From positions 1-44,285 of the forward strand of contig JAOPYM010000055.1 in NCBI GenBank assembly GCA_025964615.1: DNA of 44,285 bases. Reading direction: 5' to 3'. Both the position numbers and the translations under genes were made by a program. The DNA comes from Actinomycetes bacterium. GTDB lineage: Bacteria; Actinomycetota; Actinomycetes; Streptosporangiales; Streptosporangiaceae. Below the pieces are notes generated by a model. The model saw only the letters and a list, made by a program, of their open reading frames with translations, did not search any database and was not told the origin of the DNA. Shown one piece after another: positions 1 to 44,285 of this stretch. Numbering within the stretch: position 1 is the stretch's first letter; every line of letters begins with the position of its first letter.

Positions 1-697
1 ACAGGTTCTCGCGGAGTTCGGCGATCAGGGCATCGCACTCGGTCCTGAGCCGGCGGATCCGCCGGTTGTCGTGCGGCTGCAACTCCGCCGCCTCCTTCAC
101 CAGCCGGTCCGCGGACTCCGCCCAGGATGTCAGCGTGGCGGAGTTCGGGTCGGGACGGCCGACCTCGCGGCCGATCAGCTCGGTGCACAGTTCGGCGGCG
201 ATCCCGATCCGTTCGACGACCGTCTGGTAGGCGATCTGCGGGTTCTCGGCCCAGTCCGCAGGCACCCGGAACTCCTCCCCGAACGAGGGGGAGCCCTGCC
301 AGTGGCCGTCCGGGGCGGGCTCGCTGGGCAGCGGCGCCAGGTCCACGTGGCCGTCGGGCCCGCAGTCCGCGAACGGGCCCTCGGTGGCCGACAGCAGGAT
401 CTGCAGGTGCGGGTCGAGGTGGTTCAGCCACCAGCCCGACATCGCGACAGGGCCCTCCAGGCGGGCCTTCTCCCAGGCCCGCCACAGGGTGGTGAGCCGG
501 GAGATCGCCTCGGCGTGCGCCCACCACCGCGGGCACCAGGTGAGCCGTCCGCCGAGGCGGCGCTGGATGATCGGCGACAGGTGCTCGGTCACCCACGTCT
601 CCACGTGCGGAAAGTGCGGGCGGATCTGGTCCGGAGGGCCGAGCGCGTCCTCGTCGTACACGCGGGAGGTATCCTCTCGTCGGCGGAGAGCACCCAT
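1..697 (-). CDS. DUF4913 family protein, 3' end beyond the window
   Basis: An open frame runs from ATG at 697 to the left edge without a stop (232 complete codons), so the C-terminus is missing. Residues about 50-110 carry the tryptophan-rich DUF4913 signature: WCPRWWAHAEAISRL, then LWRAWE, then GWWLNHLDPHLQILLS followed by GPFADC. The rest is charged and helical, ending in an Arg-rich helix. DUF4913 proteins have no established function; they are common in actinomycetes and often lie on plasmids or integrative elements. The gene follows the RNase H-fold gene on the same strand after a 49-bp gap, so the two may be co-transcribed. Only a weak GGGG lies upstream of the chosen ATG, so the start is uncertain. 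The family call is from motif recognition. Confidence 0.8.
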   Translation of the reverse strand, partial: MGALRRREDTSRVYDEDALGPPDQIRPHFPHVETWVTEHLSPIIQRRLGGRLTWCPRWWAHAEAISRLTTLWRAWEKARLEGPVAMSGWWLNHLDPHLQILLSATEGPFADCGPDGHVDLAPLPSEPAPDGHWQGSPSFGEEFRVPADWAENPQIAYQTVVERIGIAAELCTELIGREVGRPDPNSATLTSWAESADRLVKEAAELQPHDNRRIRRLRTECDALIAELRENL

Positions 698-746
698 TGT
701 CCCCGCGCATTCCGGTGCCGAGGAGCCGATCGGCGGAAGTCCCAGG

Positions 747-1634
747 TCAGCCAGTGGCAGACCGCTTCTCATGCCAGTCGAGCAGGAAGGCGCGCACGAG
801 CCGGTCGGCACGGTCGGGCGCGTCCGGGTCACCCCGGCGGCCGATCTTGGACAGCGAGTCCGCGGCCTCGTTGAGCTGGTGCAGGGAGTGGCCCTTCACG
901 TGCCGCAACCGCAGGCCAGGCAGGGTGGAGACCCGCCGGGCGAGCCGTACCAGAGTAGGAGGACCGCTGCTGCGCGGACGCAGGTCGTAGCCCTGCGGCA
1001 TCAGCCCGACGCGACCTTTGTGCCAGGCGCGCAGGAACCGCAGCGCGGGCAGGCTGTCGACCAGCAGCAGGAGCCCGGGTACGTCGCCGACCTCGGCGAA
1101 CATCAGCTCCACCGCACGCAGCTCGCTGACCAGCACCTTCGACTGGCCGGTGGGATCGAAGCGGTCGCTCTCCCAGGAACGCAGGCCCCAGCGGCCGTCG
1201 GTGACGATGTAGCCGAGGCCGCCACGGTCGTCCTTCCAGCTCGCGTCGGTGGCGGCGATCAGCTCGGTGGTCTGGGCCCAGCGCGGGACCTGCCCGTGGA
1301 TTCCCGAACGCGCATCATGGACCTGGGGAAGCCTCAGGAGTACGGCGGGACGCCGGGCCCAGCGGCACCCCGCCCGGTGGTCGCCGTCGTAGACGTAGTG
1401 CTCGGCCTCGTCGAGCAGTTCTCGCGCGGCCGCGGGCAGGCCCTCGCCGGCGGCGTGCAGTGTTCGTTCGAGCACCCGGCCTGCCACCCGGCAGGGCGGG
1501 CAGGTCCTGCGGCCGGTGACGCAGGACTGGATCTCGCCCGCCCGGTACCGCAGGTCCTCGGGGAGCAGGGCCTGAGCAGAGCGGAACTCGTCGATGCGCA
1601 TCGGGAGGGAAATCCGCACCGCCCCCATTCGCAC
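747..1634 (-). CDS. RNase H-fold protein with Cys-rich N-terminal region
   Basis: A 295-aa protein whose C-terminal half is an RNase H-like domain. The acidic set is visible: Asp130 in LIAATDASW, Glu171 in VSELRAVELMF, Asp193 in LLLVDSLPALRF and Asp259 in LNEAADSLSK, with HVKGHS before the last. This matches the D-E-D-D arrangement of RNase HI-type nucleases that cut RNA in RNA:DNA hybrids. The N-terminal 110 residues are not part of that fold and hold Cys38, Cys45, Cys48 and Cys90, possibly a metal site (inference). The start is the GTG at 1634; an ATG at 1628 is equally possible and neither has a clear ribosome-binding site. The partner gene is the DUF4913 protein downstream. It could be an element-borne nuclease rather than housekeeping RNase HI. 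Confidence 0.72.
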   Translation of the reverse strand: MRMGAVRISLPMRIDEFRSAQALLPEDLRYRAGEIQSCVTGRRTCPPCRVAGRVLERTLHAAGEGLPAAARELLDEAEHYVYDGDHRAGCRWARRPAVLLRLPQVHDARSGIHGQVPRWAQTTELIAATDASWKDDRGGLGYIVTDGRWGLRSWESDRFDPTGQSKVLVSELRAVELMFAEVGDVPGLLLLVDSLPALRFLRAWHKGRVGLMPQGYDLRPRSSGPPTLVRLARRVSTLPGLRLRHVKGHSLHQLNEAADSLSKIGRRGDPDAPDRADRLVRAFLLDWHEKRSATG

Positions 1635-1712
1635 GGAGAAGGAGTACGACGGATACGGTCTGTATGACGCGTGACAGGCGTCACAGGTTCCCAGCGGGCG
1701 GACGACGCAAAG

Positions 1713-1742
1713 ACTCCGCGCCCTCGGGCGGAGGCGCGGAGT
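1713..1742 (-). terminator. Strong hairpin after the Mce operon
   Basis: A perfect 10-bp stem (ACTCCGCGCC at 1713-1722 pairs with GGCGCGGAGT at 1733-1742) encloses a 10-nt loop, 15 bp after the stop codon of the last Mce-operon gene. There is no clear T-tract, which is usual in GC-rich actinobacteria. It most likely ends Mce transcription before the RNase H gene on the same strand. Confidence 0.6.
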
Positions 1743-1757
1743 GGGTGAGCAGGTGGG

Positions 1758-2618
1758 TCAGCCGCTGGGAGTCGGGCTCGGGGTGGCGGTCGCGGCGGCG
1801 CTCGGGCTCGCGCTCGGGCTCGAGTCGGCGATCGGGTTGCCCTTGAGGTCCGCGGCGGTCTCGGTGCCCTGGGACACCACGACAGGCACCCCGCTGGCGA
1901 GCCACGTGCCGGCGAGACGTACCAGGGTGAACTGCTCGATGGCCCCGGTAGTGATCAGGTAGCCCTTGGAGGTGGCCAGCTTGGTGCTGACCGTCACCAT
2001 GACGGTCGCCTTGCCGCCGGAGATGTCGCCCACGTAGACCTGCTGGATCTGCGTGGAGGAGACGTACTGCCCGGCCTCGACGACCTTGCTCAGCACCGAC
2101 CAGTTGCTCTTGACGACCGCCGCCGCGTCCTTGGTCAGGACCTTCTCCAGCGCCCGGAGGTGGCCCGCGGAGTCCTTGTAGTCGTAGCTGTAGACGGCGC
2201 TGACGATCTCACCGGCGCGCTGGGCGACCTGCAGCCGCTCCGATCCTGACTGGTTGCCCCGCCACTGCAGGAACGCGAAGGTGCTCACCGCGGCCAGGGC
2301 GGCGGCCAGGACGGCGCTGACCATCACCAGCATCCGTACGGTGTTGCCCGCCGGGTCCATGGCAGCTGCCCGGGCTGCGGCCTGCAGGGGGGCTGCGGGG
2401 ACCGCCGGGGCCATGGAGATCGGGTCGACGACTGTCTCGGCGGCATCCGAACCCTCGCCCGAGGTGGGCTTGGCGGCGCGGCGAGACGACCGCCGCTTCA
2501 CGAGCCGTTCGACCAGCTCGACCAGGTCGTCCTCGTACTCCTCGTCGACCTCGTGGTCGGCTACCGGCTCTGCGGTGGCCTTCTCGGGGTTCGACCCGTT
2601 GGTCGTCTTGGCGGCCAC
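1758..2618 (-). CDS. Mce-associated membrane protein (Mas)
   Basis: A single-pass membrane protein typical of the last position in actinobacterial mce operons, thought to stabilise the Mce complex. The N-terminal ~95 residues are charged and cytoplasmic (acidic run, then LVKRRSSRR). A transmembrane helix follows (MLVMVSAVLAAALAAVSTFAF), then an extracytoplasmic alpha/beta domain of the Mas type (AGEIVSAVYSYDY, AVVKSNWSVLSKVV), and a Ser/Pro/Ala-rich tail. The start is taken at GTG 2618: AAGGAG lies 6 nt upstream and the mceF stop ends one base before it. A longer frame from 2645 would overlap mceF by 26 bp without a better ribosome site. Length is about 286 aa. Confidence 0.82.
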   Translation of the reverse strand: MAAKTTNGSNPEKATAEPVADHEVDEEYEDDLVELVERLVKRRSSRRAAKPTSGEGSDAAETVVDPISMAPAVPAAPLQAAARAAAMDPAGNTVRMLVMVSAVLAAALAAVSTFAFLQWRGNQSGSERLQVAQRAGEIVSAVYSYDYKDSAGHLRALEKVLTKDAAAVVKSNWSVLSKVVEAGQYVSSTQIQQVYVGDISGGKATVMVTVSTKLATSKGYLITTGAIEQFTLVRLAGTWLASGVPVVVSQGTETAADLKGNPIADSSPSASPSAAATATPSPTPSG

Positions 2619-2619
2619 G

Positions 2620-3939
2620 TCACTCTCCTTCGGTCGTACGGTCACGGTTTCTCCGGCCGGGTATACGCAGGCTCCTCGGCCTGAGCAGCGGAATGGCGCC
2701 GCCCATGACCTTAATCAGGATCGCGAGTGCGATCAGCGGCGGTACGTAGATCAGCCAGTTCACCGGGTTGCTCAGCGGACCCCGCTGGGAGGTGTTTCGC
2801 AGCGCCACCGGGGGTGCGGGGGTCTGGGACGGCAGCGGCGCGTCCACGCTCTGCGCGGACAGGGTCGAGGTGGTGCCGTTCGGCGCGACCGGCATCGAGA
2901 TCCCCGGGCAGGCCGGTACGGACCCGACCGTCGGGAGCGGCAGCGGGCTCTTGTACTCCAGGGCGGGCTTGGGACCCTGCAGGGTGATGACGAAGTCGAT
3001 GTTCAGGTTCGACTTGCCGTTCACCTTCGGGGTGATCTCGTTGAGCACCCTGGTGAGCTGCGGTGAGGTCTGCGACTCGTACCGCAGGGAGTCCATCGCC
3101 TTCTGCGAGAGCGCGACCGGCAGCGCCGCGCTGAGGGACTGCAGGATGCACTCGTTGGCCGGCATGCTCGCCTGGAGCAGCTGGTTGAACCGGCTGATCA
3201 GATCCGGTGCCTGATCGCGGAGTGCGACCAGGTTGGCGCTGTTGCGTGCGAGCGTGTCGGTGAAGCCGGTCAGGTTGTCGAGCCCGGTGCCGAGCTCCCC
3301 GCTGTGCGTGGCGAGGGTGCCGCTGATCTCGGTGAGCTGCCCGACCAGGCTGTTGAGCAGTTCGGTGTTCTGGCCGAACGTGGAGGTGATCTGGCTGCTG
3401 GAGTCCAGGATCTGCGCCAGCGACTGGGACCTGCCGTTCCAGCCCAGCGCCAGCTCGTGGGTGAGGGTGTGCAGGTCGGCGGCGTTGAGTCCCTGCACGG
3501 CCCTGTTGGCCGCCGCGAACAGCGAGCTGTAGGAGACCGCCACGCTGGTCCGCGACACCGGGATGACGGCGCCGGCGCGCATCGGCGGCCCGCCGGTGAC
3601 CCCGGCGGGCAGCGACAGGTCGACGTACGGCTCGCCGATCGCGGACTTGCGGCCCGCGGCGGCGACGACGTTGTCCGGGATCGACGCACCACGGTCGATG
3701 TCGAGGACGGCGACGACCTTGTGGTCGCCGAGGTGCACCGACTTGATCTTCCCGACCGCGACCCCGAGGTAGGCGACGTCGAAGTTGGGCTGCAGCCCCG
3801 GCGACGACTCGAACTCGGCGTTGATCTGGAATGGCTTGGTGAGGGCGTCGAACTTGATGACGTTGCCGAGCGCCCACACGGTCATGACCACGCCGAGTAC
3901 CGCGAAGACGATCAGGTTGGCCCAGATCCGCTTGCTCAC
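2620..3939 (-). CDS. mceF: Mce-family protein, MceF position
   Basis: Sixth Mce protein, 439 aa. An N-terminal anchor (LIVFAVLGVVMTVWALG) is followed by an MlaD/Mce domain at about residues 38-115 (FDVAYLGVAVGKIKSV, AIGEPYVDLSLP) and a long amphipathic helical region to about residue 280. Such domains form a hexameric ring and helical tube that conducts lipids across the envelope. Unlike its siblings it has a second hydrophobic segment near the C-terminus (LIYVPPLIALAILIKV) before a basic tail, so both ends may be membrane-anchored. It overlaps mceE by 4 bp. Substrate is unknown; steroids or fatty acids are the known cargoes in mycobacteria. Confidence 0.88.
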   Translation of the reverse strand: MSKRIWANLIVFAVLGVVMTVWALGNVIKFDALTKPFQINAEFESSPGLQPNFDVAYLGVAVGKIKSVHLGDHKVVAVLDIDRGASIPDNVVAAAGRKSAIGEPYVDLSLPAGVTGGPPMRAGAVIPVSRTSVAVSYSSLFAAANRAVQGLNAADLHTLTHELALGWNGRSQSLAQILDSSSQITSTFGQNTELLNSLVGQLTEISGTLATHSGELGTGLDNLTGFTDTLARNSANLVALRDQAPDLISRFNQLLQASMPANECILQSLSAALPVALSQKAMDSLRYESQTSPQLTRVLNEITPKVNGKSNLNIDFVITLQGPKPALEYKSPLPLPTVGSVPACPGISMPVAPNGTTSTLSAQSVDAPLPSQTPAPPVALRNTSQRGPLSNPVNWLIYVPPLIALAILIKVMGGAIPLLRPRSLRIPGRRNRDRTTEGE

Positions 3940-4961
3940 TTGCGGCCTCCCATGAGTGCGGTGAGCGTTGCCAGGACGTTGGCGGCCTGCTTCGTCGAGC
4001 CGGATCCCGAGCCGGATCCCGAGCCGGTCGACAGGTTGAGGATCGGGTAGAGCAGGAGCTGCCCGTTGTAGACGGCCCTGGGCACCTTCTCGACGAAGGC
4101 CTGCATGTTCGTGATCAGGCTGCCCAGATTGGTCTTGTCGCTGGCCAGCGTGCTGATCACCGGGCCGAGCTCGGTGATCATCCGGCGCAGCTCGTCCGTA
4201 CGCCCGACGAGTACCGTGTCGTTGGTGGTCCTGGCCAGCGCGGTGATCTTCGAGATGGTGTCGAGCAGCTGGTAGCGCTCGTCGGACAGCACCTTGGTGG
4301 TCTGGGCCAGGCTGGCCGGCAGCTTGCTCAGCTCGTCCTGCCCCTTCGCCAGATCGTGCCCGAGCCTGGCGAGGTCGTTGACCGAGCCGTCGAGCTTGGC
4401 CCGCTGGGCGGCGAAGAGGCCGAGCAGCTGGTTGGTCTGCCCGATCATCTTCTGCAGCTCCGGCCCCCGGCCGCCGAACGCGGTCGAGCCGGCGTTGACG
4501 ATCGTCGAGATGTCGTTGCCGGACAGCGCGGTCAGCAGCGGCCCGGCCTTGCCGACCACCTGCTCGAACGCGGGCACCACGGTCGTCGAGGTGATCTGCG
4601 CGTGGTCGGCCAGGTACGGCCCGGAGTCCAGGCCCGCCGGCGGCTGGAGGTTGACATAGTTCTCACCGAGCAGCGAGGTGATCGACAGCTGCGCCGTCGT
4701 ACCGACCGGAACCTCGATCCCCTTGCGCAGGGACATGGTCACCCGGGCCCGGTAGTCAGAGCCGGAGCCGACCACCTTGACGCCGGTGACGGTGCCGACC
4801 CGTACTCCCGCGATCTGCACGGCGTGCCCGACCACCAGGTTCTGCACGTCGGTGAAGTCGGCGCTCACTACCCGGCCGCCCTGCGGCGACCCCGCCGTCT
4901 GGTAGGAGCAGCCGCCCGCCCCGATCAAGGCGAGCACGACGATGAGCAAGAGGCGTCTCAT
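3936..4961 (-). CDS. mceE: Mce-family lipoprotein, MceE position
   Basis: A 341-aa Mce protein. It starts with a lipoprotein signal (MRRLLLIVVLALIGAGGCS, acylated Cys about residue 18), as expected for MceE (LprK-like) members. The MlaD/Mce domain covers about residues 32-115 (GHAVQIAGVRVGTVTGV, LLGENYVNLQPP), and a coiled helical region follows to about residue 300. Near the C-terminus is a Gly-Ser repeat encoded by a 12-bp direct repeat. The upstream mceD stop codon TAA is part of the ribosome site (TAAGGAGG), which supports the ATG at 4961 and close translational coupling. Confidence 0.88.
   Translation of the reverse strand: MRRLLLIVVLALIGAGGCSYQTAGSPQGGRVVSADFTDVQNLVVGHAVQIAGVRVGTVTGVKVVGSGSDYRARVTMSLRKGIEVPVGTTAQLSITSLLGENYVNLQPPAGLDSGPYLADHAQITSTTVVPAFEQVVGKAGPLLTALSGNDISTIVNAGSTAFGGRGPELQKMIGQTNQLLGLFAAQRAKLDGSVNDLARLGHDLAKGQDELSKLPASLAQTTKVLSDERYQLLDTISKITALARTTNDTVLVGRTDELRRMITELGPVISTLASDKTNLGSLITNMQAFVEKVPRAVYNGQLLLYPILNLSTGSGSGSGSGSTKQAANVLATLTALMGGRK
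3996..4030. repeat. 12-bp direct repeat encoding Gly-Ser linker in mceE
   Basis: Nearly three tandem copies of CGAGCCGGATCC (3996-4007, 4008-4019, partial from 4020). Read on the minus strand they give alternating Gly and Ser close to the end of MceE, probably a flexible linker. Such a run is prone to length change by slippage. Confidence 0.7.
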
Positions 4962-4970
4962 ATGCCCTCC

Positions 4971-6014
4971 TTAGGAGCAGTTCGAGAAGGGCTTGGGCCA
5001 GCAGGGCACCTTCGGGTTCACCGTGGACTGCTTGAGCGCGGCGGCGAGGTAGCTGCGGTACACGTTGTCCAGGGCCAGCCGCAGGGTGAGCGCGTGGTCG
5101 GTGTGGTTGGTCCCGTTGATCAGCATGTAGTTCAGCGGGGTGAGCGCCTTCAGGAGCGTGGCCAGCTGGTCGGCGTTGCCCTTGACGACCAGGGAGATCT
5201 GGGCGAACTTCCCGAGGTCCTGGACCAGCTGACCCTGGTAGGTCTTGATCAGTACGTCACCGTGCTGCACTAGGCCGGTCAGTGCGATCAGCAGTGTCTC
5301 GACGCTCTGCCGCTCGCTGGACAGGTCCGCGCTGACCTGTGAGAAGTCGCTGATCAGCGTGCCCAGGTCCTTCTGCCGGTCGGCCACCACACCCGCGATC
5401 GCGTGCAGGTTCCTGGCGACTTCGAGCAGCTGGTCGTCCTGGCCCGCGATGTGCGAGGTCAGGTCGGCGGTCTGCTGCAGCGCCGCGTTGAACGCGGCGC
5501 CGTTTCCGGCGAAGGACGCGGCGCCCTTGTGCAGCACCTTGTTCGCGTCGGCGGGGTTGAAGGCCTGCAGCAGGCTGGTGAACGCCTGCAGGGCCTGGTC
5601 GACCTCCACCGGTACCTGCGTGTGGTCGGTCTGGATCACCGCACCGCCGGCCAGCTTCGGGTCACCGGGTTTCCAGGGCGGGGAGAACGTCAGGGTGCGT
5701 TCGCCGATCAGGCTCAGCGGCACGATGGCGGCCCCGGCGTTCGCCGGCAGCGGTACGTTGCCGTCGATCGTGGCGATCACCTTGACCTGCCCGTTCACCG
5801 GAGTCACCGAGTCGACCGTGCCGATCTTGGCGCCCATGACCTGGACCTGCGACTGCGGGTAGAAGGCCACCGCCTTCGTGAAGTACACGGTGACCTTGTA
5901 GGAGGAGCCGGCGGAACCCCGCAGGCCCGCCGGGATCAGCGAGCAGCCGCCGATCGCGAGGGTGAGCACGCCTGCCATGGCGGCCGCGAGGGCCGGGCGC
6001 ATTCGCCTGGTCAT
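4971..6014 (-). CDS. mceD: Mce-family lipoprotein, MceD position
   Basis: Fourth Mce protein, 347 aa from the ATG at 6014, which overlaps the mceC stop by 4 bp (ATGA); a longer open frame to 6149 lies inside mceC and is not used. The N-terminus is MTRRMRPALAAAMAGVLTL followed by AIGGCS, a probable lipobox. The MlaD/Mce domain is at about residues 35-115 (VQVMGAKIGTVDSVTP, PLSLIGERTLTF), followed by long helices (FAGNGAAFNAALQQTADL) and a C-terminus with two Cys (KVPCWPKPFSNCS). With MceE also acylated, this operon appears to encode two Mce lipoproteins. Confidence 0.87.
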   Translation of the reverse strand: MTRRMRPALAAAMAGVLTLAIGGCSLIPAGLRGSAGSSYKVTVYFTKAVAFYPQSQVQVMGAKIGTVDSVTPVNGQVKVIATIDGNVPLPANAGAAIVPLSLIGERTLTFSPPWKPGDPKLAGGAVIQTDHTQVPVEVDQALQAFTSLLQAFNPADANKVLHKGAASFAGNGAAFNAALQQTADLTSHIAGQDDQLLEVARNLHAIAGVVADRQKDLGTLISDFSQVSADLSSERQSVETLLIALTGLVQHGDVLIKTYQGQLVQDLGKFAQISLVVKGNADQLATLLKALTPLNYMLINGTNHTDHALTLRLALDNVYRSYLAAALKQSTVNPKVPCWPKPFSNCS

Positions 6015-7090
6015 TTGCCACTTCCCTTCGCGGTCGGCTGGACGGCCGGGACGCCCGGGTAGGGATAGTTCGGCGGCTGGAAGTTCGGCACCGGCCCGAG
6101 CAGCTGGGGCCCGATCGGCCCGAGGCCGACGAGTCCGCCCTCCATCCACCGGCCGTTGCCCTGGTCCTGTCCCAGCTGCTGGAACGTCGGGCCGAGCCAG
6201 GCCATCGAGGTGTTCAGTTTCGGCAGGTTCGTGCCGGTCAGCGTCTCGGCGACGACATGCAGGTTGTTCAGCACCGAGTTGAGCTCGTTCTGGTGCTGGG
6301 TGATCACCTGGTTCAGGGTGCTCACCACCTGACTGCTGTCGCCGAGGGTCACCCGCAGGTCGTCGCGGCGCTGCTGCAGGGTGGTCAGCAGCGTCTGACC
6401 GTAGGTGAGGAGCTGACCGAGCTCGGTGTTCTTACTGGCGAGGGTGCTCGTCAGCTTCTTGCTGTTGGCGATGATGGCCGTGACCTCGGGCGCCCGCTGG
6501 TTCAGCGTGCTGGTGAGGTTCTGCAGATTGGCCAGCATGCCGGCCAGGTCCTTCTGGTTGGGCGGGTCGATGCCCGCCGCCTCCTTGAGGATCTTGTTGA
6601 CCGTCGCGGTGTCCAGCCTGGTCGCCAGGTTGGTCGAGGAGTTGATCGCCTGGTTGAGGGTGTACGGGATGGTGGTGCGGGCCAGCGGGATCTGCCGGTT
6701 GCGCTCTGGCAGCGAGCTCACGTACGGCCTGGCGACCGGGCCGGACAGCTTGACGTACTGACCGCCGAGCAGGTTGGCGGCCTCGATGTCCGCGTGGGTC
6801 TGCGGCCCGAGGTCGATCCCGTCGTCCACCTGCCAGGTAATGACGACATCACCCTGCTGGAAGTCGGGGGTGACGCTCTTGACGGTGCCGACCACCACTC
6901 CGGCGACCTGTACGTCGTCCCCGGCCTGCAGCCCGCCGGTGCCGGTGAACACGCCGCTCATCGTGTAGCCGCCCTTGCCGAGGCCGAGGGTGCCGAACGC
7001 GTAGGCGAAGATCACCGCGACGCTGACGATGGCGATCCCGACGGCGGCGATGAGGTAGGGGTTGTGGCCCTTGTAGCTCTGCGCCATCAC
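6011..7090 (-). CDS. mceC: Mce-family protein, MceC position
   Basis: Third Mce protein, 359 aa. An uncleaved N-terminal anchor (LIAAVGIAIVSVAVIFAYAF) precedes the MlaD/Mce domain at about residues 40-118 (GGLQAGDDVQVAGVVVGTV, NLLGGQYVKLSG). Residues about 125-290 are predicted long helices (MLANLQNLTSTLNQRAPEV), and the tail is rich in Pro, Gly and Tyr (PNFQPPNYPYPGVPAVQP). Both ends overlap the flanking mce genes by 4 bp, so the ring subunits are probably made in fixed ratio by translational coupling. Confidence 0.87.
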   Translation of the reverse strand: MMAQSYKGHNPYLIAAVGIAIVSVAVIFAYAFGTLGLGKGGYTMSGVFTGTGGLQAGDDVQVAGVVVGTVKSVTPDFQQGDVVITWQVDDGIDLGPQTHADIEAANLLGGQYVKLSGPVARPYVSSLPERNRQIPLARTTIPYTLNQAINSSTNLATRLDTATVNKILKEAAGIDPPNQKDLAGMLANLQNLTSTLNQRAPEVTAIIANSKKLTSTLASKNTELGQLLTYGQTLLTTLQQRRDDLRVTLGDSSQVVSTLNQVITQHQNELNSVLNNLHVVAETLTGTNLPKLNTSMAWLGPTFQQLGQDQGNGRWMEGGLVGLGPIGPQLLGPVPNFQPPNYPYPGVPAVQPTAKGSGK

Positions 7091-8211
7091 TGGCTCCCCT
7101 TCTGGACTGCGCCCACCAGGAGCAGCGTCGCGAGCTTGCCGAAGGCGGCCTGGTCCGCGGCGCTGAGCTGCGGGGTGCTGCTGGTCTGCTTGCCACCGGC
7201 CGCGGGCGGCGCCGGCAGGACCTCCGGGAACGGGCAGACCGGGGTGAGCTTGAAGTTGAGGCAGACCAGCGACGTCCGCGCGAAGTGGCCGCCGCTGTTG
7301 GCGCTGAGCAGAGCCTGCAGGGCCGTGGGCAGGCCGTTGATGATGCTGCCCAGGACCACCTGGTGCTGGTGGGCGATCTCCAGGAGCTTCTTCGTGCCGA
7401 CGATGATGGCGCCGATCTGCTGGACGTTGCCGCCCGTCACGGTGTCCAGGTTGGTGGTGAAACGGCGTAGCTGGATGAGCGCGTTGGAGAGCGTCGCCCG
7501 GTTGGTGCTGAACGCCTCGGTGAGCGTCGTCAGGTTCTGCACCGTCTGGGCGATCTCCAGGTCGCGCTGGCCGACCGTGTCGGTAACGGTCTTGTAGTCC
7601 TTGATCATCTGGTCGATGGTGGCGCTGCGGTTGCCAAAGGTCGTGATCAGCAGGTTCAGGTTGGTGGTGATCTGGTTGATGTTGCCCTGGTTGCCGGCAA
7701 GCGCCACCGCGAAGGACTGCAGGATCTTGTTGATCTCGTCAGGGTCGAGGCTTCCGGTCAGCGGGCCGAGGCTGTTGATCACCGCGCCGAGATCGACCGT
7801 GGACTGGGTACGGGTCACCGTCGCGCCGTCGCGGAGCATCTCGCTGCTCTGCCCCGCCTGGAGGTAGACCTCCCGGCGGCCGATCAGGTTGCGCCAGCGG
7901 ATGACCGCCTCGGAGTCGACCGGCATGTGGATGCTCTTGTCGACCGATACTCGTACGACGGCCTTGCCGAGCTTGACCGTGACGCTGTCGACCCGGCCGA
8001 CCGGTGCGCCCGCCACCTTCACCAGGTCGCCGGAGCGAAGCCCGTTCACGTTGTCGAAGCTGGCGACCAGGGTGTAGCTGCTGCCGAAGTTCGTGCCGAC
8101 GATGGCGAACGCCATGAAGACGGTCAGGGCGATCGTCACGATGGCGAACAGGGTGAACCTGATCGCCGCGCTGCGGTCGGGTCCGCGTTGCCTGCGGGAG
8201 CCGGCCATCAC
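7087..8211 (-). CDS. mceB: Mce-family protein, MceB position
   Basis: Second Mce protein, 374 aa. A basic N-terminus (SRRQRGPDRSAAIR) is followed by a membrane anchor (FTLFAIVTIALTVFMAFAI), the MlaD/Mce domain at about residues 45-120 (GDLVKVAGAPVGRVDSV, NLIGRREVYLQAG), and a helical region (NLNLLITTFGNRSATID) to about residue 330. The C-terminal part contains CLNFKLTPVCPFPEVLP, with two Cys that could form a disulfide outside the membrane (inference). Four-bp overlaps with mceA and mceC. Confidence 0.88.
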   Translation of the reverse strand: MMAGSRRQRGPDRSAAIRFTLFAIVTIALTVFMAFAIVGTNFGSSYTLVASFDNVNGLRSGDLVKVAGAPVGRVDSVTVKLGKAVVRVSVDKSIHMPVDSEAVIRWRNLIGRREVYLQAGQSSEMLRDGATVTRTQSTVDLGAVINSLGPLTGSLDPDEINKILQSFAVALAGNQGNINQITTNLNLLITTFGNRSATIDQMIKDYKTVTDTVGQRDLEIAQTVQNLTTLTEAFSTNRATLSNALIQLRRFTTNLDTVTGGNVQQIGAIIVGTKKLLEIAHQHQVVLGSIINGLPTALQALLSANSGGHFARTSLVCLNFKLTPVCPFPEVLPAPPAAGGKQTSSTPQLSAADQAAFGKLATLLLVGAVQKGSQ

Positions 8212-9263
8212 TTCCCTCCGATCTTCGGGTAGGGCAGCGGCTTCGGGTACGGGCTGCAGAGCCCGAGGATGAAGGTGCAGATCGGGTTGGCGATGTTCAT
8301 GTGCACGGTCTCGGTGCCGAGCAGGGTGCCGTGCGGGCCGTTCACCTGGAGGATCCCGGCGCTCTGGTTGAAGAAGCCGCCGACGCCGGAGATCAGGTCA
8401 GGAGTGTTCGCGCGGTACAGGTAGGAGATGTCCAGGGGTTGCAGGAGGCTGCTGATGATCCGGCCGGGACCGGCCGGGTCGGACTGCAGCAGCGCGGTCA
8501 CCTGGCCCGAGACCTGTCCGGTGCCGGTCAGCAGGGTGCGCAACGCCGCGGGGTCCCCGGCGATCGCCGGGGTCAGCACGTTGATGTCGTGCGCCAGGCC
8601 CACGATCTCCGCCCCCCGGCCGGCGAAGACGCCGGTGAGGGTCTTGCCGTTGCCGATCAGGGCCTTCAGGTTCGCCGTGTTGCTCGCCGACAGGTCCAGC
8701 AGCTTGCCGGCGTTGTCGATGGTGTCGCCCAGTTCCTTGCCCCGGCCGTTCAGCCCTTCGGAGAAGGTCGTCAGAATGGTGGCCAGGTCCTGCGGCTGCA
8801 CGGCGTTGAGCAGGTTGTACGTCGGGGCCGCGATGTCGGTGAGCTCCTGGGGGTCCCTGGTCTGGGCGATGGAGGCTCCGTCCGCGAGGTACGGGCCGGT
8901 GCTCTCGCCACTGCCCGGTTCCAGGTTCACGAACTTAGGGCCGAACACCGACAGCGGCTCGATGGCCGCCACCGTGCTCTGCGGCGCCTTCACCCCGCTG
9001 TTCAACCGGATCCGTACCTGGACCCTGCCCGCGGCCGTGAGCGTCACCGAGTCGACGGTGCCCACGTTGATGCCGCGCACCTTCACGTCCGACTGGTTGT
9101 CCAGGCCCTGCCCGGCCCGCCCGAAGGTGGCGACCAGATAGGTCGACCCCGGATGGCCGTTCTGCACCCCGAGATAGGAGGCCACTGCGGCCGCGGCGAG
9201 TGCGCCGGCTCCGATGAGCCGGAACAGGTTCCGTGACCTGCGTGACAGATCTGAGTTCATCAT
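8208..9263 (-). CDS. mceA: Mce-family protein, MceA position
   Basis: First Mce protein after the two permeases, 351 aa. N-terminal anchor at about residues 14-32 (LFRLIGAGALAAAAVASYLG), MlaD/Mce domain about 38-115 (SDVKVRGINVGTVDSV, SVFGPKFVNLEPG), helical region about 120-270 (FSEGLNGRGKELGDTID). The C-terminus holds a Cys pair (NPICTFILGLCSPYPKP). MceA proteins pack with MceB-F into a heterohexameric ring above the YrbE permease. It overlaps yrbEB by 4 bp. Confidence 0.88.
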   Translation of the reverse strand: MMNSDLSRRSRNLFRLIGAGALAAAAVASYLGVQNGHPGSTYLVATFGRAGQGLDNQSDVKVRGINVGTVDSVTLTAAGRVQVRIRLNSGVKAPQSTVAAIEPLSVFGPKFVNLEPGSGESTGPYLADGASIAQTRDPQELTDIAAPTYNLLNAVQPQDLATILTTFSEGLNGRGKELGDTIDNAGKLLDLSASNTANLKALIGNGKTLTGVFAGRGAEIVGLAHDINVLTPAIAGDPAALRTLLTGTGQVSGQVTALLQSDPAGPGRIISSLLQPLDISYLYRANTPDLISGVGGFFNQSAGILQVNGPHGTLLGTETVHMNIANPICTFILGLCSPYPKPLPYPKIGGK

Positions 9264-10111
9264 CCGGTCAGGCTCACCGTCCCTCCGTGTCCCCAGAAGA
9301 TGTACGAGAGCAGCAGGTTCACCATGATGATCGTCACCATGGACTCGCGGATCGCCCGCCCGGTGGCGATGCCCACACCGACCGGCCCGCCCGCGGCGTA
9401 GAAGCCCCGGTAGCAGTGGATCACCATGATGATGAAGGCGAAGACCACCACCTTCACCACGCTGTAGAAGACGTCCACCGGTGGCAGATACAGGTGGAAG
9501 TAGTAGTCATAGATGCCGGGCGAGACCCCGAAGAACTGGACAGAGATCAACCGGGTGGCGAAGAAACTGGAGAACAGCGCGATCAGATAGAGCGGGATCA
9601 GCGCGACGAGGGTCGCGATCACCCGGGTGCAGACCAGATAGGCCAGCGAGTTGATGCCCATGACCTCAAGGGCGTCGATCTCCTCGGAGATCCGCATCGC
9701 GCCGATCTCGGCGGTGAACGCGGCGCCCAGCTGGAAGATCAGTGCGACCCCGGCGATGATCGGCGTGATCTCGCGGACGTTGGCGTAGCTGGCGATCAGG
9801 CCGGCCAGCGACTGGACGCCCAGGCGCTGCAGCCCCGGTACCGCCTGCAGGCCGACCGTGGTGCCGGTGAAGAACGACATGAAGAAGATGACGAAGACCA
9901 TGCCGAGGCCCACGACCACGGCACCGACCCCGGCCACGATGTCGCTGACCTGGCGCAGCACGGTCCTGAAGTACTTGCCGCGCAGGATGTCGACGAACAC
10001 GTGGTAGAGCACCCGGCCGGCGAAGATCATGAAATCGGACGCGGCCGAGGCGTCTCCGGCGCGGTTCTGTACCAACCGGCCGATCTTGCGTACGGGGGAG
10101 ATGGCGACCAT
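9260..10111 (-). CDS. yrbEB: YrbE/MlaE-family permease, YrbEB
   Basis: A 283-aa MlaE-family integral membrane permease, the second of the pair forming the inner-membrane channel of the Mce importer. Hydrophobic segments include VVVGLGMVFVIFFMSFF, ITPIIAGVALIFQLG and VVFAFIIMVIHCYRGFY. The family hallmark facing the ATPase is clear: GAMRISEEIDALEVMGI, with the EEIDALEVMG loop. The start ATG at 10111 lies 12 bp after the yrbEA stop with a good purine-rich ribosome site (GAGAGGAGGACCCG). The cognate ATPase (MceG/Mkl) is not in the window. Confidence 0.9.
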   Translation of the reverse strand: MVAISPVRKIGRLVQNRAGDASAASDFMIFAGRVLYHVFVDILRGKYFRTVLRQVSDIVAGVGAVVVGLGMVFVIFFMSFFTGTTVGLQAVPGLQRLGVQSLAGLIASYANVREITPIIAGVALIFQLGAAFTAEIGAMRISEEIDALEVMGINSLAYLVCTRVIATLVALIPLYLIALFSSFFATRLISVQFFGVSPGIYDYYFHLYLPPVDVFYSVVKVVVFAFIIMVIHCYRGFYAAGGPVGVGIATGRAIRESMVTIIMVNLLLSYIFWGHGGTVSLTG

Positions 10112-10123
10112 CGGGTCCTCCTC

Positions 10124-10939
10124 TCAGATTCGCGGGGGGAAGAGGGCGTAGGCCAGCGTCGAGATCACGTAGTTGGCGGCGAAGACCAGCATCGCCGCGA
10201 TCACCGCGGCCTGGTTCACCGCCCGCCCGACGCCACTCGGCCCGTAGTCGCAGTTCATGCCCTTCCAGCAGGCGACCGAGGCGGCGATGAAGCCGAAGAT
10301 CCACGCCTTGAACAGGGTGCTCACCAGGTCGGACAGCTGGAGCAGGGAGGTCGCGCCGTCGAAGTAGGAGCCCGGCGTGACGCCTTCCTGAATGACGTTG
10401 AAGTAGTAGCCGCCGATCACACCGGCCAGGATGATCAGCGAGCAGAGCAGCACCCCGACGGTGCTGGCCGCCCAGAGCCGTGGCGTGACCAGCCGGTGCA
10501 CCGAGTTGATGCCGAGGACCTCCATCGCGTCCAGTTCGTCGCGGATGCGGCGGGATCCCATGTCGGAGGTCATCGCCGAGCCGCCGGCGCCGGAGATCAG
10601 CAGTGCCGCGGCCACCGGCGCCACCTGCGTCACCAGGGCCTGGACGACCGTGGCGCCGGTGCCCGACTGGGCGCCGATCTGCCGCACGATCTGGCCTACC
10701 TGAAGGGAGATCGTCCCGCCCAGCGGCAGCGCGATGAGCATCACGGGAAGCGCCGTCACCTTCGCCAGGAAGGCGCACTGCTCGACGTACTCACCCCACC
10801 ACTGGCGGATGTTCCAGGTCTTGCGGAAGCCTTCGAGCGCGATGATGAACAGCGTGCCGGTCTGGTAGACCATCGACCCGGCCCGCTGCCGCAGGAAGTC
10901 CGTGCCCGCTGTCACGCCGCGGGTCGCACTGAGGGCCAT
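10124..10939 (-). CDS. yrbEA: YrbE/MlaE-family permease, YrbEA
   Basis: First permease of the Mce operon, 271 aa from the ATG at 10939. It contains the MlaE core with the loop RRIRDELDAMEVLGINS and hydrophobic segments such as VLLCSLIILAGVIGGYYF and WIFGFIAASVACW. The frame stays open upstream to 11170, but that extension is not family-like. The ATG at 10939 overlaps the stop of a 12-codon leader ORF (TGATG), and only the leader has a strong ribosome site, so this gene is probably translated by re-initiation. Starts between 10939 and about 10990 cannot be fully excluded. Confidence 0.85.
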   Translation of the reverse strand: MALSATRGVTAGTDFLRQRAGSMVYQTGTLFIIALEGFRKTWNIRQWWGEYVEQCAFLAKVTALPVMLIALPLGGTISLQVGQIVRQIGAQSGTGATVVQALVTQVAPVAAALLISGAGGSAMTSDMGSRRIRDELDAMEVLGINSVHRLVTPRLWAASTVGVLLCSLIILAGVIGGYYFNVIQEGVTPGSYFDGATSLLQLSDLVSTLFKAWIFGFIAASVACWKGMNCDYGPSGVGRAVNQAAVIAAMLVFAANYVISTLAYALFPPRI

Positions 10940-10977
10940 CAGGCGAGTCCCGCACTGGCGGCAGACGGTCCGGCCAT
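10939..10977 (-). CDS. Possible 12-codon leader peptide of the Mce operon
   Basis: The best ribosome site in the region, AAGGAGG at 10986-10992, sits 8 nt before an ATG at 10977. That ATG opens a 12-codon frame (MAGPSAASAGLA) whose TGA overlaps the yrbEA ATG as TGATG. This is either a real leader peptide coupling translation into the operon, or a sign that the true yrbEA start has been shifted by an indel. No function can be assigned from the sequence. Confidence 0.45.
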   Translation of the reverse strand: MAGPSAASAGLA

Positions 10978-11304
10978 CTAGGCATCCTCCTTGGGGATCA
11001 AGCGCGCCCGGGGGGGTGGTAGGAAACGTGACATAGATCCCATGTGTGATCTTGGGCACTGTATTGGAGCTGGTTCCAAAAAAGGAGTCATTCAGTGGGA
11101 AATCTGTTGAGTTGTGACCTGAATGGTCGGTCCGAGAGGCGCGGCGTTGAGGGGTGTCGCCGCTGCTCACCGGGTGTCCTCACGCGGGCCGACCGGGTCG
11201 GGCCCGCCTAGTCGCCGGCACCTAGGGAAGTGAGCCTACAGCTACACACAAGCGCTTGCTAGGGTACGGAGGGCACGGATCGGCACCGGTGGTACGGCAG
11301 AGGT
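10978..11304. promoter_or_regulatory. Upstream region of the Mce operon with a CAAGCGCTTG palindrome
   Basis: About 330 bp without a convincing gene lie between the STAS gene and the Mce operon. It includes an A-rich stretch near 11080 and a 10-bp perfect palindrome, CAAGCGCTTG, at 11249-11258 next to CTAGGGTACGG. Similar CAAG-nn-CTTG palindromes bind TetR-type lipid-metabolism regulators (KstR2/FadR-like) in actinobacteria, so an operator for lipid-controlled mce expression is plausible. This is inference from motif shape. No reliable -10/-35 pair could be assigned. Confidence 0.35.
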
Positions 11305-11703
11305 TCAGCAGGGGCCCTGGCCGAGCGCCGCCTCGATCTCGGTGTCGCTGAGGGGCAGTACACACCACTGGGCTTCCCGCAGGGTCGTGCAGACGGGGAG
11401 CGCCAGGGTCAGGCCGGTCAGCCGGAAGACCTTGTGGATCTGGGGCGTGAGCCCGATGAGGGCGATCGAATGGCCCTGGGAGCGCGCCCGCCGCTCGGTG
11501 GCGAGCAGGATCGCCTGGGCGCTGCCGTCACAGAAGGGCACCCCGGCCATGTCGATGATGACGGGCCGGTCGGTGCCGCCCGCGAGGCAGGTCAGCTGTT
11601 CGCGCAGGTCCCGCCCGGTGTAGATGTCGAGCTCGCCGTAGAGCATCACGAGCACGTAGCGGTCGTACTCCAGGACGACCATGTCAACGGCGATGTCTTC
11701 CAC
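11305..11703 (-). CDS. STAS-domain protein, anti-sigma factor antagonist-like
   Basis: A 132-aa single-domain STAS protein. Beta strands and helices follow the family pattern: YVLVMLYGELDIYTG, then VIIDMAGVPFCDGSAQAIL, then HSIALIGL. Ser61 in CDGSAQ corresponds to the serine that anti-sigma-factor kinases phosphorylate in SpoIIAA/RsbV proteins; here the usual DSSG is DGSA. Such proteins control alternative sigma factors by partner switching. No anti-sigma kinase or sigma factor lies nearby, so it is an orphan. The start is GTG at 11703, with GGAGG 6 nt upstream. Confidence 0.85.
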   Translation of the reverse strand: MEDIAVDMVVLEYDRYVLVMLYGELDIYTGRDLREQLTCLAGGTDRPVIIDMAGVPFCDGSAQAILLATERRARSQGHSIALIGLTPQIHKVFRLTGLTLALPVCTTLREAQWCVLPLSDTEIEAALGQGPC

Positions 11704-12368
11704 GGGTCACCTCCGCCGCCATTGCCGGTGACTCCCAAGCATCGCGTGTGCGCGTTCCGTTGCCAAGTCCTCGGAGCCGGATCGCGGCGAAAGTGCCGTG
11801 GATTCCGTTATGCGCGCCTGGTGCGGAGGGGGTTGGCCAGCGTCGTCGGCCAGTTCTCAGTGGGGCCGGCGTCCTCCGAGCCGTGTTCGGCTTCGGTGAT
11901 CACGGAGGTGGTCTCGCTGGTCAAGGCGGGGACCTTTCTGGAGGCATGTCAGAGACATACGTATATATCAGGATATGGTCGGCCGCATTGTCGGCGGGGC
12001 TGCCTTTCCGGCGATCGTAAGGATCTTGTGTTCCGGGCAGGTTTCCGCTGGGTTTCGCGCACGCGGAGACTTGGTGACCATTGGGTGGTCCGCATGTCAT
12101 GCTGCGGAGGTACGGGCCGTGCCGTGGGCGCATGTCAGGGCCTGAGCACCGGCGGGCTAGATCTCCCGGTCGCCGTGCACCTGCTTGTCCCTGCGCCGTC
12201 GGGCCGTGCGAGGTGAGCCGCACAGGGACGCCCAAAACCTCCGTGATCCGCCCGGCAGGGTCGCCGCCCAGCGGCTCGTACGAAGGCCGCGCGTGCCCCA
12301 GCCGCTCGGTGAACAGCTGCCGGCGGGCAAGGTCGCCTGAGCCCCGCCGTTGAACCGCACCACCGTCT
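11704..12368. other. Gene-poor intergenic stretch
   Basis: About 665 bp between the STAS gene and the first palindromic repeat, with no convincing gene. Base composition dips locally at 11955-11980 (ACATACGTATATATCAGGATATGG), which could be a promoter. Open frames on both strands have shadow-like composition and no recognisable domain. One small minus-strand frame (11808-11924) is listed separately as a weak candidate. Confidence 0.5.
11808..11924 (-). CDS. Weak candidate small ORF, 38 codons
   Basis: TTG at 11924 is preceded by GAAAGG about 9 nt upstream and opens a 38-codon frame ending with TAA at 11808. The peptide is hydrophilic and rich in Thr and Glu (TSETTSVITEAEHGSEDAG, then PTENWPTTLANPLRTRRA), unlike the Arg/Ala-rich shadow frames around it. 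It has no signal peptide or recognised domain. It could equally be chance. Confidence 0.2.
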   Translation of the reverse strand: MTSETTSVITEAEHGSEDAGPTENWPTTLANPLRTRRA

Positions 12369-12431
12369 CGTTGACTCGTGGCGTCAAGGCACCGTTTCGG
12401 GAAACGGTGCGGGAAACGCCACGACTCAACG
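12369..12431. repeat. Palindromic repeat family, copy 1
   Basis: A 63-bp imperfect palindrome. The left arm begins CGTTGACTCGTGGCGT and the right arm ends GGGAAACGCCACGACTCAACG, which is the family consensus apart from one base (C for G at 12425). The left arm differs from consensus at its centre (CAAGG for TTCCC), and the loop region contains CCGTTTCGGGAAACGG, itself self-complementary. On the minus strand its outer edge supplies the final Arg and the TGA stop of the VWA gene. See copies at 16931, 35252 and 43814. Confidence 0.92.
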
Positions 12432-13313
12432 GCTCAGGGCGCGTCGCACCGAGGGGCCGGCGGGGGAGCCGTACTCGCGGAGATGGCCGAGGCCCTCGTC
12501 GAGGTCGATCGCACCCTCGGCCAGGCCGATGGTCAGGGCGATCGTCTCGCAGGTCGCGTCCAGGTCGTCGAGCTGGATGACGTTCTGCCCGAGCCGCGAC
12601 CGCCAGAAGGCCGCAACCTCGGCGTTGCCGGAGTTCTGCGCCTCCTCGGGGATGATGAGGTACACGTCGTACATCCGCTGTAGCGCGAACAGGACGAACG
12701 CGAGCGGGCAGTTGTCCCGCAGGCCGTCGCCGACGACGCGCCGGACCTCGCGGGCCTTGAGCTTGGGGTAGGCGCGCTCGTCGCCGATGATGAACAGGTA
12801 GCCGCGCTTGCCCCGCTTCTCGAAGCAGTCGATCGAGGTGTGCCTGGCCATGAAGTACATGGCCAGCTCATAGGACTCGCGCAGCTCGCCTCCGCCGCCG
12901 CCCTCGAGCAGGATCTTGCCGAGGTCGTCGTCCATCCGGTTGCCGGACTCGAACTGGCCGATCTGAAGCGGCGCCCGGTCACAGGTGGCGTCGCCGATCG
13001 CGCCGAACATGACCTGCGGGTGCTCGACATAGCCCTTGCGCTGCAGCAGGCCGAGCAGCTCCGGCAGCTTGGCCTGCAGGGTGCGTGGCACCCAGCGCAT
13101 CGAGCCGGTGACGTCGAAGAGGACGGCGACCGCGAGCGACTCGGGGTGCTCCGCGGAGTCGCGGCTCTCCCGGAGACCGACTCCGAACGGATCGAGGTCG
13201 GGGTGGACGGTACGGGAGCCGCCGTCGCTGCAGGCGAACGCGCTCGCCCCGGTCGCCTCGCGGTAGCCCTCGGTGGCGTCGTACACGTTGGCGGACCAGA
13301 GTCCGGTTCCCAT
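12426..13313 (-). CDS. VWA-domain protein
   Basis: A 295-aa protein with a von Willebrand A-type domain. The metal-ion-dependent adhesion site is intact (residues 62-72, VAVLFDVTGSM; Asp67, Thr69 replacing the usual Ser, Ser71), followed by VMFGAIGDA and a Gly-rich loop (ILLEGGGGGELRES) that probably contributes further metal ligands. There is no signal peptide or transmembrane helix, so it acts in the cytoplasm. The ATG at 13313 has GGGAG 8-9 nt upstream; a longer open frame to 13628 lies inside the Nudix gene. The gene sits 25 bp after the NrtR-like gene and probably shares its operon. The last two codons (CGT TGA) come from palindromic repeat copy 1. Confidence 0.85.
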   Translation of the reverse strand: MGTGLWSANVYDATEGYREATGASAFACSDGGSRTVHPDLDPFGVGLRESRDSAEHPESLAVAVLFDVTGSMRWVPRTLQAKLPELLGLLQRKGYVEHPQVMFGAIGDATCDRAPLQIGQFESGNRMDDDLGKILLEGGGGGELRESYELAMYFMARHTSIDCFEKRGKRGYLFIIGDERAYPKLKAREVRRVVGDGLRDNCPLAFVLFALQRMYDVYLIIPEEAQNSGNAEVAAFWRSRLGQNVIQLDDLDATCETIALTIGLAEGAIDLDEGLGHLREYGSPAGPSVRRALSR

Positions 13314-13338
13314 GGGAGGTCTCCCTTCTAGGAGATGT

Positions 13339-14148
13339 TCAGCGAATGTCCTCTTCCCGGCTCGGCCGGATGAGTGCTGGGTGCAACAGCCGGGCGTCGC
13401 CCGCCCGGTAGAGCCGGGGCTTGGGCCCGCCGCGCCGCTCGCCCCGATCGGTGGTCTCGCCGGTGCCCTCCACGAAGCCGGGCACCGACAGGACCTTCCG
13501 GTGGAAGTTGCCGGCGTGCAGTTCCTCACCCCAGACCGCCTCGTACACCGCCCGCAGTTCGGGGATGGTGAACTCGGGCGCGCAGAACTTGGTGGCGAGC
13601 GAGGTGTACTCGAGCTTGCCGCGGGCACGCTCGAGGCCGTCGGAGAGGATCCGCGCGTGGTCGAACGCCAGCCGCCGGGTGGTGCCGGGCGGCTGCCCGG
13701 ACGCTCCGGTGAGCCCGAGGGAGGCGATCGGCACGTACTCGGCGGCCGCGGCGTCGCTGCCCGCCTCGGGTTCGGGCAGTTCGGGGGCGAAGGCCAGGTA
13801 GGCGACCGAGACGACGCGCATCCGCGGGTCCCGGCCCGGGTCGCCGTAGGTGCCGAGCTGCTCCAGATGCCCGCGCTCCAGGTCGCCGTCCTTGGCGTTG
13901 AGCCCGGTCTCCTCGGCCAGTTCCCGGACCGCGGCCTGGTAGAGATCCCCGTCGTCGCGGGCCCGGACGAACCCGCCCGGCAGGGCCCAGCGCCCCGCGT
14001 ACGGGGGCTGTCCTCGGCGGATCAGCAGGACGTGCAGTTCACCGTCCCTGATCGTCAGTGCGACGATGTCCACGGTGACCGCGATCGCGTCGTAGGCCCT
14101 GGGGTCGTACGAGGCGAGGAACTCTCGGTCGCCGGGGCTCGAAGCCAT
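13339..14148 (-). CDS. nrtR: Nudix-domain transcriptional regulator, NrtR-like
   Basis: A 269-aa protein with an N-terminal Nudix domain (about residues 20-155) and a C-terminal winged-helix region (about 175-260: KFCAPEFTIPELRAVYEAVW, NFHRKVLSVPGFVEGTG), the architecture of NrtR repressors of NAD metabolism that sense ADP-ribose. The Nudix box at residues 58-83 keeps REL-x-EE-x-G (AAVRELAEETGL), so it may still hydrolyse nucleotides; many NrtR members have lost this. ATG at 14148 has AGGAG 6 nt upstream. Neighbours are a VWA protein downstream and cutA divergently, with no obvious NAD biosynthesis gene in the window. An ADP-ribose pyrophosphatase without regulatory role is the alternative. 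Confidence 0.8.
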   Translation of the reverse strand: MASSPGDREFLASYDPRAYDAIAVTVDIVALTIRDGELHVLLIRRGQPPYAGRWALPGGFVRARDDGDLYQAAVRELAEETGLNAKDGDLERGHLEQLGTYGDPGRDPRMRVVSVAYLAFAPELPEPEAGSDAAAAEYVPIASLGLTGASGQPPGTTRRLAFDHARILSDGLERARGKLEYTSLATKFCAPEFTIPELRAVYEAVWGEELHAGNFHRKVLSVPGFVEGTGETTDRGERRGGPKPRLYRAGDARLLHPALIRPSREEDIR

Positions 14149-14164
14149 GTCGTTCTCCTAATGA

Positions 14165-14187
14165 GTACATCTCTAGTTGAGAACAAC
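14165..14187. promoter_or_regulatory. Imperfect palindrome between nrtR and cutA, possible operator
   Basis: GTACATCTC, TAGTT, GAGAACAAC form a 23-bp inverted repeat with 6 of 9 positions paired, in the AT-richest part of the 130-bp divergent promoter region just upstream of the NrtR-like gene. Autoregulation would fit, but this site has not been matched to a known NrtR motif. Confidence 0.3.
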
Positions 14188-14278
14188 ATATCTCGCGTCC
14201 CGGACCGCGTACAGGGGTTTGCCGTATCGGAAGGACATCTCCCGACTACGATCAAGAGTCAGGGGAAGGACCGTTTCC

Positions 14279-14668
14279 ATGGACCAGGCGTACGTTCAGG
14301 TGACCACGACGATCGACTCGCGGCAGGAGGCCGCGGATCTGGCACGGTCGGCCGTGGAGGAGCGGCTGGCCGCCTGTGCGCAGCTCGTCGGCCCGATCGC
14401 CAGCACCTACTGGTGGGAGGGCGAGATCGAGTCGGCCGAGGAGTGGATGGTGGTGTTCAAGACCACCTCCGACCGATTCGAGGAGCTCGCCGTGCTGATC
14501 ACCGAGCGGCACACTTACGACACTCCGGAGATCATCGCCACGCCGGTCGTCGCCGGCAGCTCGGACTACCTCGACTGGGTCACCGAGCAGACCGACAAGG
14601 GCGACGACGAGCTGGAGGAAGAGGACCTGGTCGACGACGAGGAAGACGTCGCGGTGGACGTGGACTGA
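14279..14668 (+). CDS. cutA: CutA-family protein
   Basis: A 129-aa protein of the trimeric CutA1 family, small cytoplasmic proteins linked to divalent metal tolerance. The core is clear: VQVTTTIDSRQEAADLARSA, LAACAQLVGPIASTYWWEG, ITERHTYDTPEIIATPV. The family is usually 105-115 aa; this one adds a very acidic tail (DDELEEEDLVDDEEDVAVD) that could bind cations (inference). The start is ATG 14279 with GGAAGGA about 9 nt upstream. Its stop overlaps the next start (TGATG), so it is coupled to the DUF3052 gene. Confidence 0.9.
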   Translation: MDQAYVQVTTTIDSRQEAADLARSAVEERLAACAQLVGPIASTYWWEGEIESAEEWMVVFKTTSDRFEELAVLITERHTYDTPEIIATPVVAGSSDYLDWVTEQTDKGDDELEEEDLVDDEEDVAVDVD

Positions 14669-15048
14669 TGTCCGGCTACTCGGGCACTCCGCTGCCCAGG
14701 AAGCTCGGGGTCAAGCCCGGTCAGCGGGTCCTGCTGTACGGCGCGCCTTCGGGCTTCGAGCTGGACGGCGCGGTGTCCGGCACCGGGGCCTTCGACGTCA
14801 TCCTGGCCTTCTGCCCCGATTTCGCCACGCTGGAACGGGGCTTCGGCGGATGGCGTGCACGCCTTGACCCTGCGGGCGGGCTCTGGGTCGCCTGGCCGAA
14901 GAAGGCGTCGAAGGTGCCGACCGACCTCACCGAGAACATCGTCAGGGAGTTCGGGCTCGCGACCGGGTTGGTGGACAACAAGGTCTGCGCGATCGACGAG
15001 ATCTGGTCTGGTCTGCGGTTCGTCGTACGGCTGGCGGACCGCTCGTAG
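14668..15048 (+). CDS. DUF3052 family protein
   Basis: A 126-aa cytoplasmic protein matching DUF3052: SGYSGTPLPRKLGVKPGQRV at the N-terminus, then DVILAFCPDFATLERGF, LWVAWPKKASKVPTDLTEN, and VDNKVCAIDEIWSGLRFVV. The layout resembles a small Rossmann-like or methyltransferase-like fold. Function is unknown; the family is common in actinobacteria and proteobacteria. Its ATG overlaps the cutA stop, so the two genes form one translation unit. Confidence 0.85.
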   Translation: MSGYSGTPLPRKLGVKPGQRVLLYGAPSGFELDGAVSGTGAFDVILAFCPDFATLERGFGGWRARLDPAGGLWVAWPKKASKVPTDLTENIVREFGLATGLVDNKVCAIDEIWSGLRFVVRLADRS

Positions 15049-15122
15049 GTTTCAATCATGTGACAACGGCCACAAATCCACCATAAGCTCTCATTACCGG
15101 ACACCCGGTGTTTCCTGGAGCC

Positions 15123-15138
15123 CCCCCGGCTTCGGGGG
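15123..15138 (+). terminator. Short GC hairpin, possible terminator or leader structure
   Basis: CCCCCG, loop GCTT, CGGGGG between the DUF3052 stop and the next gene. It may end cutA-DUF3052 transcription. It also lies only about 18 nt before the likely GTG start of the next gene, so it could influence that gene's translation instead. Confidence 0.35.
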
Positions 15139-15155
15139 TTCGAGGAGTGGATGCT

Positions 15156-15980
15156 GTGGAGGACTTCGGACTGTTCGGCCCCGGCTCGGTGACCTGGCGG
15201 GTCATGGGAGAACCAGTACTGATCGTCGGTGGGCTGCGGGCCCTGCTGCTGCAGGCGCTGCATCCGGAGACGATGTGGGGTACCGCGCAGAACTCCGAGC
15301 TCATGGACCCCAAAGCGGCCTGGGACCGGATGGGCCGCACCATCGAGTTCGTCCGGGTCCGCACCTACGGCACGACGGCCGAGGTCGAGCGGGTCGGCCG
15401 CCGGGTGCGCAAGCTGCATTCGAAGCTCACCGGCCTCAACCTGCGTACCGGCGAGACCTTCGGGGTCGACGATCCGGAGAACCTGCTCTGGGTGCACCTG
15501 GGGGAGGTCGACTCCTACCTCGACGTCGCCCGGCGTGCGGGGGTCGGGCTGAGCGCGCGGGACGCCGACCAGTTCGTCGACGAGCAGCGCAGGTCCGCCG
15601 CGGTGGTCGGCCTCGACCCCGCGGCCGTGCCCGCCACAGTCGCCGAGATGAAGGCGTACTACGAGGAGATGCGGCCGAAGATCTGGGCCTGCAAGGAGGC
15701 CAGGGCGGGCCTGCGCCGGCTGTTCTACCCGGACGTGCCGCAGAAGCTGCTGCCGCTCAAGCTGGCTGCGCCCGCCATCGCGGGCCTCACGGTCGCGACC
15801 CTGCCGCGCTGGGCGCGCCGGATGTACGGGATGCCGGGCCTGCCGACCTCGGACCTGGCCGCCACCGTCACGCTCAGGGCACTGCACCAGGGGACCCGGC
15901 TGATCCCCGCGCAGTACCGCTACTCACCGGATGCGAAGCGCGCCCGCAAGCTCAACGAGGAGCTCACCCGCGCCGCATGA
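15156..15980 (+). CDS. DUF2236 family protein, MpaB/rubber-oxygenase-like
   Basis: A 274-aa protein of the DUF2236 group (ER-bound oxygenase MpaB and latex-clearing protein relatives), which are alpha-helical, often haem-binding oxygenases. Visible landmarks: FGPGSVTWRVMGEPVLIVGG, ALLLQALHPETMWGTAQNS (the His in ALHP is the usual conserved one), RTIEFVRVRTYGTT, ENLLWVHLGEVDSYLDVA. The substrate cannot be told. The start is GTG 15156, with GAGGAG 8 nt upstream; GTG 15147 or 15108 would be in-frame alternatives. The 3' end overlaps the convergent csoR-like gene by 17 bp. Confidence 0.82.
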   Translation: MEDFGLFGPGSVTWRVMGEPVLIVGGLRALLLQALHPETMWGTAQNSELMDPKAAWDRMGRTIEFVRVRTYGTTAEVERVGRRVRKLHSKLTGLNLRTGETFGVDDPENLLWVHLGEVDSYLDVARRAGVGLSARDADQFVDEQRRSAAVVGLDPAAVPATVAEMKAYYEEMRPKIWACKEARAGLRRLFYPDVPQKLLPLKLAAPAIAGLTVATLPRWARRMYGMPGLPTSDLAATVTLRALHQGTRLIPAQYRYSPDAKRARKLNEELTRAA

Positions 15981-16263
15981 GGCGCCCGACCGCGGCCATC
16001 AGCTCGGTGGACATCTCCTCCGAATGGCCGTTCTGCGAGGCCTCGGTCACGCAGTGCCGGACATGGCCGTCGAGGAGCCCGAGGCCGACCTTGTCGAGGG
16101 CGGCCTGGATGGCGCTGATCTGCGTCAGCACGTCGATGCAGTAGCGGTCCTCATCGACCATCTTCTGGATGCCCCGCACCTGACCCTCGATGCGCCGCAA
16201 CCGGCTCTGCAACTGGTCCTTGGACGCGGTGTACCCGCGGGTAGGAGCGGTGGGCGTCGTCAT
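15964..16263 (-). CDS. CsoR-family metal-sensing repressor
   Basis: A 99-aa all-helical repressor of the CsoR/RcnR family. The Cu(I) ligand set has exact CsoR spacing: Cys42 (DRYCIDVL), His67 and Cys71 (LLDGHVRHCV), that is C-x24-H-x3-C. The N-terminal RLRRIEGQVRGIQKMV is typical of the DNA-binding surface. Such proteins leave DNA when they bind copper. No copper efflux gene is adjacent, although copC and copD-ctaG are 20 kb away; its targets are therefore unknown. ATG 16263 has GGGAG 7 nt upstream; an upstream ATG at 16281 is less well placed. Confidence 0.88.
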   Translation of the reverse strand: MTTPTAPTRGYTASKDQLQSRLRRIEGQVRGIQKMVDEDRYCIDVLTQISAIQAALDKVGLGLLDGHVRHCVTEASQNGHSEEMSTELMAAVGRLMRRG

Positions 16264-16297
16264 CTCTGGTCTCCCGTCCATGTCGCCTCAAGGTTAG

Positions 16298-16912
16298 TCA
16301 ACCCGGAGGGGGTATCAGGGATTCCAAGGGCGGGACGTTCCAGGAGGTGATGACGGGGTACTCGTGCTCGGTGCCCAGGGTCGACAGGGTCCCCGTATCG
16401 AGGGCGAAGAGCCGCCCCTCGGCCGGGTCGAGGCCCAGCCAGCGCGCGGTGAGGATGCGCAGCACGTGGCCGTGCGCCACCAGTGCCACGTTCCCCTCGG
16501 CGAGCAGCGGCGCGACCCGGTCGAGCACCGCGTCCACCCGCTTGCCGACCTGTTCCACGCTCTCGCCCGGATGATCGGCGTCCCCGGGAACGGTCCCGTC
16601 CCGCCACAGGTAGAAGCCGGGCACGTTCTCCCGGATCTGCGCCGAGGTGAGCCCCTCATACCCCCCGTAGTCCCACTCCCACAGGTCCGGATCGCTCTCG
16701 TAGGTCCCGAGCCCGGCCAGCTCGGCGGTCCGCCGGGCCCTTGCCGCAGGACTGACCAGGACCCTGATGACCTGGTGGTTGGCGACCAGCGGGGCGATCG
16801 CCCTGGCCTGCTCCTCGCCGCAGGCCGTCAGCGGGACGTCGGTCCTGCCGGTGTGCCGCCCCGCCCGGCTCCACTCGGTCTCCCCGTGCCGCAGGATGAT
16901 CAGTTCGCCCAT
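16298..16912 (-). CDS. Histidine phosphatase family protein
   Basis: A 204-aa member of the phosphoglycerate-mutase-like histidine phosphatase family. The catalytic LRHGETEW is at residues 7-14 (phospho-acceptor His9), followed by HTGRTDVPLTACGEEQA, SPAARARRTAEL (phosphate-binding Arg), the acidic WEWDYGGYEGLT and the second His147 in ALVAHGHVLRIL. Substrate is unresolved; phosphosugar or acid phosphatase activity is likelier than glycolytic mutase given the length. Palindromic repeat copy 2 lies immediately upstream of the start. Confidence 0.87.
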   Translation of the reverse strand: MGELIILRHGETEWSRAGRHTGRTDVPLTACGEEQARAIAPLVANHQVIRVLVSPAARARRTAELAGLGTYESDPDLWEWDYGGYEGLTSAQIRENVPGFYLWRDGTVPGDADHPGESVEQVGKRVDAVLDRVAPLLAEGNVALVAHGHVLRILTARWLGLDPAEGRLFALDTGTLSTLGTEHEYPVITSWNVPPLESLIPPPG

Positions 16913-16930
16913 GAGATCACCCTAAGGCCT

Positions 16931-16994
16931 CGTTGACTCGTGGCGTTTCCCGCACCGTTTCGCGATTCGGTGCGGGAAACGCCACGAGTCAACG
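16931..16994. repeat. Palindromic repeat family, copy 2 (perfect)
   Basis: A 64-bp palindrome with perfect 27-bp arms and a 10-nt loop TTTCGCGATT. The left arm is CGTTGACTCGTGGCG followed by TTTCCCGCACCG; the right arm is its exact complement. It lies between the histidine phosphatase start and the response regulator end. On the minus strand its outer CGTTGA gives the response regulator its last Arg codon and stop. Confidence 0.95.
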
Positions 16995-17636
16995 GTGGGG
17001 GTCGCCGAGGCCGGCGTCCCGGGCGCGGGCGACGGCGGCGGCGCGGTCGGCGACCCGGAGCTTGGCGAAGATGTTGGAGACGTTGTTGCGGACGGTCTTC
17101 TCGGTGAGGCCGAGGCGGGCGGCGATGGCGGTGTTGGCGGCGCCGGTGGCCATCAGCTCCAGGATCTCCTGTTCGCGGGAGGTGAGCTCGGGGAAGGCGG
17201 GGGTGGTACGGCTGGCGGAGAAGAAATGGACCATCCGGTCGGCGATGGCGGGGCCGAAGATGGCCTCGCCGGAGGCGACCACGCGAATGGCGCGAAGGAT
17301 CTCGGGCGGGCCCGCGCCCTTGAGCACGTAGCCGCGTGCTCCGGCGCGCATCGCGGCGAACACCGAACTGTCGTCGTCGATCATCGTGAGGATGAGGATC
17401 GCCGTGCCGGGGGCGGAGCGCAGGATCTGGCGGGTGGCCTCGACGCCGTCCAGACCGGGCATCCGCAGGTCCATCACGACCACGTCGGGCAGCTGCTCCA
17501 GGACCAGGGCCACCGCTGCCGAGCCGTCCGCGGCCTGCCCGGCGAACGAGGTGTCGGGGGTGTCCTCGATGAGCGATCGCAGGCCCTCAAGGACCAGGGG
17601 ATGGTCGTCGGCCACGACGACGCGCAGCGGGGTCAT
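16989..17636 (-). CDS. LuxR-type (NarL-like) response regulator
   Basis: A 215-aa two-domain regulator. Receiver domain residues 4-120: acidic pair in VVVADDHPLV, phospho-acceptor Asp56 in VVMDLRMPGLDG, and Lys in ARGYVLKGAG. DNA-binding LuxR/GerE helix-turn-helix at about 148-210 (LTSREQEILELMATG, LTEKTVRNNVSNIFAKL). The ATG at 17636 overlaps the kinase stop by 4 bp, so kinase and regulator form a matched pair. The final Arg codon and TGA come from palindromic repeat copy 2. Confidence 0.92.
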   Translation of the reverse strand: MTPLRVVVADDHPLVLEGLRSLIEDTPDTSFAGQAADGSAAVALVLEQLPDVVVMDLRMPGLDGVEATRQILRSAPGTAILILTMIDDDSSVFAAMRAGARGYVLKGAGPPEILRAIRVVASGEAIFGPAIADRMVHFFSASRTTPAFPELTSREQEILELMATGAANTAIAARLGLTEKTVRNNVSNIFAKLRVADRAAAVARARDAGLGDPHR

Positions 17637-19591
17637 CCGACCTCCTCCAGGGGGAGTACGGCATGTACGAGCGTCCCGGTGGCGGAGACGCGGCCGATGC
17701 TGCAGGAGCCGCCGACCTCGCTCGCCCGCTGCCGCATGGACGTGATGCCGACCCCGGCGCGGAAGCCGTCGGGAATGCCGTCGCCGGAGTCGGTGACGCG
17801 CAGTTCGAGAGCCCGGTCGACGGACAGCTCCAGGCGGATCAGGGCACCAGGGGCGTGCCGGGTCGCGTTGGTCATCGCCTCCACAGCGATCCGGTACGCG
17901 GCGACCTCGACGGCGGCGGGCAGCACGGGCAGTTCCAGCGGTGCGTCCACCGAGACGTGCCCCAGGTTGGCGGCATGACTGCGCAGCGCCTCGGCCAGTC
18001 CCAGTTCGTCCAGGACCGCTGGGCGCAGGTCGTACACGATGCGGCGGATCTCGCTGATCACGTTCTCGGTCTCCGCACGCAGCCGCAACAGCAGGTCGCT
18101 GGAGCCGGGCTGGGCGCGGACGGCCGTGTCGATGCCGAGGGCGATGCCGGTGAGGGTCGCGCCGAGGCCGTCGTGGAGATCTCGGCGGAGCCGCCGCCGC
18201 TCCTCCTCCCGGGCGCCGACGAGCCGTTCGCGGGAGGCCTGCAGCGCGTGGGTGAGGGCGACCGCGCGGGCGGCCACCGCGACCTGCTGGGCCACCCGTT
18301 CGACCAGCGACCGCTCGGCGGTGCCGAACTCCTCGCCGGGATCTCTGGTCTCCAGTTCCAGCGCGCCGAGCGACTCGCCGCCGTACAGCAGAGGCAGCGA
18401 CACCCGGCGACCGGAGCCCGGCACCCCACAGGCCGCCATGACCGTCGAACCCACCGTGATCGAGACGTACGGCAGCTTGAGGGTGTCCGCGACAGTCCGG
18501 GCGGCGGCGGGCAGCATGTCGTCGGGCGCCGCCGCCGCGTCGAGCCGTTCCCCGAGCCGCCCGAGCACTGCCGCCGGTTCGTCGCGCAGGCCGTACACCA
18601 GCTGGTTGACCTTGCGCTGGAGTACGTCGCGCAGCGGCAGTACGGCCAGCGCCGCCCCCACAGTCGCGATGGTCTGCGGCAGCAGCCCCTGCAGGCTCAC
18701 CACCAGGACGAGATAGACGACGAGCACGGCCACCGTCAACGTGCCGTACAGCAACGCCCGGTTGACCACGCGCCGCAGGTCGAACAGGCCGTACCGCACG
18801 ATGCCCACCCACGCCGCCACGCCCAGCGTCAGCGCCGCGCAGTTCTCCACCACGGTGATCTGCAGCGTGTCACCGCCGCTCACCCCGGTCACCACGCAGG
18901 CGAGGTATGACGCGGCGATGACGTAGCCCGCGTAGGCCGCCAGCCGCAACGCGGGCGAACCCTCGGCCCTTGCCCGCCGCAACAGGGCCGTGGAGGTGAG
19001 CAGGCAGACCGGGCCCATCAGCAGGATGCCGAACACACCTCCGTCGGCGAACGAGCCGAGCGCCAGCGGGTTGTCCACCTTCGGGAAGTCCAGCAGCTTC
19101 GGTGAGAAGATCCACATGGTGACGACCGCCATCTCCACCGAGCAGGCGACGGCCAGCAGCCGGCGTCGCCGGGAACCGAGCCGCCCGTCGGGGAAGAGCA
19201 GGATGCCGAAGGTGGCGATCAGCGGGACGCTGAGCGTCGCGCTGAACAGCGTGACGAGATCGAGCAGCGCGGGATCGCCGCCGTGGGCGTACCTGATCCC
19301 GGCGCCGATCAACGCGGCCATGGACAGCGGCAGGCAGACCCCGGCCACCAGCAGGATCCAGCCGACCGGGTTGCGCGGCCCGGTACGGACCACCGCTGAA
19401 CCGACCAGCGTCACCGGCAGGAAGATCACAGAGGTGGCGGCGAACAGCACCCAGAGCGGCCGCACCGGGCCGTAGACCGCCAGCAGCACGGCGATCGCCG
19501 AGCAGACCACGGCCACCAGGGTGGCCGTGGTCGTCAGCAGCTTCATGACGCGCATTGTCCGCGATGTACGGAGGCAGGCGCCAGAGGTCAT
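17633..19591 (-). CDS. Membrane histidine kinase, HisKA_3 (NarX/DesK-like)
   Basis: A 652-aa sensor kinase. The N-terminal ~300 residues carry multiple membrane helices (e.g. VGWILLVAGVCLPLSMAAL, LTVAVLVVYLVLVVSLQGL). A GAF-like segment (about 330-455) precedes the HisKA_3 helix with phospho-acceptor His473 (RRDLHDGLGATLTGIALG), and the HATPase domain has Asn575 in EAMTNATRHA and DSGDGIPDG near 601. The ATG at 19591 overlaps the upstream stop as ATGA; later ATGs at 19555 and 19546 are possible. It should phosphorylate the adjacent LuxR-type regulator. The signal sensed is unknown. Confidence 0.88.
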   Translation of the reverse strand: MTSGACLRTSRTMRVMKLLTTTATLVAVVCSAIAVLLAVYGPVRPLWVLFAATSVIFLPVTLVGSAVVRTGPRNPVGWILLVAGVCLPLSMAALIGAGIRYAHGGDPALLDLVTLFSATLSVPLIATFGILLFPDGRLGSRRRRLLAVACSVEMAVVTMWIFSPKLLDFPKVDNPLALGSFADGGVFGILLMGPVCLLTSTALLRRARAEGSPALRLAAYAGYVIAASYLACVVTGVSGGDTLQITVVENCAALTLGVAAWVGIVRYGLFDLRRVVNRALLYGTLTVAVLVVYLVLVVSLQGLLPQTIATVGAALAVLPLRDVLQRKVNQLVYGLRDEPAAVLGRLGERLDAAAAPDDMLPAAARTVADTLKLPYVSITVGSTVMAACGVPGSGRRVSLPLLYGGESLGALELETRDPGEEFGTAERSLVERVAQQVAVAARAVALTHALQASRERLVGAREEERRRLRRDLHDGLGATLTGIALGIDTAVRAQPGSSDLLLRLRAETENVISEIRRIVYDLRPAVLDELGLAEALRSHAANLGHVSVDAPLELPVLPAAVEVAAYRIAVEAMTNATRHAPGALIRLELSVDRALELRVTDSGDGIPDGFRAGVGITSMRQRASEVGGSCSIGRVSATGTLVHAVLPLEEVG

Positions 19592-20274
19592 ACCGAGACC
19601 GGCTCGTGGCTGAGCTCGGCTGCGGCGGGAAGGTCCCATTCGTCGTTCCTGAGCCGTACGACGCGTGCGGCGCAGACCGCGAAGCCCCCCAGCAGCAGGA
19701 GCAGGAACGTCGCGCTGTCGAGCAGCGGGAACCCGGCCATGTGCGCGACGAAGTGCGCGACCGGCGCGACCGCCACCAGGATGCCCGCCGCGGCGGGCAC
19801 GGCGCGGGACCGCCAGAGCGCGATGCCGAGGACGATGCCGCCGACGACGTGCAGCACTACGAACAGCAGCATGGTCACGCTGACCGCGAGGTTCCCCGTG
19901 ATCTTGTCGTACAGCACGACGGCGGCGGCCCGGTCCGAATACGAGGCCATCGAGACCCGCGCCACGTCCAGTGGCAGGAACGCGAGCAGCCCGGCCAGCC
20001 AGCCGGTGAACGACAGCAGCCCGCCCCAGAAGGCCAGCCGGGGTGCGCCGCGCCGCGCCAGCCGTGCCGCGCACAGCACGGCCACCAGCATCAGCACGGC
20101 ACCGAAGTCCTGCGCCAGGGTGATCTTGTAGAGCCCGAGGTGGGCGGCGGTGTCGGCGATCTGCGTCGCGGCGGTCGCGGTGTCGCTCTCGCTGGTGATC
20201 GGCAGGCCCACGATCACCGGTGCGGCGATCAGGCTGAGCGCGCCGGTCCAGCGGGACAGGGTACGGATGTCCAT
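19588..20274 (-). CDS. Polytopic membrane protein upstream of the kinase
   Basis: A 228-aa protein with about six or seven predicted membrane helices (ALSLIAAPVIVGLPI, FGAVLMLVAVLCAARLA, FWGGLLSFTGWLAGLLAFL, VTMLLFVVLHVVGGIVLGIA, TFLLLLLGGFAVCAA). The layout resembles DUF4386-type membrane proteins, but no diagnostic motif was found and its function is unknown. ATG 20274 has AAGGAG about 8 nt upstream. Its stop overlaps the kinase start by 4 bp, so it may be an accessory or target of that two-component system. Confidence 0.7.
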   Translation of the reverse strand: MDIRTLSRWTGALSLIAAPVIVGLPITSESDTATAATQIADTAAHLGLYKITLAQDFGAVLMLVAVLCAARLARRGAPRLAFWGGLLSFTGWLAGLLAFLPLDVARVSMASYSDRAAAVVLYDKITGNLAVSVTMLLFVVLHVVGGIVLGIALWRSRAVPAAAGILVAVAPVAHFVAHMAGFPLLDSATFLLLLLGGFAVCAARVVRLRNDEWDLPAAAELSHEPVSV

Positions 20275-20359
20275 GTGTCTGCTCCTTCGGAGGTCGTAGT
20301 CCGAAGGGTGCGGCGCCGGACGTCCCGGGCTGCAGAGGTCCCGGTCCCGCCGGAACGGG

Positions 20360-20391
20360 AAAGGCCCCGGAAGCCGTTGTCCGGGGCCTTT
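20360..20391. terminator. Strong hairpin terminator after ald
   Basis: An 11-bp perfect stem (AAAGGCCCCGG at 20360-20370, CCGGGGCCTTT at 20381-20391) with a 10-nt loop, 15 bp past the ald stop. The A/T flanks make it a classic intrinsic terminator usable in either direction. It separates ald from the sensor operon on the same strand. Confidence 0.85.
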
Positions 20392-20405
20392 CCTATGGGA
20401 ATCTT

Positions 20406-21521
20406 CTAGCCGAGGAGGGACTCGACGGTGACGTGGTCGAGGCCGTGGGCCTCGGCGACGTGCCCGTAGGTGAGCTTGCCGTCGTGGGTGTTGAGGCCGA
20501 GGGCCAGCGAAGCGTCGTCGCGCAGCGCCTGCTGCCAGCCCTTGTCGGCCAGCGCCACCGCGTACGGGAGCGTGACGTTGGTCAGCGCGTACGTGGAGGT
20601 GTTCGGCACCGAGCCGGGCATGTTCGCCACGCAGTAGAACACCGAGTTGTGCACCGTGTAGGTGGGGTCGGCGTGCGTGGTGGGCCGGGAGTCCTCGAAG
20701 CAGCCGCCCTGGTCGATGGCGATGTCGACGAGCACCGAACCCGGCTTCATCCGGGAGACCAGCTCGTTGGAGATCAGGGTCGGGGCCTTGGCACCCGGGA
20801 TCAGCACCGCGCCGATGACCAGGTCGGCGTCGAGCACGGCCTTCTCGATGGCGTACGCGTTGGAGACCAGGGTCTTGAGCCGGCCCTGGTAGATCGCGTC
20901 GATCTGCCGGAGCCGGTCCACGCTGACGTCCAGGATCGTCACGTCGGCACCCATGCCGACGGCGATCTGCGCCGCGTTGAGACCGGAGACACCGCCGCCA
21001 ATGACGACGATCTTGGCAGGCGCCACACCGGGCACGCCGCCGGGCAGTACGCCGCGGCCCCCGTTGGACCGCATCAGGTTGTACGCGCCGACCTGCGGGG
21101 CGAGCCGGCCCGCGACCTCGGACATCGGGGCGAGCAGCGGCAGCGACCGGTTCGGCAGTTGCACGGTCTCGTAGGCGATGGCGGTCACGCCGCGCTCCAG
21201 GAGAGCGTCGGTGCACGGCCGGGAGGCGGCCAGGTGCAGGTACGTGAAGAGCGTCTGGCCACGGCGCATCCGGTGGTACTCCTCGGCGATCGGCTCCTTG
21301 ACCTTGAGGATCAGGTCGGCCTCGGCCCACACCGCGTCGGCGGTGTCGAGGATCTTGGCGCCGGCGTGGATGTAGTCCTCGTCGGGGATGGACGAGCCCA
21401 GGCCTGCTCCGAGCTCAATGAACACGTCGTGGTCATGGCTGGTGAGCTCGTGCACTCCGGCAGGCGTGATCGCCACCCGGTACTCGTGGTTCTTGATCTC
21501 GCGCGGAATGCCGACCTTCAC
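20406..21521 (-). CDS. ald: Alanine dehydrogenase
   Basis: A 371-aa NAD-dependent L-alanine dehydrogenase interconverting alanine and pyruvate plus ammonia. It matches the family along its length: MKVGIPREIKNHEYRVAITP, catalytic Lys75 (LKVKEP) and His96 (TYLHLAA), NAD-binding VVIGGGVSGLNAAQIAVGMG, and DIAIDQGGCFEDS. The start is GTG 21521 with GGAGGAAACAC directly upstream. It is monocistronic, ended by the hairpin at 20360-20391. Confidence 0.96.
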   Translation of the reverse strand: MKVGIPREIKNHEYRVAITPAGVHELTSHDHDVFIELGAGLGSSIPDEDYIHAGAKILDTADAVWAEADLILKVKEPIAEEYHRMRRGQTLFTYLHLAASRPCTDALLERGVTAIAYETVQLPNRSLPLLAPMSEVAGRLAPQVGAYNLMRSNGGRGVLPGGVPGVAPAKIVVIGGGVSGLNAAQIAVGMGADVTILDVSVDRLRQIDAIYQGRLKTLVSNAYAIEKAVLDADLVIGAVLIPGAKAPTLISNELVSRMKPGSVLVDIAIDQGGCFEDSRPTTHADPTYTVHNSVFYCVANMPGSVPNTSTYALTNVTLPYAVALADKGWQQALRDDASLALGLNTHDGKLTYGHVAEAHGLDHVTVESLLG

Positions 21522-21702
21522 GTGTTTCCTCCACAGAACGATTGCGTCCCCTCAAGGGTGCGGCCCAGGTCACGGACTTGCCCACATGCAGGCTGTATAG
21601 GTCTGTGCTGAGTTGCTGACACCGTGTAAGGAGGGCCAGGTGCGGGCCCGGGTAACCGAACGTGGATTGGTCGTTGCACCCCGCTATCGGTGCATGCGGG
21701 GA

Positions 21703-22121
21703 TCAGGCCTTGTAGGCGAGGCCGCCGTAGATGAGCCGTTGGCCGACGGTCAGTTCGGCCGGGACCTCGGCGTCGGGCCGCCACAGCGGATTGGGTACGA
21801 CGCCGGGCTCGAGGAGCTCGAAGCCGTCGAAGTAGGCGGTGATCTCCTCGGGCTCCCGGAACCGGCCGGTGCCGAGCAGCGCGAGGTACTTGACCTCGGC
21901 GTCGCGGGCCTCCTGGCTGGACGCGCAGAAGTGGGTGATGAACAGGTAGCTGCCGGCCGGCGCGGCGGCCATGTAGGCGTCGACGATACGACCTTGACGA
22001 TCTCGTCGACGAAGGTCCGGTCCACCGCGAAGTTGTCCTTGCCCCTGAGGACCACGTCGTAGGCGCGCGCGATGCTCGGCTTGCTGACGTCGATGCCCTG
22101 CGGTGCCCACTCGTCTGCCAT
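21703..22121 (-). pseudogene. DUF574 SAM-dependent methyltransferase remnant (internal deletion, frameshift)
   Basis: Two ends of a DUF574 (S-adenosyl methyltransferase) gene are joined directly. The N-terminal part from ATG 22121 reads WAPQGIDVSKPSIARAYD and VLRGKDNFAVDRTFVDEI; the C-terminal part, in another frame, reads RIVDAYMAAAPAGSYLFITH and EEITAYFDGFELLEPGVVP to RLIYGGLAYKA. The middle of the family, including the SAM-binding glycine motif, is absent: full-length members are about 260-270 aa, while about 130 codons remain. The switch occurs around 21985-22000, where GTCGTATCGTCGACG lets either frame continue. The product cannot be a working methyltransferase. Confidence 0.82.
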
Positions 22122-22224
22122 GGTGGGGTCCCCATCCGGCCCAGATGCCCCTGTTTACTTGGCTTGGATCGTATAAGCGAGTTCTGACTCCTGTCCTGAG
22201 TACTTGATCTTTTTCGTGAGAAGT

Positions 22225-23334
22225 TCACGGTGGGGGGAGCCACTCGTCGGCGATCGCGACGGTGAGCTGTTCGAGGAGCGGGCCGGCGTTGAGCATGCAG
22301 CGGCCGACGTCCCGTTCGATGTCGGTCAGGGCGTACGTGGCGTGGATCTTGGCCCGGCGGAGCTGCTCACCGGTCAGGCCCCGGCGCCCGGCCACCGCCA
22401 CCACCGGGGTGCCCACCCGGGCCGCCGCTCGCGCCACCCCGACCGGGGCCTTGCCGCGCAGCGTCTGGGCGTCCAGGGAGCCCTCCCCGGTGATGACGAG
22501 CAGCGCGCCGCGCGCCTTCTCGGCGAAGCCGAGCAGGTCGAGCAGATAGGAGATGCCCGGTTCGATCCGGGCGCCCAGGAACGCCAGGGCACCGAACCCG
22601 GTACCGCCGGCGGCTCCCGCGCCGGGCTTGTCGCGGACCGCCCGGCGGTTCGCCGCCTCGGCCAGGTCCGCCCAGCGGCGCAGCCCCGCCTCCAGGATCC
22701 GCACGTCCTGGAGGGATGCGCCCTTCTGCGGGCCGTAGACGGCGGCGGCGCCATGCCTGCCGAGCAGCGGGTTGTCCACGTCGGAGGCGACGATGATCTC
22801 GACCGACGACAGGTCAGGGAGCCCGCGCAGGTCGAGGGTGTGCAGGTTGCGCAGGGCGGCACCGCCCGGGCCGAGGGGCCGGCCCATGGAGTCCAGGAGC
22901 CGCACGCCGAGGGCCTGGACCATTCCGGCGCCCCCGTCCGTGCAGGCGCTGCCGCCCAGCCCGAGGATGATCCGCCGCATGCCGAGCCGGAGTGCCTCGG
23001 CGATGAGCTGGCCGGTTCCGTAGCTCGTCGCAGTGAGCGGCAGCAGCCCGTCCGGGGTCAGTTTGGTGAGTCCCGACGCCGTGGCGAGTTCCACGATCGC
23101 AGTGGTCCCCTCGACTGCGAGTGAGGCGGTGACCAGCCTGCCGGCGGGCCCGCAGACCCGCAGGTCCACCTGTTTCCAGCCCGCCGAGACGGCCGCCTCG
23201 ACGGTGCCGTCACCGCCGTCGGCGACCGGCAGCAGCAGCACCGGGATCGACGGCCGCGCCCGGCGCAGCCCGGCTGCGACGTGCCGGGCCACCTCCGGGG
23301 CGGTCAGTGAGCCTTTGAACTTGTCGGGTGCCAC
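22225..23334 (-). CDS. glxK: Glycerate kinase (GlxK/GarK family)
   Basis: A protein of about 369 aa that phosphorylates D-glycerate to 2-phosphoglycerate, feeding glyoxylate-derived carbon into glycolysis. Family motifs run from the N-terminus: VAPDKFKGSLTAPEVA, LLPVADGGDGTVEA, LGLGGSACTDGGAGMVQALG, FGALAFLGARIEPG, LVITGEGSLDAQTL. The start is set at GTG 23334, since VAPDKFKGS is where family members begin and GGAGG lies about 10 nt upstream; the frame stays open to 23514, so the start is approximate. It lies at the end of the purine-degradation region, where allantoin breakdown would yield glyoxylate, so a role in that route is likely. Confidence 0.88.
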   Translation of the reverse strand: MAPDKFKGSLTAPEVARHVAAGLRRARPSIPVLLLPVADGGDGTVEAAVSAGWKQVDLRVCGPAGRLVTASLAVEGTTAIVELATASGLTKLTPDGLLPLTATSYGTGQLIAEALRLGMRRIILGLGGSACTDGGAGMVQALGVRLLDSMGRPLGPGGAALRNLHTLDLRGLPDLSSVEIIVASDVDNPLLGRHGAAAVYGPQKGASLQDVRILEAGLRRWADLAEAANRRAVRDKPGAGAAGGTGFGALAFLGARIEPGISYLLDLLGFAEKARGALLVITGEGSLDAQTLRGKAPVGVARAAARVGTPVVAVAGRRGLTGEQLRRAKIHATYALTDIERDVGRCMLNAGPLLEQLTVAIADEWLPPP

Positions 23335-23432
23335 CAGAACGTGGCCTCCGCCGGGGGGAACTCGGGAGGGGTGCAATGCTGCGCCTTTCACCCTGGGGTC
23401 GGGTTCTTTCTCCTGCCTACGCCATGCCGCGA

Positions 23433-23753
23433 CTATTTGACACCCAAGACCTCTCCGACGATGGAGAGTCCGAAGTACACGACGAAGACTGCAGAGATGA
23501 TCCAGAGCAGCCATCCTGCCTCTTTCGCCCTGCCGTGAGCGGTTTTGATCAGGGTATACGTGATGACCCCGGCACCTACCCCGTTGGTGATGGAGTACGA
23601 GAAGGGCATGACCACGATGGTGAGGAACGCCGGGATCGCGATCTCCAGGTCCGACCAGTCGACCTTGGCCACGAAGGTGGTGATGCCGCCCCGTACCTCG
23701 CGTGCGATCGTGGTCTGCCGACCGGTGAGGTCGAAGAACCCGTCGAGCGTCAT
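23433..23753 (-). pseudogene. NCS2-type purine permease remnant (in-frame internal deletion)
   Basis: An open frame of 106 codons that reads as the two ends of an NCS2 hypoxanthine/guanine-type permease spliced together. The N-terminal 29 residues (LDGFFDLTGRQTTIAREVRG, GITTFVA) are the cytoplasmic start; from residue 31 it is the family C-terminus (VDWSDLEIAIPAFLTIVVMP, FSYSITNGVGAGVITYTL, then Trp-rich last helices). Normal members are about 430-500 aa with 12-14 helices, so some 350 codons including the substrate site are missing, without a frameshift. It lies 6 bp after the xanthine dehydrogenase gene, where a purine importer would be expected. It may still be translated but should not transport. 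Confidence 0.82.
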
Positions 23754-23759
23754 ACGTGG

Positions 23760-26033
23760 TTACGTGCCCGTGATGTGTTCCGGTCGAACCGGTATTCGCA
23801 TTAGGGACTTTCCGGTCGCGGCGCGGACGGCCGCCACGATGGCCGGTGTCGAGGACAGGGTGGGCGGTTCACCCGCTCCGCGCAGCCCGTACGGGGCGTG
23901 CGGGTCGGGGTTCTCCAGGATCTCCAGGCGCATCGGCGGCATGTCCAGGATCGTGGGGATCAGGTAGTCGGTGAAGGACGGGTTCCTGATCAGGCCGCCG
24001 GCCACCTGGATCTCCTCCATCAGCGCGAGGCCGAGGCCCTGGGCGGTGCCGCCGTGGATCTGCCCCTCCAGCGCGATCGGGTTGAGGATCTTCCCGACAT
24101 CCTGGACGGCGGCGAGCTCCACCACCTTGACCAGGCCGAGCTCGACGTCCACGTCGACCACCGCGCGGTGCACGCAGAACGCGAACTGGGTGTGCGCGTC
24201 ACCCTGCCCGGTCAGCTGGTCCATCGGCGCGGTGGCCCGGTGCCGGTACTCGCGGGTCTCCTCGATGACGTCGTCGCCGAGGACCTCCGCCACCGAGGCC
24301 ACGACGATCCCGGAGACCGAAACGATCTTCCCGCCGGACAGCGCGAGGCCGTCGTGGGACAGCTTCTTGGCGGCCAGTTCGAGGAGCCGCTCCCTGACCG
24401 CCTCGCAGGCCGTCTTGACCGCACCGCCCGTGACGTAGGACTGCCGGGAGGCACTTGAGGACCCGGCCGAGCCGACCTGGGTGTCGGCCGGTGCGATGGT
24501 CACGTTCGGTACGCCCAGTTCGGTGCGGGCGATCTGGGCCTTGAGGGTGACCAGGCCCTGGCCGACCTCGGCGGCCGCCGTGTGCACGAGTACTGCGGCC
24601 TCCTCGCCGATCACCTCCAACCGGACCCGGGCCGTCGAGAAGTCGTCGAACCCCTCGGAGTAACAGATGTTCTTGATGCCGATCCCATAGCCGACGCCCC
24701 GCACGATCCCTTCGCCGTGCGTGGAGTTGGCCACCCCGCCGGGCAGGTCCCGCAGGTCCGTCGAGACACCCTCGGGCAGGGGCAGGTCGCGGACCTGTTC
24801 CAGCATGGACGTCAGGGGAGCGGGCATGTCGACGATCTGCCCGGTGGCGATCCGGGAGCCCTCACTGATCGCGTTCCTGATCCGTACCTCCACCGGGTCG
24901 AGCCCGCACGCCTCCGCCAGCCTGTCCAGCTGCGACTCGTACCCGAAGCAGGCCTGCACCGCCCCGAACCCGCGCATCGCCCCGCACGGCGGGTTGTTGG
25001 TGTAGACGCCGTAGGCGTCCAGCGAGATGTTCGGCACGGAGTACGGGCCGACGCCGAGCGAGGCCGCGTTGCCCACGACGGCGGGGGTGGACGAGGCGTA
25101 CGCGCCGCCGTCCAGGATGATCTCGCCCTTCACATAGACCAGGCGACCGTCACGGGTGGCCCCATGCTCATAACGCATCAGCGCCGGATGCCGGTGCACG
25201 TGCCCGAAGAACGACTCCTCCCGGCCGTAAACGATCCGCACCGGCTTGCCGGTGTGCAGCGCGAGCAGGCAGGCGTGGATCTGCATGGACAGGTCCTCGC
25301 GGGCGCCGAACGCGCCGCCGACCCCGGCCAGCGTCAGCCGCACCTTCTCCGGCGGCAGCCCCAGGCACGGCGCGATCTGGTCCTGGTCCACGTGCAGCCA
25401 CTGGGTCGCTACGTAGAGGTCGACGCCGCCGTCCTCGGCGGGCACCGCGAGCCCCGACTCGGGGCCCAGGAACGCCTGGTCCTGCATCCCGACCTCGTAC
25501 TCGCCCGTCACCACGACGTCGGCCTCGAACACCGAGCCCACCCGGATCGGCTGGTGCCGTACGACGTTGCCGCCCGCGTGCACCTTCTCGTAGGACGGGT
25601 CGAGGGCGGCCCGGCGCGGATCGGTCAGCGGTTCGAGGACCTCGTAGACGACCCGGATCAGGGCGCAGGCCCGGCGGGCGGTCTCCGGATGGTCGGCGGC
25701 GACCACGGCGATCGGCTCGCCCTGGTAGCGGACCTGGTCGATGGCGAGCACCGGCTGGTCGGCGTGGTCGACCCCGTACAGCTTGGCGCCCGGCACGTCC
25801 TCGTGGGTGAGCACGGCCTCGACGCCCGGCAGCTTCAGCGCCCCGGTGAGGTCGACCGACAGGATCCGGGCCCGGGGATGCGGGCTGCGCAGGGTCGCGC
25901 CGTGCAGCATCCCGTCCATCCACAGGTCCGACGCGTACGCGAACTCGCCGGTCACCTTCAGCGTGCCGTCCGGCCGGGGCGCACTGGCACCCACCCCGTC
26001 GCGGACGGGGGACGTGACCTGGATGTCGGTCAT
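23760..26033 (-). CDS. xdhB: Xanthine dehydrogenase, molybdopterin-binding subunit
   Basis: A 757-aa large subunit of the xanthine oxidase family, carrying the molybdenum cofactor and oxidising hypoxanthine and xanthine toward urate. Domain order is typical: an a/b hammerhead domain at about residues 25-135 (GEFAYASDLWMDGMLHGATL), then the Mo-binding domains with ATQWLHVDQDQIAPCLGL, VGGAFGAREDLSMQIHAC, GAMRGFGAVQACFGYES and the C-terminal GLRGAGEPPTLS containing the likely catalytic Glu. ATG 26033 overlaps the deaminase stop by 4 bp. It works with the separately encoded FAD and 2Fe-2S subunits upstream. Confidence 0.92.
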   Translation of the reverse strand: MTDIQVTSPVRDGVGASAPRPDGTLKVTGEFAYASDLWMDGMLHGATLRSPHPRARILSVDLTGALKLPGVEAVLTHEDVPGAKLYGVDHADQPVLAIDQVRYQGEPIAVVAADHPETARRACALIRVVYEVLEPLTDPRRAALDPSYEKVHAGGNVVRHQPIRVGSVFEADVVVTGEYEVGMQDQAFLGPESGLAVPAEDGGVDLYVATQWLHVDQDQIAPCLGLPPEKVRLTLAGVGGAFGAREDLSMQIHACLLALHTGKPVRIVYGREESFFGHVHRHPALMRYEHGATRDGRLVYVKGEIILDGGAYASSTPAVVGNAASLGVGPYSVPNISLDAYGVYTNNPPCGAMRGFGAVQACFGYESQLDRLAEACGLDPVEVRIRNAISEGSRIATGQIVDMPAPLTSMLEQVRDLPLPEGVSTDLRDLPGGVANSTHGEGIVRGVGYGIGIKNICYSEGFDDFSTARVRLEVIGEEAAVLVHTAAAEVGQGLVTLKAQIARTELGVPNVTIAPADTQVGSAGSSSASRQSYVTGGAVKTACEAVRERLLELAAKKLSHDGLALSGGKIVSVSGIVVASVAEVLGDDVIEETREYRHRATAPMDQLTGQGDAHTQFAFCVHRAVVDVDVELGLVKVVELAAVQDVGKILNPIALEGQIHGGTAQGLGLALMEEIQVAGGLIRNPSFTDYLIPTILDMPPMRLEILENPDPHAPYGLRGAGEPPTLSSTPAIVAAVRAATGKSLMRIPVRPEHITGT

Positions 26034-27367
26034 CGGGCCTCCAAGAGACGGGCACGAGCGAGGACACCGGCGTGAGCGGCGACGTCCTGGGACAGAGTGC
26101 GCAGTTCGCCGTCGGCCACGACGGTCCGGCCGCCGACCAGCAGCCGGGCCAGCGGGGGAGTCGGACCGAACACCAGCGCCGTGACCGGGTCGCAGACCGC
26201 AGCCCGGAACCCGTCGATGCGCCACAGCGCGATGTCGGCGAGCTTGCCCACCTCCAGGGTGCCGAGCTCGTCGTCCCGGCCCAGGCACCGCGCCCCGCCC
26301 AGCGTGCCGAGTTCCAGGGCCTGCCTTGCCGTCAGCGCCCTCGGCCCGTACGCGGCCCGCTGGAACAGCAGTGCCTGCCGCAGTTCCCCGGCCAGCGAGG
26401 TCAGCTCCGACGAGGCGGGCCCGTCCACGCCGAGCCCCACCGGGGCGCCCGCGTCGAGGAGCTTCGACACCGGCGCGATGCCCGCGCCGAGCCGGCCGTT
26501 GGAACCCGGGCAGTGCGCGACCCCGGTGCCGGTCTGCGCGAACCGCTTGATGTCGCGGTCGTGCAGGTGCACGCAGTGCGCGAACCAGACGTCGTCGCCG
26601 AGCCAGCCGAGCCGCTCCATGTACTCGCCGGGCGTGCAGCCGAACTGCGCCCGGCAGTGCTCCTCCTCGTCGAGTGTCTCGGCGAGATGGGTGTGCAGCC
26701 GTACGCCACGGCGGCGGGCCAGCGCGGCCGCCTCGGTCATCAGCCGCTCGGTCACCGAGAACGGCGAGCACGGCGCCACCGCCACCCGTAGCATCGAGCC
26801 CGGGGAGGGGTCGTGCCAGCGGTCGATCGCCGCCTCGGTGGCGATCAGCGCGGCCTCGGTCTCCTCGACCACCTCGTCGGGAGGCAGCCCGCCCTGCGAC
26901 CGGCCCCGGTCCATCGAGCCCCGGCACGGGTGGAACCGCAGGCCCACCGCCCGGGCCGCCTCGATCTCCGCCTCGAACAGGTCGCCCCGGCCGCGGGGGA
27001 AGACGTAGTGGTGGTCGGTGCTGGTGGTGCAGCCGCTGAGCGCCAGCCAGGCCAGGCCCGCGGTCGCCGCGCCGCCGGCCACCTCGGCGTCCATCCGGGC
27101 CCACAGATCGTAGAGACCGGTCAGCCACTCGAACAGGGTGTGGTCGGTGAACATCCCCTGAGTGGCCCACTGGTACAGGTGGTGGTGGGTGTTGATCAGC
27201 CCGGGGGTGGCCAGGCAGCCGGTGCCGTCGATCCGTTCGGCTCCCTCGACGACGGGGGCGGGGCCGGGACCGACGGCGGTGATCCGGTCGCCGTCGATCA
27301 CGAGATGGCCGCTCGGGTACTCGGGCCCGGCGACCGGCGCGATCGCGCAGTTCTCGATGACGATCAT
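26030..27367 (-). CDS. 8-oxoguanine deaminase-type amidohydrolase
   Basis: A 445-aa metal-dependent amidohydrolase of the ATZ/TRZ-guanine deaminase superfamily. Metal ligands are visible: His61 and His63 in NTHHHLYQWATQG, His in VRLHTHLAET, WFAHCVHL and Asp in GLGVDGPASSE. HHHLYQ fits 8-oxoguanine deaminases, which make urate from 8-oxoguanine. That would feed the adjacent uricase. Guanine deaminase or a related aminohydrolase is the alternative. ATG 27367 overlaps the 2Fe-2S subunit stop, and its own stop overlaps the Mo subunit start, so all are one operon. Confidence 0.85.
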   Translation of the reverse strand: MIVIENCAIAPVAGPEYPSGHLVIDGDRITAVGPGPAPVVEGAERIDGTGCLATPGLINTHHHLYQWATQGMFTDHTLFEWLTGLYDLWARMDAEVAGGAATAGLAWLALSGCTTSTDHHYVFPRGRGDLFEAEIEAARAVGLRFHPCRGSMDRGRSQGGLPPDEVVEETEAALIATEAAIDRWHDPSPGSMLRVAVAPCSPFSVTERLMTEAAALARRRGVRLHTHLAETLDEEEHCRAQFGCTPGEYMERLGWLGDDVWFAHCVHLHDRDIKRFAQTGTGVAHCPGSNGRLGAGIAPVSKLLDAGAPVGLGVDGPASSELTSLAGELRQALLFQRAAYGPRALTARQALELGTLGGARCLGRDDELGTLEVGKLADIALWRIDGFRAAVCDPVTALVFGPTPPLARLLVGGRTVVADGELRTLSQDVAAHAGVLARARLLEAR

Positions 27368-27831
27368 TTCGCAGTCCGGCGGGCGGCGGCGAGCCGTACG
27401 GCGTCGAGGATCTTCTCGTAGCCGGTGCACCGGCACAGGTTCCCGGCGAGGGCCTCGCGGATCTCGGCGTCCTCGGGATCTGGTACCCGTTCGAGCAGGT
27501 CGTGCGCCTGCACGATCAGGCCGGGCGTACAGAACCCGCACTGCACGGCGCCCGCATCCAGGAACGCCTCCTGTACGGGGTCGAGCCCGGTGTCGCTGAG
27601 GCCCTCGACGGTACGGACCGTGCGACCCTCCGCCTGGCCGGCGGCCACCAGGCACGCACAGACCGGCGAGCCGTCCAGGTAGACCGTGCACGAACCGCAT
27701 TCGCCCTGCTCGCAGGCGTTCTTGGAGCCCGGCAGCCCGCACCGCTCGCGCAGCACGTACAGCAGGGACTCGCCCTCCCAGACGTCGTCCACGGTCTGTT
27801 GCGAGCCGTTCACCGTGAAGGTCACACGCAT
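27364..27831 (-). CDS. xdhC: Xanthine dehydrogenase, 2Fe-2S subunit
   Basis: A 155-aa electron-transfer subunit with two [2Fe-2S] clusters. The ferredoxin-like cluster uses Cys40, Cys45, Cys48 and Cys60 ([22 protein letters not shown]); the second, helical cluster uses Cys98, Cys101, Cys133 and Cys135 ([22 protein letters not shown]). All eight ligands are present. It passes electrons from the Mo centre to FAD. The start overlaps the end of the FAD subunit gene by 10 bp. Confidence 0.94.
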
Positions 27832-28670
27832 CGGTACTCCTCCCAGCTCCAGGTCAGGGTGCGGCGGGCGAGCACCGACAGGGCGTGCCTGCGGTACGCC
27901 GCGGTGCCCCGGACGTCGTCGATCGGGCTCGCCGCGGCGGCCACCAGTTCCCCGAACCGGTTCGCGACGGCCCGGTCCAGCGGGCCGTCCCAGTCGAGTT
28001 CGGCGCCAAGGAACTCCTCCGCCGCGTGCGCACGCAGCGGGGTCGGGGCGGCCGAGCCGATGCCGGTTCCGACCCTGCGCTGCGCCGGGTGCAGGGCGAT
28101 CCCGAACGAGCAGACCGCGATCACCATCGCATTCCGGGTGCCGATCTTGGAGAACTGCTGAGGGCCTCCGGTCACCGGAATCCCGATGGCGCGGATCAGC
28201 TCGCCGGGCTGGAGCGCACTGCGCTTGGGCCCGAGGAAGAACTCGTCGACCGCGATGATCCGTACGCCCCGTACCGACTCCACCTCCACCTCCGCGCCGG
28301 CCGCGAGCAGCGCCGGGTGCGCGTCGCCGGCGGGGGAGGCCGAGCCGAGATTGCCGCCGACCGTGGCGCGGTTGCGGATCTGCGGCGAGCCGACCGTGCG
28401 GGAGGCGATCGCCAGGCCCGGCAGCAGGTCACCCAACTCGGTGATGATCCTGCTGTACGGCACGCCCGCGCCGAGCCGGACCACCCCGTCGCGCAGTTCC
28501 CACTCCGCGAGTTCCGGGATCGCGGTCAGGTCGAGCAGCGCGGACGGGCGGGACCGGTCGAAGTTCAGCTCGACCATCACGTCGGTCCCGCCCAGGATGG
28601 GCCTGGCCTCGGGGTCGGCCGCCTTCGCGGCCAGCGCCTCCGCCCACGTCATCGGCCTCAGGAAGTCCAT
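27822..28670 (-). CDS. xdhA: Xanthine dehydrogenase, FAD-binding subunit
   Basis: A 282-aa subunit of the CO dehydrogenase/xanthine dehydrogenase FAD-binding family. Landmarks: MDFLRPMTWAEALAAKA, the FAD loop ARPILGGTDVMVELN, and the second FAD motif ATVGGNLGSASPAGDAHPAL. The C-terminal domain (about 180-280) follows with SKIGTRNAMVIAVCS. The start chosen is ATG 28670, with AAGG 8 nt upstream and where family members begin; in-frame ATGs at 28676 and 28691 would overlap or touch the uricase end. It is the third gene of the operon after uricase. Confidence 0.9.
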   Translation of the reverse strand: MDFLRPMTWAEALAAKAADPEARPILGGTDVMVELNFDRSRPSALLDLTAIPELAEWELRDGVVRLGAGVPYSRIITELGDLLPGLAIASRTVGSPQIRNRATVGGNLGSASPAGDAHPALLAAGAEVEVESVRGVRIIAVDEFFLGPKRSALQPGELIRAIGIPVTGGPQQFSKIGTRNAMVIAVCSFGIALHPAQRRVGTGIGSAAPTPLRAHAAEEFLGAELDWDGPLDRAVANRFGELVAAAASPIDDVRGTAAYRRHALSVLARRTLTWSWEEYRCV

Positions 28671-28684
28671 ACTCATGGCCTTAC

Positions 28685-29539
28685 TCACCATGCCTCCTCG
28701 GCGGTCGGGATGTCGTCGCGCAGGACCGTGCCCTCGATCAGTCCGTAGGGACGGTCGGCGGCGAAGAAGACCTCGTTGGGGTTGTCCAGGCCGAACGGCT
28801 CCAGATCGACGACGAAGTGGTGCTTGTTCGGCATGGCGAACCTGATCTCGGCGATCTCCTCGTGCTCCTCCAGGACCCGGCGGCCCATCGTGAACAGGGT
28901 CTGCTGCAGGGACAGGCTGTGGGTGCCGGCGAAGGTCTGCACCAGGAGGTCCCTGATCTTCGGGTACGAGGCGTCCCAGTCGGACTCGGCGGACCGGTGC
29001 CGCCACTGTGCGGTGACCGCAGTGGCCAGGATCCGGTCCCTGGTCTCCTGGAGGGTGGTGTACGGGTCGGTGGCGAAGCCCCAGAACTCCGAGCCGGTGG
29101 AGTTGAGCAGCACGAGGTCCTTGAGCCCCGACACGACATGCGTACCGCCCGCCGAGTGTGTGACCCGGGCCGTACGGACCTCGGTGCCGCGCCGGACGAA
29201 GGAGTGCCCGGCAACGCGGTCCCAGGTGTACTCCTCGACGTCCAGGCGGGCCCAGGTGATCGGCTCCTGGGACCCGACGAAATGCCTGGCGAGCAGCAGC
29301 GCGAACTCCTCGGGGGAGGCGATGCCGTGCTCGCGGGCGAACGCGTACACGGTGTTCTTCTGCGAATCGGTCGGCAGCGCAGGAGTGTTGTCGCCGGACA
29401 GGAAGACCGCGTCCAGTTCCCCGGCGAGCGCCACGCTCACGTTGAGGTCGCGAAGTTCGTGGGCGGGACCGTCGCGGGTCACCCGCACCACCCTGGTCTC
29501 GGCCTTGCCGTACTGATTGCCGCCGAGCACGATCGTCAT
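28685..29539 (-). CDS. Urate oxidase (uricase)
   Basis: A 284-aa cofactor-free uricase that oxidises urate to 5-hydroxyisourate. The T-fold repeats carry the conserved active-site segments: PTDSQKNTVYAFAREHGI (Thr and Lys region), STGSEFWGFATDPYTTL, EIRFAMPNKHHFVVDL and the final DNPNEVFFAADRPYG. Product handling is encoded by the HIU hydrolase and OHCU decarboxylase upstream. ATG 29539 lacks a good ribosome site; the sequence before it belongs to the inserted tnpB element, so the insertion may have removed the native signal and the gene may depend on the element for expression. Confidence 0.95.
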   Translation of the reverse strand: MTIVLGGNQYGKAETRVVRVTRDGPAHELRDLNVSVALAGELDAVFLSGDNTPALPTDSQKNTVYAFAREHGIASPEEFALLLARHFVGSQEPITWARLDVEEYTWDRVAGHSFVRRGTEVRTARVTHSAGGTHVVSGLKDLVLLNSTGSEFWGFATDPYTTLQETRDRILATAVTAQWRHRSAESDWDASYPKIRDLLVQTFAGTHSLSLQQTLFTMGRRVLEEHEEIAEIRFAMPNKHHFVVDLEPFGLDNPNEVFFAADRPYGLIEGTVLRDDIPTAEEAW

Positions 29540-29664
29540 CGGACATCTACAGCGTGGAGTCTCCGGCCTTCAGGCCGGGGAGGAAACGCGGCACGGTGCT
29601 GCACTTCTCGTCCTTTCTCGAACACACGCACGGATTGAACTGATCTTGTGGGAGAATGTGAGGC

Positions 29665-30774
29665 ATGGGGAGGGTGGTGAAACGGGCGTTCAAATACCGC
29701 TTCTGCCCGTCCCCCGAACAGGCCCGGGAGCTTTCGCGCACGTTCGGTTGCGTCCGCCTGGTCTACAACAAGGCCCTCGAGGAACGCACCCGCGCGTACA
29801 CCGTCGAGGGCCGCAAGGTCTCCTACGTGGAGTCCTCGGCGCTCCTGACCGAGTGGAAGAGAACCGAGGGCTTGGCGTTTCTGAACGAGGTGTCGTCGGT
29901 GCCGCTCCAGCAGGGCCTGCGCCATCTTCAGGCCGGGTTCGCGAACTTCTTCGCCAAACGCGCCAAGTACCCGACGTTCAAGTCGAAGAAGAAATCCCAG
30001 GCGTCGGCTGAATACACCCGCTCCGGGTTCCGGTGGCGTGACGGCGCCTTGACGCTGGCGAAGATGAGCGAGCCGCTGAACATCGTGTGGTCGCGTCCGC
30101 TTCCCGAGGGCGCGCAGCCGTCCACGGTCACCGTGTCGTGCGACGCGGCGGGGCGCTGGCATGTGTCGATCCTGGTCGAGGACACCATCGCCCGCCTGGA
30201 CCCCGCCGCCCACGCGGTCGGTGTGGACGCTGGGATCACCTCCCTGGTCACCCTGTCGACCGGCGAGAAGATCACCAACCCCAAGCATGAACGCCGCGAC
30301 CGCAAACGGCTGGCCAAGGCCCAGCGGGAGCTGACCCGCAAGGCCAAGGGCTCCAACAACCGGCGCAAGGCCCGGCTGAAGGTCGCCCGCGTGCATGCGC
30401 GGATCACCGACCGGCGGCGGGACTTCCTGCATAAGCTGACCACCCGTCTCGTCCGTGAGAACCAAACGGTCGTGATCGAGGACCTGTCCGTTCGTAACAT
30501 GGTCGGCAACCACAGCCTGGCCCGCGCCATCTCCGACGCCGCGTGGCGGGATATGCGCGGCATGCTGGAGTACAAGTGCTCCTGGTACGGGCGTGAGCTG
30601 ATCGCGGTGGACCGCTGGTTCCCGAGCAGCAAGCTGTGCTCGGGGTGCGGAACCATCGCGGGCAAGATGCCACTGAACATCCGCGACTGGGTGTGCGCCG
30701 CCTGTGGTGTGACCCACGACCGGGATGTGAACGCCGCGAAGAACATCCTCGCCGCCGGGCTGGCGGAGAGGTGA
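29665..30774 (+). CDS. tnpB: TnpB, IS605-family RNA-guided nuclease
   Basis: A 369-aa TnpB with a complete catalytic set. The N-terminal segment (FKYRFCPSPEQARELSRTFG, RLVYNKALEER) is the conserved wedge/REC start. RuvC residues are Asp188 (AVGVDAGITSLV), Glu272 (VVIEDLSVRNM) and Asp354 (THDRDVNAAKNI). A zinc ribbon uses Cys325, Cys328, Cys344 and Cys347 (KLCSGCG, WVCAACG). Known TnpBs are guided by an RNA from their own 3' end and help retain the transposon. The frame is undamaged, so recent insertion or selection is likely. Confidence 0.93.
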   Translation: MGRVVKRAFKYRFCPSPEQARELSRTFGCVRLVYNKALEERTRAYTVEGRKVSYVESSALLTEWKRTEGLAFLNEVSSVPLQQGLRHLQAGFANFFAKRAKYPTFKSKKKSQASAEYTRSGFRWRDGALTLAKMSEPLNIVWSRPLPEGAQPSTVTVSCDAAGRWHVSILVEDTIARLDPAAHAVGVDAGITSLVTLSTGEKITNPKHERRDRKRLAKAQRELTRKAKGSNNRRKARLKVARVHARITDRRRDFLHKLTTRLVRENQTVVIEDLSVRNMVGNHSLARAISDAAWRDMRGMLEYKCSWYGRELIAVDRWFPSSKLCSGCGTIAGKMPLNIRDWVCAACGVTHDRDVNAAKNILAAGLAER

Positions 30775-30876
30775 AACGCCTGTGGAGCTGATGTAAGACC
30801 TCAAGAGGAGACCTCCTCGGCGGGCGATCGGCGACGAAACAGGAATCCCCTCCCATCAGGGAGGAGAGCAGTCAAG
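30690..30876 (+). ncRNA. Probable omega RNA (TnpB guide scaffold)
   Basis: In characterised IS605 elements the guide RNA spans the 3' end of tnpB and the right end, with the guide starting just outside the element. Here that region holds two stable hairpins (near 30803-30816 and 30850-30865) before the predicted edge. By position the guide would read into the 3' end of the HIU hydrolase gene. Extent is inferred from family knowledge, not from a matched covariance model. Confidence 0.45.
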
Positions 30877-30879
30877 TGT

Positions 30880-31206
30880 CTAGCTCCCCCTGTAAGTCGA
30901 GTAGCCGAACGGGCTGACCAGCAATGGCACGTGGTGGTGCCCTCCCGGATCGGTGATCGCGAAGACCACGCTGACCTCGGGGTAGAAGGTCTCCTGGCCG
31001 CGCGCCTGGAAGTAAGGACCGGTCCCGAACCGCAGCCGGTAGGTGCCCGCACCGGTCACCGGCAGATCCTTCAGGCGCCCGTCGGCATCGGTCTCGCCCT
31101 CGGCGGCGGGAACCCAGGTCTGGCCATCGTAGTGGTCCAGCCGGACCGATACCCCGCCCGCGGGGCGTCCCCGTGCGGTGTCCAGGACGTGGGTACTGAG
31201 TGTCAA
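30880..31206 (-). CDS. 5-hydroxyisourate hydrolase (transthyretin-like)
   Basis: A 108-aa transthyretin-related protein that converts 5-hydroxyisourate to OHCU. The N-terminal STHVLDTARGRPA holds the active-site His6, followed by LRFGTGPYF, GGHHHVPLLVSPFGYSTY and the diagnostic C-terminal YRGS, so it is intact. The start is TTG 31206, overlapping the OHCU decarboxylase stop by 4 bases (TTGA). The tnpB element begins within a few bases after its stop codon and separates it from uricase. Confidence 0.93.
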   Translation of the reverse strand: MTLSTHVLDTARGRPAGGVSVRLDHYDGQTWVPAAEGETDADGRLKDLPVTGAGTYRLRFGTGPYFQARGQETFYPEVSVVFAITDPGGHHHVPLLVSPFGYSTYRGS

Positions 31207-31691
31207 GGGTGCTCCAGGAGTTTGGCGAGCCGCAGGTGCGTGATCTTCAACAGTTCACCGCGTACCGTGCGGTGCTCGGTGGCGTCGTCGTGGCCGAGAC
31301 GCCTTTCCAGATCCTCCAGCATCTCCCGTGCCGAGAGCCCGGTCGCGCAGATGAGGAAGACCCGCCCGAACCGCTTCTCATAGGCGAGGTTGCCCTCGCG
31401 GAGCGCGGACCTCGCGTCCTCGCCGACCCCGGCCTGCTCGCCGCGCGACCAGGCCGCCGCACGGCCGGTCCCCTCAGGCCGGTCCCCGATGCGGGGGTGC
31501 GCGGCCAGCGGCTCGTCGAGGTCAAGGCCATCGAAGGCCGCGTCGGCCGCCGCGTTCAGAGCGGCCTCGTCCTTGTACGGTCTGCGCGCGGCGACCTGGG
31601 CGGCCCATTCCGCCGAGGCGCAGCACGCCCGCAGCTCCCGCTTGGCATCGGCGGGCGGAAGGGCGTTGAACCACGTCAGGCCGCTGGTCAT
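31203..31691 (-). CDS. OHCU decarboxylase
   Basis: A 162-aa 2-oxo-4-hydroxy-4-carboxy-5-ureidoimidazoline decarboxylase, the last step giving S-allantoin. The signature LAAHPRIGDRP contains the catalytic His (about residue 67), preceded by ELRACCASAEWAAQVAARRP and followed by FGRVFLICATGLSAREMLED. It is the first gene of the urate branch; the ATG is at 31691 and the promoter must lie between it and the PucR remnant on the opposite strand. Confidence 0.93.
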   Translation of the reverse strand: MTSGLTWFNALPPADAKRELRACCASAEWAAQVAARRPYKDEAALNAAADAAFDGLDLDEPLAAHPRIGDRPEGTGRAAAWSRGEQAGVGEDARSALREGNLAYEKRFGRVFLICATGLSAREMLEDLERRLGHDDATEHRTVRGELLKITHLRLAKLLEHP

Positions 31692-31739
31692 GATTCCAGT
31701 AGACCAGGTCGCCGGAGGGTCCTCTACCGGCGGATGTCA

Positions 31740-31931
31740 TGAAGAGCGAGGCCACCAACGCTGGAATCGTTCCTCTACTGCAGCGGCTCGTGGAACCGGT
31801 GCGCGGCGCAGCTGCATGTCCACGTGAACACACTTCGCTATCGAATCCGCCGAATAGAGGAACTCACCGGCCGGGATCTCGGCACACTGGAGAACCGGGT
31901 GGATCTCTTCCTGGCCCTGCGGGCCACGTAG
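31740..31931 (+). pseudogene. PucR-family regulator remnant, C-terminal HTH only
   Basis: From CTG 31761 to TAG 31929-31931 the plus strand reads a PucR C-terminal helix-turn-helix without interruption: LESFLYCSGSWNRCAAQLHV, then HVNTLRYRIRRIEELTGRDL, then RVDLFLALRAT. An in-frame TGA lies shortly upstream at about 31738 and there is no start codon. PucR proteins are normally 400-550 aa, so about 85-90% of the gene is gone. Its position, divergent from the OHCU decarboxylase gene, is where the activator or repressor of the purine operon normally sits. Confidence 0.82.
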
Positions 31932-31938
31932 CGGTTCT

Positions 31939-32052
31939 TCAGCAGCAGTGCACGCGCGGGCCGGTCGCCCATGCGGCCGCCGTACTCGACATCGGAACGG
32001 AAATCGTGAGTGCGGCGATGAAGACAATGATGAGGGCGGCCGACCGCTTCAT
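31939..32052 (-). CDS. Candidate small secreted peptide, 37 aa
   Basis: ATG 32052, with AAAGG 7-8 nt upstream, opens a 37-codon frame ending TGA at 31939. The peptide is a textbook signal sequence: basic start MKRS, hydrophobic AALIIVFIAALTISVP, small-residue region SSTAAA, giving a predicted mature piece of about ten residues (WATGPRVHCC) that ends in two Cys. It is divergent from an HTH-TPR regulator gene only 55 bp away. That geometry resembles peptide-pheromone/receptor pairs (RRNPP type), but no homologue is recognised. It could also be a non-functional chance ORF or a lipoprotein-like fragment. Confidence 0.5.
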   Translation of the reverse strand: MKRSAALIIVFIAALTISVPMSSTAAAWATGPRVHCC

Positions 32053-32107
32053 GTGATGACCTTTCCCGTGCGGGCTCATTGTGGTTAATTAGTTACAGGG
32101 AGCAATA
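32053..32107. promoter_or_regulatory. Divergent promoter region of the peptide and HTH-TPR genes
   Basis: Only 55 bp separate the two starts. It is locally AT-rich (GTGGTTAATTAGTTAC around 32081-32096, containing the palindrome TAATTA) and contains AGGGAG 7 nt before the regulator ATG. Promoters of both genes must overlap here or lie inside the opposite gene, so the regulator could control both. Confidence 0.4.
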
Positions 32108-33418
32108 ATGCCAGGTCAAGAGAGTCTGGGGCAGCGCATCCGCTTGCTGCGGATCCGTAAGGGTGTCAGCCAGGCACAGCTGGCCTTCCCCGAGCTTTCC
32201 GACAGTTACATCTCATTGATCGAAAGCGACAAGCGGATCCCCGCTCCCAGCGTGATCGACCTGCTGGCCCGCAAACTCGAGTGCTCCGCCACGTACCTCG
32301 TCAGCGGGGTCAGCGAGGACATCGCCGACGAGCTGCGGGTGACCCTGGAGTACGCCGAGATCGCCCTGCAGAACGGGGCCGCGAACGAGGCCCGGGCCAG
32401 GTTCGGCGAGGTACTGGTCAGCTCGGACGCCGTCGCCCTGCCCGACCTCATGCACCAGGCCCGCTGGGGTCACGCGCTCGCGCTGGAGGCCGCGGGCGAC
32501 CTGGAGGCGGCGATCCAGGAGCTGCGTTCGCTGACCGCCGAGGCCTCCCTGGAGGCCGACCGGGACCACTGGTCCAAGGTGCACGTCGCGCTCAGCCGGT
32601 GCCTGCGCGACCGCGGCGATGTCAGCGAGAGCGTGCAGGTCGCGGAGGACGCACTGCGCAGGCTGACCGCAGCCGGTGCCGAGTTCACCGATGCCGCCGT
32701 ACACCTGGGCGCGACCCTGCTCGCCTCCTTCATCGAGCGCAGTGACCTGGTGCGGGCCCACCAGCTGGCCGAACAGCTGGTCGAGCGCGCCGAGCGGATC
32801 GGCAGCCCGAAGGCCAGGCTGGCCGCCTACTGGGAGGCCGCGTTCGTCGCCGAGATCCGCGGCGAGTACGAGGAGGGCGTGGCGCTCGCCGAACGGGCGC
32901 TGACGCTGCTCGGTGAGGAGGACGACCCGCGCAACCTCGGCCGGCTCCGCCTCGCCTATGCGAGCCTGCTGCTGCGGGCCCGTCCGCACGAGGCCGACAA
33001 GGCCAGGGAACTGCTGCTCCGGGTCCGCCCGGAAATCGAGGCCAGCGCGGCGGGCGAGATCGACGTGGCCCTGTGCCTGACCGAACTGGCCCGCGCGGAG
33101 ACCGCCCTCGGCCGGCCGTCGGAGGCCATCGACCTGGCCAAGGAGGCCATCACCACACTCGGCGAGGCCCCCCGGCGGGCCGCCGCGTGGGCGCACACCG
33201 TGCTGGGCGAGGCGTACGTCAGGCTCGGCCGCCGCGGCGAGGCGGTCGACGCGCTGACCACCGCGGCCACCTACCTGGAGGAGATGGAGTCGTCCCGCGA
33301 CGCCGCCCAGGCCTGGTTCGACCTGGCCGAGCTGCTCGGCGAGACCGGCGACCCGGGGTCCTCGGAGGGGCAGCGGCTGGCCGCCTACCGGCGTGCCCTG
33401 ACCTGCGTGGGGCTGTAA
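32108..33418 (+). CDS. HTH (XRE) - TPR transcriptional regulator
   Basis: A 436-aa cytoplasmic regulator. Residues about 7-66 are an XRE-type helix-turn-helix (LGQRIRLLRIRKGVSQAQLA, then SDSYISLIESDKRIPAPSVI). The remaining ~365 residues are a solenoid of tetratricopeptide-like repeats (e.g. HALALEAAGDLEAAIQEL, AAFVAEIRGEYEEGVALAER, HTVLGEAYVRLGRRGEAVDA). This is the architecture of RRNPP peptide receptors in Firmicutes and of many orphan actinobacterial regulators. The ATG has AGGGAG 7 nt upstream. Next to it, divergently, is a 37-codon secreted-peptide candidate that could be its ligand (inference). Confidence 0.87.
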   Translation: MPGQESLGQRIRLLRIRKGVSQAQLAFPELSDSYISLIESDKRIPAPSVIDLLARKLECSATYLVSGVSEDIADELRVTLEYAEIALQNGAANEARARFGEVLVSSDAVALPDLMHQARWGHALALEAAGDLEAAIQELRSLTAEASLEADRDHWSKVHVALSRCLRDRGDVSESVQVAEDALRRLTAAGAEFTDAAVHLGATLLASFIERSDLVRAHQLAEQLVERAERIGSPKARLAAYWEAAFVAEIRGEYEEGVALAERALTLLGEEDDPRNLGRLRLAYASLLLRARPHEADKARELLLRVRPEIEASAAGEIDVALCLTELARAETALGRPSEAIDLAKEAITTLGEAPRRAAAWAHTVLGEAYVRLGRRGEAVDALTTAATYLEEMESSRDAAQAWFDLAELLGETGDPGSSEGQRLAAYRRALTCVGL

Positions 33419-33467
33419 CTCGTCTGTCGGTACGTCTGTCGTTACGTCACGGAAAGGCGGGGCGGGG

Positions 33468-34811
33468 ATGTTCGGATTGGTGCGGCCGTGCAGGCACGGG
33501 ATGTGCGCGTCGTTGTTCAAGGAGTGGATGGCGCATCTGTGCGGGCTCTGCCTGACGTTGCGCGGCGAGCACGGGCAGTCCGCCCGGCTGGTGACCAACT
33601 ACGACGGGCTCCTGGTGTCGGTGCTGGTCGAGGCGCAGGCCCCTGACAGGTCTCCGCACCGCAAGGCGGGGCCGTGCGCGCTGCGTGGTTTCCAGACCGC
33701 CTCCGTGGTGTCCGCACAGGCCTCAGGGGCGCGGCTCGCGGCGGGTGTGTCGCTGCTGCTGGCGGCGGGCAAGACCCGCGACCACATCGCCGACCGGGAC
33801 GGGGCGTACGCGCGGCGCCTGGTCGCCGCCACCGCGGGTCACGTCGCCTCGCGCTGGGACTCGGCCGGGGGTACGACCAGCGCGTCGGTCGGGTTCGACC
33901 CCTCCGTCCTGCGGGACGCGGTCGCGCGGCAGGCCCTCCTGGAGTCCTCGGGTGGGCTCACCCTGCTCGAGCTCACCGAACCCACCGAGACGGCGGTGGC
34001 CGCCGCGTTCGCGCACACCGCGGTCCTCGCCGGTACGCCTTCCAATGCTGAGACGCTGGCCGAGGCGGGGCGGTTCTTCGGGCGGCTGGCCCACCTCATC
34101 GACGCCGTCGAGGACCTGGAGGCCGACCGGGCGGCCGGGGCGTACAACCCGCTGCTCGCGACCGGCACGTCGCTCGCGGAGGCTCGCCGGCACTGCGACG
34201 CGGCGCTGCACGGCCTGCGGCTGGCCGTCGCCGACCTCGACCTGGTCGACCGGCGCCTGGTGAAGGCCCTGCTCGACCGTGAGGTCGGCCGTTCCGTCGA
34301 CCAGGTCTTCGCCCAGTACGGCCCGCCCCAAGCGCAAGCCCCCGGCCCCGGCCCCCAAGGTCCCGGCTCCCAAGGCCCCGGTCCCGGCTCCCAAGGTCCC
34401 GGTCCCCAAGGTCCCGGTCCCTATGGTCCCGGTCCTTATGGTCCCGGTCCTTATGGTCCTGGTCCGGGTGGGCCTTATGGTTTCGGCCAAGGCGGTCCCT
34501 ATGGCCCCGGTCCTGGTGGGCCTTACGGTCCCGGTCCTTACGGTCCCGGTCCTGGCGGTCCTGGCGGGCCGTACGGTCCGTGGCCGCCGCAGGGGCCGCC
34601 GCCCGGTCCCGGACGGCCCAACTGGGGCCTGATCTGCCTGGCCGGCGCGGCGGCGTTCTGCACCTGCGGGCTCTATCAGCCGCCGTGGAGCTCCCACCGC
34701 AACCAGGGCTGTGGGGACCGCTGCGTCTGCACCCGCTCCTGCGGCGACTGTGGCTGCGACGGTTGTGACGGCTGCTGTGACTGCTGTGACTGTTGCGACT
34801 GCGATTGCTGA
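33468..34811 (+). CDS. DUF5685 protein with Gly/Pro repeat and Cys-rich tail
   Basis: A 447-aa protein. The first ~285 residues are a DUF5685 domain: MFGLVRPCRHGMCASLFKEW, HLCGLCLTLRGEHGQSARL, TNYDGLLVSVLVEAQ, and the acidic LIDAVEDLEADRAAGAYNPL. Next is a ~100-residue Gly/Pro/Tyr-rich linker with PYGPG-type repeats, a short hydrophobic piece (LICLAGAAAFCTCGLY), and a tail with 15 Cys in the last 33 residues (CGDCGCDGCDGCCDCC and on). Conserved N-terminal Cys may bind metal too. Function is unknown; the family is actinobacterial. The tail suggests metal or Fe-S binding or redox cross-linking (inference). Confidence 0.82.
   Translation: MFGLVRPCRHGMCASLFKEWMAHLCGLCLTLRGEHGQSARLVTNYDGLLVSVLVEAQAPDRSPHRKAGPCALRGFQTASVVSAQASGARLAAGVSLLLAAGKTRDHIADRDGAYARRLVAATAGHVASRWDSAGGTTSASVGFDPSVLRDAVARQALLESSGGLTLLELTEPTETAVAAAFAHTAVLAGTPSNAETLAEAGRFFGRLAHLIDAVEDLEADRAAGAYNPLLATGTSLAEARRHCDAALHGLRLAVADLDLVDRRLVKALLDREVGRSVDQVFAQYGPPQAQAPGPGPQGPGSQGPGPGSQGPGPQGPGPYGPGPYGPGPYGPGPGGPYGFGQGGPYGPGPGGPYGPGPYGPGPGGPGGPYGPWPPQGPPPGPGRPNWGLICLAGAAAFCTCGLYQPPWSSHRNQGCGDRCVCTRSCGDCGCDGCDGCCDCCDCCDCDC
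34321..34624 (+). repeat. Tandem Gly/Pro/Tyr-coding repeats in the DUF5685 gene
   Basis: An irregular array of short units, best seen as GGTCCCGGTCCTTAT repeated near 34412-34456 and again in variants to about 34600, encoding PGPQG then PGPYG and GGPYG repeats. Units of 15 bp and multiples are likely to vary in number between strains. Confidence 0.8.
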
Positions 34812-34833
34812 CAACACTTGACCAAGCGCATGG

Positions 34834-36519
34834 TTGGGTGCGACGCTCACCGACGTGGAGGGTACTTTCGCGAGGTTGCTGCTGGATCGGGCCGATGACG
34901 ACCATGCCGCCCTGTTGTTCGAGGACCAGCGCTACAGCTGGGCGGACGTGGTCCGGGCCGCCCGGGCCAGAGCCGGACTGATCCACCGGTACCTCGGCAC
35001 CGGGAGCCCCCCGCACATCGGGGTGCTCCTGGAGAACGTGCCCGAGTACATCTTCTGGATCGGGGCCGCAGCGCTGGCCGGCGCCACCGTCGTCGGCATC
35101 AACCCGACCCGCCGAGGCGCCGAACTGGCCGCAGACATCCGTCACACCGACTGCAGGATGATCGTCACCGACTCCGCCCAGGCCCCCCTCCTGGACGGCC
35201 TCGACACCGGAGTCCCCCCCGAGAACGTCCTCCTCGTAGACCGCCCCACCCCGTTGACCCGTGGCGTGTCCCGCACCGAGGACCCCTCTGGGTGCGGGAA
35301 ACGCCACGAGTCAACGAAGGGGGGAGACAGATTGCTGTTGCTGTTCACCTCCGGGTCGACGGGGGCGCCGAAGGCGGTGGCGTGCAGCCAGGGGCGGCTC
35401 GCGGCGATCGCGGCGCGGGGAGACCAGTTCGGGATCACGCGGGAGTCCGTCACCTACATCGCGATGCCGCTGTTCCACGGCAACGCGATCATGGCGAACC
35501 TGGCGATGGCGGTGGCGGTGGGAGCCACCGTGGCGATGCGGCGCAGGTTCTCCGCGTCGGGCTTCCTGCCGGACGTCCAGAAGTACGGGGTGACCTACTT
35601 CAACTACGTGGGACGGGCGCTCGCCTACGTTCTGGCCACCCCGGAGGGCGCGGCGGACGCCAGGAACACCCTGCACACGGCCTTCGGCACGGAGGCGTCC
35701 GCGCGGGACATGCGGCGGTTCGGGGAGCGGTTCGGCTGCCGGGTCATCGAGGCGTACGGCTCCAGTGAGGGCGCGATCGCGATCGGCAAGGGCGAGGGCT
35801 GCCCGCTCGACGCGCTCGGCCTGCCCCAGCACGGCATGGAGGTGGCGATCCTCGACCCGGACACCGAGAAGGAGTGCCCGCGAGCGGAGTTCGACTCCAG
35901 CGGCGCGCTGCGCAACCCGGGCGAGGCGATCGGGGAGATCGTCGGACTCAACGTGGCCGGGGCCTTCGAGGGCTACTACAACAACCCGGAGGCCGACGCG
36001 CAGCGGCTGCGCGACGGGAAGTACTGGAGCGGGGACCTCGGCTACCGGGACGCCGCCGGTTACTTCTACTTCGCGGGGCGGGGCGGGGACTGGCTCCGGG
36101 TGGACAGCGAGAACTTCGCGGCGGCGCCGGTCGAGCGCATCCTCGGCCGCTGGTCCCAGGTCGTGATGGGCGCGGTGTACCCGGTGCCCGACCCGCGGAC
36201 CGGCGACCAGGTGATGGCCGCGCTGGAACTCGACCGGCCCTTCGACCCGGCGGCCTTCGCGACCTTCCTCGGCGAACAGGCCGACCTCGGGACCAAGTGG
36301 GCGCCCCGCTTCGTGCGGATCGTCGCGAACATGCCGCTGACCTCGACCAACAAGGTCGACAAGAAGCCGCTGCGCCGGGACCACTGGGAGTGCCCGGACG
36401 CAGTGTGGTGGCGGCCGGGCCGGGAGCTGGTCTACGAGCCGCTGGATGCCGGACGGGTCGCGATGCTGCGGGCGGAGTTCGCCTCCCATGGTCGGGCGCA
36501 CCTTCTGACGCGGCCATAG
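34834..36519 (+). CDS. Acyl-CoA synthetase (FadD17-like) with embedded palindrome
   Basis: A 561-aa AMP-forming ligase activating fatty or other carboxylic acids as CoA esters. Motifs: the P-loop LLLLFTSGSTGAPKAVACS near residue 170, EAYGSSEGAIAIG (A5), YWSGDLGYRDAAGYFYFAGR (A7/A8) and the catalytic Lys in TSTNKVDKKPLRR. Residues 140-162 (PLTRGVSRTEDPSGCGKRHE and on) are encoded by palindromic repeat copy 3, in a linker just before the P-loop, so the core fold is probably spared. The start at TTG 34834 is weak, with no ribosome site; GTG 34854 is not in this frame. Sequence after the repeat is intact. Confidence 0.85.
   Translation: MGATLTDVEGTFARLLLDRADDDHAALLFEDQRYSWADVVRAARARAGLIHRYLGTGSPPHIGVLLENVPEYIFWIGAAALAGATVVGINPTRRGAELAADIRHTDCRMIVTDSAQAPLLDGLDTGVPPENVLLVDRPTPLTRGVSRTEDPSGCGKRHESTKGGDRLLLLFTSGSTGAPKAVACSQGRLAAIAARGDQFGITRESVTYIAMPLFHGNAIMANLAMAVAVGATVAMRRRFSASGFLPDVQKYGVTYFNYVGRALAYVLATPEGAADARNTLHTAFGTEASARDMRRFGERFGCRVIEAYGSSEGAIAIGKGEGCPLDALGLPQHGMEVAILDPDTEKECPRAEFDSSGALRNPGEAIGEIVGLNVAGAFEGYYNNPEADAQRLRDGKYWSGDLGYRDAAGYFYFAGRGGDWLRVDSENFAAAPVERILGRWSQVVMGAVYPVPDPRTGDQVMAALELDRPFDPAAFATFLGEQADLGTKWAPRFVRIVANMPLTSTNKVDKKPLRRDHWECPDAVWWRPGRELVYEPLDAGRVAMLRAEFASHGRAHLLTRP
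35252..35316. repeat. Palindromic repeat family, copy 3 (inside a CDS)
   Basis: A 65-bp copy, arms of 27 bp with three mismatches and an 11-bp loop (AGGACCCCTCT). The left arm reads CGTTGACCCGTGGCGT and the right arm ends AAACGCCACGAGTCAACG. It is translated in the acyl-CoA synthetase frame that avoids the TGA of CGTTGA, giving about 22 residues. Since 65 is not a multiple of three, frame must have been kept by flanking changes. Confidence 0.93.
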
Positions 36520-36599
36520 CGGTACGGGCGACCTGCGTACGGATCGTCGTACGGTGCCCATATGGTGGTGGAGTCCTCGAACCCCGACCACCCCTCGTG

Positions 36600-37148
36600 A
36601 TGGCTATGACTCTGAGTAATCGACTGACCGCGCGCGTGGGCCTGATCGCAGCGATCATCGTCGGCTGTGGCATGTTCCTCGTGGCCCCGGCCTCCGCCCA
36701 TACCAGCCTGCTGAGCAGCGACCCGGCCGAGAACGCCCAGGTGGTCTCGCTGTCCCAGGTCACATTGCGGTTCAGCGAGAGCGTGCAGCGGATCGGCATC
36801 ACGGTGCGGGTTCTGGACTCCGCCGGTACCGCGCACCAGACGGGCGCCCCGCAGGTCGCCGGCTTCATGGTGACCCAGGGGGTGACCGCCGGCCTGACGC
36901 CCGGCGCGTACCGGACGGTCTACCGGGTGGTGGCGTCGGACGGGCACGTGGCCACCGGCGAGGTGCCCTTCACGATCACCGGTGCCATTGACGAGGCCGC
37001 GGCCCAGGCCCCGGGCACCCCGGCGGCGACGGCCGGTCAGCCCTCCAAGAACGGCTCCTCCCGCTGGGTCATGGTCTTCAGCGGCCTGTTCATCGGCATC
37101 GGCATCGGCGGGGCCATGGTCTTCATGCGCAACAGGAGACCACAGTGA
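36600..37148 (+). CDS. copC: Copper resistance protein CopC
   Basis: A 182-aa exported copper-binding protein. The signal peptide ends VAPASA, leaving His34 as the mature N-terminus (HTSLLSSDPAENAQV), a typical Cu(II) ligand; the second is in VVASDGHVATGEVPFTI. The Greek-key CopC fold spans about 34-130, and a C-terminal membrane anchor follows (WVMVFSGLFIGIGIGG). This CopC-plus-anchor form delivers copper at the outer face of the membrane. Start ATG 36600; ATG 36606 is possible. Its stop overlaps the copD-ctaG start. Confidence 0.9.
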   Translation: MAMTLSNRLTARVGLIAAIIVGCGMFLVAPASAHTSLLSSDPAENAQVVSLSQVTLRFSESVQRIGITVRVLDSAGTAHQTGAPQVAGFMVTQGVTAGLTPGAYRTVYRVVASDGHVATGEVPFTITGAIDEAAAQAPGTPAATAGQPSKNGSSRWVMVFSGLFIGIGIGGAMVFMRNRRPQ

Positions 37149-39145
37149 ACAGATCCCGCGCGGTGGTCCTGACCGCCGTCACGGCGGCGGCGGCCCTGGT
37201 GATCGCGCTGGTCGCCGGAGGTGCGGTCGCCGAGAAGGTCATCCCCGGCCTCGGCGACGCCGGTGCGCTGACCCGCTGGGGGCTGCCCATCGCCCGGATG
37301 GCGATGAACCTGGGCGCGGCCCTGACCGTGGGGGCGCTGCTGATGGCGGCGGCGCTGCTGCCCTCGGTCAAGGGCAGGCTCTCCGCGGACGCGATCCGCT
37401 ATGTACGGGCCGGGTCCTGGCTGGCGGCCGGGTGGGCCACCGCCGCCGCGGCCACCCTGGTCCTCACCGTTGCCGACATCCTCGGCGAACCGGTCTCGCA
37501 GGTGCTGGTGGGCAATGAGCTGAGCAGCTACGTCGGGCAGCTCCCGCAGGGCACCGCGCTGATGCTGGTGATCCTGCTCACCGTGGTCATCGCGCTGCTC
37601 GGCCGTACGACGGTCACGGCGGGCGCCACGCTCGGGCTGCTCGCAGCCGCGGTCATCGCCGTACTCCCGCCACCGCTCACCGGGCACTCCGCCTCCTCGC
37701 CCAACCACTCGCTCGCCGTCACCGGGGTGGCGCTGCACATCGGAGCGGTGGTCCCCTGGGTGGGCGGGCTCGCCATCCTCGCGTGGCACGCCCTCGGCAA
37801 GGGGGACAGGCTCGGCCTGGCCGCGGCGCGGTTCAGCCGGATGGCGCTGTACTGCTACGTTGTCGTCGGCATCAGCGGGGCCGTCAACGCGGTCACCCGG
37901 CTGCCCGACCCGGCCGAGCTGTTCACCAGCGCGTACGGACGGCTGATCCTGGTCAAGGCCATCGCATTCGCGGTGCTCGGCTGGTTCGGCTGGCTGCACC
38001 GCACCCGTACCCTTCCCGCAGTGGCCGAGGGCAGGCCCTATGCCTTCGCCCGGCTGGCCGCCGTCGAGACGGCGGTGATGGCGGGCACGATGGGCGTCGC
38101 GGTGGCGCTGGCCCGTACCGCCCCGCCCGCGGTCTCCGCCGGGGTGGATCCCGTCAAGGACCTGCTCGGCTATGACCTGCCGCCCGCGATCACGGCGGTG
38201 CGGCTTGCGACGATGTGGCGGCTCGACCTCTTCTTCGCCGCCGTGGTGATCGTCCTCGGCGGTGCCTACATAGGCGGTCTCGTGCGGTTGCGCCGACGCG
38301 GCGACGCGTGGCCCGTCGGCCGGACCGCCGCGTGGTTCACCGGGCTGCTGACGATCGTGCTCGCGACGATGAGCGGGATCGGGACGTACGCCCCAGTGCT
38401 GTTCAGCACGCACATGATCCAGCACATGACCCTCGCCATGCTGAGCCCGATCTTCCTGGTGCTCGGCGGCCCGGTCACGCTCGCGCTACGCGCCCTGAAG
38501 CCCGCGGCGGTGAAGGACGACCGGGGGCCGCGCGAGTGGCTCACCATCGTCCTGCACAGCCGGTTCACCAAGGTGATCGGGCATCCCGCGGTCGCGACGG
38601 TGATCTTCGTGGGCAGTACCTACGTGCTGTACTTCAGCCCGCTGTTCGAGTCGCTGATGCGGGGCCATCTCGGCCACATCGCGATGACCTCGCACTTCCT
38701 GCTGTCCGGGTCGTTGTTCTACTGGGTCCTCATCGGGGTCGACCCGGCGCCGCACAAGCCCCCCTACGCCGCCCGGATCCTGATCCTCTTCGTCACCATG
38801 CCCTTCCACGCGTTCTTCGGCATCGCGCTGATGAACACCAACTCGCTGGCGAACAACTGGTACACCTCCCTCGGCCGGACCTGGGGCACCTCGATCGCCC
38901 AGGACATCCACACGGGCGGCTCGATCGCCTGGGCGTTCGGCGAGATTCCCACCCTGATCGTCCTCATCGCCCTGGTCTTCCAGTGGTTCGTCGACGAGCA
39001 GCGGACGGCGATCCGGCTCGACCGCAAGGCGGACCGGGCCACGGCCAACCAGGAGAACAGCGACCTCGACGACTACAACGACTACCTGGCCTCCCTCGAT
39101 CGGCGGGGCGGCCGGGCGGATCTCCCTCGCCCGGGGGAGACCTGA
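37145..39145 (+). CDS. CopD-CtaG fusion: copper import and oxidase assembly
   Basis: A 666-aa multi-pass membrane protein. The N-terminal half has a CopD copper-import domain (about 185-330: VTGVALHIGAVVPWVGGLAI, FSRMALYCYVVVGISGAVNA). The C-terminal half (about 355-630) is a CtaG/Caa3_CtaG domain with conserved His in STHMIQHMTLAML and MRGHLGHIAMTSHF, needed to insert Cu into cytochrome oxidase. Fusions like this are common in actinobacteria, so CopC could hand copper to it for respiration. GTG 37145 overlaps the copC stop by 4 bases. Confidence 0.92.
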   Translation: MNRSRAVVLTAVTAAAALVIALVAGGAVAEKVIPGLGDAGALTRWGLPIARMAMNLGAALTVGALLMAAALLPSVKGRLSADAIRYVRAGSWLAAGWATAAAATLVLTVADILGEPVSQVLVGNELSSYVGQLPQGTALMLVILLTVVIALLGRTTVTAGATLGLLAAAVIAVLPPPLTGHSASSPNHSLAVTGVALHIGAVVPWVGGLAILAWHALGKGDRLGLAAARFSRMALYCYVVVGISGAVNAVTRLPDPAELFTSAYGRLILVKAIAFAVLGWFGWLHRTRTLPAVAEGRPYAFARLAAVETAVMAGTMGVAVALARTAPPAVSAGVDPVKDLLGYDLPPAITAVRLATMWRLDLFFAAVVIVLGGAYIGGLVRLRRRGDAWPVGRTAAWFTGLLTIVLATMSGIGTYAPVLFSTHMIQHMTLAMLSPIFLVLGGPVTLALRALKPAAVKDDRGPREWLTIVLHSRFTKVIGHPAVATVIFVGSTYVLYFSPLFESLMRGHLGHIAMTSHFLLSGSLFYWVLIGVDPAPHKPPYAARILILFVTMPFHAFFGIALMNTNSLANNWYTSLGRTWGTSIAQDIHTGGSIAWAFGEIPTLIVLIALVFQWFVDEQRTAIRLDRKADRATANQENSDLDDYNDYLASLDRRGGRADLPRPGET

Positions 39146-39188
39146 TCGGGCCCGGCGGGGGAGTGGCTCACGCGGGAAGAGTGCCAGG

Positions 39189-40418
39189 ATGGGCCATGTG
39201 CCCAGGCTGCTGCGTCCGCTGATCGCCAGGACCACCTGGCGGCGGTGGTCCTACTTCATCGTGGGCGGCGCCCTGCTGACGCCCTTCCTGGTGATTTCGC
39301 AGGTCATCGCCGCCCTCGTGTCCGGCCGCAATCATGGTCCCTGGCTCTACCTCGCGATCACCCTGGTGGCCATCACCGGGCCCGTGGCGATCATCGGTCT
39401 GGTACCCGCGGTCCGCGTCATGGAGGGCACGGCCGCCACCGAACTGCTCGGCATGAGCGTGAGCGTGGGCGAGGGCCGGTCCTGGCAGGGGCGGCTGCGG
39501 ACCTCCGCCTGGTTCACCGGCCACCTGCTCCTCGGCGGGGCCATGGGGATCGCCAGTGTGGCGATTCCGGTCCTCGTCGGCTGGTCGTTCATCGTGCCGT
39601 TCCGGTCTCCGGCGCCCGGCCGGACCATCTTGGGCCCGCACCTGGGCTGGGCGCAGAACTGGCTGCCCCTGGCCGGACTGCTGGTGCTGGTGGGTTTCCT
39701 GTACGGGATCGCGGCCCTCGGCGCGCTGGCCACCCGCGGTGCGCCGTACGCCCTTGGCCCGTCGAACGCCGAGCGGCTGGCGGAGGTGGAGAAACGCGCC
39801 ACTACGCTGGCCGAGCGCAACCGGCTGGCCCGCGAGCTGCATGACTCCGTCGGGCACGCGCTGAGCATCGTCACCGTCCAGGCCGGAGCGGCCGCCCGGG
39901 TGCTGGACGGCGATCCCGAGTTCGCCCGGCAGGCCCTGATCGCGATCGAGGAATCGGCCCGCAGCGCCCTTGAGGATCTCGACCATGTGCTCGGACTGCT
40001 CCGCGACGAGGCCGCCGGAACGGCCCCCCAGCGCACCCTCAGAGACCTGGACGAACTGCTCCGCATGACCCGGATGGCGGGCGCCTCGATCGCGACCAGC
40101 GTCGAGGGCGAACCCGGCCAGCTTCCCGCCGCCGTCTCCCGCGAGGCGTACCGGATCATCCAGGAGGGCCTCACCAACGCGCTGAAGCACGCGGGCAAGG
40201 TGCCTGTGACGCTCCGGCTGACGGTGAAGAGCGACCTCCTGGAGGTCGAGATGGTCAACCCGCTGGGGATGAACGGGCAGACCCGGCCGACCGGCGGGCG
40301 TGGCCTGCCGGGCCTGCGGGAGCGTGTCACCGTGCTGCGCGGGCAGCTGTCCGCCGGTGCCGTCGACGGCGACTGGCGGGTCGCCGTCACCATTCCGCTC
40401 AAGAGGGGGACACAGTGA
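39189..40418 (+). CDS. Membrane histidine kinase, HisKA_3 family
   Basis: A 409-aa sensor kinase with four or five N-terminal membrane helices (LLTPFLVISQVIAALV, LAITLVAITGPVAIIGLV, GIASVAIPVLVGWSFIV, LAGLLVLVGFLYGIAALGAL). The HisKA_3 helix has His218 (NRLARELHDSVGHALSIV), and the ATPase Asn330 is in EGLTNALKHA. The usual DxGxG box is replaced by VNPLGMNG, and a Gly-rich GGRGLPGLRERV follows, as in some actinobacterial kinases. It overlaps the regulator start by 4 bp (GTGA). Signal unknown. Confidence 0.88.
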   Translation: MGHVPRLLRPLIARTTWRRWSYFIVGGALLTPFLVISQVIAALVSGRNHGPWLYLAITLVAITGPVAIIGLVPAVRVMEGTAATELLGMSVSVGEGRSWQGRLRTSAWFTGHLLLGGAMGIASVAIPVLVGWSFIVPFRSPAPGRTILGPHLGWAQNWLPLAGLLVLVGFLYGIAALGALATRGAPYALGPSNAERLAEVEKRATTLAERNRLARELHDSVGHALSIVTVQAGAAARVLDGDPEFARQALIAIEESARSALEDLDHVLGLLRDEAAGTAPQRTLRDLDELLRMTRMAGASIATSVEGEPGQLPAAVSREAYRIIQEGLTNALKHAGKVPVTLRLTVKSDLLEVEMVNPLGMNGQTRPTGGRGLPGLRERVTVLRGQLSAGAVDGDWRVAVTIPLKRGTQ

Positions 40419-41065
40419 CCACGACCGTGCTGATCGTCGACGATGAGCAGCTCATCCGTGCCGGGCTGCGCGCCATCATCGACTCCGAGGCCGACCTCAG
40501 CGTCGTCGGCGAGGCCTCGGACGGCGGGTCGGTGGTGGCGGAGGTGAGCCGGTTGCACCCCCAGGTGGTGCTGATGGATGTACGGATGCCGCGCGTGGAC
40601 GGCATCGAGGCGACCCGCCAGGTCCTGGCCAAGGTCCCCGAGCCGCCGAAGATCCTGGTGGTCACCACCTTCGAGAACGACGACTACGTCTACGACGCGC
40701 TCCGCGCCGGGGCGAGCGGCTTCCTGCTGAAACGGGCCCGCCCCGAGGAGATCGTGCAGGCGATCCGGATGGTCGCGCACGGCGACACCCTGCTCTTCCC
40801 CGCGGCGATCCGCTCGCTCGCCGCGCGCCATGCCCCGGCGGCGAAGGACGCGGCGCGCTGGCACGAGCGGCTCACCGAGCGGGAGGGCGACGTGCTGCGG
40901 CTGATGGCCAAGGGCCTGTCCAACGCGGAGATCGGCCAGGAGCTGTTCGTCAGCCCGCAGACCGTCAAGACCCACGTCGGCAACGTGCTCGCCAAGACCC
41001 AGGCCCGCGACCGCACCCAGGCTGTCATCTCCGCTTACGAGTCCGGCTTCATCACGCCAGGCTGA
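40415..41065 (+). CDS. LuxR-type (NarL-like) response regulator
   Basis: A 216-aa partner of the upstream kinase. Receiver: VLIVDDEQLI, phospho-acceptor Asp55 in VVLMDVRMPRVDG, Lys in ASGFLLKRA. The LuxR helix-turn-helix is at about 152-208 (LTEREGDVLRLMAKGLSNAE, then VSPQTVKTHVGNVLAKTQAR). GTG 40415 has AGAGGGGGACACA just upstream. A 40-bp part of its 3' coding region recurs at 41241-41280. Confidence 0.92.
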   Translation: MTTTVLIVDDEQLIRAGLRAIIDSEADLSVVGEASDGGSVVAEVSRLHPQVVLMDVRMPRVDGIEATRQVLAKVPEPPKILVVTTFENDDYVYDALRAGASGFLLKRARPEEIVQAIRMVAHGDTLLFPAAIRSLAARHAPAAKDAARWHERLTEREGDVLRLMAKGLSNAEIGQELFVSPQTVKTHVGNVLAKTQARDRTQAVISAYESGFITPG

Positions 41066-41362
41066 GGAGGTCTCACCAGCCGTCGGCCAACGAGCAGTCC
41101 GGGGTTCCCGGGACATCCTCTCACTGGAAACGTGCCGATCCGGTCCTTCCGTTGAGTGGACGTCGTACGCCCGTATTGCCAGGCTCGGGACAGGAGCGAC
41201 GCCGCGTTCCACCAGAGGATGCACCACATCGCCTCCCCGTCACGTCGGCGACGTGCTCGCCAAGACGCAGGCCCGCGACCCCACCGTCACATGGTTGGAC
41301 ACCGGTCAGTGGAGTGAGCGTGGTGGCTGGACGTCGTACGCCCGTGTTGGCAGGCTCGTGAA
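41066..41362. repeat. Intergenic mosaic of duplicated gene fragments
   Basis: About 300 bp with no gene but two recognisable copied pieces. 41241-41280 repeats 40973-41012 of the response regulator (38 of 40 bases identical). 41157-41231 repeats 41328-41402, the upstream region and first ~13 codons of the cupin gene, with a few mismatches and without its ATG. The pieces are in reverse order relative to their sources, separated by CTCCCCGT. They look like debris from a tandem duplication and partial deletion. Confidence 0.8.
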
Positions 41363-41791
41363 ATGAGCGACGACGTGTTCCACCAGAGGATGCACCACAT
41401 CGTCCCGGCGGGCATGACCGCCGACACCGCGCAGACGCCCGGGATGGTCCGCAGGGCGGCGATCAGCGGTGTCACGGCCGGTTCGGAGCGGCTATGGATG
41501 GGAACCACGGAGGTCGCCGGGGGCGTCGTGTCGGCAGCCCACCACCACGGCGAATCCGAGACCGCCATCTACGTGGTCAGCGGCAACCCGCGGTTCGTGT
41601 TCATTGATCCGGACACGGGCGCCGAGACGCGGATCGACACGCGGCCCGGCGAGTTCGTCTTCGTACCCCCGTACGTCCCGCACCGGGAGGAGAACCCGGA
41701 CCCGGACGGCGCGGCGATCGTCGTGATCGCCCGCAGTACGCAGGAGGCCATCGTGGTCAACCTCCCCGGCCTGGGATCAGCCGCCCGGTAG
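41363..41791 (+). CDS. Cupin-domain protein
   Basis: A 142-aa single-domain cupin. Metal-binding motif 1 is SAAHHHGESETAIYVVSG (His60-62, Glu64 region) and motif 2 is GEFVFVPPYVPHREENPDP with His107. This fits a small mononuclear metal cupin such as an isomerase, epimerase or dioxygenase; substrate cannot be told. The N-terminus has VFHQRMHHIVPAGM. ATG 41363 lacks a strong ribosome site (GAAATGAGC context). The 3' end overlaps the convergent protease gene by 15 bp. Its 5' end is partly duplicated upstream. Confidence 0.86.
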   Translation: MSDDVFHQRMHHIVPAGMTADTAQTPGMVRRAAISGVTAGSERLWMGTTEVAGGVVSAAHHHGESETAIYVVSGNPRFVFIDPDTGAETRIDTRPGEFVFVPPYVPHREENPDPDGAAIVVIARSTQEAIVVNLPGLGSAAR

Positions 41792-42823
41792 CTGGCCGAG
41801 CGTCACGCTGACGGTCTTGGTGGTCCCGTCCGGCATCTGGACGGCGAGCTTCGCGTTGTCGCCCGGCTTCAGGTTGGCCAGGGTCTCGGCCAGCGCCGAC
41901 TGGGTGGGCGTCTTGGTGCCGTTGACCGACACGATGACATCGCCCGCCTTGATGCCCGCCTTGTCGGCGGCCCCGCCCGCAGCGACGGCGACGACCCCGA
42001 CGCCGTTGGGCTGCCCGGTGTTCAGGTCGACGGTGGTACGGACCGTGATACCGAGTGCGGCCCGCCCGGAGTTGTTCACCTTGCCGTTCTTGATGAGCTG
42101 CGGTGCGATCGACTTGACCGTGGCGCTGGGGATGGCGAAGCCGATGCCGACTGCGGCGCCGCCCAACTGCGGATCTCCGGCGGACGAGGACGGGATGCCG
42201 ATCACCTCGCCGCGCAGGGTGACCAGCGCGCCTCCGCTGTTGCCGGGGTTGATGGCGGCGCTGGTCTGGATCGAGTCCGCGATCGTCGCCCCGGGGAAGG
42301 AGCCCTCCCGCTTGGTGGTCACGGTACGGCCGAGGGCGGACACGATGCCCTGTGTCACGCTGCCGTTGAGGCCGAGCGGGTTGCCCATCGCCATGACGAT
42401 CTGGCCGACCTGCAACCTGGACGAATCGCCGAAGTTCGCAGGTGGCAGTTTCGAGCCTTCGACCTTGATCACGGCGAGGTCGTCGGCGGCGAACGCCCCG
42501 ACGAGGGTCCCCTTGAGGGCGTTGCCGCCGCTGGCCGGGGTCACCTCCAATGTCTTCGCTCCCGCGACGACATGGGCGTTGGTGACGATGTCGCCCTTGC
42601 CGTCGTACACCACACCCGACCCCTCGCCCTGGTCGGTGACGATCTGCACGACTGAGGGCAGCACCGTACGCACGACCTGCTCGTACAGCGCCTGCACCGG
42701 GTCCCCGCCCGCGCTCGCGGCGGCCGTTGCGTTCACCTTCTTGGCGGTGCCGCTGCTGCTACAACCGACGACGAGCCCTGCGGCCCCCGCCACCACGACC
42801 ACGACCACTGTTGTCATGCGCAC
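41777..42823 (-). CDS. HtrA/DegP-like S1C serine protease, lipoprotein
   Basis: A 348-aa extracytoplasmic trypsin-like protease. Lipobox AGAAGLVVGCSSSG puts the acylated Cys at 21. The catalytic triad is His84 (VTNAHVVAGAK), Asp115 (AADDLAVIKVEG) and Ser196 (INPGNSGGALV). A C-terminal PDZ domain occupies about 255-345 (VGVVAVAAGGAADKAGIKAG, DVIVSVNGTKTPT). The role is protein quality control outside the membrane. GTG 42823 has GGAAG about 10 nt upstream; ATG 42817 is possible. Confidence 0.93.
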   Translation of the reverse strand: MRMTTVVVVVVAGAAGLVVGCSSSGTAKKVNATAAASAGGDPVQALYEQVVRTVLPSVVQIVTDQGEGSGVVYDGKGDIVTNAHVVAGAKTLEVTPASGGNALKGTLVGAFAADDLAVIKVEGSKLPPANFGDSSRLQVGQIVMAMGNPLGLNGSVTQGIVSALGRTVTTKREGSFPGATIADSIQTSAAINPGNSGGALVTLRGEVIGIPSSSAGDPQLGGAAVGIGFAIPSATVKSIAPQLIKNGKVNNSGRAALGITVRTTVDLNTGQPNGVGVVAVAAGGAADKAGIKAGDVIVSVNGTKTPTQSALAETLANLKPGDNAKLAVQMPDGTTKTVSVTLGQLPGG

Positions 42824-42879
42824 GGGTGAGGTCTTCCCGATTTTCCGGGGATCACGGTCGGCTTGGCGTGGGTTTTACC

Positions 42880-43596
42880 TCAGCTCTTGTTGAGCCAGTG
42901 CGTGAGGGAGTCGCCCAGGGTCGTCCGGATCGCCAGGACGATGCCGCCGAGGGTGAGGATCGGGGTCACCACCCACTTCTCCACGTTCCCGTCAGTCCGC
43001 GGTACGAGGGGGATGCCCATCCGCCACTGAATCGGCCAGAACACCGGACAGCCCTCCGGAGTGAGGCAGTCCCCGGCGACATGGGCGAGGCAGCCGAGCG
43101 CGACCGCGTAGCCCGCCCAGTGCATGTCCAGGTTGTGCATGAGGAACACGCCGCCCGCCGCGAGGACCGCGTTGAGCAGCATGGAGAACTCCGCCTTCTT
43201 CTCGAACTGCAGGCCGATGCCGTGCAGGCCGAAACCGATGAGGAGGAACAGCACGCCCAGCCAGGCCTTCGGTGCGTACACAGTCAGCGCCCACGAGCCG
43301 GCGCCCGCGCCGATCGCGAAGAGCAGCGAGTGGGTCGCGTGCCGGTGCCCGCCCGAGACCGTGGCGACGATCTTGGTCAGCAGCCGGGTGATCGGGCCGT
43401 ACATGTTGGCGATGGTGCCGCTCTGATGGTCGGCGTCGGGCAACATCGCGGCACCCGCGCAGACTACGGCGCCGGCCGCGATCTGGGCCGGGCTCAGCGA
43501 CATGGCATAGACACCGAGCAGCTGGTGATCGGGAATGACGGGAGCGACGGCGAGCCAGGCGACCGCCCCGGACAGCGCGTGCGTGTGCCCCATCAT
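42880..43596 (-). CDS. YdjM-like membrane-bound metal-dependent hydrolase
   Basis: A 238-aa integral membrane protein of the YdjM/DUF457 family (LexA-controlled in E. coli). His/Asp motifs sit at the ends of membrane helices: MGHTHALSGAVAWLAV, AMLPDADHQSG, SGGHRHATHSLLF, LGCLAHVAGDCLTPEGCPV. The substrate is unknown. Helices include LGVLFLLIGFGLHGIGL and MLLNAVLAAGGVFLMHNLDM. ATG 43596 is followed by a second ATG. No partner genes are evident. Confidence 0.88.
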   Translation of the reverse strand: MMGHTHALSGAVAWLAVAPVIPDHQLLGVYAMSLSPAQIAAGAVVCAGAAMLPDADHQSGTIANMYGPITRLLTKIVATVSGGHRHATHSLLFAIGAGAGSWALTVYAPKAWLGVLFLLIGFGLHGIGLQFEKKAEFSMLLNAVLAAGGVFLMHNLDMHWAGYAVALGCLAHVAGDCLTPEGCPVFWPIQWRMGIPLVPRTDGNVEKWVVTPILTLGGIVLAIRTTLGDSLTHWLNKS

Positions 43597-43652
43597 GTCT
43601 GGAACGCCCTATTTGTCGACACGGCGGGACTGTAGCGTGATCATGGTCGCGC

Positions 43653-43815
43653 TTACAGTCGCCGCGCCGATATTTCCCCGTTTGCGCCCTGGCTGGCGCT
43701 GTTCGCGCCCTGGTCGGCGATCAGGCCGTCGCGTTCCATCGCCCGGAGGGTCTGGGTAAGGACCTTCGGGGTGACGCCGCAGGCAACAGCCGCATCACCG
43801 CCGCCCACTGAACCA
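43653..43815 (-). pseudogene. HxlR-type regulator fragment
   Basis: At 43720-43781 the minus strand reads a piece of an HxlR winged helix, CGVTPKVLTQTLRAMERDGL followed by IADQ, matching the recognition-helix segment of that family. Upstream it runs straight into palindromic repeat copy 4 at 43814, and downstream it ends after an unrelated tail at TAA 43653. About 20-25 of roughly 110 expected codons remain, so it is a non-functional remnant. Confidence 0.62.
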
Positions 43816-43877
43816 TTGACTCGTGGCGTTTCCCGCACCGTATGAAGAAAGGGTGCGGGAAACGCCACGACTCAACG
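43814..43877. repeat. Palindromic repeat family, copy 4
   Basis: A 64-bp copy with 27-bp arms and loop TATGAAGAAA. The left arm begins CATTGACTCGTGGCGTTTCC and the right arm ends GGGAAACGCCACGACTCAACG, sharing with copy 1 the C in CGACTC where copies 2 and 3 have G. It lies between the HxlR fragment and the 3' end of the helix-hairpin-helix gene, about 15 bp past that gene's stop. Confidence 0.94.
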
Positions 43878-43892
43878 GAGGGGGGTGGGGTG

Positions 43893-44285
43893 TTAGGGCA
43901 GGAAGAGGGCGTGTTCGGCCAGGTCGGGGGTGAGGGCGGGGGGCAGGGCGGCGACGGCGGAGAGCTCTTCGGCGGACATGAAACCGCCGACCTCGGTGCG
44001 CATCGCGTCGATCCTGGCGGCCAGCTCCGGGGTGATTCCCGGCAGCCTGACCAGGGCTGAGACGGGGGCGTGGTTGACGTCCACCAGACCACCGTCGTCG
44101 TAGCGCCTGGCCAGGTCGGGCCGGCCGATCCGCAGCTCACGGGCCAGACCTGGGTCGGAGCCGGCGAGCTCGCGCGCCTTCTGCCGCAATGCCCGCTGCT
44201 TGCGGACCTGCGCGACGGCCGTCTCGTTGGTGCCCGCCAGGCCGTCCGGATCGAACACCCTGCGCCGCACCAGGAACGCGTGCAC
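43893..44285 (-). CDS. Helix-hairpin-helix protein, N-terminus beyond the window
   Basis: The last 130 or so codons of a gene that enters from the right edge; the frame is open there, so the true start is outside. The C-terminal part holds a ComEA-like helix-hairpin-helix motif (VDVNHAPVSALVRLPGITPE, LAARIDAMRTEVGGFMSAEE). The preceding region is basic and helical (VRKQRALRQKARELA). Helix-hairpin-helix motifs bind DNA or mediate packing, but the rest of this protein is not visible, so function is open. Confidence 0.75.
   Translation of the reverse strand: MHAFLVRRRVFDPDGLAGTNETAVAQVRKQRALRQKARELAGSDPGLARELRIGRPDLARRYDDGGLVDVNHAPVSALVRLPGITPELAARIDAMRTEVGGFMSAEELSAVAALPPALTPDLAEHALFLP

Follow-up and report, generated by a model that had tools for sequence, protein, structure and literature searches.

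A signal-peptide ORF divergent from an HTH-TPR regulator in Actinomycetes: a candidate RRNPP-like peptide-sensing pair

Does a 37-residue ORF with a signal peptide, located 55 bp from a divergently oriented gene for an HTH-TPR regulator, encode a pheromone that is sensed by this regulator? The question arises from a stretch of 44,285 nucleotides from an actinomycete of the Streptosporangiaceae (contig JAOPYM010000055.1), here called the window. Quorum signals of actinobacteria are typically small molecules made by enzymes, with oligopeptide signals being assigned to Firmicutes (PMC10075063), and surveys of RRNPP systems have been confined to Firmicutes (PMC9765709). Based on comparisons of the locus to its relatives combined with profile searches and structure prediction, we propose that the two genes form an autoinducing peptide system, RRNPP-like, in Actinomycetota. 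We place the probability of this reading at about 0.72; binding, export, re-import and targets are inferred, and no binding, expression or secretion data are available. The features of the locus, in window coordinates, are the following.

31824-31931, plus strand: remnant of the 3' part of pucR, a regulator gene of purine catabolism, covering the DNA-binding end alone and convergent with the peptide gene
31939..32052, minus strand: propeptide gene, 37 aa, MKRSAALIIVFIAALTISVPMSSTAAAWATGPRVHCC followed by the stop (from translation)
31939-31941, minus strand: stop codon of the propeptide gene
31942..31962, minus strand: heptapeptide GPRVHCC, the putative mature signal, invariant in six species
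32053..32107, both genes: divergent intergenic region, 55 bp, as the regulator ATG lies at 32108
32060..32066, minus strand: ribosome-binding site GGAAAGG, 7 nt ahead of the propeptide ATG (from sequence)
32108..33418, plus strand: regulator and putative peptide receptor, 436 aa (from Pfam, AlphaFold2, profile and fold matches), with an N-terminal HTH_3 domain (about residues 8-66) and nine TPR-like helix pairs (residues 70-433)
36600-37148, plus strand: CopC gene
37145-39145, plus strand: fused CopD/CtaG-like gene

The coordinates and lengths were reproduced as an earlier note on this DNA had given them, with translation, the presence of a ribosome site (GGAAAGG) and the intergenic distance all in agreement, and the observation of a gene pair for a predicted secreted peptide and an HTH-TPR regulator is confirmed. 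The propeptide divides into MKRSAALIIVFIAALTISVPMSSTAAA and WATGPRVHCC, i.e. a basic n-region, a hydrophobic core, an AxA-type site and a short mature end. Signal peptides were called using a simple hydrophobicity rule and not by SignalP, and the Sec-export features of the propeptide are present by that rule only. Purine-rich ribosome sites occur at the same position in most relatives of the gene, and members of the peptide family range from 37 to 62 aa.

Conservation provides the principal evidence for a functional peptide. In the subfamily of the window (subfamily A), a divergent signal-peptide ORF ending in GPRVHCC adjoins the orthologous regulator in two MAGs (L001 and L002) and in Actinocorallia and a close relative (L003, L008 and L062). 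A pattern search for exact GPRVHCC followed by a stop recovered 6 of the 347 genomes of the order, all six beside the orthologous regulator, while the reversed control pattern gave no match in the same 347 genomes. Across the six species the last seven residues are 100% identical, as compared to only about 17% for the signal-peptide part, and when eight overlapping pairs are pooled, the last seven codons display 31 synonymous differences against 0 non-synonymous ones. The note had conceded that its proposal would fail if the ORF were not kept beside orthologous regulators or lacked a coding-type substitution pattern; neither proved to be the case, and the possible peptide-sensing pair that it suggested is supported by conservation, by substitution pattern and by architecture, with sensing itself remaining an inference.

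The arrangement extends well beyond this subfamily. A divergent signal-peptide ORF is present at 90 of 187 non-identical regulator homologues, spread over five family groups of the class; 76 of these ORFs end in Cys-Cys and 14 belong to a related cysteine-less clade (ends such as LGWNHPD). The chance rate was taken from the peptide-less homologues and not from random genes: among the 97 homologues without a peptide, only three ORFs resembling a signal-peptide gene occur in the corresponding zone, and no CC end is among them. At 40-48% identity, the homologues of subfamily B (L079-L119) carry the divergent ORF at all 41 loci. In a second sample of 30 genomes from two genera the regulator was detected in 29, each accompanied by an ORF ending in CC (29/29), and in a class-wide sample the regulators of family groups f11, f16, f19 and f25 likewise have a divergent ORF with this end. 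Peptide classes cluster on the regulator tree, requiring 8 changes against 51 in shuffles.

The two subfamilies evolve in opposite ways, the end being frozen and the signal peptide drifting in subfamily A, whereas in subfamily B the signal peptide is kept and the end is hypervariable. In the Nonomuraea-like group g40, the genus being identified through a peptide identical to that of N. gerenzanensis (whose orthologue L222 has the end MTGDAGCC), identity amounts to 48% in the signal peptide and to only 15% at residues -10 to -3, against 100% for the CC; the corresponding values for g30 are 64%, 11% and 100%. The Nonomuraea-like group comprises 27 different six-residue ends among 28 species. This pattern in subfamily B is as expected of diversifying, species-specific pheromone codes, if the ORFs are indeed pheromone genes. 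At the level of predicted genes, the comparisons establish that a signal-peptide ORF with a strongly selected C-terminal end is kept divergent from an HTH-TPR regulator in several families of Actinomycetes, and that the predicted end diversifies between species in two genera as well as in the related cysteine-less clade. The latter, which includes Streptosporangium, has lost the CC and mostly displays a W(N/G/E)xP-type end (L084, L097, L101, L102, L105, L107-L113, L116 and L147); hence, the Cys pair is not indispensable.

For the regulator, the HTH_3, TPR_12, TPR_2 and TPR_8 models exceed their Pfam cut-offs, and the AlphaFold2 model (mean pLDDT 88.8) is all-helical, with an HTH domain followed by about nine TPR helix pairs. 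Relatives measure about 427-482 aa, and the genome collection holds 59 of them at 71-85% identity, the majority in Actinomadura. A profile built from 29 regulators and run against solved structures (PDB) matched PlcR (E 1.4e-8, residues 4-188, across the HTH and the first repeats) and, in the TPR region, NprR (E 8e-8) and RapH (E 4e-4); ComR was matched in the HTH domain only. The 50 best Foldseek matches are TPR proteins generally, with PlcR in complex with PapR (PlcR:PapR7:DNA) as the sole named HTH-TPR regulator. The Rgg/PlcR/PrgX-type architecture that the note had read from the sequence accordingly stands as an HTH-TPR arrangement, for which the profile finds PlcR, NprR and RapH and the fold finds PlcR:PapR. 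However, designed and eukaryotic TPRs score equally well in the same profile search and equal PlcR in the fold match, and the fold alone is therefore no proof of peptide sensing. Shared ancestry with the RRNPP receptors is likely for the predicted fold, but cannot be regarded as proven since repeat proteins match one another widely. No Rgg or PrgX model of Pfam or NCBIfam matched the regulator, and no RRNPP model is among its NCBIfam matches, the best of which by score is the NsdA family (NF053720; 44.2 bits, under the curated cut-off of 75).

In TPR proteins, helix A is the side that usually lines the groove. The ratio of helix A to helix B diversity is 0.85-0.88 in three peptide-bearing clades as compared to 0.50 in peptide-less Actinomadura, with non-overlapping bootstrap ranges, and the HTH is nearly invariant in peptide-bearing clades (0.05-0.17 of mean diversity). 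The higher relative variability of the putative groove side is compatible with peptide sensing, yet no more than suggestive, as the clades also differ by descent. Partial Mantel tests for co-divergence of peptide end and groove gave mixed results that are not groove-specific.

Comparisons to established systems place the pair closest to the RRNPP scheme. Its published signature demands a receptor of 250-500 aa with TPRs, an adjacent propeptide of 10-100 aa, a gap of -60 to 400 bp and Sec/SignalP export (PMC10075063); the pair satisfies the length, TPR and adjacency criteria, with a receptor of 436 aa in which TPR models are matched behind an N-terminal HTH, a propeptide of 37 aa and a gap of 55 bp, and the export criterion by the simple hydrophobicity rule only. 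All peptide-bearing loci found belong to one actinobacterial class, so that occurrence in Firmicutes/Bacillota, if taken as a criterion, is not fulfilled, which reflects survey coverage and not mechanism. PlcR-PapR of the Bacillus cereus group resembles the pair in that an HTH-TPR regulator adjoins a small propeptide; PapR is of the Sec type and supplies its last seven residues as ligand, to which the predicted signal peptide and the putative signal GPRVHCC would correspond here, but PlcR measures about 290 aa as compared to 436 aa and about nine TPR pairs here, and the window peptide gene is divergent, ends in Cys-Cys and belongs to Actinomycetota. NprR-NprX and Rap-Phr likewise combine a small exported propeptide with an adjacent receptor, and NprR and RapH are the matches recovered by our profile; their peptide genes lie downstream of the receptor in the same orientation, the peptides have no sequence likeness to that of the window, and Rap, unlike the window regulator, lacks an HTH domain. 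A divergent or adjacent small propeptide, an HTH-TPR receptor and a species-specific C-terminal code are shared with Rgg-SHP, ComR-ComS and PrgX, from which the pair differs in that SHP and PrgQ are without a SignalP-type Sec signal (PMC10075063). The NsdA family of Streptomyces also consists of actinobacterial HTH-TPR regulators, but its description includes no partner peptide and the window regulator falls below its cut-off. An earlier report of the peptide/regulator pair was not found in the literature searched, which excluded subscription journals and preprints.

We propose that the pair would operate as follows. The propeptide would be exported by Sec and cleaved after the AxA site, and further trimming would leave roughly the last 7 residues, GPRVHCC in the window, as the signal. 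Re-import may occur, for instance, via an oligopeptide ABC transporter; 19 places in the same genome match SBP_bac_5, whose solute-binding proteins serve in peptide uptake, though this is a general feature. The peptide would then bind to the cytoplasmic TPR groove in the manner of PlcR-PapR, and binding would modify HTH activity at the 55-bp divergent promoter that both genes share, and at further targets, with the sign of regulation undetermined. Neighbours such as the CopC/CopD genes are candidates for such targets, although their adjacency may be plain synteny. The gap is 48-66 bp in most peptide-bearing loci, and the 55-bp region must hold overlapping control of both genes; the operator has not been located, and a promoter scan detected no consensus promoter in the intergenic region of the window. 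A TTGAC on the peptide strand, within the opening codons of the regulator gene, occurs at 6/6 peptide-bearing and 1/63 peptide-less loci of subfamily A, but at just 16/57 CC loci of subfamily B, which rules it out as a general element. An inverted repeat, TTGGACT ... AGTCCAA, between the peptide and regulator genes of L151 and L160 is a candidate operator for family group f19.

Genes around the pair run in the order hydroxyisourate hydrolase/OHCU decarboxylase, PucR, the peptide on the opposite strand and the regulator; CopC and CopD come next in the window, as they do in many Streptosporangiaceae. Full-length PucR is found at the site of the remnant in L001, L002, L003, L008 and L219; a TnpB-like transposon gene is present at 29665-30774 of the window. 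Two genes separate the regulator from CopC/CopD in the window, while these are directly adjacent in L210-L214, L218, L220 and L222 (Streptosporangiaceae). The peptide is absent at most regulator loci of Actinomadura and Thermomonospora. In Actinomadura the neighbours are often kept, with 35 of the 55 peptide-less loci retaining PucR sequence and 35 retaining CopD within the stretch examined, and PucR and the regulator abut as the peptide gene is gone. The arrangement is most simply read as an apparent secondary loss of the predicted peptide gene with the receptor kept. A search for GPRVHCC that tolerated a single mismatch gave no match in 15 Actinomadura-group (g55) and nine other peptide-less genomes, both positive controls being recovered, and relocation of a gene with the same end is rejected for the genomes sampled. 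Since Actinomadura keeps the receptor without the adjacent peptide, which counts against the proposed system, the receptor has a separate role or senses a peptide from elsewhere. At Actinomadura loci such as L004-L059 the helix A residues are nearly invariant and window-like, as if the same ligand were still selected for (an orphan or eavesdropping receptor).

Other explanations of the small ORF have to be weighed against the proposed signal. Many spurious ORFs occur in GC-rich DNA, but conservation, placement, ribosome sites and substitution pattern are all contrary to a chance reading frame, and the motif search (6/347), the placement (90/187) and the 31:0 synonymous pattern rule it out, leaving a negligible residual likelihood. 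That the peptide is instead a secreted effector, i.e. a small antimicrobial or bacteriocin-like product whose gene is merely controlled by a TPR regulator sensing something else, is unlikely, even though fast-changing ends of small secreted peptides would fit bacteriocins too and divergent regulators are common beside genes for bacteriocin-like small peptides. No immunity, transporter or modification gene recurs beside the peptide; what surrounds it is PucR, purine genes and CopC/CopD, all of which persist upon peptide loss, and there is one peptide per genome at a fixed place, unlike the distribution of bacteriocin genes.

The Cys-Cys end, here His-Cys-Cys, could also bind copper or report thiol redox, with the regulator controlling the nearby CopC/CopD. 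Vicinal cysteines bind Cu(I), and in the window, as at most of the Streptosporangiaceae loci that were read, the regulator has CopC/CopD downstream of it. However, the cysteine-less peptide clade retains CopC/CopD (L213), as does peptide-less Actinomadura, and the f19, f11 and f25 peptides have CC with no CopC/CopD neighbour detected. This independent variation weakens the idea, which we consider improbable, and since neither tracks the other in either direction, we regard the copper neighbourhood as synteny or a possible target rather than as the reason for the peptide. A role as leader or arrest peptide, with either translation of the ORF (Cys codons) or its stalling at the Sec translocon governing a neighbouring gene, is very improbable. 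Cysteine-rich leaders are known in actinobacteria, and in arrest peptides, as in subfamily A, a signal sequence is combined with a C-terminal motif that is conserved. Yet most intact loci have no same-strand gene after the ORF, PucR converging from the other side (L001-L003, L008, L211, L218 and L219; read in relatives because pucR of the window is eroded), and the same-strand downstream gene that a leader calls for is thereby missing. The end is moreover hypervariable in subfamily B, and with CC alone fixed it can be argued not to be an arrest motif in function. No RNA family (Rfam) match was found in the region.

With the autoinducing peptide system as the preferred reading, we lean slightly towards the broader view that the pair represents a widespread and unrecognised pheromone family of Actinomycetota, in which Sec-exported propeptides with hypervariable, mostly CC ends would signal to their own HTH-TPR receptors in species-specific codes, and in which Actinomadura would hold signal-less or eavesdropping receivers. 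If such a family of peptides and receptors runs through Nonomuraea, Streptosporangium, Actinocorallia and several further families, these antibiotic producers would possess a language of peptides. Inducers that can be synthesized and applied directly could then be tested on silent gene clusters and development, and the joint divergence of pheromone and receptor specificities could be studied in a second independent arena. The fixed Cys-Cys end, if the reading is true, is chemistry unusual among RRNPP peptides and poses the question of whether free thiols, a vicinal disulfide, a dimer or a metal complex is formed.

Further observations concern genes near the pair and more distant regulators. 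The product of the gene after the regulator (33468-34811, plus strand) begins with a cysteine-bearing N-terminal domain, continues as an extended low-complexity region rich in GPY/GPG and closes with a Cys-rich C-terminal tail (..CGDCGCDGCDGCCDCCDCCDCDC). A second HTH-TPR regulator of the same genome (L061, contig C225; 35-37% identical) has no adjoining signal-peptide ORF, and the upstream DNA of its orthologues (L123-L135) is strongly conserved. As to mobile copies, an unannotated phage record contains one match at 36% identity, and a single weak HTH match came from viral contigs. Regulator homologues on Streptomyces plasmids (35-38%) are without a divergent peptide. On the Streptomyces goshikiensis plasmid NZ_CP108058.1 (L223), an HTH-TPR regulator with 37% identity has downstream of it a 68-aa signal-peptide protein of unknown function (3351-3557), in the vicinity of a BTAD regulator; the two may represent a separate peptide-regulator arrangement.
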